Below the pieces are notes generated by a model. It saw nothing but the letters and a program-made list of their open reading frames with translations, did no database searches and was not told the DNA's origin. From positions 1-43,020 of IMG/VR virus record IMGVR_UViG_3300032245_000908: a stretch of 43,020 nucleotides of DNA. One strand, 5' to 3'. The DNA comes from a virus. Positions 1 to 43,020 of this stretch are shown here, one piece after another (the stretch's first letter is position 1; each line of letters opens with the position of its first letter). The translations under genes and the position numbers were made by a program.

Positions 1-893
1 GCCAAGTGGCTTGGCATATTACCTACATCAATGTAGAATACTCTACGCTCAGGAGCACGTTGTACACGATAGATAATAATACTGTCTTCTAACAGTTCTT
101 TTTGTTTGAATACTTTAAAAATACTTTCTAAAAGGCTGTTACCAAACGGAAAGTTGTTATCAATGCCTTCGCTCATGCTAATATGAATCACATGTTTAGC
201 ATCAATTGCGTATTGATTTTGATTTTGACTGAATCTACTACCGGTGTTGTTGGTTGGAAAAGCACCAACCATACCTCTTGATCCGCCTGCACCGCTTTGT
301 CCTGTACCGCTAGCATTGCCGCCGTGATTATTACTTGGCTGTATAGCTGTTGTAGCAAGTGTTTCTAAGTTGGGATTAAAATCACGTATCATGTATTGTT
401 CAGGCTTTTTGCCTTCGCTTTCGTTTACAATGATTTTATCTACCTTGGCAGGATCAACATACATCCATGCCAGTGTTTCTGGATCACGGACAAAGAAGCT
501 ATCGCCATACTTGAAAGCATTACGTACAATTTTAAAGATACGTTTGTCAAACTTGTTTAGTTTAGTCCACTGTTGCAGAGCTTTTTTAATAATCTTGACT
601 TCTGTCCCTGTTGCTTTTTCTTTAAAGAAAGTCTGGAACGGTGTACGATTTTCATCGTTTGTTTGTGAGCAGAACTCGGCCAGGATATCCAGTGCCGCAT
701 TAACTTCTGAGTCTGCATCCATTGTGTCATACTGCCCGTAACGTTCTAAACGATTTGGATGACCAGCGTAGATGTCTGGTAGATAACTGCTGTAATTCAT
801 CCTAGCTGGATTTGCTGTGCCGCCCATGGAGCCGCTGATTGGACTTAGATTACCTTTTGTAGCTACTGGTGTAAAATACTTTTTCCAAGACAT
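1..893 (-). CDS. 20: Portal protein gp20, 5' part (cut by window start)
   Basis: The portal forms the dodecameric ring at the capsid vertex through which DNA is packaged and to which the neck and tail attach; in T4 it also nucleates prohead assembly. About 297 N-terminal residues are visible (T4 gp20 has 524); the 3' end lies beyond position 1. The start is ATG at 893-891 behind TTAGGA. The near-invariant T4-type portal motif RAPERRVFYIDVGNMP lies close to the window edge, preceded by a typical stretch with DADSEVNAALDIL and FKYGDSFFVRDPET. A Gly/Ser/Asn-rich insertion (around GGNASGTGQSG) interrupts the region before it and is probably a surface loop. The gene follows the tape-measure gene on the same strand after a 13-nt gap, so the two are probably co-transcribed. 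The identification is secure. Confidence 0.96.
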   Translation of the reverse strand, partial: MSWKKYFTPVATKGNLSPISGSMGGTANPARMNYSSYLPDIYAGHPNRLERYGQYDTMDADSEVNAALDILAEFCSQTNDENRTPFQTFFKEKATGTEVKIIKKALQQWTKLNKFDKRIFKIVRNAFKYGDSFFVRDPETLAWMYVDPAKVDKIIVNESEGKKPEQYMIRDFNPNLETLATTAIQPSNNHGGNASGTGQSGAGGSRGMVGAFPTNNTGSRFSQNQNQYAIDAKHVIHISMSEGIDNNFPFGNSLLESIFKVFKQKELLEDSIIIYRVQRAPERRVFYIDVGNMPSHL

Positions 894-906
894 GTAATTT
901 TCCTAA

Positions 907-3222
907 TTAAGCAAATGCATCGCCGGACATGCCTTTTAAAGCATCATTATTACGTTTTGTGTAATCCGTCATTTCGGCTATGTATGATAACATTTGTTTG
1001 TTTTGTGTATTTAACATAGTCATTAGGCTAGTGATGGCTTTATCGGATTCCCCTGTGCGGGCTAACAGTGCCGCAATACTGTCGTTTGAAACCACGTTGC
1101 CACTAGAACCTACGTTTAATATTTCAGGTCCTTTTTCGCCAACCAAATAGGTACCTGCATTAATTGGACCGCCTTTGGCCTTTGGTTGAGGAGCAACAGG
1201 AGCCAAAATCCTTTTAAGAGACTCTTCTGGTATCTCTCCAGACTTTTTAAATTTGTCAATTTCTGCTTGGGCATTGTTAATATTACGTTCTGCGTTCCAT
1301 CTACCAATACTACCAGTTTCAGGGTCTTTTAATTTTTTTTGATTTTCTACTAGTTTGGCCACCTGCTCGGCTAGATCTCTCTCGGACTGCTCCTGTCTAC
1401 TACCTTCTCCGAATAACATTCTACCAAATCGTGTATTTCTAGATTCTTTTACAACAAAATCAAATATATCTTTGAATACACTACCCATCCCATCCATCAC
1501 TTTTTTCCACAGACCATCAAACATTGGCTTAATAGTAGTATCCCAAAAATTAGTAAGGGCTTTGCCCATAGGACCTTCCATGAATTCATCAAACGAATCC
1601 GAAACGTTGTCCCATGCCTCATTTCCTTTCTTTTTTAGTAGGTCCCAGAACTCTTCAGGACTTTTTGTGTCTCTTAACTCTTCAAACGTTTTCCCCATCC
1701 ATTTGCTAACACCATCAAATTGTTTTAGAACATCATCTAACACACCATCTAAGGGTCCGTTGGGTTTAACTAGGTCGCTTGCTCCTTTCATGAATGTTTC
1801 AGTCCAGCCTGCTAACTTGGTTGTTACTGGTCCGAGAACTTTATTCATCATTGAAGTAAGACCAGCTCCAAAATTCTGTATTGATTGGTTGGCTTGACCT
1901 ATTGCAGATGCATTACCGGTGGCTTGATCTTGTTGCTGTTTTTTAATAGCGGCCTGAGCCGCACCGATATCACCATTGTTCTCTTTTAGGTTTCGACCAA
2001 ATAGTGTCAGTTCTCGCACGTTATTAAACATTGATGCATTAACTGCCAGCTGTTGTTTGTTCATTGAATCGCCAAATGCTACGGTATTCATACTAGCTTG
2101 CTTTAACTTCTCTAACATGATTCTTTGAGCTTCTGCGGGAGGAACACCTGCTTGCACTAGTTCTTGTGCAGTCTTGGCTATCTCCCCATACATACCTCTA
2201 CTGGCTGTATTCAAGTCTTGTCCAGCCTTGGTCATTGGACCTATAATACCCTGGCTACCTAGTTTAATAGCATCCATTACTCCAGGACCAAAACGTGTTC
2301 CGATATTTTCTAAAGAATCCATTACACCTTTGCCGCCTTTATCAAGTCTGTCTCTAAATAATTGATATCCTTGATCCATGTTGAGCTTTTTTTGTTCTGC
2401 TTCGGCGGCTTCTCTGCTTGCGCCGGTTAATTTAGTTAATCCGTCTAACTCAACCAAATAGTCTCTAGTTTTTTCTGCCAATTGATCTGCTGTCAATGCG
2501 TTCTTGCTACCCATGATACCTTGCCTGGCAATAACTGTAGCCAATGCATTACCGGTTTCGTCTGCCGTGTATCCTAACCCAAAAAGTTCTTTAGAAAACT
2601 TACTGCCCGGTCCTAACAACGCACCACTAGCCTGTGTAAACTTGTCTATTCCGTTCTGTACATTAAGACCCATGGTTGCAAATTGTTCGCCGTTTTGACT
2701 TATAATTGATGAAAAACTTTGTAATGATAATCCTGACTTAGCGGCTGCTGTACTCATTGCAAACAAATCACCACCAAAGCTGGCGCCTGCCTTGGTCATG
2801 TTGCGATAGAATCCTGCCAGCTTGTCAGCGTAGTCAAAAATTTCTGCTATCAACGGAGCAAATTTTCCTACTACAGGAATATCTTTAAACACCATAGCCA
2901 GTTGGCCAAGTGATGCTGTACCGTTCATTGCGGCCTTGGAAAAGTCGTAAAAATTACCAGCTAGATCGCTAGCAGTACCAACTATACCGCCTACAATATT
3001 TCCTAAAAGACTAAAAGCGCCACCAACTGTTTTTGCCGCAATACCTGCAATGTTAAAACTACTAGCGGCTGATGCGGCGGTAGAAGCTACTCCTCCCGAA
3101 CCACCGGTTCCACCACCAGATGAAGACCCTCCGGCGGCTTTTATAAAATTTGCTAGATTTATATTCGTAGCTTTGGCAACTGCTAAAAGTTCTTGTAATG
3201 TAGCTTCTGATGCACCGTTCAT
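907..3222 (-). CDS. Tail tape-measure protein (gp29-like)
   Basis: This protein probably sets tail length and is ejected ahead of the DNA. It has 771 residues (T4 gp29 has 590). The N-terminus is followed by a Gly/Ser linker and then a long Ala/Gly/Met-rich, mostly helical region with hydrophobic segments, as in tape measures. The C-terminal part has the motif GGPINAGTYLVGEKGPEIL, a form very common near the end of phage tape measures. The last ~60 residues look like coiled coil. It lies upstream of the portal gene on the same strand and back to back with gp26/gp51. A late-promoter-like octamer sits ~58 nt before the start on its strand. Low similarity is normal for this protein class, so the functional call rests on composition, the C-terminal motif and context; a gp29 orthologue is the likely identity but is not proven. 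Confidence 0.75.
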   Translation of the reverse strand: MNGASEATLQELLAVAKATNINLANFIKAAGGSSSGGGTGGSGGVASTAASAASSFNIAGIAAKTVGGAFSLLGNIVGGIVGTASDLAGNFYDFSKAAMNGTASLGQLAMVFKDIPVVGKFAPLIAEIFDYADKLAGFYRNMTKAGASFGGDLFAMSTAAAKSGLSLQSFSSIISQNGEQFATMGLNVQNGIDKFTQASGALLGPGSKFSKELFGLGYTADETGNALATVIARQGIMGSKNALTADQLAEKTRDYLVELDGLTKLTGASREAAEAEQKKLNMDQGYQLFRDRLDKGGKGVMDSLENIGTRFGPGVMDAIKLGSQGIIGPMTKAGQDLNTASRGMYGEIAKTAQELVQAGVPPAEAQRIMLEKLKQASMNTVAFGDSMNKQQLAVNASMFNNVRELTLFGRNLKENNGDIGAAQAAIKKQQQDQATGNASAIGQANQSIQNFGAGLTSMMNKVLGPVTTKLAGWTETFMKGASDLVKPNGPLDGVLDDVLKQFDGVSKWMGKTFEELRDTKSPEEFWDLLKKKGNEAWDNVSDSFDEFMEGPMGKALTNFWDTTIKPMFDGLWKKVMDGMGSVFKDIFDFVVKESRNTRFGRMLFGEGSRQEQSERDLAEQVAKLVENQKKLKDPETGSIGRWNAERNINNAQAEIDKFKKSGEIPEESLKRILAPVAPQPKAKGGPINAGTYLVGEKGPEILNVGSSGNVVSNDSIAALLARTGESDKAITSLMTMLNTQNKQMLSYIAEMTDYTKRNNDALKGMSGDAFA

Positions 3223-3249
3223 ATATTAAATTTGGCCATTAAATAGGTA

Positions 3250-3257
3250 GATAAATA
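3250..3257 (+). promoter_or_regulatory. Putative T4-type late promoter for gp26/gp51
   Basis: The octamer GATAAATA matches the NATAAATA form of the T4-like late -10 element (T4: TATAAATA). It lies 42 nt before the gp26 start, which leaves room for a leader holding the AT-rich stretch and the CGGAGAAAA ribosome-binding region just before ATG. It faces the octamer at 3280-3287 on the other strand. Confidence 0.6.
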
Positions 3258-3279
3258 GAATAACATAATCCTATATGAT

Positions 3280-3287
3280 TATTTATC
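3280..3287 (-). promoter_or_regulatory. Putative T4-type late promoter for tape measure/portal
   Basis: On the minus strand this reads GATAAATA, the same octamer as at 3250-3257. It lies 58 nt upstream of the tape-measure start at 3222. Each of the two promoters fires through the position of the other before reaching its own gene. Confidence 0.55.
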
Positions 3288-3299
3288 GGAGAAAAAACC

Positions 3300-4178
3300 A
3301 TGCAACCAACAACCTTTCCAACGCCAGGAGCAAGACAAAATCCTTTGGCTAGCTATATGCGACAGCCAAAGATCTATATCAAGTTACCTAGTCAAGGAAA
3401 CTACTGGCCTGCTAAAAGTATCAATATGCCAGAAAATGGCGAAATTCCAGTTTATTCAATGACTGCAAAAGATGAATTGATATTTAAAACCCCCGATGCA
3501 TTGCTAAATGGTCAGTCTATAGTTGATGTTATACAAAGCTGTTTGCCAAATATTAAAGATGCATGGCAAGTACCCAGTATCGATCTTGACATGATTTTGA
3601 TTGCCATCCGACTTGCTACCTATGGTGAGACCATGTCTATCAAACATACAATTCCCGGAACTAAAGAAGAAGTCGAGTACGATGTAGATCTTAGAAACTT
3701 ACTTGATCAGCAGAGTCAGAACATTTGGGCAGAGCAGGTTGCAATTGATAATGATATGGTTGTATATGTAAGACCATTGACATATCGTCACCTAACACAG
3801 GCTAGCATGAAAAGTTTTGAAACCAGTAGAATCATGAACATGGTTAACGATGATACCATACCCGACGATAAAAAGATTGAAATGTTTCAACAGAGTTTTG
3901 CTATACTAACAAAAGTCACAGTTGACATGATGAGCGAAGGAATTTACAAAATTGTTACTCCTGATACAGAAGTAACTGATAAGAAATTTATTCAAGAATT
4001 TGTTAACAACAGTGACAAGGTAGTATTTGAAAAAATCAACCAACACCTATCTGAAATGAAAAAATTAAATGATCTAAAACCGTTGGTATGTTCTACGTCT
4101 GAAGAACAACAAGCACAAGGTGCTCCTGCAACTTATGAAGTTCCAATTAACTTTAATCAATCAGATTTTTTCGCATGA
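3300..4178 (+). CDS. 26: gp26-like baseplate hub / tail assembly protein
   Basis: T4 gp26 is listed as a baseplate hub component needed for hub assembly. This protein has 292 residues (T4: 208). After ~20 variable residues it has the family opening RQPKIYIKLPSQGNYWP, then DELIFKTPDALLNGQSIVDVI and DLDMILIAIRLATYG, which are the recognisable core of the T4 baseplate hub family. The start is ATG at 3300 behind CGGAGAAAA. The stop TGA (4176-4178) overlaps the downstream ATG (4175) as ATGA. The final codons GAT TTT TTC GCA TGA contain the heptamer T TTT TTC in frame, so some ribosomes may shift -1 and make a ~367-residue gp26-gp51 fusion (see the 4166-4246 entry). If so, this protein may be a tail-assembly chaperone rather than a structural hub subunit. 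Family membership is secure; the chaperone role is inference. Confidence 0.88.
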   Translation: MQPTTFPTPGARQNPLASYMRQPKIYIKLPSQGNYWPAKSINMPENGEIPVYSMTAKDELIFKTPDALLNGQSIVDVIQSCLPNIKDAWQVPSIDLDMILIAIRLATYGETMSIKHTIPGTKEEVEYDVDLRNLLDQQSQNIWAEQVAIDNDMVVYVRPLTYRHLTQASMKSFETSRIMNMVNDDTIPDDKKIEMFQQSFAILTKVTVDMMSEGIYKIVTPDTEVTDKKFIQEFVNNSDKVVFEKINQHLSEMKKLNDLKPLVCSTSEEQQAQGAPATYEVPINFNQSDFFA

Positions 4179-4246
4179 GGCTTTTGACTTTAACTCTTAA
4201 CGAAATCCAGGAAGTAGTTACAGAGTTAGAAAAAGAGTCAAAAGCC
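4166..4246 (+). promoter_or_regulatory. Predicted -1 programmed ribosomal frameshift signal
   Basis: The slippery heptamer TTTTTTC lies at 4166-4172 and is phased as T TTT TTC in the gp26 frame. A 6-nt spacer (4173-4178) follows, then GGCTTTTGACT (4179-4189), which is perfectly complementary to AGTCAAAAGCC (4236-4246), giving an 11-bp stem around a 46-nt loop. The -1 frame continues as CGC ATG AGG, exactly the frame of the gp51-like gene. Expected product: gp26 residues 1-291, one Arg, then the 75 residues of gp51-like. Heptamer, spacer length and stem match known -1 frameshift sites such as phage lambda G/GT. The stem and phase are seen directly; frameshifting itself is inferred. Confidence 0.72.
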
Positions 4247-4402
4247 CTTAAAGAAGAAATTTACAAGTTGGCCTGGTACATGCGTGGTGCTATCAGCATT
4301 ACAGAAGCATACACTCTTGACTCTCAAGATAGAGAAATTATAAACAAGATTATTTTAGATAATCTGCAAACTGCTAAAGAAACTGGATTGCCGTTCTTTT
4401 AA
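4175..4402 (+). CDS. gp51-like small protein (baseplate hub assembly / chaperone T-part candidate)
   Basis: This small protein has 75 residues. It has an N-terminal coiled-coil-like segment (EVVTELEKESKALKEEIYKL), the motif WYMRGAISITEAYTL, and it ends in LPFF. Small proteins with a WYMRG motif and LPFF end directly follow gp26 in many T4-like environmental phages; T4 has gene 51 (hub assembly catalyst, larger) at this place. The assignment to gp51 is by position and general pattern only. It may be translated alone from ATG 4175 (overlapping the gp26 stop as ATGA, with no clear Shine-Dalgarno of its own), as the -1 frameshift extension of gp26, or both. It ends convergently with the minus-strand gene downstream; the stops overlap by 4 bp and no terminator hairpin is visible there. 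Confidence 0.65.
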   Translation: MRLLTLTLNEIQEVVTELEKESKALKEEIYKLAWYMRGAISITEAYTLDSQDREIINKIILDNLQTAKETGLPFF

Positions 4403-5523
4403 ATTTCAATACCTAAGAATCTACTTTGGTATCCAACACGACTTTCACTTAACCCACCTTGGTGTAATTTTAAGTTGGGTTTTCCATCTGTACCAGTTGC
4501 CTGTGTTTGATCTGCTGGTTCGGCTTGCGATTGTGCAGGTTGTTCCTGTTCTGGGTGAATAGTATTAAAGTACCCTAATACTTTTTTAGCGTCATCAGAT
4601 GAAAATGCCGCAACTGCTTGATGTAAATCTAGCATAGACATCAATGCACCACGTGCCATTTGATAATCTTGTTTCATGTGTGTTGGTATTGCCGCTACTT
4701 TTCCGGCGGCTGTTGCTAATGCACCCGGGGTGGCTTTAGCTATATCTGCGGCTTTGCTAGCACCTGTCTTTATACCTTGTACTGCTTGCGTACCTAGCTT
4801 ACCGGCAATACGACCAGCTTTGGTCATTGTACCTGTATTAGGATTTTTAGAAAGATTGGTTGCTCTAGTTGGATCGTTGTACCCAAACTTGGCACCTTTT
4901 ACAAAGTTACCAATACCTTTTTTAGCATTGCTGGCCATACCTTTGAGATCAAATTCGTCAAGTTCTACACTTTCTCCCATGGCCACTCGTTTCTGCAACA
5001 TTGTTCTAACTCGTTCAACATCGTCGCCTTTTAGGTGTTGTAACGATGTTAATAAACTTTTATCGCTTAGTGGATTCGCTACTTCAGCTGATTTTGGTGC
5101 AGATGCATCACTAGCATTGCCCATAGCGTTTGAACCCGATACAGCAGTGGAAGCACCTGTGTTATAATTTACAGCTGGAGTACCCGATACCGCCGGAGAT
5201 GATCCTGTGTTATTTGGCACAGCAGTATTACCAGTTGCCGCTGTGTTATTTGAATTATTATATGATTGTGACGAACTTCCGCCATCAAGCTGATCAGCTT
5301 GTGCTCTAAGTTTTTGTGCTTTGGCTTGATTAATAGCCTGTTTGCTGTCACCACTTACTGCACTTCTACCTGCGGTATATCCTTTACCAAATGCATCACC
5401 AGCGCCACGGATTCCACCTACTACAGCACCAGCACCTTTGGCTAGTCCTCCAGCAATAGAACCTATAGCACTTCCAATACCTTCTTCGGTATTGCTTTCT
5501 AAAATAATATCATTGATACGCAT
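4399..5523 (-). CDS. Ala/Gly-rich protein with capsid-targeting-like N-terminus (unknown function)
   Basis: This 374-residue protein is not recognised as a named family. It starts MRINDIILES, followed by an Ala/Gly-rich segment, a long Asn/Ser/Thr/Gly low-complexity linker (~85-140), a more ordered part (HLKGDDVERVRTML), a second Ala/Gly-rich region, a short helical stretch (MLDLHQAVAAFSSDDAKKVL), a Gln/Pro/Glu linker, and a C-terminal tail LSESRVGYQSRFLGIEI. The N-terminus resembles the cleavable peptides of T4 internal head proteins (MKTYQEFIAEA type), with I-L-E fitting the gp21 protease consensus (I/L)xE. I infer a head-internal or scaffold-processed virion protein. A CATAAATA late-promoter octamer lies 29 nt upstream and AAGGAAT precedes the ATG at 5523. 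Existence of the gene is near certain; its function is tentative. Confidence 0.8.
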   Translation of the reverse strand: MRINDIILESNTEEGIGSAIGSIAGGLAKGAGAVVGGIRGAGDAFGKGYTAGRSAVSGDSKQAINQAKAQKLRAQADQLDGGSSSQSYNNSNNTAATGNTAVPNNTGSSPAVSGTPAVNYNTGASTAVSGSNAMGNASDASAPKSAEVANPLSDKSLLTSLQHLKGDDVERVRTMLQKRVAMGESVELDEFDLKGMASNAKKGIGNFVKGAKFGYNDPTRATNLSKNPNTGTMTKAGRIAGKLGTQAVQGIKTGASKAADIAKATPGALATAAGKVAAIPTHMKQDYQMARGALMSMLDLHQAVAAFSSDDAKKVLGYFNTIHPEQEQPAQSQAEPADQTQATGTDGKPNLKLHQGGLSESRVGYQSRFLGIEI

Positions 5524-5551
5524 AAAAGGAATTCCTTGTCTTATTAAATTT

Positions 5552-5559
5552 TATTTATG
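5552..5559 (-). promoter_or_regulatory. Putative T4-type late promoter
   Basis: On the minus strand this reads CATAAATA, fitting the NATAAATA late form. It lies 29 nt upstream of the start at 5523, which leaves a leader of about 20 nt holding the ribosome-binding sequence AAGGAAT. Its presence supports the reading that the 374-residue protein is a late (virion) product. Confidence 0.55.
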
Positions 5560-5564
5560 TTATG

Positions 5565-5584
5565 AAATGAGCTAACGCTCATTT
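5565..5584. repeat. Inverted repeat (8-bp stem, 4-nt loop)
   Basis: AAATGAGC (5565-5572) and GCTCATTT (5577-5584) pair perfectly around TAAC. The hairpin lies directly upstream of the late-promoter octamer at 5552-5559. A related element follows at about 5585-5607 (GCTAT...ATAGC around CGCTTACGCTC), so the unit GAGCG(T)(A/T)AGC on the minus strand occurs twice within 30 nt. There is no T-run on either side as in an intrinsic terminator. Confidence 0.65.
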
Positions 5585-5612
5585 GCTATATCGCTTACGC
5601 TCATAGCATTTT

Positions 5613-5628
5613 ATCTTCTTTAGAAGAT
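5613..5628. repeat. Inverted repeat (6-7 bp stem)
   Basis: ATCTTCT (5613-5619) and AGAAGAT (5622-5628) are complementary with only TT between them, so a 6-bp stem with a TTTA loop is more realistic. It is flanked by AT-rich sequence and sits between the other two hairpins. Confidence 0.5.
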
Positions 5629-5658
5629 TTAAGTATTATCCAGATTCCTTGGTCACAC

Positions 5659-5678
5659 TTCGCCCTGCACCGGGCGAA
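5659..5678. repeat. GC-rich inverted repeat (7-bp stem)
   Basis: TTCGCCC (5659-5665) and GGGCGAA (5672-5678) pair around TGCACC. On the plus strand the stem is followed by an A-run; on the minus strand a T-run precedes it. It is therefore not a standard intrinsic terminator on either strand, despite the strong stem. Confidence 0.6.
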
Positions 5679-6000
5679 AAAATGACATTATCCGAGTTCG
5701 AATAGTTCACACAGCGTTAGAGCATTACAGAGGCGGTCATCCGGTACCTCGAGCTCAGTCTTCATTGACGGCAGTTCATGTATATACGCTATCATACACA
5801 TAAACCCAGGGTTTTTCTCCCTTCTTTTGGCCTTTTATTACATTTTCAAACAATCAAACCGCGGCAATTTTGCGATCCTCGTCCTGTGAAGGATAGTGAT
5901 TGAGTACTCTTAACGGCGAGAGATTTCCGTCCCTGCGATCCGAGATCCAGGTTTAGAGCGCATGAAGTTGGCCTGCGCAAGCTGTTACCGTTTAGTGAGC

Positions 6001-6429
6001 CTAAGTTTTTTTGATTATGTGTGAGCCATGTACACGGACTTGTATGTGTCCATTGTAGTATTCGTCGGATTCTAATACCTTGCGGTCGAATTGTTCTCGG
6101 GCCTCAATGTAAGATGTTTCTGATTTGCTAGTACAATAATATAATATTTCGCGGGTGAATTTATCTATGCCTAGTGTTTGTATGTCTGCTGTTAAGTTAG
6201 GACTGGACCCGTAATATTCCTGCCAGTCGCTGTCGATTTTGCTTCGAATCTTCTTTTTCTTCTTGGTGCCGTTCTTTAACTTTACAGTCTTGTAGGTCGT
6301 TTTACTAAACTTTGCTAATTTTTTGCCAATATATTTCCGCCCCGTAACTGTGTTGGTAATGAGATAAACAAAACCAACACATGTTTCAGGTAACTCTGTA
6401 ACTATAGCACCTTGATACAGCCAAGTCAA
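6001..6429 (-). CDS. GIY-YIG family nuclease, T4-like-phage type
   Basis: This 142-residue protein carries the GIY-YIG signature as GFVYLIT (~19-25) and KYIGKK (~33-38), then a Lys-rich stretch, the motif DWQEYYGSS, an F-T-R-E-I-L strand and an E-A-R-E-Q-F helix whose Glu is a likely metal ligand. It resembles small stand-alone GIY-YIG proteins in environmental T4-like phages and homing endonucleases of the Seg type, but it has no DNA-binding domain beyond the core. It is not the T4 endonuclease II sequence. The only possible start consistent with full length is TTG at 6429-6427, because the in-frame TAA of the upstream gene is immediately before it (TAATTG). It is the last gene of the gp55-gp47-gp46 operon. 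Substrate is unknown: DNA repair or degradation, or homing. Confidence 0.78.
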   Translation of the reverse strand: MTWLYQGAIVTELPETCVGFVYLITNTVTGRKYIGKKLAKFSKTTYKTVKLKNGTKKKKKIRSKIDSDWQEYYGSSPNLTADIQTLGIDKFTREILYYCTSKSETSYIEAREQFDRKVLESDEYYNGHIQVRVHGSHIIKKT

Positions 6430-6627
6430 TTACTTTGCTGCCTTGGCTTCCTTGCGGGCATTCTTTTCAGCTGTGATTTCGTTGCGACGAGCTTTGACTA
6501 GTTTGCCTAGTTCTGCTAATGCCTTGCGACTGCGTGTGCCAGCGGCACTGTTACCACTGGTAAACTTAGCATCTTCTGCTAGGAATTCTGCAAAAGCGGC
6601 TTGTAGTTGTGTATTGGTATCATTCAT
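6430..6627 (-). CDS. Histone H1/Hc1-like small basic protein
   Basis: This 65-residue protein has an N-terminal helix (LQAAFAEFLAEDAKF) followed by SGNSAAGTRSRKALAELGKL and a Lys/Arg/Ala tail ending KEAKAAK. The GN-AAGTR-RKA core closely resembles that of bacterial and chlamydial Hc1-type histone H1-like proteins (KGNKAAGTRVRKAM type), which bind DNA without sequence specificity and compact nucleoids. It may condense host or phage DNA, or serve as an accessory to the recombination proteins encoded just upstream. It starts at ATG 6627 behind AAAGAGAA, overlaps the upstream gene by 8 nt, and its stop abuts the TTG start of the nuclease gene. The resemblance is from recognition of the motif, not an alignment. 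Confidence 0.72.
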   Translation of the reverse strand: MNDTNTQLQAAFAEFLAEDAKFTSGNSAAGTRSRKALAELGKLVKARRNEITAEKNARKEAKAAK

Positions 6628-6928
6628 GTTTATTCTCTTTTTTATTATGAACCCTGGGCGGTGAGTTTAATTTTCGAAGTGCAACAGTTTCTTTTTTTAA
6701 ACGTCGAGCTTCGGCCCTGCCTTTTTTCTCAATTAGAAATAAATCCCAAACTAATGAGAGCATCTCTTTCTCTGTCTTTCTAAGTTCTCTCAACATCCTT
6801 CTAAGATCTTGAGCTCCTAGTTCTGTAGTTTTTTTTAAGAAATCTTGATTCCTGTTATGATAGTTGGCAATGGTGGTAACCATGCTGTTGTATAATTCTT
6901 TATATCTTTCAAGTTCAGGATTCGACAT
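6620..6928 (-). CDS. Small charged helical protein, unknown function
   Basis: This 102-residue protein is almost entirely predicted helix. It contains YKELYNSMVTTIANYHNRNQ and then heptad-like LRRMLRELRKTEKEMLSLV, followed by a strongly basic C-terminus (KKGRAEARRLKKE, ending HNKKENKHE). I see no known domain. It overlaps the 3' end of gp46 by 14 nt and the H1-like gene by 8 nt, so it is translationally coupled in the early operon. It may act with gp46/gp47 or with the H1-like protein; a coiled-coil DNA-binding role is suggested only by charge and helicity. Confidence 0.75.
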   Translation of the reverse strand: MSNPELERYKELYNSMVTTIANYHNRNQDFLKKTTELGAQDLRRMLRELRKTEKEMLSLVWDLFLIEKKGRAEARRLKKETVALRKLNSPPRVHNKKENKHE

Positions 6929-8699
6929 AATCTACATCATTACTATAACTGGTAAACCCATTTTCTTTTATTACTCTTAATACATTGTTTACTCTACCTA
7001 CCAATTCGTCCTTGTGACTAATCAAGTATATATTCTTATTTCTCTCCCTAGCCATCTTTTTTAGGACCGCTAGGGCACTTTCAACACCGGCACTATCCAT
7101 TCCAGCATCTACAAGTTCGTCGATAAACAATAGATTAATACTTTGGTAAAGTCCTTCCCATACATCTCGGAAAGCAAAACTCAAACTTAGAATCAATCTG
7201 TTACGTTCACCACGTGATAAATTATCAAAATCTAAATCTTGTCCTAATTGTGTAATCTCTACTGTTAAATCATTTTGGAAAACTACACGATGCGGTAAAC
7301 CCAGTTTATCAATATAATATCCAAGACGTTTATTCAAGTAGGTAAGATTCTGATCGATAATTTTCTTGCGTATAAAACTGTCTTTGTTAGTCAGTAATTT
7401 ATATAAGAATTCTTGATGATCTCTTAATTTTGAAAGCTCGTTGATTAGGTCCCAAGTTATTTCTTGTATGGCGGTTTTCTTTAATTCATCGATCTGTTCT
7501 TCAAACGGATTAGACTTATTAATTTCGTTGGTAAGTTGTTTTTCTAAGCTGTCAACATTATTTTTATGTCCAAGTGCTTCTGCTTCTGTATCGTAAAATG
7601 TTGCAGGTCTCTTTGGTAATTCGCCTATTTCTGCGATATTGTGATTAATACCTGCTAGGTCGCCTGTTACTTTATCAAAGTATGTAACGGCATCAACTAG
7701 ACTCTTTTCAGCCACAGCACTCATTTCTTCGTGCTTGTGATCGTGTAAAGATTGTTCGCATGCTGGACAAGTTTTATCTTCTAGCTTTTCTAATTCTTTG
7801 GTATACTTGTTTACAGTTTTATCGGCCTGACTTAATGCGGCTTCTAGTGTTGCTTTTTGCTTGCCTAGATTTTTTATTGCTGTATTATTATCTTCCCATT
7901 GCTTGAGAGATTGATGTAATTCTAATTCTGCTGTAATATCAACTCCTTCGAGTTTCATTATAGCACGACCAAGATTTTCTATATCTTGATCTTTTTTACT
8001 TTCCCAAGCACTACTTTTAATGGTTAGACTATCAATACTTTTCTGTACATTCTCGTTAGCAGTTTTAACACTTTCAATTCTAAATTGTTCTTTTTGTATA
8101 GAGTCTTTGGTTTCTTTAACAAGTGCTTTAAGATTTTCTGCTTTTTCACTAAGCATAGTAATACCTAGCAACTGCTCAATGATTTCGCGTTGTTCGGCCG
8201 CTTTCATTGACAGAAACGGCTCTGTATAGGTGTTTAACGCAACCAAGTGTTTGAACATGGTATGTGACATTTCTAGCATTTGCTCGATGGCTTTCTGCGT
8301 TTCTCTGCTGTCACCTTGACTATCATCTTCCTCTTTAGCGTCTTTTAATTGTTCGTTATTAACAAATAATCTAAGTATATTGGGCTTGCGACCACGTTCG
8401 ATTCTGTATAGAATTCCGCCTTTTTCGAACTCTACTGTTACCAACATGGCCTTGCCGTTGGTTTTATTAATAAGGTTTTCCTTGCGGATGTTGGTTAATG
8501 CTTGTCCGTATAAGGCATAGCTTAACGCATTGATAATGGTAGTTTTACCTGTGCCGTTGCGAGATCCTGTGTCATCGCCGCCTAGATCTAGGTTAGCACC
8601 CAGTACAAGTGTTAGGTGTTCTTTATCAAAGTCTACTGCTTGGGTTTGATTACCTACACTTAGAAAGTTTTTTACTGTTATATTTTTTAATTTAAACAT
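6915..8699 (-). CDS. 46: Recombination endonuclease subunit gp46 (Rad50/SbcC-like)
   Basis: gp46 is the ABC-type ATPase partner of the gp47 nuclease; together they resect double-strand ends to start recombination-dependent replication and help degrade host DNA. This protein has 594 residues (T4: 560). The P-loop is at ~45-53 (GSRNGTGKT), preceded by an insertion (GANLDLGGDDT) common in environmental T4-like phages. Long coiled-coil arms flank a zinc hook CPAC (Cys311, Cys314). The ABC signature is LSRGERNRLILSL, followed by Walker B (INLLFIDEL) and a switch His in LISHKDE. The ATG at 8699-8697 overlaps the gp47 stop by 1 nt (TAATG), so translation is coupled. Identification is secure. Confidence 0.96.
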   Translation of the reverse strand: MFKLKNITVKNFLSVGNQTQAVDFDKEHLTLVLGANLDLGGDDTGSRNGTGKTTIINALSYALYGQALTNIRKENLINKTNGKAMLVTVEFEKGGILYRIERGRKPNILRLFVNNEQLKDAKEEDDSQGDSRETQKAIEQMLEMSHTMFKHLVALNTYTEPFLSMKAAEQREIIEQLLGITMLSEKAENLKALVKETKDSIQKEQFRIESVKTANENVQKSIDSLTIKSSAWESKKDQDIENLGRAIMKLEGVDITAELELHQSLKQWEDNNTAIKNLGKQKATLEAALSQADKTVNKYTKELEKLEDKTCPACEQSLHDHKHEEMSAVAEKSLVDAVTYFDKVTGDLAGINHNIAEIGELPKRPATFYDTEAEALGHKNNVDSLEKQLTNEINKSNPFEEQIDELKKTAIQEITWDLINELSKLRDHQEFLYKLLTNKDSFIRKKIIDQNLTYLNKRLGYYIDKLGLPHRVVFQNDLTVEITQLGQDLDFDNLSRGERNRLILSLSFAFRDVWEGLYQSINLLFIDELVDAGMDSAGVESALAVLKKMARERNKNIYLISHKDELVGRVNNVLRVIKENGFTSYSNDVDYVES

Positions 8700-9712
8700 T
8701 AGATATTTCTATAAATTTCAAGTAGCATTGCTTTGTCAAACTGTTCTGATTCAATATTAACCAATTGTTCTGAAACAATTTGATCAACACTTTCGAACTG
8801 CTGATCTGGATTATCGTCCACTGTACCTTCAAGGTTAGTTTTATCTTGTATAAGACTAATCTCTCTAATGTCGTATTCGTTAATAAATGTTTCTTTGATA
8901 AAATTTGCTTCTTCGTAGCTGATATCAATATCAAGATGCACCTTTAAATGCATCTTGCTTTTCATGATTGAGTCTTTTTTGTCAATAAGGTCACTAAGTT
9001 TGACAGTACGATACTTAGGAGCATCGGGCCAGTTAATAAATTCCGGCTCACCTCCCCATTCTAATGTCATCATACCTCTATCATCATCCCATGCATCAGA
9101 GAAGTTGTGAGGAAACGCATTTCCTATATAGATGACCTTTTGATTGGATTGGCGTTTGTGAAAGTGTCCGCTGAATACGTAGTCTGGCACTGTAAAGTCT
9201 TCAGCATGTAATTCTCCATGGTCTGGCATCTGTACCATTGCGTTCATAAAGAACTTAGGCAATTCAAAATGCCCAAACACATACTTGCTTTTGAGTCCAC
9301 TCATAACCTTCCACTCGTCGCCTACTAACCAAGGTACAAGGGTAACATCACCCCGGGTCATAATACTGTCTACAACAGTGACGCCTGGAACGTGCCTACC
9401 AAAAGCACTCGAGTGAATGTCACGCTTGTCTTTATAAAATAAGTCGTGGTTACCAGGAAACCAATAAAAGTTTTCAAATGCCGCCCCTAGTTTTTCAAGG
9501 CATCGTAAGCTGGAATCTAATGTTATAAGATTTAGACTGTTACGGTTGTGGCTCCAGTCTCCTAAAAATATTCCAGTTTCGCAGCCTGCTTTTTCGGCCT
9601 CGGCAATGTACCAATCTACAAACTCTTCGCAATCGTTAAGATGTGCAGTTGAGTTTCCTTTGAGTCCAAAATGTATATCAGTAAAGCATGCCACCTTTTT
9701 AAACAAGGTCAT
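8699..9712 (-). CDS. 47: Recombination endonuclease subunit gp47 (Mre11/SbcD-like)
   Basis: This is the metallophosphoesterase-type nuclease of the gp46/47 complex. It has 337 residues (T4: 339). All phosphoesterase motifs are visible in order: DIH (Asp12, His14), GDWSHNRN, GNHDLFY, then FGHFELP and SGHFHKR, which supply the two-metal site. The C-terminal ~100 residues are a variable capping and partner-binding region, rich in acidic residues (DNPDQQFESVDQI). The start is ATG at 9712 behind TTAGGAG. It is the second gene of the operon after gp55, with 45 nt between them. Identification is secure. Confidence 0.96.
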   Translation of the reverse strand: MTLFKKVACFTDIHFGLKGNSTAHLNDCEEFVDWYIAEAEKAGCETGIFLGDWSHNRNSLNLITLDSSLRCLEKLGAAFENFYWFPGNHDLFYKDKRDIHSSAFGRHVPGVTVVDSIMTRGDVTLVPWLVGDEWKVMSGLKSKYVFGHFELPKFFMNAMVQMPDHGELHAEDFTVPDYVFSGHFHKRQSNQKVIYIGNAFPHNFSDAWDDDRGMMTLEWGGEPEFINWPDAPKYRTVKLSDLIDKKDSIMKSKMHLKVHLDIDISYEEANFIKETFINEYDIREISLIQDKTNLEGTVDDNPDQQFESVDQIVSEQLVNIESEQFDKAMLLEIYRNI

Positions 9713-9757
9713 AAAGTATTCTCCTAACTAAAAGTTTAACAGGCTGTTTGGGCAATG

Positions 9758-10672
9758 TCAAGCGGTAGGAGTAGATTCTTCGTCCTCTTCTTCGGGAATG
9801 TCTTCGCTTTTTGGCATACGCATATTTTTGTATAGTTCCGCCTGCCTAGCGATTTCGCCTGCGTATTCTTGACTGTTTTGTCTAGTCATACTTGGTGCTA
9901 GTCCTGCTTCTTCTAACAAGTCATCTCGAATGTTTTGACTCTTCTTTTCGATATTTAGAATACGAGTAAAGCTGTTTGTTACTGCGGCTGTATAGTAAGC
10001 AAACGGGTTGTCACTTTTTGATTCGTCAAATTGTAATCCGATTTGACTTAACTGTAGAATAGCCTGCCCCTTCATTTCGTCAACATAGGTATAGCCGCGC
10101 CAGTTGCTACGCTGTGCATAACGCTCTGACAGTTTAATATACATTTTACCTAAGTTCTCAGTAATGCGACCGTGGTCCTTGCTGAAGTGGCCTTTGTCTA
10201 AAGTGCCCTTCCAATGACTTTTACCAACACATACTAGCTCGTCTTGATCGTCATACTTCCAGTGTTGGTACGGAGGAAAGTTTACTTTATCGTGACTATC
10301 TGCTGTAGTTTTAGTGGTCTTTTTGCGACCCGGTGCAAGAGGAATATGATCAAATGTCATTATTCTAATTACCAGATCAGTTTTTGCGATTGTTTTGTAA
10401 TCGGGAGTAACTTCTAGAAGTTTGGTTTTTTTATCGCCTGCTAGTCTTAGCTTGTTAAATGCTTCGATTCCTAGCCGTTTTGCACGATTTCGCTTGGCTT
10501 CGGCGATAGTGCGTATGTTGATTTTATCTAAATTTGGAAGAATTATATCGTATTGACTGTGTTCTGGCTTTTCATAAACTGAAAATGAACATTTGCTACG
10601 ATGTATTTCTGCTAATAAATCTTTGTTGTTTAAGTACTTAACTTTTCTTGTGGTTACAATGGGTGTGGTCAT
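9758..10672 (-). CDS. 55: Late-transcription sigma factor gp55, long form
   Basis: gp55 binds host core RNA polymerase and recognises the late -10 octamer; with gp33 and the gp45 clamp it activates late genes in T4. The protein has 304 residues, against 185 in T4. The sigma-like core is in the second half: helices around YIKLSERYAQRSNWRGYTYVDE and then DNPFAYYTAAVTNSFTRIL, which correspond to the conserved part of gp55. The first ~170 residues are an extension not found in T4 gp55, with basic helices (EAKRNRAKRLG) and the segments FPPYQHW and SHWKGTLDKG. It is the first gene of the minus-strand operon behind a sigma70-like promoter. NATAAATA octamers elsewhere in the window are its likely targets. 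Confidence 0.85.
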   Translation of the reverse strand: MTTPIVTTRKVKYLNNKDLLAEIHRSKCSFSVYEKPEHSQYDIILPNLDKINIRTIAEAKRNRAKRLGIEAFNKLRLAGDKKTKLLEVTPDYKTIAKTDLVIRIMTFDHIPLAPGRKKTTKTTADSHDKVNFPPYQHWKYDDQDELVCVGKSHWKGTLDKGHFSKDHGRITENLGKMYIKLSERYAQRSNWRGYTYVDEMKGQAILQLSQIGLQFDESKSDNPFAYYTAAVTNSFTRILNIEKKSQNIRDDLLEEAGLAPSMTRQNSQEYAGEIARQAELYKNMRMPKSEDIPEEEDEESTPTA

Positions 10673-10699
10673 ATTGTTATTATTTTCCCTTTAGTTGTT

Positions 10700-10727
10700 A
10701 GTATACAACAGATTAACGATCTGTCAA
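10700..10727 (-). promoter_or_regulatory. Sigma70-like promoter for the gp55-47-46 operon
   Basis: On the minus strand TTGACA (10727-10722) is followed after 16 nt by TATACT (10705-10700). That is a perfect -35 and a 5/6 match to the -10. Transcription would start near 10693, about 20 nt before the gp55 ATG, and the leader contains AAAGGGAAAA. This fits early expression by unmodified host polymerase. Confidence 0.75.
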
Positions 10728-10751
10728 CCGATTATAATTAAATTAGCCTTT

Positions 10752-10768
10752 TATTTATTGGTTAAATA
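10752..10768. promoter_or_regulatory. Possible weak late-promoter octamers in the gp55/gp48 divergent gap
   Basis: On the minus strand 10759-10752 reads AATAAATA, 80 nt before gp55. On the plus strand 10761-10768 reads GTTAAATA, 20 nt before the gp48-like ATG, a one-base departure from NATAAATA. The plus element is in a suitable position to drive the long late block, with AGAGGA at about 10775-10780 as ribosome-binding site. Both are weak calls in AT-rich DNA. Confidence 0.3.
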
Positions 10769-10787
10769 AGCTATAGAGGAATAAAAT

Positions 10788-11984
10788 ATGCCTACAACCT
10801 ACACTCAAGCTACATACACTCAAACGATTGAATCGCTGAACTCTGCGCTGGCCAAAACACAGCCAAACACTCCGGCATATACCTCGATACAAAATCAAAT
10901 AAGCACAGTTAAGAGCGAATATACTACACAGGTTAAAACATCAATTGATAATGTGCAGGTTGCAAGACAACAAACTGCAAGTGCATCACAGAGCGGCAAT
11001 GTAGCGGCATTTCTAGCAGGGCAAGCGGCCATTGTCGGCGCAGTAGCGTTGGTTAAATCACAGAAAGAAACAATTAGTACAGCTGGCAAAGAAACAGCCG
11101 CAGTAGAAAGTTCAGTTAATCCAACTAATACAAGTTCTTCAGAAACTGCCTCGGCAGACAAAGTAGCAACAGGCACGGTCGTCGGAAATGTAGACAGCAA
11201 TGCAAATGCCAACAGTGCGGCAGGTGATGTCGGTGCATCTAATTCAGGATCGGCTACTAATGACTCACCTGCCAACCCTGGCAAAATATTAGACTCTATG
11301 CCAAAGATACCGTCTCCGGTAACAACTACGATTATTTCTAAAAATGGGCCCGGACTTCCAGATCATCGTGTAAAAATAATCGTGCCAGAATCTTATATTA
11401 AAATGAGTACCCGAGGAAACATAATGGATGGCAGTGGAGGACACATTTATAACAATCAAGGTATTGTATTTCCTTACACTCCTACTATCAGCTACGAGCA
11501 TAGGGCTGAATATACAGAACAAAAAATTATGCACAGTAACTACAACCAATATTTTTATCAGAGAAGTTATGTTAGTCCTTTTACAATTACAGGAAAATTT
11601 ACGGTACAAAATGATGGAGATGCAATGGCATACCTTGCTACGGTACATTTATTAAGAGCATTGACAAAAATGTTATACGGTGGTGACACAGGTGACGAAA
11701 TGAGTGGGTCTCCTCCGCCTGTTTGTAGACTAAAAGCCTATGGAGATTATATGCTAGACGGAGTTCCGATTAGTATAACTGGTGTAAAATTTGAATTACC
11801 AGACGGAGTTGATTACTATACATTAGGCAATATGTCGCCAAATAGGGTTTTTGGCCGAACAACGGTGCCAACACTATCAAGTATAACTGTAACATGTAAT
11901 CCTATGTATAGTCGTGCTGAGCAACAGAAATTTTCTGTCAAGAGTTGGCTTGCAGGAGACCTAAGAAAGAAAGGATATCTATAA
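10788..11984 (+). CDS. Baseplate tail-tube cap protein (gp48-like, possibly gp54)
   Basis: This protein probably sits between baseplate hub and tail tube and starts tube polymerisation. It has 398 residues (T4 gp48 364, gp54 320). Residues 1 to ~175 are Ala/Ser/Thr/Asn-rich and probably disordered or helical (with one hydrophobic AAFLAGQAAIVGAVALV segment). The folded part follows (PDHRVKIIVPESYI..., SYVSPFTITGKFTV, VCRLKAYGDYMLDGVPISI) and ends with TVTCNPMYSRAEQQKFSVKSWLAGDLRKKGYL-type sequence, as in T4-like tube-cap proteins. gp53 follows directly (TAAATG). I cannot separate gp48 from gp54 by eye; position next to gp53 favours gp48. It is first in a plus-strand run that reaches the window end. 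Confidence 0.62.
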   Translation: MPTTYTQATYTQTIESLNSALAKTQPNTPAYTSIQNQISTVKSEYTTQVKTSIDNVQVARQQTASASQSGNVAAFLAGQAAIVGAVALVKSQKETISTAGKETAAVESSVNPTNTSSSETASADKVATGTVVGNVDSNANANSAAGDVGASNSGSATNDSPANPGKILDSMPKIPSPVTTTIISKNGPGLPDHRVKIIVPESYIKMSTRGNIMDGSGGHIYNNQGIVFPYTPTISYEHRAEYTEQKIMHSNYNQYFYQRSYVSPFTITGKFTVQNDGDAMAYLATVHLLRALTKMLYGGDTGDEMSGSPPPVCRLKAYGDYMLDGVPISITGVKFELPDGVDYYTLGNMSPNRVFGRTTVPTLSSITVTCNPMYSRAEQQKFSVKSWLAGDLRKKGYL

Positions 11985-12287
11985 ATGACTATCTATAGTA
12001 AAACAAGCCCTTATTATACTACCTCTTATGACGGCGGATATCTAGATGTAATTAATTTTAGATCTATTCCTGCACAGGTAGACGACATTTATTTTGAGAT
12101 AACAAAAAATTATGAAAATCGTCCCGACCTGTTGGCCTACGATTTATACAAAGATGTAGGATTATGGTGGGTGTTTGCTGTTAGAAATAGATCTACTATC
12201 AAAGACCCTGTATTTGATTTTGTAGCAGGTACGAAAATTTATATACCAAAAATCACTACGATTAAAACAGCGTTGTCGGGGTCTTAA
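11985..12287 (+). CDS. 53: Baseplate wedge subunit gp53
   Basis: gp53 is the wedge protein that ties wedges to each other and to the hub in T4. This copy has 100 residues against 196 in T4, so it is a short form. It has the family pattern YENRPDLLAYDLYKDVGLWW followed by VFAVRN and DPVFDFVAGTKIYIP, a LysM-like segment. The ATG at 11985 directly follows the upstream stop (TAAATG), and the next gene begins 2 nt after its stop, so translation is coupled through this stretch. Confidence 0.86.
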   Translation: MTIYSKTSPYYTTSYDGGYLDVINFRSIPAQVDDIYFEITKNYENRPDLLAYDLYKDVGLWWVFAVRNRSTIKDPVFDFVAGTKIYIPKITTIKTALSGS

Positions 12288-12289
12288 TA

Positions 12290-15253
12290 ATGGCAATAGC
12301 TAGCGCCACAGGCCTTACTTATACTACCGGAGCGATATACAATGATCCAAAATACGGAAACGTGTTTAACGGATATAGGTCGTATACCTACAATTTTACG
12401 CTAAGTGCAATGCCTATTGCGAACAGTAATGATCCTGCAAAATACGAAAAAGAATCAGCGCCGTATACGGTTCTAAGATCAGGAGGCAAAGGCACAACTG
12501 GATTAAAAGGACCAGCTGGCCCAACATCCGCACAAGTTGAAGCAAATAACCTAACTCAGCAATATGCCGAAGATCCGACAGTTGTAAAACAGTCTCAAAA
12601 AGATATTGACTCACTACAATTTAACGCAGATTTAATTCCTGGATTTAATACCAATAGTCCCGGTAGATTTGATATGTTTATTGATAAGATGGAAATAAAC
12701 ACCACAATGACGCCTGATAGATTGATTGGATTTATTCCTCAAGGTGATTTTCGTTTCACTGTTATCGAACCTTACAGTATAAACGGGTTCATAGAAGCAT
12801 TGCATACAGCCGCCGTTGCGGCAGGATATGTTTCATACACCGGGGGATATTATGTATTGACTCTTAAATTTTTAGGGTACCCTGATACAGATACAGCAGA
12901 TTCCCTAGCAGAACCAGTTGAAATTCCACATTCTACGAGATCTTGGTTGATAGCAATGACTGCCGCAGATTTGGAAGTAACCGAAAAAGGGTGCGTCTAT
13001 ACCTGTCGAGCAATTGAATGCGGTGGAAACGCAGTAGCTGATTCTGTTAATCAATTGAAGAAGAGTTTAACATTTGAAGGAATAACCGTGCAGGAGGCAT
13101 TGGCGGGTCCGTTAGCATCAGAAAGATCTGCCAGCTATGCAGGAAATGATTTTATAACTAAAATTAATAAACTACAAAAAGACAGCGCCAAGGATCGTAA
13201 CGGTGGCGACATTTATGACGAGTATCAGTTATGGTTTCCTGAGCTTACTGATACCGATCTTGACTATACCAAGGTAAACAAGATAGGTCGAACAAAACTT
13301 GCAAATACTTCAGAGATACTGAAATCTAGCGGCATGGAAGATCCTCAAACTACAGGAAAAAATACAAACTATCAAAATAATCCTAACGAAAAAACCGAAT
13401 CCATAAAACTAGATCCCTCGACTGGAAAATATCAACTACAATTTGCTGAAAAGTCTAATATATCTGATATAATTACCAATACCATAAGAGATAGTGAGTA
13501 TATTAGCAATCTTGTAAAATCTCTCAAAGAGAATCCTGGAAGTGTTATTGATCAGCATGGTTATGTTGAATATTTTAGAATACGTACAGAAGTAGAACTA
13601 ACCAAGAAAATTAACCCCGAAACAAAAAAACCTAAATCAATTTTTAAATTCATTGTTACTCCGTTTAAGGTTCATGTTAGTAGTATCAAAGGATTACCAC
13701 CGACATTGTGGGATCCTGCAAAGTATCCTCCGTTTGTGGTTAGAGCCTACGATTATATGTACACCGGCAAAAACACAGATGTTATCAGCTTTAAATTAAA
13801 TTTTAATCATTTGTATAATTCGGCGATTCCTGTAGAAATAAACAACGATTCGGTTCCGTCATCTGTGGGTATAGGTCCAACTAACTCAACAGATATTACA
13901 TTTAAAAATCCAATTTCGTCTAACGATGCCGCTAAGATACAAACCGGGGTTCTCACATCGAGGCCCACTGCTATTTCGTATGTTCCTGTAGACGGCCCCG
14001 GTGCGCCCAAATCAGATAACGCTTATAGGAATCTTTCTAGATCGATACACTTGCAATTTTTAAATTATGCCGAAAGCGAAATTGCTCTTACCCTTGATAT
14101 TATTGGAGACCCTTTATATATAGCCACAAATGGTCTTAATGGATATTACCACGGACCTAATGGTCCGGGATTTACCCAAAACGGTGAAGCAGACTTCATT
14201 ACCTATGTAGTGCCCATAAGTGTGAATTTCAGAAACCCCGTTGACATTGGAAAATCAGGCTTCATGGACTTTAGCGAAAACCAAATTCCATTTAGTGGAA
14301 TATATACCGTTAACACCATTAATAATTCTTTCAGCGAAGGAATTTTTAAACAAAGACTTAGTCTTACCAGACTATCGGGACAACTAGGTGGCGCCGCAAT
14401 CAAGGCAAAAGATTATTCAGATCTATTTGAAGAATCTGCAAATCCTCTTGATCAAATTACAATAGATACTACAGAAGGTTCGCCTAATATTGCGGGCAAA
14501 GTATCTGATGCTACCATAAAACGATTAGGCGGTACAGTCTTATCAAATTTGGGCAAAGCCGCCGCACTGGTTGGTGTGGCTGGATTATTAAAAAATGTAT
14601 CAGGACAGGCGGCAACAGTATTAGCCGCATCACTAGCAGTACCGGCAGTTATTGGCGTGGCCAAGAGTGCAATAGATACAGTTAATGGGTTAGCTTCAAA
14701 AGCCACAGGATTAATAGGCGACGTAAATAAAAAAGTTGCGTCAGCACCAAATGTGTCTGCCGGTACAGATCCTACCAACAATATTACAGAAGCCGCTAAA
14801 CAAGGTGTTCCTGTGGATCTGATAGACAAAGAAAAACTAACCAATATTCCAAAAGCCGCACCACCTGCAAAGGCACCCGGGCCTCAAGTTGATGTAGCCA
14901 CCTTACAGAGTTTATACAAATCAGGAGGTGTTGCCGCAATAGCCAAAGCATATGGTGTAAAAGATATCACTAACATTTCTCCAACTGAGTTACCTCTGGG
15001 TACAGTAAAAATGATAGAAGAAACAATAACACCTTCGAATCCGTTAACAACATTAAAAGGAGTTGTTGCTAAGGCATCGTCTGGTATTGATACTTCTATT
15101 GTAACTGATAAACTAGCATCGGCGCAGACATTGCTTAACCAAGCACAATCGGTAGTAACAATTATACCACGAGATGCAGGACAAGCTACATCTATTTTGA
15201 CTCAGGCGGGTAGTAACGTAACTAGCCCTCTAACTAAGATATTACAAGGATAA
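12290..15253 (+). CDS. Large baseplate hub protein (gp27-like candidate)
   Basis: This 987-residue protein lies between gp53 and gp5. The N-terminus (FNGYRSYTYNFTLSAMPI) and the segments DMFIDKMEINTTMTPDR, FRFTVIEPYSINGFIEAL and FVVRAYDYMYTGKNTDVISF belong to a kind of large structural protein seen next to gp5 in environmental T4-like phages. The 'extended strand, then DP/EP-x-x-I-x-x-F' form resembles hub proteins of contractile tails, so I infer a gp27-type hub, but sequence alone does not prove it. Residues ~730-990 are Ala/Gly/Thr-rich low complexity with short hydrophobic helices. T4 gp27 has 391 residues, so this is more than twice as long. gp5 starts 6 nt downstream behind AAGGATAA, consistent with a gp27-gp5 pair. 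Confidence 0.5.
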   Translation: MAIASATGLTYTTGAIYNDPKYGNVFNGYRSYTYNFTLSAMPIANSNDPAKYEKESAPYTVLRSGGKGTTGLKGPAGPTSAQVEANNLTQQYAEDPTVVKQSQKDIDSLQFNADLIPGFNTNSPGRFDMFIDKMEINTTMTPDRLIGFIPQGDFRFTVIEPYSINGFIEALHTAAVAAGYVSYTGGYYVLTLKFLGYPDTDTADSLAEPVEIPHSTRSWLIAMTAADLEVTEKGCVYTCRAIECGGNAVADSVNQLKKSLTFEGITVQEALAGPLASERSASYAGNDFITKINKLQKDSAKDRNGGDIYDEYQLWFPELTDTDLDYTKVNKIGRTKLANTSEILKSSGMEDPQTTGKNTNYQNNPNEKTESIKLDPSTGKYQLQFAEKSNISDIITNTIRDSEYISNLVKSLKENPGSVIDQHGYVEYFRIRTEVELTKKINPETKKPKSIFKFIVTPFKVHVSSIKGLPPTLWDPAKYPPFVVRAYDYMYTGKNTDVISFKLNFNHLYNSAIPVEINNDSVPSSVGIGPTNSTDITFKNPISSNDAAKIQTGVLTSRPTAISYVPVDGPGAPKSDNAYRNLSRSIHLQFLNYAESEIALTLDIIGDPLYIATNGLNGYYHGPNGPGFTQNGEADFITYVVPISVNFRNPVDIGKSGFMDFSENQIPFSGIYTVNTINNSFSEGIFKQRLSLTRLSGQLGGAAIKAKDYSDLFEESANPLDQITIDTTEGSPNIAGKVSDATIKRLGGTVLSNLGKAAALVGVAGLLKNVSGQAATVLAASLAVPAVIGVAKSAIDTVNGLASKATGLIGDVNKKVASAPNVSAGTDPTNNITEAAKQGVPVDLIDKEKLTNIPKAAPPAKAPGPQVDVATLQSLYKSGGVAAIAKAYGVKDITNISPTELPLGTVKMIEETITPSNPLTTLKGVVAKASSGIDTSIVTDKLASAQTLLNQAQSVVTIIPRDAGQATSILTQAGSNVTSPLTKILQG

Positions 15254-15259
15254 TTTAAA

Positions 15260-17338
15260 ATGGGATTTGACGGAAGACGAAAAGGCAAATTACCGCACCC
15301 AGGTCCGTACCTAGCGGAAATAACCAACCACCTTGACTCTACCTATATGGGCAGGCTAGAAGTAGCATTAAAGAAAGGTATTCCCGGTAATACCAATTCT
15401 CAAGCAGAAACCTACGTTGTAAAATATCTAAGTCCATTTTACGGAATAGCACAAACACGCCACCAGGGAAATAACTCGGGCGACTTTAATGATGTGCAAA
15501 AAAGTTACGGCATGTGGATGATTCCGCCAGATGTTGGTTCAACAGTGATGGTTATATTCATCGAAGGCGATCCAAACGAAGGTTATTGGATTGGATGTGC
15601 AATGAATGATACTTTCCAGAATCACATGGTTCCGGGAATTGCCGCTAGCGACAAGGTTATTATGACCCCTGAGCAACGCAAACGATACGGCAGTGATTAT
15701 TTGCCTGTTGCAGAATTTCTTAAAAGTACACAAAAAGGAGAAAATCCAAATCCTGAATCATACGCAAGACCTGTACATCCATTTGCCGATAGATTATTAT
15801 CACAAGGTCTATTGTTAGATAAAGTTCGCGGAGTTACCTCGAGTAGTGCTCGTCGAGATGTTCCTAGTAGTGTGTTTGGTATCAGTACACCCGGTCCATT
15901 AGATCCCAACGGCAAAAAAGGCAAAGTGGGATATGATGGTAACAAACAAACTCCTGTGAGTCGATTAGGCGGCGCAACTTTTGTCATGGATGACGGAGAC
16001 GTCAATGGCGATAACGAACTTGTTAGAATTAGAACAAGGACTGGCCATCAAATCCTGATGCACAATAGCCATGATCTTATCTACATTGCCAACGCCGCAG
16101 GCACTGCCTGGATTGAAATGACTGCCCAAGGAAAGATAGATATCTATGCCGGCGACTCAGTTAGTATTCACAGTGAAGCTGATTTTAATTTCCGCGCCGA
16201 CCGAGACATTAATCTTGAAGCAGGTAGAAATTTTAATGTTAATGTAGGCAACGATCACAGCGTTAATCTTGTTGGAGACTACAGCTTTATTGCCAACGAT
16301 GGCAAATTGAAATTTACAGGTACCTACGATAAAACAGTAGGAACTGATATGAAAATGACTGTAGGATCTGCTTTACATGTTGGATCGTCAAAGTTATATA
16401 TGTCATCTGCTGGTACACTTGATCTTAAAGGTGCTACAAATAATTTTACATCTAGCGGGGATACAAATATTGCCAGTGGTGGAAATCATTTTGAAACTGC
16501 TGGCAAGATACACATGAACGGTCCAGCGGCTAACCAAGCATCAGCCGCAGTTGCGGCAAATGCTCCTAGCCCATTGGGATTGTTTAACTTACCTAATAGA
16601 AGTGCTAGTGCAGGATGGGGAGATGGCAACTATTATAATGCTGGCTCTATTGCTAGTATCATGCAACGTGTTCCAACCCACGAGCCGTGGGATCAACACG
16701 AAAACATTGATCCTGTTAGATTTACTAAAACTTTTACAGACACTGTAATTGGGCAGTCACCTGGCGATGTTGCTAATTCATCCGCTAACCAGTCTTTCCC
16801 TCAGCCTAACAAAGATGTTCCTGCAGACTGGAGTAAAGATTTAGAGTTTATCAATAAAGTTAAAGAAGTATGTAAGGGATTGGGATGTAATTACATTGAC
16901 ATGTTATGCTGTATGCAATTTGAATCAGGCATGAATCCTGCTCAACGCAATTTAGCAGGCGGTAGTGCAACTGGGTTGATTCAATTTATTGAGTCTACTG
17001 CTAAAAATCTCGGCACCACTACGGCATACCTAGGGTCGTTGTCTAGAGTCCAACAAATGGATTGGGTAGAGAAATATTTTAAGAATACAAAAATTTCTAA
17101 AGTACCTAACCCAACATTATCTGATGTCTATATGTGTATTCTAGGTCCTGCTTATTGCGGTCAACCAGAGTCTACTCCTGTATACTCGAAACCGTCGGCC
17201 AATTACTATGGTAATTCTGGTCTAGACGCAGATGGAAACGGCACTATTACAAAAGCAGAAGCCGCCTCGAAGCCGGCCTCAAAACGTGCTTATGTGATGC
17301 AACAACTAGTAAACGCTGGTGTTGAAAAACCCAGTTAA
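15260..17338 (+). CDS. 5: Baseplate hub spike gp5 with C-terminal lytic transglycosylase-like domain
   Basis: gp5 forms the cell-puncturing spike; in T4 it also carries a lysozyme domain that cuts peptidoglycan. This protein has 692 residues (T4: 575). Domains: an OB fold (~1-125, GRLEVALKKG ... GSTVMVIFIEGDP ... YWIGCAMND); a linker with YLPVAEFLK; a VgrG/gp5C-type beta-helix (~245-430, repeats such as DINLEAGRNFNVNVGND); a linker; and a lytic-transglycosylase-like domain from ~535 with candidate catalytic Glu555 (FESGMNP) and ATGLIQFIEST. Near the end, residues 656-667 (DADGNGTITKAE) match a canonical EF-hand calcium loop. In T4 the enzyme domain (family GH24) lies between the OB fold and beta-helix; here it is at the C-terminus and of a different type. 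The spike assignment is secure; enzyme class is by motif. Confidence 0.92.
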   Translation: MGFDGRRKGKLPHPGPYLAEITNHLDSTYMGRLEVALKKGIPGNTNSQAETYVVKYLSPFYGIAQTRHQGNNSGDFNDVQKSYGMWMIPPDVGSTVMVIFIEGDPNEGYWIGCAMNDTFQNHMVPGIAASDKVIMTPEQRKRYGSDYLPVAEFLKSTQKGENPNPESYARPVHPFADRLLSQGLLLDKVRGVTSSSARRDVPSSVFGISTPGPLDPNGKKGKVGYDGNKQTPVSRLGGATFVMDDGDVNGDNELVRIRTRTGHQILMHNSHDLIYIANAAGTAWIEMTAQGKIDIYAGDSVSIHSEADFNFRADRDINLEAGRNFNVNVGNDHSVNLVGDYSFIANDGKLKFTGTYDKTVGTDMKMTVGSALHVGSSKLYMSSAGTLDLKGATNNFTSSGDTNIASGGNHFETAGKIHMNGPAANQASAAVAANAPSPLGLFNLPNRSASAGWGDGNYYNAGSIASIMQRVPTHEPWDQHENIDPVRFTKTFTDTVIGQSPGDVANSSANQSFPQPNKDVPADWSKDLEFINKVKEVCKGLGCNYIDMLCCMQFESGMNPAQRNLAGGSATGLIQFIESTAKNLGTTTAYLGSLSRVQQMDWVEKYFKNTKISKVPNPTLSDVYMCILGPAYCGQPESTPVYSKPSANYYGNSGLDADGNGTITKAEAASKPASKRAYVMQQLVNAGVEKPS

Positions 17339-17346
17339 TTTAGGAC

Positions 17347-17354
17347 AATAAATA
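17347..17354 (+). promoter_or_regulatory. Putative late promoter octamer close to gp25 start
   Basis: AATAAATA lies only 4 nt before the gp25 ATG at 17359. If used, transcription would begin at or just inside the start codon, so this promoter would give a leaderless gp25 message or serve only downstream genes. It may also be chance in AT-rich DNA. Confidence 0.35.
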
Positions 17355-17358
17355 CAGT

Positions 17359-17793
17359 ATGCCATACAAGTCTAAAGAAATCACCAACGCTAGATCAGTA
17401 AATCAAGCGACTACCCAACAGAGCCATTTCTACAAAGGGTTTAGTTCTGTAGGCGATACCTCATTTGGCACACGCCTTTACGATTTTGAACTAGTAAAAC
17501 AAGATATCATTAATAACTTTAATACCCGTAAAGGCGAACGATTAATGGATCCGGAGTTTGGCTGTGTTATCTGGGACCTGCTAATGGAGCCGTTAACAGA
17601 CGGTGTTAGAGAGCAGTTAACCAGCGATATTACAGCTATTTGTAATAAAGATCCTAGGGTGTATCCAACACAAATTAAGTTAACAGAACTCGATTCAGGC
17701 TTTTTATTAGAGCTTACCCTGGTGTTAAAACAAACCGATCAATCATCATCGTTAAGGTTAACATTTGATCAAAGCATCGGACTACAACAATAA
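17359..17793 (+). CDS. 25: Baseplate wedge subunit gp25
   Basis: gp25 has a lysozyme-like fold without activity and forms, with gp6 and gp53, the conserved inner baseplate that connects to the sheath. It has 144 residues (T4: 132). It shows the GPW/gp25 pattern: GDTSFGTRLYDFELVKQDIINNFNTRKGER, then MDPEFGCVIWDLL and a C-terminal strand region (LLELTLVLKQTD). After the upstream gp5 stop there are 20 nt; AGGA lies 13 nt before the ATG, which is long for a ribosome-binding site. gp6 follows after 49 nt with a promoter-like octamer between them. Confidence 0.94.
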   Translation: MPYKSKEITNARSVNQATTQQSHFYKGFSSVGDTSFGTRLYDFELVKQDIINNFNTRKGERLMDPEFGCVIWDLLMEPLTDGVREQLTSDITAICNKDPRVYPTQIKLTELDSGFLLELTLVLKQTDQSSSLRLTFDQSIGLQQ

Positions 17794-17813
17794 TGTACCT
17801 ACTTTATCTAACA

Positions 17814-17821
17814 AATAAATA
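17814..17821 (+). promoter_or_regulatory. Putative T4-type late promoter for gp6 and the wedge genes
   Basis: AATAAATA lies 21 nt before the gp6 ATG at 17843, giving a leader of roughly 15 nt with AGAAAAAAAA. It sits in one of the few larger gaps of the plus-strand block. Confidence 0.5.
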
Positions 17822-17842
17822 TGGTATAACAGAAAAAAAACT

Positions 17843-20800
17843 ATGATTCCATCAACCAACAGTAAACTTTTAGTCGCAGAAGATTGGAAAAAAATATACC
17901 AATCTTTTAGAAATGCCGACTTTAAAAGCTATGATTTTGAAACGTTAAGAAGAACAATGATAACCTATCTTCAGGAAAATTATCCTGAAGATTTCAACGA
18001 CTTTATTGATAGTAGCGAATACATTGCCCTTATTGATCTTATTGCTTATTTGGGACAAAATCTAAGTTTCCGTATTGATCTAAATGCTCGTGAAAACTTC
18101 TTAGAAACAGCACAGCGTAGAGATAGCGTATTACGTCTAGCACAGCTGGTTAGTTATGTACCTAAACGAAATGTTCCTGCAAGTGGATTTTTAAAATTAA
18201 CAGCCATTTCGACCACTGACAATGTAATTGATAATAATGGTATTAATCTAGCCAATACTACTATTGGGTGGAATGACTCCACTAATATAAGCTGGTATCA
18301 GCAATTTATTTCAATCATGAATAGCGCAATGCCTAGTAGTTACACATTTGGAAATCCTTATGGTAGAAGTACTATTAACGGCATATTAACCGAACGATAC
18401 AAAATTAATAGTTCGAATACAGATGTTCCGTTATACGGTTTTCAAAAAAATATCAACGGCTCTAGTATGAGTTTTGAAGTAGTCAGTTGTTCTTTTGAAG
18501 GTGCATCTACTGTATACGAAGAGCCCCCTACGCCTGCAAATACTTTTGGATTCTTATATCAAAATGACAACAAAGGATCATCAAGTCCTAATACAGGATT
18601 CTTTGCACATTTCCGTCAAGGCGCATTGAGTTTATCAAATTTTAGCCTTGATAACCCTGTTCCTAACGAAATCGTAGGAGTTAATACATCAAACATCAAT
18701 GATACTGATGTCTGGTTGTGGCAGTTAGATGCTAATAACAATTATAAAACACTATGGACCAAAGTTAATGCGTTGGTAGGAAGTAATATTATCTATAATA
18801 GTTTAAACAACGATACAAGAAACATTTATAGTGTAACCACTCGTGATCAAGATCAGATTGATTTAAACTTTGCTGACGGCAGTTTTGGAAACTTGCCTAA
18901 AGGTTCGTTCAGTTTATTTTATCGTCAAAGCAACGGTTCAACATATACTATTAAACCCGAACAAATGTCAGGGATTGTTGTACAGATACCTTACAGAAAT
19001 AAATCTGGACAGCAACATACTCTTACGCTAACACTGTCATTGCAGTATACAGTTAATAATAGTGCTGGTCCAGAATCTAATGATAACATTAGAACCAAGG
19101 CTCCTCAAACATACTATACACAAAATCGTATGGTAACTGGAGAAGATTACAACATTGTTCCGTTAACACTGGGCAGTAATATATTAAAAGTAAAAAGCAT
19201 TGCCCGTGTTACCAGCGGACTTAGCAAGTATTTTGATTTAACAGACATTACTGGAAAGTACAGTCAAACAAATATTTTTGCGGCAGACGGAATCGTATAT
19301 CAGAAAAATCAAGAACAAAAATTTGAATTTACATTTACAACACGTAATGATATTTTTTCTGTAGTAAAGAAACAACTTGAACCAATTGTAGCATCTCCTG
19401 CTCTCCGTTCTTTTTATCTAGACAGGTATACAAGACCTGTGCTTAGTAGTTTAAATTTATTATGGGTAAATGTAAACACAGTATCCCATCAATCAAAAGG
19501 TTATTTCCAATCTTTTTCTTCTCCGGTATCTGTAGGAGAATTTAATGACAGTAATTTAAGATACCTTACTGTAGGATCTTTAATTAAATTTACTCCGCCG
19601 ACCGGAAAATATTTTTCTCCTAGTGGAAAATTAACCACTGTAAAATCTTCAGAAACTACAGATTATAAATGGGCAACTGTTATATCTGTAACAGGAGATG
19701 GTAGTAATTCAGGTGTAGGAGTACTTAGTGACGGTACAGGACCAATTGTTTTAAGTACAGTTATTGATTCTGATGCGGTACCTGCAGAAATAATTCCAAA
19801 ATTTGTTAGTACCTATGCTTACAGCTTTGAATCAGAAATAGTAAACCTTTGTTTGGCAAAAAGCAACTTTGGTTTAAGTTTTGATGTACTTACTAGAACT
19901 TGGAATATAATTGCAGACACCAACATAGATTTAATTAACGGGTTTAATTTAGAATACCAAAATGATGTTACTAACAATAATTTAGATGCCAGCTGGATGA
20001 TAGCATTTGTTTGGCAAGGCGCTAGTTATCAGGTACGATACAGAGTAACAGACTATATTTTTGAAAGCGAGAAAGAAACATCATTCTTTGTTGATTCGTC
20101 AAACGTTAATTACGATTTTGTCAATGATACAGTTATCAAAGATAAAATTTCAGTATTAGGAATCAATACCAGTCCTGTAAATTATGGAAATGCAGAAATT
20201 TCTATTAAGACAACAACAGGGTTTGGAAGTGTACAATCGTTTAATATACTTAATAGCGGAACAGGCTATGTGTCAACTCCTACTATTAGTTTCCCTAATG
20301 GAAATAACGGATACTTTATTCCTATAATTAGAAATGGATCTATTGATAGCATCTACATTGCAAATTCAGGAACAGCTTATGTTCCAGGTACTTATGCAAC
20401 TATTCAAGCATCCGATTCTGCATATTCGACATTACCTCTTGGTGCTGATTTTAATTGGCAGGTTGATTCTGCTATTGTTGAAGCAGACGGATATGTTGAA
20501 CCTAAAAAAGTCAAAGTAAGTTTTTACGATTATAATAATTCGGGACAGATATCAGACCCTGATACATTTAAAACTGTAGTAGCACCTTCGTCATTAAATC
20601 CTACAACAGGGTATAGAGATAAGTTTGTTTATTTTCAAACAATGACAGATGGAAATAGATATCAGCTTTCAACAGGAACGTTTATTGCATATCCTACACC
20701 GTCGGATGCAGATACTGCAATTTCTAATAATACAATAACTCCTGTAACTGGAGATTTGTTTTATTTCTATGATAGTGCATATGATGTAGTGAACAGCTAT

Positions 20801-21508
20801 TCCTTATCCACTGTAACTAATTTACATTCATGGATCTACGAACCATCTTATTTTGTACATCCTGGTAGAACAGGATTAAAGTTCCACTACGTACATAATA
20901 GCGGAGAGAATAGAAGAATTGATCCTAGCAAGAGTAATATCATTGACATTTATATGTTAACAGCAGACTATGATCAGGCATTTAGATCTTGGTTAAATAC
21001 AGGCGCAGGAAATAAACCATTGCCACCAACAACTCAAAGTTTAGAAAATAATTATGGAACATCTCTAGAATTGCAAAAAACTATCAGCGATGAAATTATT
21101 TTCCAGCCAGTGAATTATGTTGTATTGTTTGGAACAGAAGCAGATATAAATTTACAAGCAACATTTAAAGCTGTTCAAAGTCCTTCAAGCACGATGAGTT
21201 CTAACTCATTAATAACAGGAATCCTTGATGCAATTAACGAATTTTTTGCTTTAGAAAATTGGGACTTTGGACAAAGTTTCCACTTCAGCGAGTTATCAAC
21301 ATACGTCATGAATTTAATGACACCCGATATTACTAATTTTATAATTGTTCCAAAAATAAATTCATTTGGTGGACTATATGAGGTATCGTGTCAGACAAAT
21401 CAAATTTTTATCAGCGGCGCATCTGCATCGGATATTCAAATAGTTAGTGCAATTACAGCCTCACAATTACTATCTACTGCAACTATTGTAACAAGTATCG
21501 GATCATAA
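17843..21508 (+). CDS. 6: Baseplate wedge subunit gp6, long form
   Basis: gp6 dimers form the inner ring of the baseplate and transmit the contraction signal. The N-terminus is clearly gp6 (DWKKIYQSFRNADFKSYDFE, EYIALIDLIAYLGQNLSFRI, ENFLETAQRRDSVLRLAQL), and the middle has the usual RMVTGEDYNIVPL segment and FNFADG-like loop (LNFADGSFGNLP). It has 1221 residues, nearly twice T4 gp6 (660). The extra part includes a GTGYVSTPTI / GTAYVPGTYATI strand repeat at ~800-855 that also occurs in the giant wedge protein downstream. The C-terminal region (NFIIVPKINSFGGLYEVSC) matches the normal end of the family. gp7-like starts 4 nt after the stop. Confidence 0.92.
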   Translation: MIPSTNSKLLVAEDWKKIYQSFRNADFKSYDFETLRRTMITYLQENYPEDFNDFIDSSEYIALIDLIAYLGQNLSFRIDLNARENFLETAQRRDSVLRLAQLVSYVPKRNVPASGFLKLTAISTTDNVIDNNGINLANTTIGWNDSTNISWYQQFISIMNSAMPSSYTFGNPYGRSTINGILTERYKINSSNTDVPLYGFQKNINGSSMSFEVVSCSFEGASTVYEEPPTPANTFGFLYQNDNKGSSSPNTGFFAHFRQGALSLSNFSLDNPVPNEIVGVNTSNINDTDVWLWQLDANNNYKTLWTKVNALVGSNIIYNSLNNDTRNIYSVTTRDQDQIDLNFADGSFGNLPKGSFSLFYRQSNGSTYTIKPEQMSGIVVQIPYRNKSGQQHTLTLTLSLQYTVNNSAGPESNDNIRTKAPQTYYTQNRMVTGEDYNIVPLTLGSNILKVKSIARVTSGLSKYFDLTDITGKYSQTNIFAADGIVYQKNQEQKFEFTFTTRNDIFSVVKKQLEPIVASPALRSFYLDRYTRPVLSSLNLLWVNVNTVSHQSKGYFQSFSSPVSVGEFNDSNLRYLTVGSLIKFTPPTGKYFSPSGKLTTVKSSETTDYKWATVISVTGDGSNSGVGVLSDGTGPIVLSTVIDSDAVPAEIIPKFVSTYAYSFESEIVNLCLAKSNFGLSFDVLTRTWNIIADTNIDLINGFNLEYQNDVTNNNLDASWMIAFVWQGASYQVRYRVTDYIFESEKETSFFVDSSNVNYDFVNDTVIKDKISVLGINTSPVNYGNAEISIKTTTGFGSVQSFNILNSGTGYVSTPTISFPNGNNGYFIPIIRNGSIDSIYIANSGTAYVPGTYATIQASDSAYSTLPLGADFNWQVDSAIVEADGYVEPKKVKVSFYDYNNSGQISDPDTFKTVVAPSSLNPTTGYRDKFVYFQTMTDGNRYQLSTGTFIAYPTPSDADTAISNNTITPVTGDLFYFYDSAYDVVNSYSLSTVTNLHSWIYEPSYFVHPGRTGLKFHYVHNSGENRRIDPSKSNIIDIYMLTADYDQAFRSWLNTGAGNKPLPPTTQSLENNYGTSLELQKTISDEIIFQPVNYVVLFGTEADINLQATFKAVQSPSSTMSSNSLITGILDAINEFFALENWDFGQSFHFSELSTYVMNLMTPDITNFIIVPKINSFGGLYEVSCQTNQIFISGASASDIQIVSAITASQLLSTATIVTSIGS

Positions 21509-21511
21509 AGA

Positions 21512-24500
21512 ATGGCAAATTCAATTAAAACAATCAATTTGTTACCAGAGTTTTTAAGAACAGATAAAAATTCTAAATTTTTATCTAGTACAATTGACCA
21601 ATGGATCAAAAAGCCTGAGCTAGAACGTATCGATGGTTATGTAGGATCGGTGTTAACTCCTACATATAATTCTACGGCAGATGTTTATATTTCAGAATCA
21701 CTGCCTTTGCGAAAACAATATCAACTTGAGCCTGCAGTCGTTTTAAAAGATAATCAAAATGCTGTAAAAGGTGCAGTGGCATTTGATGACTTGGTTAATG
21801 AAATTTCAGTCAGTGGCGGTCAACCACAGAATATTGATAAACTATTTAGAAGTGAATTCTATTCTTATGATCCGCATATTGATTTAGATAAGTTAGTTAA
21901 TTATACTGAATATTATTGGTTAACTACAGGACCGAATACTGTTGTTATAAGTGGTCAGCCGACAAATACAACTAGTACATTCACAGTAAGAGACAACGAA
22001 GTTGAATCTGCTTTTATTTTTACACCAAACGGACTAACACCCAACCCTATTGTTACTCTATATAGAGGGAATACATATAATTTTGAAGTAAGTTCTGTAT
22101 ACAACTTTTATGTAAAAACAGATGCGTCATCGGGGCCTTTTGGAGCATTAACACACAATATAACCAACAACGGTATTACAACCGGTACAGTTACATTAAC
22201 CATTGATCAGTATACTCCGGAAACTTTATATTACATTTCTGGCACCGATGACAAGGTACAAGGACAATTTGTTGTTAAAGATTCTACACAAAATTCTATT
22301 ATCAATGTAGAAGAAGAAGTTATTGGAAAAAAGAATTATAGATCGGGCACAGGAGTAGAATTATCAAATGGAATGAAAATTCGTTTTGGTGGAACTGTTA
22401 TTCCTGAGCAATATCAAAATAAAGAATACTGGGTAGAAGGTGTAGGAGAATCTATAAGACTAGTTGATTATGACTTATTGACTTCACCTGAATCCATGGC
22501 CACGGTGTATGATGAAAGTTTTGATGCCACAGGATTTGATAACTTTCCATTTGATAACTTTAAAACACTACCGATAACACCGGAATATATTACAGTTAAC
22601 CGTGCCAGCCAGGATTTAAATCCATGGTCGCGATATAATAGATGGGTACATTCGGGTGTAATCAAGGCAAGTGCAGAGGCAGCTGGGCAGGAACCTGTTT
22701 ATCCAGTTAATTTACGAGCCAAGAGACCTATTGTTGAATTTAAGGCAGATTTAAAATTATATAATTTTGGAACAACCGGCATACAAAATGTTGACTTAAT
22801 TGACAATGTAACACGTGATGCATTTTCTATGGTTGAAGGGTCTGCAGGTTACCATGTTGACGGAGTGTTATTACAGCAAGGAAATCGAATCATATTTAAT
22901 GCAGATACTGATTCAAGTGTTAGAGGCAAAATATACGAAGTAAATTATGTTACAGTTAACAACTATAGAACCCGTATACAGTTAGTTCCAGTAACTACAA
23001 GCATAGCTGGCTATTCTACTTCTGTAAATTACGGAACAACTGCCGCCGGCACAGCATGGTGGTACAATGGCACAAATTGGTTATATTCACAACAACATAA
23101 TAAACTTAACCAAGCTCCATTTTTTGATCTGTTTGATAAAAACGGAAATAGTTATAGTGATACAACTGCTTATCAAAGTAATTTTAGCGGAACTAAAATA
23201 TTTGGGTACGAAGAAGGAACAAACGGAAGCAACGATGCGGTGCTAGGTTTTCCATTAAAATATCAAAATAGTGTTGGCGTTGGAAGTTACCTTTTTAAAA
23301 ATTATTTTAGTACAGATCAAATATCTGTTTCAGTTAACAACGTAGAAACTATTACTGTATCTGCTGGCCAGACATTTTTAAAATTTGCTCACTTATCAGG
23401 CGACGTGTATGCAAATGTGTGGACATCTGCAGAACCATATTGTATTCCAATAATACAATTTCAAAATATTACAACAGCAACTTCTTTAGTTGAAGTAACT
23501 GCTATAGATAACCCAACTATGGCAACCTTCACGCTAGATGTTATTGTTGATAATAAAAAATTAGACACCACAAACTATACAACTATTTCTAAAAATAGTA
23601 AATTATACATTTCTTTTAAATCGGAATTACAAGTAAATTCTAGTCTATTGTTTAAACTATATACAGATGCCAATGTAAACAATAACGGATACTACGAAGT
23701 TCCTCTGGGACTAACTAATAATCCATTGAACGGCCCTATAACTAATTTTACACTAAGCGAACTTAGCGACCATTTAGGAACAGCAGTTACTAGGTTGCCT
23801 AATTTTGTAGGAACATTTCCCGGAGTTAGTAATTTACGTGATAGGCCCGACGTTGCTAGATACGGTAGTAGATTAATCTCTAATGCGAATCCAATGGCAT
23901 TTGCACATTTGTTTATTGGAAAAAAAGAACATAGTGTTATCAATGCTATTACAAAAGTAAGCGATCAGTACAACCAATTTAAAATGTCATTTTTAAACAA
24001 AATGATAACGGTAGGAAATCTTAATGATACTATTGCGTCAGTTGACACAATTTTAAGAGAATTAAATTCCGGCAAAAATTTACAATCTCCGTATTTCTTA
24101 TCAGATATGATAGCATACGGGAATGACAAGATAACAAGACAATGGACTGTTAAAAATATTAAAAATACCGTGTATCCTATAACATCTGATTTTAATCCTA
24201 CACTTTTAGGTTTACGATCTGTGTTGGTATATATCAATGGAGAACAGATATTATTAGGGCAGGATTACAATTTTATTATTAATGATTCAGCTATTGAAAT
24301 TTTAACTGACTTAACAGTAGGAGATGTAATTACTGTTAACGACTACGCTACAACGGAAGGATGTTTTATTCCGCCAACTCCTTCGAAGCTTGGACTACAT
24401 CCTAAATTTAAACCAACAAAATATGTTGACGATACTTATTCAACTCCAACTAATGTAATACAGTGTCACGACGGAAGTATAATGGTTGCCTACAACGATT

Positions 24501-27151
24501 TTAGAGATGACATTATACTTGAATTAGAAAAAAGAATTTATAATAATATTAAAGCAACATACCAAAGAGATCTCTTTGATATTAATTCTGTATTACCGGG
24601 CGCCTTTAGGAATAGTCAATATAGTTTAACTGATTGTAATTCTATATTAATTAATGACTTTATTAAGTGGTCTGGATTCTACGGAATCGAATACACAGAA
24701 AATTCTACATTTAATCCCGACAATTCTTTTACATGGAACTACTCGGGCAGTACCAACAAATTACTATCTATTCAAGTAGATGGAAATTGGAGATCGATAT
24801 ATAAATTTTTCTATGACACAGATCGCCCCCATACCGCCCCGTGGGAAATGTTAGGGTTTGAATCTCAACCAACCTGGTGGGAAGGTGTATATGGCCCTGC
24901 TCCTTATACCAATGGTAATTATATTTTATGGGAAGATTTAGAAAAAGGCTTGATAAAATACCCTAGCGGGTGGAACATTGATCCAGTTTATAGTCGACCT
25001 GGCTTAAAAGATATTATACCCGTTGACGAAGCAGGCAATTTAATTGACCCTACTGTATTATTATTAAGTGAGTATACTCCTTATAGCGTTAGACAAAATT
25101 GGAAATTTGGCGACCAAGGCCCAGCAGAGACAGCATGGAGAAGAAGTAGCTATTGGCCGTTTGCCTTACAAAAATTGCTGGCTCTATTAAAACCGGCAAG
25201 TTACGCATCGCTAATGTATGATCCAAGTAGGATGTCTAAAAGTCAAGCCGGTCAATGGTCGTATGATAATGCAGGATCGTTTTTAAATCCTAAAAATGTA
25301 AAAGTATTTGATACTCAAACTACATTAACTAGCGGATATAGTGTACTTCTTGTCGAGGCAGGAAAACAAAGATCTATTAATTATGTAGATGAATTAACAC
25401 AAGATTTAAATTTCTTTGATATAAATTTATTTCATAAGGTAGGCGGATTTGTTAATAAAGGCAATCTGCAAATTGTTATCGATGCCTATGATCCTGCTAG
25501 CACAGGACCTGGTGCGTTATTACCTCAAGAAAATTATCAGTTATATCTTAACACAAGTAATCCAATTAACACAACAAGTATTTCGGGATTAATTATACAA
25601 AAAGTATCTGGAAAATTTGTTATAAAAGGATATGACAAATATCGTCCATATTTTACTGTATATACTCCAATAAGAAATAGTTCAACTCCTACACTCAGCG
25701 TTGGCGGAATCAGTTCTCCCTACATAAATTGGACAGCAGGAACAGCAGATGCAAACGCATCTAATCTTAATTCGATCGACCTTACAACAGCAAATAGTTC
25801 TCCAGTCGGCAAATTTTATAAAACAGGACAAATTGTTAGTTACGGCAACAGATATTACATAGTACTTAAAGATCACTATGCAGAAAGTGTGTTTAATACA
25901 GCATACTATAAGGCATTACCGTCATTACCAATATCTGGTGGTGCAACAGTTCAAACATATTATAAGTTTGATAAGGTTGCGGTCCAAATTCCTTATGGAA
26001 CACAATTTGATAATGCACAACAAGTCTATGACTTTATTGTTGGATATGGTGATTGGCTAGGCGATCAAGGATTCGTATTCAACCAATACAACAGTAATTT
26101 AAATTCTGTACTAGATTGGAATTTTACCGCTAAAGAATTTTTATACTGGACAACACAAAATTGGGCAGACAACAGTATCATTGCTCTTAGTCCGTTTGCT
26201 GATCAACTTCAGTTTAAATTTAGTGATAGTGTTGTAGATAATATTTTTGATAGTTTTTACGATTACAATGTATTAAAAGAAAACGGTTTTGAATTTCCTA
26301 AGAATAATTTAAATATTGGCCGAGATGAAGGCGTTTGTACAATTAGATCTATTAATACCACAGAAGGAATTTATTTTGCACAATTAAATTCTGTACAAAA
26401 AGAACATGCTATGGTATTTGATAACACCACGGTGTTTAATGATACTATATATGATATTGAAACTGGATATCGTCAACGTCGAGTGAAGTTAATTGGATTC
26501 CGTACCGCGAACTGGAACGGCGACTATTTCACTCCTGGATTTGTATACGACACTGCACAAATAAACACCTGGTCGGAATTTACAGATTACAAATACGGAG
26601 AAGTGGTACGATTTAATAGCAAATATTATTCAGCCATTCAAGACGTAATAGGATCTAACAAATTTAATTTTACCGAATGGGTACTACTCGGAAGCAAGCC
26701 GGTAGCTGAATTGATTCCAAACTTTGATTATAAGATTAATCAGTTTGAAGATTTCTACAGTCTTGATATTGACAACTTTGATAGCAACCAGCAAGAATTA
26801 GCACAGCATTTGGTTGGATATACTCCGCGGGTATACTTAAACAATATCTTTATTAATCCTATTGCACAGTATAAATTTTATCAAGGATTTATTAAAGAAA
26901 AAGGGTCAAAGAATTCTGTTATCAAATTAAGTAAGGCAAGTATACAAAACTTACAAGGCGCCATTACGTTTAATGAAGAATGGGCATTTAGAGTAGGTGA
27001 GTACGGATCATTTGGAACGTATAACGAAATAGAAACAACATTGCACGAAGGCAGTTTTACAGGAAACCCTCAGTCTATTAGTTTTGTTATACAGTACCTA
27101 CAATCTCCAACGATTTGTTATTATATAAAACACCTAAAGATTTATCTATAG
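21512..27151 (+). CDS. 7: Giant gp7-like baseplate wedge protein, N-terminal part (ends at apparent frameshift)
   Basis: In T4, gp7 (1032 residues) starts wedge assembly with gp10. This frame has 1879 residues. It begins with MANSIKTINLLPEFLRTDKNSKFLSSTI and NYTEYYWLTTGP-type sequence, typical of the huge wedge proteins that follow gp6 in environmental T4-like phages, and has ETAWRRSSYWPFALQKLLALL, a hallmark stretch of that group. The last ~15 codons (from about YLQSPTICYYIK) look unlike the family. The -1 frame, open from 27082, continues with normal sequence (VPTISNDLLLYKTPKDLSIV). I conclude that this and the next entry are one gene of 13,352 nt (about 4,450 residues) interrupted near 27082-27110. 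No slippery heptamer is seen there, so a one-base deletion (real or assembly error) is most likely. Exact T4 equivalence is by position. Confidence 0.8.
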   Translation: MANSIKTINLLPEFLRTDKNSKFLSSTIDQWIKKPELERIDGYVGSVLTPTYNSTADVYISESLPLRKQYQLEPAVVLKDNQNAVKGAVAFDDLVNEISVSGGQPQNIDKLFRSEFYSYDPHIDLDKLVNYTEYYWLTTGPNTVVISGQPTNTTSTFTVRDNEVESAFIFTPNGLTPNPIVTLYRGNTYNFEVSSVYNFYVKTDASSGPFGALTHNITNNGITTGTVTLTIDQYTPETLYYISGTDDKVQGQFVVKDSTQNSIINVEEEVIGKKNYRSGTGVELSNGMKIRFGGTVIPEQYQNKEYWVEGVGESIRLVDYDLLTSPESMATVYDESFDATGFDNFPFDNFKTLPITPEYITVNRASQDLNPWSRYNRWVHSGVIKASAEAAGQEPVYPVNLRAKRPIVEFKADLKLYNFGTTGIQNVDLIDNVTRDAFSMVEGSAGYHVDGVLLQQGNRIIFNADTDSSVRGKIYEVNYVTVNNYRTRIQLVPVTTSIAGYSTSVNYGTTAAGTAWWYNGTNWLYSQQHNKLNQAPFFDLFDKNGNSYSDTTAYQSNFSGTKIFGYEEGTNGSNDAVLGFPLKYQNSVGVGSYLFKNYFSTDQISVSVNNVETITVSAGQTFLKFAHLSGDVYANVWTSAEPYCIPIIQFQNITTATSLVEVTAIDNPTMATFTLDVIVDNKKLDTTNYTTISKNSKLYISFKSELQVNSSLLFKLYTDANVNNNGYYEVPLGLTNNPLNGPITNFTLSELSDHLGTAVTRLPNFVGTFPGVSNLRDRPDVARYGSRLISNANPMAFAHLFIGKKEHSVINAITKVSDQYNQFKMSFLNKMITVGNLNDTIASVDTILRELNSGKNLQSPYFLSDMIAYGNDKITRQWTVKNIKNTVYPITSDFNPTLLGLRSVLVYINGEQILLGQDYNFIINDSAIEILTDLTVGDVITVNDYATTEGCFIPPTPSKLGLHPKFKPTKYVDDTYSTPTNVIQCHDGSIMVAYNDFRDDIILELEKRIYNNIKATYQRDLFDINSVLPGAFRNSQYSLTDCNSILINDFIKWSGFYGIEYTENSTFNPDNSFTWNYSGSTNKLLSIQVDGNWRSIYKFFYDTDRPHTAPWEMLGFESQPTWWEGVYGPAPYTNGNYILWEDLEKGLIKYPSGWNIDPVYSRPGLKDIIPVDEAGNLIDPTVLLLSEYTPYSVRQNWKFGDQGPAETAWRRSSYWPFALQKLLALLKPASYASLMYDPSRMSKSQAGQWSYDNAGSFLNPKNVKVFDTQTTLTSGYSVLLVEAGKQRSINYVDELTQDLNFFDINLFHKVGGFVNKGNLQIVIDAYDPASTGPGALLPQENYQLYLNTSNPINTTSISGLIIQKVSGKFVIKGYDKYRPYFTVYTPIRNSSTPTLSVGGISSPYINWTAGTADANASNLNSIDLTTANSSPVGKFYKTGQIVSYGNRYYIVLKDHYAESVFNTAYYKALPSLPISGGATVQTYYKFDKVAVQIPYGTQFDNAQQVYDFIVGYGDWLGDQGFVFNQYNSNLNSVLDWNFTAKEFLYWTTQNWADNSIIALSPFADQLQFKFSDSVVDNIFDSFYDYNVLKENGFEFPKNNLNIGRDEGVCTIRSINTTEGIYFAQLNSVQKEHAMVFDNTTVFNDTIYDIETGYRQRRVKLIGFRTANWNGDYFTPGFVYDTAQINTWSEFTDYKYGEVVRFNSKYYSAIQDVIGSNKFNFTEWVLLGSKPVAELIPNFDYKINQFEDFYSLDIDNFDSNQQELAQHLVGYTPRVYLNNIFINPIAQYKFYQGFIKEKGSKNSVIKLSKASIQNLQGAITFNEEWAFRVGEYGSFGTYNEIETTLHEGSFTGNPQSISFVIQYLQSPTICYYIKHLKIYL

Positions 27152-30100
27152 TTCCTACAGATTATTCTCCGCTAAACACTTTTATAACAACTTCGACATC
27201 TAATTTTGAATTAATGTCTGCAGGTTATGTAAATTTAAATGATGTTACTTCAACTGCGTATAACGAATACAGTTTTATTTCAATTGCTAATACTAGAGCA
27301 TTAAACGATGGTGAAGTTATATGGCTAGGAAATACCAACGATGGTGACTGGGATGTTCGCAGATATCAGAGATCTACAGCTGGTATTATTTCAGTACAAA
27401 TATCAACACCGGCAGAAAGTATTTTGTTCACAACCGATATTCCGCATAGATTAAGTATTGGAGAAATTATATCAGTATCTCAATACGATGATCAAGTTAA
27501 CGGAGTTTACAGAGTAACTGATGTATTATCTCAAACAGAGTTTACAGTAAATTCTACACTTTCTTTTATTACTACCTTTACAACAGATTCGCCTGGATTA
27601 TTGTTTAAGTTTGAAAGTGTTAGATATAGTAACTTTGATTTAATTCCTAGCGATCAAGACTTGCAAGAGTTGCCGTATGGTTCTAAATATTGGATTGATA
27701 ACGATATTTCTAGTAGCTGGAAAGTCTATGAAAAAATTGACAATTACTCAATAACACATATTACAACTAATACTAGTGGATCATCGTATGGATCAACTAT
27801 ATACAAAAATAAAGGCGAAAACATAGTAATTGAAACATCGCCGTACTATTCTTCTCCGAGTAGATTTGATGTTGGTACAATATTTGTCAAATACATCGAC
27901 CTTGATGGATATATTTTCAATTATAATATTAACCAAAAATCATATAATCAATATTATACCGGTACGGTGCATACAGAATTTGGTGCCTCGGTAGTATATG
28001 ATAGTCAAGAATATAACAATACCGGCTTTGGAATATTCTATGCCGGTGCCCCTGGCGCAAGCGGAATAAAATCTTCAAGTGGTCCTAGTGGTCTTAGATA
28101 TGCATCACAGGCAGGATCTGCTTCGTCTCGTGTACACGAAGGCCTTGTAAAGATTAGTAGTGTTGATCCTTTATTGTTTACAGAATTTACAGAAAAAGTG
28201 TTGTTGAGTCCTACACCTGGAAACAATGATCGCTTTGGACAATCGATATTTGTACAAGCTAATAATACATCGACTAAAAAGTTGTTAGTCGGCGCACCTG
28301 GAAATAATGGAGTTTTAACAGGGTCTGCACATCTGTACAATATTTCGTTAACCACTGTTACAAATATTACATTTAACACAACTATTGCTCCTCCGGTATC
28401 TGCGGCAGGTATTGAATGGGGTTATAGTATTTCCGGAATACCAGATGCTAGTATAGTTACAATTAGTGCTCCTAACTATTTGCAAGGAACAGGGTATGTT
28501 GCAGTACTAACTGGCACAAATTACAGTAATCTTTCTCAAATAATATTTGGTAATACTGTTGGTTTTGATAAGAGAAGTAGATTCGGTGAACAGGTATTAC
28601 TATCAAACGATGGAGAATACTTATTTGTAACTGCTCCTGGATTTATTAATTTTGATAATTCACGAGGTGCAGTTGTAGTATTCCAGAAAGTTAATTCAGT
28701 ATTCACACTTACACAATTTATCAGCAACCCAGTAGCTGGCGCAGGAATGGTTTTTGGACAGGACCTTGACATTAGTACTGGTGCTGACAAATTAATTGTA
28801 TCGGCATTAGGAACTGATAGAATTGATAGATCGTTTGATAACAAGCTAGCTGACAATACAACGTTTGATAGTAAAACTACAATATTTGAAGACAGCATGT
28901 CAAAATCAGGATGTGTATTTGTTTATGATAGATACGAATCACGTTTTGTTTTTGCACAAGAAATTAATCCAGGTAATCTAACTACTGCTACTAACTTTGG
29001 TCAAAGTATAGTTTTAGACGAAACTGAAGTTTTAATCGGTGCCCCGAATACTAATATTAATGCCGATGGTCAAATTGATTATAGTGCAACTTACAGATAT
29101 AGTAAAATTGATCCATCTGCGAACAGTTGGAAAGTACTAAGACAGTTTGATAATTTAGTCGACGTGAACACTTTGCAAAAAGTTAGGCTAATTGACACAT
29201 TCACTGATAGTATAATTACATATCTTGATGTTATCGATCCTTTAAAAGGAAAGATTGCAGGAATAGCTGACGAGGAAATAAGATATAAAACATCAATTGA
29301 TCCTGCATGTTATTCAATTGGTACAACTGCGACAACGGTGCTGACAGATACAAACTGGACCACTGCACAGGTAGGTGAACTATGGTGGGATCTATCAACT
29401 GTTAAGTATGTCTGGTACGAACAAGGCGATTTGAATTATAGAAAAAATAACTGGGGAAGACTGTTCCCTGGATGTAGTATCGATGTTTATGAATGGGTAG
29501 AATCTACTTACCTTCCTAGCGAATGGGCAGAGCTTGCAGATACAGCATCTGGAATAGCGCAAGGCATTAGTGGACAACCAAAATTTCCCGATAATACAGT
29601 ACTATCTGTAAAACAGGGTTATGATGCAATTTCAAACTCTTTCACTAACATTTATTATTACTGGGTAAAAAATAAAGTTTTAGTTCCTGAAACAAAAAAT
29701 AGAAGAATATCATCTTATGATGTAGCTTTGTTAATAAATGATCCGTCTTACGATGGTGCTATGTATGCCGCCATAATATCTGGTCACGGTGTGATGCTTT
29801 CTAATGTTGCTTCTGAGTTAGTAGGCGATCGTATTAATTTAAATATTGCGTTCGATAATATAAAAAATCAAATACCTCGACATACAGAATGGTTATTACT
29901 TGAAGAAAATTCATCAACCTCTGCACCTAACACATTGTTAGAGAAAAAATTAATTGACAGCTTACTAGGACACGATTCTCTTGGTATAGCAGTTCCAGAT
30001 CCTAGTTTGTCAAGTAGAGTTAGATATGGTATAGGTATTAGACCTCAACAAACATTGTTTAAAGATAGGTTAGGCGCTTTAAGAAATTTAGTTGAATTTT

Positions 30101-33100
30101 CAAACTCTGTATTAAAAGAAAATATCACTACAGGTCGATATAATTTTGCTAATTTAAATGCCCAGGAACTTATTCCTGATCAATATTCACACGAATACGA
30201 TCGCATTGTTGAAGACAATTATACCTTAGAAACCATTGATACAAGGAAATTAGTACAAGCAGAATTAACAGCTCAAGTGTACGATGGAAAAATTATCGGA
30301 GTTACTATTACCAATCCTGGGTTTGGATACATTATAAGCCCTACGGTAACATTAATCGGAAGTTGTACAGAAATTGGTAAAATCACCACCACCATTGATG
30401 CAAACGGTCGTGTAACAGCAGTTGACATTGTTGATGCGGGTAACGGCTACGCCGAAGATCCTAAAATTGAAGTAAGACCATTTACTGTTATAGTTCAAGC
30501 TGATAGCGCATACAATGGCAAATGGTCAAAGTTTGCATGGAAAAGCGAACTTGGATTGTTTGTCAGAGCTCGAACACAAAAATTCAATACATCTTTGTAT
30601 TGGAATTATATAGACTGGACAAGTGCCGATTATAATCAATATCAAGATTATGTATTCACAGTTGATGCAATTTACGGAATCTACACATTAACTGACGTGT
30701 CGGATGGTGATTATGTTAAAATTAAAAATAGCGGCGATGGCAACTTTATCATATTAGAAAAAATACCAGCCGGGACAGTAGGAACATTCGGCAACGGATA
30801 TAATATTGTTTACAAACAAAATGGAACAATACAAATATCAGATGCTGTATGGAATACAGCTAATAGCACTTATGGCTTTGACCAAACAGCAAGTTATGAT
30901 CAAACACTATATGACCAAACACCGGATTTAGAATTACAATATCTATTATCTGCATTAAAGAATGATATTTTTATAAACGAGTTAAAAGTCAATTGGAATA
31001 ATTTCTTCTTTAAAGCAGTAAAGTATGCCATGTCTGAACAAAAATTGCTAGACTGGGCATTTAAAACTTCGTTTATAAATGTTACCAATAATGCTGGAAC
31101 ACTTGATCAACGTCCTGTTTATAAACTTCAAAATACACAATACTTTGAAGATTATATCAGCGAGGTAAAACCGTATCATAGTCAAATAAGATCATTTACA
31201 ACACAGTATGATAAGTTAGAACAATCTCATAGTTATACTACCGACTTTGATCTTCCAACACAGTATAATAGCAATTCTGGAAATTTTGAATCAATTGCTT
31301 CGAATAGTACATTAACTAATGTATATCCTTGGAAATCTTGGAATGACAATAAAACATTTACAGTTGGTAGTATTGTAGTTGGCGAGCCCGGTGCAGGATA
31401 TACAATATCACCAACAGTTGAAATTACTGCACAACCAGGAGATTTAGGAACAGGTGCAACAGCGGTTGCATATATACGATCTGGTCAAATAATTTCTATA
31501 GAGGTTACTAATCCAGGAAGTGGGTATCTAGTTCCTCCGACTGTGAGTATTAAAGGTGGCGGCAGTACAACATTAACTCCTGCTAGAGCATACGCACAAC
31601 TATACAACGGTAAAGTACGATCAAATATTATTGAAATGAAATTTGATCGTATTAATAGATATAATCAAATTGGAGATCCGCGTGTTTCAGACTCATTTAT
31701 TTGTAACGGAATTCAAAATGAATGGATACTTGGATGGGTAGCTGACGCAAATAAATCTGATATCACGGTTACCCTTGATAAAATACGTGTACTAAGTGCA
31801 GATTACACCATAACTTATTATACAGAAAAATACAATGGTTACAATAAGAAATATTGTAAAATTGTTTTCTTAAATTATATTCCAAAGAATAATCAGATAC
31901 TGGCTGTGTCTTATAGAAAATCTAAAACTTTGTTCACGGCACTAGAAAGAATCGAAAACTATTACGAGCCGACTAGTGGCATGCCTGGAAAAGTTCCAGC
32001 TCAATTAATGAGTGGTCTAGAATATCCTAGAACACAAATTCAAGGATTGGGATTAACTGCAACAACCCATTGGGATGTATTGTTTGGGTCTAATGTGTAT
32101 TCTGGATTTGGTGATGCGTCATATGCAGACGATATTTCTTATTACACTAAAGTTTCTATAACATCTACCGCAACTGCCGGCACTAGCACAGTATCAGTTA
32201 ATACTACTACTGGTTTAATGGTTGGACAATATGCAAATATTATCAGCAATACTGTAAATCAGTTCAGTACGTCAACTGTAAAAATATTGTCAATTAATAC
32301 AGCAAGCTCTAAGGTAACATTTAATTCTTCAATTAGTAATACATTAACTGATGCTACAATTGAATTATGGTCGTACGATGCAAATTCTACAACCTTAGAT
32401 ACCGCAATTGACGGCGGCAACTTACTGTACAATACTGCATTGGGAATTAATCCTGATGAAATTATTATCGACGGCGATAAATTTTATACTCCAAATACAG
32501 GATTTTCTCCAGAAGAAATGTTAGATGGACAGGTGACAGAAAGTCTCGGTATTAATGTATATACAAAAAATGCCAATGGTGCTCCATTAATTTTTTCTAG
32601 TTCGTTTGATATTGTTGCAGGTACATTAGTTACACAACCGTTGACTGTAATTCCAACAACAGTTAACAGTATTACTATAAGTTTCAATAATACAGTATTT
32701 TCGTACAACTCTACTACTAATTTTGTTTCTGCTAAAGAATTTAGTATTGACTGGGCTAGTGGTTCTCTTATACTTCCTCCGCAACCGCTTGGTGGTAAAG
32801 TGTCATATAGAATTATTGGTATTGGCGGAGGCAACCCCGATGCATTTGCTGGTGTTGTTGATTATCAAATTTTAACAGATTATGACGAACCAGTTGGTAC
32901 TCTTGTAAGTTTATCAGGAATTAACACCATACAAAGTGCATTTGTCACAGTTGATGGCATGGCCATTAGTACTGGTACATCGGGATTATATTACACCCTT
33001 GGTCCTGACAGTTTATCTAATGAAAGAGCCGCCGTAACAATATACAATTTGCCAAGCGGATCTCAGACATTACAAGCATGGTTCTTTGGAACTGAGGTCG

Positions 33101-34863
33101 ATTATTACAATGAGTTAACCGAACAAATATTCACAGTTGGTCAAGGACTGCCAGTAACTTCTTTTGTTCTTTCAAATCCTCCTAGTACAGTACATCCTGC
33201 TGATGCCGAAGTACTTGTTGAAATAAAAGACGGTGGCGGCCGTAGACAACTATTACCACCATACATAAGTTATTATCAAGTAACAAATACAAATGATAGA
33301 ACGTTTACTATTGATAACCATGTATTAAGACCACCTTCGACCTATAACCTAACAACAGTTAGAGTATATCGAAATGGTGTTGCATTATTACCTGGCTTTG
33401 ATTTTAATGTCAATGTTAACGATAATACTGTAACTGTTTACCCGAATATTTTAGCGGCAGGTGATGCTATTGCTGTACTTGGCCTAGTTCCGGGTGATTA
33501 TGATTATGATATAGTTGGAAACATTTTGAATGTTCCTTTGCAATCTGGACAGGGCGTTTTAAATGCAGAAATAAAAATTATCACATACAACGATCAAGAT
33601 GGTATGCTAATACAAACTGAAAGATTTCCAGGAAATCCCAACAAACGTTTTAAACTTAGCAGACCAATTTTACACTTAGATTATGCATGGGTAAGTTTAA
33701 ATGGAGCTCCGTTAAAGAGTGGTATTGATTACGATATACTTGACGATGCAGTGACATTGCAATTATCTGATGCATTTATTATAACCACAGCGGATGACAT
33801 TGTAGTTACTACTATCAGTAGTAATAAACTATCATCTACAGTGCTTGGATATAGAATTTTTATAGACATGCTTGGAAGAACTCATTACAAGCGTCTAAGC
33901 AAACAAGCAACAACTCGTTTAACACGACCTTTATCGTATACAGATAAAGAAATTTATGTTGAAGATGCATCGGTGCTAACTCCGCCACTGCTTTCACAGA
34001 AAATACCGGGCGTTGTGTTAATTGATGCTGAACGAATTGAATATTTAGAAATTGACGGAAATACTTTAAGAAAGTTACGCAGAGGAACACTCGGAACTGC
34101 TCCGTCTTTTTACTCCGATATTAATACAAAAGTAATTGATCAAAGTCCGAGTCAGACAGTTCCCTATACTGAAATACCTAAAAAACAAATTCAGTTTACA
34201 CGTTCGTCTACTAGCACTTATAAAATTAGCACCAGTACATTTAGTACCGCAACTACATTTAATACAGCTACCGTTGTAAGATCTGATGGAATTTTGTTAT
34301 CTTCAGATTTTATAGCAGAAAATCAAATTGCTGTATATTATGGAGGCAGAGAACTGAGAAAAACAGGAACATTTATACACGATACAACATTTGCATATGA
34401 CAGTCCTCCTGGTTCTGTTCTTGGCACAACAGCAACAGTATCAGGGCTTCCTTTAACATCTACTATGGGAGATTCTTACATTGTAACTTCGACAAATCAA
34501 GTGTGGGTATATACCGGTGATACTAAAATTGATGCAGTTAACGGATATGTTTACCAAGGGTTAACATACCTTGCTCCTGAGTTTACTGTTAATACTTCTA
34601 CTGGCGTTTTAATGTTAAATATGTCTAAAGAGGTCCAAGATGATATCGAGCTAGTTATTGTACAAAAACAATACAGCCAGACAGCAGAATGGAACAATTA
34701 TGGAATTTCGTTAATGAATAGTACTACAGATCCTGCAAAATTCTTACAACAACAGCCCGCAGAGCTACCAGATATTTGGTATTATGGCGGTGATGTTACA
34801 CTAAGAACTAGTGGAGGAACTCCATTAACTGATGGAAATCAGGAACCAATACAAGGATTTTAA
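27115..34863 (+). CDS. Giant gp7-like wedge protein, C-terminal part, with FG-GAP beta-propeller
   Basis: This is the continuation of the previous entry in the -1 frame. The nominal start at 27115 is a TTG without a ribosome-binding site inside the upstream gene, so it is probably not a real start. Of 2582 residues, ~300-665 hold about six FG-GAP/integrin-like propeller blades (FGQSI..., LLVGAPGNNG, LFVTAPGFIN, VLIGAPNTN). A wedge-type segment follows (IAVPDPSLSSRVRYG, RPQQTLFKDRLGALRNLVEF). Two GxGYxxxPTV-type repeat pairs lie at ~1063-1120 and ~1420-1480. The C-terminal third is a series of beta-rich modules ending near DIWYYGGDVTLRTSGG. The FG-GAP and GxGY modules are typical of extracellular binding proteins, suggesting that the rim of the baseplate carries adhesive or calcium-binding domains. 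gp8, gp9 and gp10 are not recognised separately here. Confidence 0.78.
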   Translation: MLLYKTPKDLSIVPTDYSPLNTFITTSTSNFELMSAGYVNLNDVTSTAYNEYSFISIANTRALNDGEVIWLGNTNDGDWDVRRYQRSTAGIISVQISTPAESILFTTDIPHRLSIGEIISVSQYDDQVNGVYRVTDVLSQTEFTVNSTLSFITTFTTDSPGLLFKFESVRYSNFDLIPSDQDLQELPYGSKYWIDNDISSSWKVYEKIDNYSITHITTNTSGSSYGSTIYKNKGENIVIETSPYYSSPSRFDVGTIFVKYIDLDGYIFNYNINQKSYNQYYTGTVHTEFGASVVYDSQEYNNTGFGIFYAGAPGASGIKSSSGPSGLRYASQAGSASSRVHEGLVKISSVDPLLFTEFTEKVLLSPTPGNNDRFGQSIFVQANNTSTKKLLVGAPGNNGVLTGSAHLYNISLTTVTNITFNTTIAPPVSAAGIEWGYSISGIPDASIVTISAPNYLQGTGYVAVLTGTNYSNLSQIIFGNTVGFDKRSRFGEQVLLSNDGEYLFVTAPGFINFDNSRGAVVVFQKVNSVFTLTQFISNPVAGAGMVFGQDLDISTGADKLIVSALGTDRIDRSFDNKLADNTTFDSKTTIFEDSMSKSGCVFVYDRYESRFVFAQEINPGNLTTATNFGQSIVLDETEVLIGAPNTNINADGQIDYSATYRYSKIDPSANSWKVLRQFDNLVDVNTLQKVRLIDTFTDSIITYLDVIDPLKGKIAGIADEEIRYKTSIDPACYSIGTTATTVLTDTNWTTAQVGELWWDLSTVKYVWYEQGDLNYRKNNWGRLFPGCSIDVYEWVESTYLPSEWAELADTASGIAQGISGQPKFPDNTVLSVKQGYDAISNSFTNIYYYWVKNKVLVPETKNRRISSYDVALLINDPSYDGAMYAAIISGHGVMLSNVASELVGDRINLNIAFDNIKNQIPRHTEWLLLEENSSTSAPNTLLEKKLIDSLLGHDSLGIAVPDPSLSSRVRYGIGIRPQQTLFKDRLGALRNLVEFSNSVLKENITTGRYNFANLNAQELIPDQYSHEYDRIVEDNYTLETIDTRKLVQAELTAQVYDGKIIGVTITNPGFGYIISPTVTLIGSCTEIGKITTTIDANGRVTAVDIVDAGNGYAEDPKIEVRPFTVIVQADSAYNGKWSKFAWKSELGLFVRARTQKFNTSLYWNYIDWTSADYNQYQDYVFTVDAIYGIYTLTDVSDGDYVKIKNSGDGNFIILEKIPAGTVGTFGNGYNIVYKQNGTIQISDAVWNTANSTYGFDQTASYDQTLYDQTPDLELQYLLSALKNDIFINELKVNWNNFFFKAVKYAMSEQKLLDWAFKTSFINVTNNAGTLDQRPVYKLQNTQYFEDYISEVKPYHSQIRSFTTQYDKLEQSHSYTTDFDLPTQYNSNSGNFESIASNSTLTNVYPWKSWNDNKTFTVGSIVVGEPGAGYTISPTVEITAQPGDLGTGATAVAYIRSGQIISIEVTNPGSGYLVPPTVSIKGGGSTTLTPARAYAQLYNGKVRSNIIEMKFDRINRYNQIGDPRVSDSFICNGIQNEWILGWVADANKSDITVTLDKIRVLSADYTITYYTEKYNGYNKKYCKIVFLNYIPKNNQILAVSYRKSKTLFTALERIENYYEPTSGMPGKVPAQLMSGLEYPRTQIQGLGLTATTHWDVLFGSNVYSGFGDASYADDISYYTKVSITSTATAGTSTVSVNTTTGLMVGQYANIISNTVNQFSTSTVKILSINTASSKVTFNSSISNTLTDATIELWSYDANSTTLDTAIDGGNLLYNTALGINPDEIIIDGDKFYTPNTGFSPEEMLDGQVTESLGINVYTKNANGAPLIFSSSFDIVAGTLVTQPLTVIPTTVNSITISFNNTVFSYNSTTNFVSAKEFSIDWASGSLILPPQPLGGKVSYRIIGIGGGNPDAFAGVVDYQILTDYDEPVGTLVSLSGINTIQSAFVTVDGMAISTGTSGLYYTLGPDSLSNERAAVTIYNLPSGSQTLQAWFFGTEVDYYNELTEQIFTVGQGLPVTSFVLSNPPSTVHPADAEVLVEIKDGGGRRQLLPPYISYYQVTNTNDRTFTIDNHVLRPPSTYNLTTVRVYRNGVALLPGFDFNVNVNDNTVTVYPNILAAGDAIAVLGLVPGDYDYDIVGNILNVPLQSGQGVLNAEIKIITYNDQDGMLIQTERFPGNPNKRFKLSRPILHLDYAWVSLNGAPLKSGIDYDILDDAVTLQLSDAFIITTADDIVVTTISSNKLSSTVLGYRIFIDMLGRTHYKRLSKQATTRLTRPLSYTDKEIYVEDASVLTPPLLSQKIPGVVLIDAERIEYLEIDGNTLRKLRRGTLGTAPSFYSDINTKVIDQSPSQTVPYTEIPKKQIQFTRSSTSTYKISTSTFSTATTFNTATVVRSDGILLSSDFIAENQIAVYYGGRELRKTGTFIHDTTFAYDSPPGSVLGTTATVSGLPLTSTMGDSYIVTSTNQVWVYTGDTKIDAVNGYVYQGLTYLAPEFTVNTSTGVLMLNMSKEVQDDIELVIVQKQYSQTAEWNNYGISLMNSTTDPAKFLQQQPAELPDIWYYGGDVTLRTSGGTPLTDGNQEPIQGF
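28020..29110 (+). repeat. FG-GAP / integrin-like beta-propeller repeats (protein level)
   Basis: About six units of the form FGxS...DG..LxVGAP...G.V.VY are spaced roughly 60 residues apart within the giant wedge protein. Clear units are AGAPGASG, VGAPGNNG, VTAPGFIN, VSALGTDR and IGAPNTNI. Integrin propellers have seven blades, so one blade may be divergent. The repeats are diverged at DNA level. Confidence 0.7.
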
Positions 34864-34865
34864 AA

Positions 34866-37715
34866 ATGCCACAAGTTAATACGCTACCGTTATTAAGCAC
34901 AACGACCAATCAAACATATTTTGTTGTGGTTGATAATAATCTGACTAAAAGATTAAATTTTTCAACACTTTTTAGTAATTTTGCAGGACCTACTGGTAGT
35001 CAAGGTCCTGTCGGCCCATTGGGTAGTACTGGACCAAAAGGGTTCACTGGCAGTATTGGATTTATTGGAAGCCAAGGTCTTACAGGATACATAGGTAGTC
35101 AAAGTATAGTTCCTGGATTTGTTGGTAGTCCTGGATTTGTTGGAAGTGCCGGCGCTGGCTATGTTGGTTCAAAAGGAGACCCTGCCGGTTATACAGGTAG
35201 TCAAGGTTTCTATGGATCAAAAGGAGACCCAGGCGGATATACAGGTAGCCAAGGTTATGTTGGAAGTCCCGGATCTGGATATACCGGTAGTCGTAGTACA
35301 TTGGTAGGTTATACAGGTAGTACAGGGTATACAGGTAGTACAGGATTTGTTGGTAGTGCCAGTACAGCAAGCGGCTACACAGGAAGTGCAGGATATGACG
35401 GAAGCGTAGGATTCACTGGTAGCTTTGGTGCTACAGGATTTGATGGTAGTGCAGGTCGAGATGGTTATACAGGTAGCCAAGGCTATGCAGGAAGTCGTGG
35501 TTATACAGGTAGCGTTGGCTATGTTGGTAGCTTTGGATTTACTGGATCGTTAGGATTTGTTGGTAGTCTTGGATATACAGGATCAATTGGTTTTGTTGGA
35601 TCGACTGGATTTTCGGGAAGTAAAGGTGATATAGGTTATGCCGGATCGCGAGGATTTACTGGATCAGTTGGATTTGACGGCAGTGCCGGACGTGATGGAT
35701 ATACTGGAAGTGCAGGATATGATGGAAGCGTAGGATTTACTGGGTCAATTGGTATTGGATATAATGGATCTCCGGGTTACGTTGGTTCACCGAGTACCGA
35801 AGTTGGCTATACTGGATCGCAGGGATATGCAGGTAGCAAAGGAGATGCAGGATATGTTGGTAGTGCTAGTACTGCTCCGGGATACACAGGCAGTATTGGA
35901 TTTGTCGGTAGCGCCAGCTCTACTCCTGGTTATACAGGTAGTCAAGCATATACAGGTAGTCAAGGATATTTTGGTAGCTTGGGTTACACAGGTAGTCTTG
36001 GATTCACTGGATCCGCCGGAACTGGTTTTAACCTAAAAGGTGCATTTGCAACCACTTCAAGTTTGACAACAGTTGTGGGTCCTGCTCTAACAGATGCGTA
36101 CACCATTATCGACACAGGACAGTTATGGGTATATCAAAATTCATCTGCTCCGGGCAACATCTCAGGATTTACTAATTTTGGACAATTTGTTGGATACAAC
36201 GGTAGCTTAGGTTACACTGGATCTATTGGATTTGTTGGTAGTCAGAGTACTGCTACAGGATTTACAGGTAGTCCTGGTTATGTAGGCAGTGCTGGATTTA
36301 CCGGTAGTATTGGATTTGATGGTAGTGCTGGTATTAATGGATTTGCAGGCTCAGTTGGATTCACAGGCAGTGCCGGACCACAAGGAACAACAGGTACATC
36401 GGGCACAAATGGATTTACAGGCAGTATCGGATATGTCGGCAGCTCCGGCGCAGGATTTACAGGTAGCGAAGGTGCTCAGGGATTATCAGGATTTACAGGT
36501 AGTGTCGGAACAACTGGATTTACAGGTAGCGGTGGAACAGCTGGAGGTATTGGATACACTGGAAGTATTGGAACAGGCTATACAGGATCAACTGGCTACG
36601 GCGGAAGTCTTGGCCCGCAAGGCTGGACAGGTAGTGCTGGATTTGCTGGAAGCAACGGATACACAGGATCTGGTTATAGTTCAGATCAAGCTCTTGCAAC
36701 GACCAGCAGTGTTAGATTTAAAGATGTGTATCTAACTGGAGGATTTGGTCCTCAAGCTGGAGGCACATATACAAATACCGCCACCTTGTTTATAGCAGGC
36801 AACGGCGGAATATCTGTCGGCGGCAACATATTTGCAGGTGGTAGCATTAGGGTATGGGGAACCTTGACTTTTGCAACAGCAACAGCATTTGCTTGGGGTG
36901 TCAGTGCTCAAGCAACCACCGGAACAGTCACAATAGGAGCAAACGCAGGAACTAGTCCTCGCGGTGGTAGCTCGATTGCTATTGGAGCCGCTGCCGGACA
37001 AGCGAGACAAGGTCAAGAATCCATAGCAATTGGTCAATCTGCTGGAATTAGCACACAGTCTGGTTATGCAATCGCTATTGGTAGTCTTGCAGGTGCATAC
37101 GGCCAAGGTTTAAATGCTATTGCAATCGGAAACAATGCCGGTGTGAATTTTCAATCGTCATATAGTATTGCATTAAATGCCACAGGATTTCCTTTAAGCC
37201 CTACAAAGCCTGGCCTATTTATTACTCCAATTGATCAAGATACAACAGCTCCATTGATGATGTATTACAATTCATCAACCTCTGAAGTAACGTGGGGAGA
37301 GCTTACCAGGATTACACAGCCTGTTAAAATATTAAACACCACAGTGGCAACATCGACTACCACAGGTGCATTAAGTGTAGCTGGCGGCCTAGGTGTTGGC
37401 GGGTTTATCGTGCAAAGTATTAGCCCAAGTGTTGCGGCCAACGGAACAACTTATGCTAATCCCACAGCATTGACCAGCAGTTTTAACATCATCGGAAACA
37501 ACGCCGCCAACCAAGGTGTGGCATTGCCGACAGCATACCCAGGAATGGAAGTTACTTTATATAACGTATCTCCGACTACTGCTACTAACGTGTATGCTCC
37601 GTTAAACAGCGGCGCAAGAATCAACGCATTAAGTACCACAACTGCTTATAGTTTACCAGCTACATCAGGTGTAAGATTGATTGCGGCAACAACAGCACAG
37701 TGGTATACAATATAA
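34866..37715 (+). CDS. Tail fibre with Gly-triplet (collagen-like) shaft and YadA-like repeats
   Basis: This 949-residue protein is probably a trimeric tail fibre. A short N-terminal domain (1-~40, with TNQTYFVVVDNNLTKRL) is followed by Gly-x-y triplets at ~40-385 and ~442-608, mostly as the six-residue unit G-(Y/F)-(T/V/D)-G-S-x. A non-repeat island (~390-440, with TTSSLTTVVGPALTDAYTII) splits the shaft. Residues ~700-775 contain four SIAIGxxAG-type repeats as in YadA/Hep_Hag trimeric adhesin heads, then TTGALSVAGGLGVGGF, a motif frequent in phage fibres, and a C-terminal domain. The triplets contain little proline, unlike animal collagen. It starts 3 nt after the giant wedge gene, behind CAAGGA. 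It is likely attached to the baseplate; its receptor is unknown. Confidence 0.85.
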   Translation: MPQVNTLPLLSTTTNQTYFVVVDNNLTKRLNFSTLFSNFAGPTGSQGPVGPLGSTGPKGFTGSIGFIGSQGLTGYIGSQSIVPGFVGSPGFVGSAGAGYVGSKGDPAGYTGSQGFYGSKGDPGGYTGSQGYVGSPGSGYTGSRSTLVGYTGSTGYTGSTGFVGSASTASGYTGSAGYDGSVGFTGSFGATGFDGSAGRDGYTGSQGYAGSRGYTGSVGYVGSFGFTGSLGFVGSLGYTGSIGFVGSTGFSGSKGDIGYAGSRGFTGSVGFDGSAGRDGYTGSAGYDGSVGFTGSIGIGYNGSPGYVGSPSTEVGYTGSQGYAGSKGDAGYVGSASTAPGYTGSIGFVGSASSTPGYTGSQAYTGSQGYFGSLGYTGSLGFTGSAGTGFNLKGAFATTSSLTTVVGPALTDAYTIIDTGQLWVYQNSSAPGNISGFTNFGQFVGYNGSLGYTGSIGFVGSQSTATGFTGSPGYVGSAGFTGSIGFDGSAGINGFAGSVGFTGSAGPQGTTGTSGTNGFTGSIGYVGSSGAGFTGSEGAQGLSGFTGSVGTTGFTGSGGTAGGIGYTGSIGTGYTGSTGYGGSLGPQGWTGSAGFAGSNGYTGSGYSSDQALATTSSVRFKDVYLTGGFGPQAGGTYTNTATLFIAGNGGISVGGNIFAGGSIRVWGTLTFATATAFAWGVSAQATTGTVTIGANAGTSPRGGSSIAIGAAAGQARQGQESIAIGQSAGISTQSGYAIAIGSLAGAYGQGLNAIAIGNNAGVNFQSSYSIALNATGFPLSPTKPGLFITPIDQDTTAPLMMYYNSSTSEVTWGELTRITQPVKILNTTVATSTTTGALSVAGGLGVGGFIVQSISPSVAANGTTYANPTALTSSFNIIGNNAANQGVALPTAYPGMEVTLYNVSPTTATNVYAPLNSGARINALSTTTAYSLPATSGVRLIAATTAQWYTI
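34980..36690 (+). repeat. Imperfect tandem repeats encoding Gly-x-y triplets
   Basis: Nine- and eighteen-base units such as ACAGGTAGT, GGATTTACTGG and GGATATACAGG recur through 34980-36020 and 36190-36690, with the non-repeat island between. Copies differ mainly at third positions. Such repeats are prone to unequal recombination, so shaft length may vary between relatives. Confidence 0.8.
36964..37190 (+). repeat. YadA-head-like repeats (protein level)
   Basis: Four consecutive units carry SIAIGAAAG, SIAIGQSAG, AIAIGSLAG and AIAIGNNAG, each followed by ~10 residues, and a fifth decayed unit (SIALNATG) ends the run. This is the left-handed beta-roll repeat of trimeric autotransporter heads, implying a trimeric fibre. 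Confidence 0.75.
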
Positions 37716-37733
37716 TAGCACTTAATAACCCTA

Positions 37734-37741
37734 GATAAATA
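37734..37741 (+). promoter_or_regulatory. Putative late promoter octamer close to the 37749 start
   Basis: GATAAATA ends 7 nt before the ATG at 37749. In T4, late transcripts start about 6-7 nt after the octamer, so the message would begin at or near the A of ATG. No Shine-Dalgarno is seen upstream of this ATG. Confidence 0.5.
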
Positions 37742-37748
37742 TTACATT

Positions 37749-38369
37749 ATGAATGATACTAAAAAAACAAACGAATTTGGCAAGATAAGTGTCAGAGGAC
37801 ACTTAAAAATCTTTGATCCAGAAACTAAAGAAGTATTCTTAAACAAGAGTAACGCCATACACTATGAAAATTTTAGTCAGGCGCTGGCTCAAAGTATTAG
37901 TAATCAGGGTTATGGAATGATCTCTGATATGGCATTCGGCAATGGAGGAACAAGGGTTGATCAAACAGGTATTATTACCTATTTGACTCCTAACGTAATA
38001 GGAACAAATGCTGGACTTTACAATCAAACGTATTACAAAACTGTTGATGCACAACAGACATATGACTTAGATCCTGCAAGAAACTTCATGGAAGTACGAC
38101 ATGTTACTGGTACTGCATATAGCGACATTTTAGTAAGTTGCTTGTTAGACTTTGGAGAACCTAGCGGTCAAAATGCTTTTGATAATTCTACAGATGCCAA
38201 TGGAAATTTTGTGTTTGACGAGATAGGTTTGTTATCATACAGTCCTAACGGACCAGGTGCCGGATCTTTATTAACCCATGTTATTTTTCACCCAGTACAA
38301 AAATCTTTGAATAGAATGATTCAAATTGATTATACAGTGAGAATACAAAGTCTTACTAGCGGAATTTAA
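37749..38369 (+). CDS. Conserved virion structural protein of T4-like environmental phages (unknown role)
   Basis: This 206-residue protein resembles proteins I know only as uncharacterised structural proteins near the fibre genes of environmental T4-like phages. Features: ISVRGHLKIFDPETKEVF near the N-terminus, then DMAFGNGGTRVDQTGIITYL, LVSCLLDFGEP, FVFDEIGLLSY and a final strand (MIQIDYTVRIQSL). It looks all-beta, without signal peptide or membrane segment. Position between the collagen-like fibre and the fibre-paralogue cluster suggests a baseplate-to-fibre connector. A late-promoter octamer abuts the start, and the next gene begins 2 nt after the stop. Confidence 0.75.
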   Translation: MNDTKKTNEFGKISVRGHLKIFDPETKEVFLNKSNAIHYENFSQALAQSISNQGYGMISDMAFGNGGTRVDQTGIITYLTPNVIGTNAGLYNQTYYKTVDAQQTYDLDPARNFMEVRHVTGTAYSDILVSCLLDFGEPSGQNAFDNSTDANGNFVFDEIGLLSYSPNGPGAGSLLTHVIFHPVQKSLNRMIQIDYTVRIQSLTSGI

Positions 38370-38371
38370 AC

Positions 38372-40105
38372 ATGCCTTATACACTGAATTTTTCCGATCC
38401 AACAAAACAAACTACTATCACAGTACCGGATATGCCACCTGGCATAAACACAGTTGATACTAGTTTAAATTTAGTAGGTAGAGCATATCCTAATTATGGA
38501 CAAAAATTTGCAGAGAATTTTTTACATTTATTAGAAAATTTTGCAAGTCCTTTGCCACCGACAAATCCTATCGAAGGTCAGTTGTGGTTTGACACTAGCG
38601 ATCCTGCACACAAAGTTCTTCGCATAATGGATGGTACTGCTAGTGCAGTTAGATGGCCGAGTGCAAATGGTATATATCAACAAAGTTCGGATCCTAATAC
38701 TTCTTATGCTGTTAAAAACGGCGACATATGGGTAGATACAAATTCGAATAATTTAAAAATTTGGAATGGATTAAGTTGGCAAATTGTAGGACCAAATAGT
38801 AATACATCTGATAGTTTATTAACTGGATCGGTGGTTGAAACAATAAACTCTATTACAGGTGCATCCTATCCTGTAATTAAGAACTATGTTAACGGCGATG
38901 TAATATCTATTATATCAGGATTTACAACAGGAACATTTACACCACTAACTGTAATACAAGGATTCTTACAAATTAGACCTGGTATTAATATGAGTTCTAT
39001 GACAGTTAATAATCAAACTGCACAGGTCTACGGAACTGCACAAAACGCATATAATCTTAATATTAATGGAATTAATTACAGTAGTTCGGACTTTATAAGA
39101 AAGTCAGATACAACTCCGACCGGCCAAGAGATAACAGGTAAAATAGTTTTTAGAACAACTTCAACAACTGGTTCTTTAGGTAGAGATGGCGTAGTTATTT
39201 TACCTCAAGGTAAAACTACAGAATATGTACAGCTTTATAAAAATAATAATGATGCAGTTTTATTAAACAATACAGTTGGCGGCAAAATTCAATTACAGAT
39301 TAATCCGACTGGCGAAATTACTGATATTAGAACCAGACTAGAAATTGACCCTGCTGTTGGAATAACAATTTCTACAGCAACTTTTATTGAAGGGTATTTA
39401 ACAGCAGTTGCCGGATTTAAATCGACAACTACTGCTACTTTTTTAAGCGATGTAACTGTAGCAGGAAACATATATAATTTGCATACAGCCACGTTTGGCG
39501 GAAGTGTTCAGGTAACCGGACCAATATATGCAACCGATGCAATACTTCCGAGTGTGACTAATTCGACAGACATTGGTTCTGCTTCTGTTAATTTTAGAAG
39601 AGTATATGCAAGACAAATTGGAACAGCCGGAGTAACACAATTTTATGGAACACTAACTGGGTCTGCAACCAAATTAGATAAACCTGTGCAGTTGGCCATA
39701 CAAGGACAGGTTACCGCTAGCATAGTTACTATTCAAGGAGACGGTGTAGGATCAACTGTTGATATGTCGTTGACAAAATATGCTGTATCAAGTCAAACAT
39801 CGATAACAACTGCTACTTCTACTGCTTCGATGTTGGTGTTAAACAATGGCCAACTTGCACAAATTTCTAAAAATAATTTTTTACAAGATATCGCTGTAAC
39901 AGGTATGATATCTATTTGGACTAGTTCAACACCGCCGACAGGTTGGCTGCTTTGCGATGGTTCGGCAAAAAGCATAATAACTTATGCTAATTTATTTTCT
40001 GTAATAGCAAACAGATATGGTAATTCAGGCGCACTGTTTAATGTGCCTAGTTTGTTATTGCAAGATTTAAATGCTAACCCACTTTACTACATTATAAAAT
40101 ACTAA
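38372..40105 (+). CDS. Tail fibre paralogue 1, with C-terminal phage tail collar domain
   Basis: This 577-residue protein is the first of four consecutive fibre genes sharing an N-terminal module: SLNLVGRAYPNYGQ then ENFLHLLENF, and EGQLWFDTSD, followed by a second module GDIWVDTNSNNLKIWNG...IVGP. The middle is beta-rich (ILPSVTNSTDIGSASVNFRR is a common fibre motif). The C-terminus (~515-577) fits the phage tail collar family: GMISIWTSSTPPTGWLLCDG, then YANLFSVIANRYG and FNVPSL. Collar domains occur in T4 gp12 short fibres and other receptor-binding fibres. The ATG at 38372 follows the upstream stop by 2 nt. It probably binds a host surface structure; trimeric assembly is inferred. Confidence 0.85.
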   Translation: MPYTLNFSDPTKQTTITVPDMPPGINTVDTSLNLVGRAYPNYGQKFAENFLHLLENFASPLPPTNPIEGQLWFDTSDPAHKVLRIMDGTASAVRWPSANGIYQQSSDPNTSYAVKNGDIWVDTNSNNLKIWNGLSWQIVGPNSNTSDSLLTGSVVETINSITGASYPVIKNYVNGDVISIISGFTTGTFTPLTVIQGFLQIRPGINMSSMTVNNQTAQVYGTAQNAYNLNINGINYSSSDFIRKSDTTPTGQEITGKIVFRTTSTTGSLGRDGVVILPQGKTTEYVQLYKNNNDAVLLNNTVGGKIQLQINPTGEITDIRTRLEIDPAVGITISTATFIEGYLTAVAGFKSTTTATFLSDVTVAGNIYNLHTATFGGSVQVTGPIYATDAILPSVTNSTDIGSASVNFRRVYARQIGTAGVTQFYGTLTGSATKLDKPVQLAIQGQVTASIVTIQGDGVGSTVDMSLTKYAVSSQTSITTATSTASMLVLNNGQLAQISKNNFLQDIAVTGMISIWTSSTPPTGWLLCDGSAKSIITYANLFSVIANRYGNSGALFNVPSLLLQDLNANPLYYIIKY

Positions 40106-40106
40106 T

Positions 40107-41087
40107 ATGGCATACACAATTTTAAATCCCGATGGTAGCGTACTTACTTTGTTGGCAGATGGCAGGATTGATCAATCAACTACTAGTCTAGCTTTAGTTG
40201 GAAAAAACACCAACGGCTTTGGACAATATATAAATGAAAATTTTGTAGTATTGCTTTCCAACGGTGCAAACACATCTGGGAACCCTCCGAGAAATCCTTT
40301 AAAAGGACAAACTTGGTATGATACAACTGTAAGAAAATTAAAAGTTTACGACAACGGATTTAGAAACGTTGCCGGTGTAACAGTTTCAAGTTCATATCCT
40401 GTAGAGCTCGGAACCGGTGATTTATGGTTTGATAGCGTTAATATGCAATTAAAGATATTAAACGGTGGCGCCTTATATGTTGTCGGTCCTATATTTCCAA
40501 AATCTGTTGGAGATAACGGATGGATAATTCCATCCACTTCTGTTAAAGATATTAACAATACACCACAACAAGTTACTGTACTTAAAAATTATGGTAATAC
40601 TATAGGGTTTATTTCTCAGACACAATTTACTCCTTCTGTTACTGATAATACAAATTATTTTAGCACCAGCACATCGCAGAAAATAGTAGCAGGACTCACA
40701 GTCAACGGTGACATCAGTTACACAGGAAAGTCGTTAGATAAACAACTATCATGGTTCATTGATGTTGATATTTTAGCCAATACAATTAATAACATTAGTG
40801 GCGATATTAGTATTCCGGCAAACGTCGGAGCTCAGAACAATGCTATTAGAACTATACTAGGTGCAATGTTTCCACCAAATTCTAGTAACAGCCCACTTGA
40901 TCATCAGACTCAAGAATTTGGTCTTCCAAACGGTTCTGTTTGTAAGGTACTGGTTAGGTATTCGCAAGGTGGCCAAAATGCAACATCGGGCGGTAGAGTA
41001 AACGGCGAAGGGTATCAAGTTAGACGGTTTAAAATAAACTCAGTTGGTGCTTGGGAATATGTCAACACTACAGAATTATCGCTATAA
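40107..41087 (+). CDS. Tail fibre paralogue 2
   Basis: This 326-residue protein has the shared N-terminal module SLALVGKNTNGFGQ ... ENFVVLLSNG ... KGQTWYDTTVRKLKVYD, then GDLWFDSVNMQLKILNG...VVGP. The C-terminal half (from ~190) differs from the other three paralogues: it has an IVAGLTVNGDIS strand, then NNAIRTILGAMFPPNSS and HQTQEFGLPNGSVCKVLVRY and ends NSVGAWEYVNTTELSL. I recognise no receptor-binding family. The gene starts 1 nt after the upstream stop (TAATATG). It is likely a fibre or adhesin attached through the N-terminal module. Confidence 0.8.
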   Translation: MAYTILNPDGSVLTLLADGRIDQSTTSLALVGKNTNGFGQYINENFVVLLSNGANTSGNPPRNPLKGQTWYDTTVRKLKVYDNGFRNVAGVTVSSSYPVELGTGDLWFDSVNMQLKILNGGALYVVGPIFPKSVGDNGWIIPSTSVKDINNTPQQVTVLKNYGNTIGFISQTQFTPSVTDNTNYFSTSTSQKIVAGLTVNGDISYTGKSLDKQLSWFIDVDILANTINNISGDISIPANVGAQNNAIRTILGAMFPPNSSNSPLDHQTQEFGLPNGSVCKVLVRYSQGGQNATSGGRVNGEGYQVRRFKINSVGAWEYVNTTELSL

Positions 41088-41096
41088 GGATCAATC

Positions 41097-42125
41097 ATGG
41101 CATATCAAATAAACAAGAGCGACGGAACAGCATTAGTAGTACTAGAAGATGGTATTGTTGACAACACAACCAGTTTAAAACTTGTTGGAAAAAACGTAGT
41201 CAACTACGGAGAGGTACAAAACGAAAATTTTGTATTCTTACTAGAAAATTTTGCTAACAGCAGTTTTAGTCCTCCTAGTAATCCAGTACCTGGGCAACTA
41301 TGGTTTACTACAGATGATAGTAGATTACGCCTACGAGATACTGCCGGGCAATGGAATAAAATTCCATCTATTGCTGTACAGTCAACAGTGACTAATCAGT
41401 CAGTGGGCGATTTTTGGTTAGATAACACAAATAACATCTTATATGCCAAGTCTGACAATGGTGGATATATAAGAATTGGTCCAAACACAGTAGCTACCAC
41501 TGCCGCTAGATTTGCAACTCCTGTAAATATCAATGAAGTATCATTTGATGGTACTGCGGATATTACAGTTTCGTCAACAACAACGCAATATCATTCTGTT
41601 GGAAATTATTTAACAGGTGTTGGTTTTAACGGAAGTGAACCTGTTACATGGGATGTAAACGTAGGTGTAGCAGATCAACCAACACCATTTAGTGTTGTGG
41701 CAAGAAATAGCATTGGCGACATTTATTTTGCTACAGGACACGGAGTTAGTCTTCAGGCTAAATTTGCCGACCTAGCAGAAAAGTATTTGATCAGCGGAGA
41801 ATATGAAGTTGGTACAGTTGTAACAATTGGAGGCCCTGCCGAAGTTCGCCCGTGTGTAAATAATGATAGGGCTATTGGTGTAGTATCTGGTAATCCTGCT
41901 TATGGTATGAACAAGGATCTTGAAGGTGGAGTCTATATCGCATTGAAAGGTCGAGTTCCAACTAACATTCATGGGTTAATTAGAAAAGGCGATGAATTAG
42001 TTGCCGGCCCAGACGGAAGAGCTATTAGTGCCAATGCAGGCAGAACAATGAGTCGTCCAAAAGTTTTTGCAATAGCACTTGAAGATAGTCTTGGAAAAAC
42101 CAGAATTGAAGCACTTGTGCTGTAA
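41097..42125 (+). CDS. Tail fibre paralogue 3, ADLAE-type C-terminal domain
   Basis: This 342-residue protein has the N-terminal module SLKLVGKNVVNYGE ... ENFVFLLENF ... PGQLWFTTDDSRLRLRD and the second module GDFWLDNTNNILYAKSDNG...IGP. The C-terminal domain begins AKFADLAEKYLISGEYEVGT and continues VTIGGPAEVRPC, NNDRAIGVVSGNPAYGMN, IALKGRVPTNIHGLIRKGD. This ADLAE domain closes many fibre proteins of environmental phages, where it may serve in trimer formation or self-processing; no catalytic residues can be assigned by eye. The start is behind AAGGATC. The partial gene downstream reaches the same ADLAE motif at the window end. Confidence 0.82.
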   Translation: MAYQINKSDGTALVVLEDGIVDNTTSLKLVGKNVVNYGEVQNENFVFLLENFANSSFSPPSNPVPGQLWFTTDDSRLRLRDTAGQWNKIPSIAVQSTVTNQSVGDFWLDNTNNILYAKSDNGGYIRIGPNTVATTAARFATPVNINEVSFDGTADITVSSTTTQYHSVGNYLTGVGFNGSEPVTWDVNVGVADQPTPFSVVARNSIGDIYFATGHGVSLQAKFADLAEKYLISGEYEVGTVVTIGGPAEVRPCVNNDRAIGVVSGNPAYGMNKDLEGGVYIALKGRVPTNIHGLIRKGDELVAGPDGRAISANAGRTMSRPKVFAIALEDSLGKTRIEALVL

Positions 42126-42142
42126 ATAATAAAGAGAAATTT

Positions 42143-43020
42143 ATGCCATATATTTTATATAAATCAAACGGTACAACACTTGCAACAGTGCCTGATGCCA
42201 GTTTAGATTCAACAACCAGTTTACAGTTTGTTGGAAGAAATTATTCTGGCTACGGTCAAATAGTTAATGAAAATTTTGTAAAACTTTTAGAGAATTTTTC
42301 TAAAAATACACCTCCTGCAAATTCTATCATAGGTCAGTTATGGTATGATACAACAGTAGGTAGAATTAATGTTAACTACGATGGTAGTAATTTTAAAAGT
42401 TTAGCAAACATTTATGTTGCCGAAGAAACAAATATTCCTAGTATTGCTAACACACAAGAGGGCGACTTTTGGTGGGATACTACTACAGGGCAGTTGAAAG
42501 CCAAGCACGGATCTAGTTACATTATTGTTGGACCTCCAAATGCATCAAATAACAAATCGCAAATGGTACCAACTGAAGAGTTGTCAGAAGAAAATCAGTT
42601 AACTTCAACTCCATTTATAAAAACATTAATTGGAAGTATACCAATTGCAACATTCTCAGATACAGAGTTTACCCCTGTAGCAGGATCAACATTGTATGGT
42701 AATTTTCCAAAAGTATACAAAGGTATAACCTTAACAGGAGCAGATGTTACCGGGTCGACACAAAATACCAGATACTATTTCTGGGGAACAGCCTCAGACG
42801 CATTAAAATCTAATACATCTACTACTGCTACGATCGCAATGACCGTTTCTGTTGGTAAAGATGAGTCCAGTGCAACTCCGTACTATATGGCCTTCGTTAG
42901 TACATCTACTGGTAATCGACAAATCATGACCAGCGGTAATATATATTATAATCCGTCGTCTAATGTTTTAAACGTTACAGCTACCAGTGCTAGGTATGCA
43001 GACTTGGCCGAACGTTATGA
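42143..43020 (+). CDS. Tail fibre paralogue 4, 5' part (cut by window end)
   Basis: About 292 residues are visible from the ATG at 42143 (behind AAAGAGAAA); the frame is open to the window end. It has the shared module SLQFVGRNYSGYGQ ... ENFVKLLENF ... IGQLWYDTTVGRINVNYD, then GDFWWDTTTGQLKAKHG...IVGP. A distinct middle region follows (TLYGNFPKVYKGITLTGADV, TRYYFWGTASDAL, TATIAMTVSVGKD) before SARYADLAERYE, the beginning of the ADLAE C-terminal domain also found in paralogue 3. It is probably a fibre or adhesin, with total length of perhaps 400 or more residues by comparison with paralogue 3. Confidence 0.82.
   Translation, partial: MPYILYKSNGTTLATVPDASLDSTTSLQFVGRNYSGYGQIVNENFVKLLENFSKNTPPANSIIGQLWYDTTVGRINVNYDGSNFKSLANIYVAEETNIPSIANTQEGDFWWDTTTGQLKAKHGSSYIIVGPPNASNNKSQMVPTEELSEENQLTSTPFIKTLIGSIPIATFSDTEFTPVAGSTLYGNFPKVYKGITLTGADVTGSTQNTRYYFWGTASDALKSNTSTTATIAMTVSVGKDESSATPYYMAFVSTSTGNRQIMTSGNIYYNPSSNVLNVTATSARYADLAERY

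Follow-up and report, generated by a model that had tools for sequence, protein, structure and literature searches.

The window, i.e., the whole stretch of DNA analysed here, is a virus record of 43,020 bases in which a gene of the T4 gp26 type is flanked on one side by a large divergent ORF and on the other by a short ORF in the -1 frame (Table 1). The gp26-type gene ends in GAT TTT TTC GCA TGA, with the heptamer standing in the X_XXY_YYZ phase. Beyond the spacer, GGCTTTTGACT (4179-4189) and AGTCAAAAGCC (4236-4246) form a perfect inverted repeat of 11 bp, and the helix between the two arms reaches 13 pairs (11 Watson-Crick, plus one G-U and one A-U) around a 42-nt loop. The RNA fold of positions 4160-4260 comes to -30.5 kcal/mol (z -5.44), a value as good as which was found in 0 of 200 dinucleotide shuffles. 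Following a -1 slip, the frame would read FF-R-M-R-L-L... down to its stop, and the predicted fusion would comprise 291 + 76 = 367 residues. The initial annotation had located the heptamer, the 6-nt spacer and the 11-bp inverted repeat at these positions, had put the fusion at about 367 residues and had described an ATG/TGA overlap with the -1 frame open beyond the gp26-type stop, all of which was borne out by direct reading and by count.

Table 1. Features of the gp26-type locus in the window, with the basis of each assignment.
Feature	Position	Strand	Basis
Candidate tape-measure ORF, 771 aa	907..3222	-	Divergent position; note in the record of RaK2 ORF088
gp26-type gene, proposed short TAC (TAC-N), 292 aa	3300..4178	+	ORF list, PF12322, phrog_150, AlphaFold2 model
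Slippery heptamer T_TTT_TTC, in frame	4166..4172	+	Direct reading and conservation
6-nt spacer holding the ATG/TGA overlap	4173..4178	+	Direct reading
Proposed TAC-C, an extension in the -1 frame (76 aa past FF; stop at 4400-4402)	4172..4402	+	Reading and selection
ATG of the -1 frame, overlapping the gp26-type stop	4175..4177	+	Probably incidental; not conserved
Downstream stem, 5' arm	4179..4191	+	Helix scan, fold z -5.44
Downstream stem, 3' arm	4234..4246	+	Helix scan, fold z -5.44

As an ATGA overlap always sets the second frame at -1, the phase of the downstream ORF alone is weak evidence of frameshifting. The ATG, which overlaps the TGA at 4176-4178, has no Shine-Dalgarno-like run directly 5' of it as judged by eye, and is not conserved, being replaced by ATA in a locus 89% identical in which the other elements are retained (L002), in L003 and in others; this ATG is probably incidental.

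The gp26-type protein of the window matches the Pfam family PF12322 (T4_baseplate) with an E of 1.1e-15 and 58.4 bits, i.e., above the curated cut-off of 24.5, as well as phrog_150, named 'baseplate hub' (E 7.2e-18). Its AlphaFold2 model (pLDDT 86.9, pTM 0.82) retrieved 45 matches from BFVD at E<=0.001, many of them named baseplate hub or baseplate proteins, and none from the PDB with Foldseek at E<=0.001. Regarding solved relatives, comparison of alignment A1 with PDB sequences returned five matches, the best having an E of only 0.066. In the structure comparison, the HK97 tail assembly chaperone 2ob9_A appeared at rank 32 (Z 5.9, rmsd 4.8, 102/107 residues, over 23..255 of the model), which is below the level excluding chance, and the unrelated rows around it are mostly aligned to the long helices of the model at about 148-257; this weak alignment is no more than suggestive of a TAC-like fold. 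Uncharacterised proteins of 438-548 aa from the Ralstonia phages RP12 and RSF1, the Erwinia phage Special G and the Achromobacter phage Motura also match the model, with E from 7e-7 to 1.2e-5, and may possibly lead to the tail assembly chaperones of those phages.

Relatives of the gp26-type gene fall into jumbo-type and cyanophage-type loci. Among phage records, 63 match the window gp26-type ORF at E<=0.01, all with less than 60% identity, and the 13 that were examined are named phages with genomes of 287-490 kb. The heptamer T_TTT_TTC lies 10-40 nt before the stop in 11 of these 13 jumbo phages, namely Phosso, Atu_ph07, PA5oct, PBECO4, RaK2, SCTP-2, CBB, Vibrio 2.275.O, XaC1, Munch and GAP32, and takes the form T_TTT_TTT in XacN1 (L068) and CM1 (L071), where the stop is 37 and 40 nt from its first base. 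Of the 58 environmental relatives, the 57 loci reaching the gene stop all carry an in-frame TTTTTTC whose first base is 10 or 19 nt ahead of the stop codon, the -1 frame being open; the remaining one (L058), whose gene is cut by the contig end, was left out of the heptamer counts. For the cyanophage type, the best 80 of 276 loci were used, and in 80/80 of these T_TTT_TTC precedes the stop by 10 nt. All told, with the cyanophage-type loci limited to the best 80 of 276, the heptamer is present in 151/151 loci reaching the gene end (149 TTTTTTC and 2 TTTTTTT). The phage HTVC008M, which is outside the 151 loci, has T_TTT_TTT at the end of its gp26.

Reduction of the 151 loci to 77 diverged representatives (44 jumbo-type and 33 cyanophage-type) revealed that the codon before FF ends in T in all 77, while the encoded residue differs between them (N, S, D, H, A, R, Y). 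From synonymous usage, a T-ending codon throughout has a log10 probability of about -19 and the exact Phe codons one of about -49; these values disregard the common ancestry of the representatives and are therefore not independent. The frameshift signal is not due to chance, and looks real and old. The initial annotation had proposed looking for the heptamer and the -1 phase in related phages, where both were indeed encountered.

The frame entered by a -1 slip is under purifying selection, with a median pN/pS of 0.10 (33 disjoint pairs) vs 1.56 (31 pairs) and 1.89 (29 pairs) for the other two frames. It is complete in 70 of the 71 jumbo-type loci, the exception (L034) running off the contig, and it spans 61-68 codons in the cyanophage-type loci (best 80 of 276). 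At the junction, FFR is invariant in the 32 aligned jumbo-type members; it is not universal, reading FFQ in PA5oct, FFY in XacN1 and CM1, and FFL or FFH in some cyanophage-type loci. Pfam returned no family for the window -1 ORF (4175-4399) at E values up to 1, and the extension is predicted to be all-helical (pLDDT 87.3, pTM 0.62), with nothing convincing for this model in BFVD (best E 0.85) and no consistent family in PHROG, where two families were each matched by 1 of 32 members. As tblastn of the window -1 ORF against the phage collection gave three records, reaching only Phosso and Atu_ph07, the extension in the other named phages was assigned by its position and frame behind the gp26-type match. 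In the existing records, the extension ORF is annotated as 'gp51' in S-PM2 and as 'hypothetical' in several jumbo phages, and is uncalled in RaK2 and PA5oct; none of the gp26-type CDS rows carries a joined flag in the 13 examined phage records (that of CM1 being devoid of annotation).

The downstream stem was scanned by recording, for each representative, the start of the strongest contiguous helix over 41 offsets after the heptamer. This helix starts 4-8 nt past the heptamer in 27/44 jumbo-type and 22/33 cyanophage-type representatives, where about 5 and 4, respectively, would be expected for an even distribution over the 41 offsets, and elsewhere in 17/44 and 11/33. Across the 44 jumbo-type representatives, the mean helix score peaks at offset 6 (18.5 vs 6.9-10.0 at offsets 13-40). 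The arms vary in sequence, and the loops in size, from one lineage to another, and a fold z below -2 is found in only 19 of 57 distinct jumbo-type sequences (mean z -1.8). Since the arms lie within the coding -1 frame, protein constraint may contribute to the stem. The stem is thus frequent and preferentially placed but not universal; the conservation that the initial annotation had proposed to test is seen for its placement in a majority of representatives and not in the others.

With high confidence, the -1 ORF is considered to encode a C-terminal extension reached by a proposed -1 ribosomal frameshift, the locus thus specifying a short/long pair of tail-assembly chaperones resembling lambda G/GT. 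In the proposed mechanism, (i) most ribosomes would stop at the gp26-type TGA and yield the short chaperone, (ii) the stem starting 6 nt downstream would hold up some of them, (iii) the ribosomes so held would slip by -1 on U UUU UUC, both tRNA-Phe re-pairing with UUU, (iv) the slipped ribosomes would bypass the stop and append 76 residues, so that a long chaperone of 367 aa results, and (v) the two forms would constitute a TAC-N / TAC-NC pair acting on the tape-measure protein during tail assembly. What the sequences show is the signal itself, its conservation, the coding selection on the -1 frame and the position of the stem; the slippage, its rate and the chaperone role are what we infer. 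A G/GT-type pair had been put forward in the initial annotation, and of this proposal the part that stands is the junction, where a conserved -1 signal connects the gp26-type (PF12322) protein with a short ORF under selection, as in such a pair; the chaperone role would follow from kinship and analogy.

In lambda (gpG/gpGT) and P2 (E/E'), a minor long form arises by a -1 slip towards the 3' end of a short tail gene. Short/long pairs made by frameshifting within tail clusters act as chaperones in lambda and elsewhere, which counts against the idea that the frameshift is real but that its products are a structural pair of the baseplate hub instead of tape-measure chaperones. The chaperone role is put forward because of such pairs and because of homology to T4 gp26 and gp51. 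Table 2 of a T4 review (2010) gives both gp26 and gp51 as hub assembly chaperones (PMC3004832), and the same review, in its treatment of the hub, has gp51 needed for assembly yet absent from the particle and cites genetic studies placing gp26 in the hub (PMC3004832). The last point, as well as the PHROG name 'baseplate hub', would suit a structural pair, against which stand the listing of both proteins as chaperones, the absence of gp51 from the particle and the weak alignment that covers most of the HK97 tail assembly chaperone; a structural pair is thus regarded as unlikely.

Adjacent ORFs would also be accounted for by two distinct genes, the second having a start that overlaps or is coupled, with the T run being incidental, and the overlapping ATG of the window is indeed shared, at that codon, by Phosso and Atu_ph07, while the downstream ORFs are annotated separately in the S-PM2, GAP32 and CBB records. 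An ATG occurs up to -1-frame codon 12 in 15/71 jumbo-type and 52/80 cyanophage-type loci (the latter, here and below, being the best 80 of 276) and is lacking there in 56/71 and 28/80. Extended to ATG, GTG or TTG, a start is present within that limit in 34/71 and 62/80, and absent in 37/71 and 18/80; in PA5oct, the whole -1 ORF is devoid of any start codon. The start-less loci argue for frameshifting in only part of the set, because the remaining loci have a start codon. Against separate genes, moreover, the heptamer is found in every one of the 151 loci, and the conserved -1 reading begins at the heptamer, while the 0-frame stop is 10-40 nt from its first base, which leaves this arrangement very improbable. 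Equally slight is the chance of transcriptional slippage, in which one U added on the T run would put some mRNAs in the -1 frame: all 151 loci have a run of six or seven T, but in 149 of them a C follows the sixth T, the run being no longer, slippage of this kind usually requires longer runs, and the phased TTT TTC with a helix often 4-8 nt downstream fits ribosomal slippage better. The start-less loci, the T6-then-C pattern and the stem thus make both readings a poorer fit than ribosomal frameshifting.

In T4 itself, gp26 and gp51 both match PF12322 (E 8.2e-65 and 1.8e-53), as does the window protein, and gp51 is one ordinary gene product composed of a gp26-type domain and a C-terminal extension. 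Unlike in the window, the two genes are apart and on opposite strands, and no T_TTT_TTC-type heptamer was seen near the end of gene 26. In a comparison set from which L088 was excluded, the C-terminal part of T4 gp51 was clearly related to the cyanophage-type extension (hhalign 96.8%, E 3.1e-10, the best of 50 column-shuffled controls being 0.023), whereas the jumbo-type extension was weakly related to the cyanophage-type one (E 0.0014; best shuffled 0.022). A direct link between the jumbo-type extension and T4 gp51 proved weak as well (E 0.0052; best shuffled 0.0066), only the cyanophage-type extension linking clearly. Judged from sequence, T4 gp51 is the whole long form, paralogous to gp26, and T4 seems to encode the short and the long form in two genes. 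The label 'gp51-like gene' of the initial annotation is therefore imprecise: the window -1 ORF lacks a PF12322 domain of its own, whereas T4 gp51 has both parts, so that the ORF corresponds at most to the C-terminal extension of gp51. The excluded locus, on one IMG/VR contig (L088:2501), encodes a gp51 of the T4 type whose reading frame is broken after 120 aa, an interruption which is either an assembly error or real.

In the cyanophage S-PM2, gp26 ends in TTTTTTC followed by a -1 ORF, and the annotated gp51, 'baseplate hub assembly catalyst' (L170:1691-1864; S-PM2 151190-151363; 174 nt), starts after the stop and inside the -1 extension. The true start of S-PM2 gp51 is probably the frameshift in gp26. 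The gp51 of HTVC008M, annotated over 138 nt, looks like the same truncated call. A history that is somewhat more probable than not would have the U UUU UUC site, frequently accompanied by a stem some 6 nt downstream, as the ancestral route to the gp26-type long form, preserved almost unchanged in sequence from the jumbo phages of Proteobacteria to cyanophages; the T4 lineage would have lost it by duplication into 26 and 51, and the 'gp51' of cyanophages would be a truncated call of the extension.

Vladimirov et al., writing in Virology in 2022, reportedly found frameshifting to be conserved in several T4-like groups, with T4 using genes 26 and 51. The PRFect paper cites this work for the occurrence, in T4-like phages, of short and fused forms as separate genes (PMC10885494), and the Adele paper for -1 signals of the polyT kind in 'TAC-N genes of T4-like phages' (PMC12846349). 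By these citations, such an arrangement has already been proposed for T4-like phages, and the view taken in the initial annotation that a site of this type is not established there is out of date. As far as the citing papers describe them, these phages resemble the window in having a gp26-type TAC-N and a -1 polyT frameshift, and differ from it in that the candidate tape measure of the window is divergent. The TAC locus of the Pseudomonas phage Adele (Vandenendeviridae), for which a -1 site with the polyT motif GTTTTT is proposed, likewise has an open -1 frame beyond TAC-N, but differs by its motif, its phage family and a tape measure lying downstream (PMC12846349). What is added here is the breadth across jumbo phages, the near-invariant heptamer and the positioned but non-universal stem, and none of the titles listed in searches of open-licence PMC texts dealt with this jumbo-phage site. 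The window resembles lambda gpG/gpGT and P2 E/E' in the proposed -1 slip close to the 3' end of the short tail gene; lambda has another heptamer, and the gene order relative to the tape measure differs. Annotation of the small ORF that follows genes of the gp26 type is corrected, as it very probably encodes the C-terminal portion of a frameshift product. Cultured phages of E. coli, Klebsiella and Synechococcus carry testable sites, and the pairing bears on the roles of T4 gp26 and gp51 in hub assembly.

As regards gene neighbourhood, a divergent ORF of more than 400 aa adjoins the gp26-type gene in 36/44 jumbo-type representatives, and the record of RaK2 ORF088 bears the note 'similar to ... 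tail tape measure protein'. The divergent 771-aa ORF of the window is as such a candidate tape measure by position. The placement next to the tape measure, which the initial annotation gave for lambda and P2, is for the window positional only. Identification by profile failed, comparison of the divergent ORFs (36/44) with the cyanophage downstream ORFs (18/33) and T4 gp29 giving no match (hhalign probabilities of 0.5, 0.1 and 0.1). Elsewhere in the window, a 142-aa ORF on the minus strand (6001-6429) shows, by eye, a GIY-YIG-nuclease-like stretch near its start, and two very large adjacent ORFs, of 1879 and 2582 aa, occupy positions 21512-34863.
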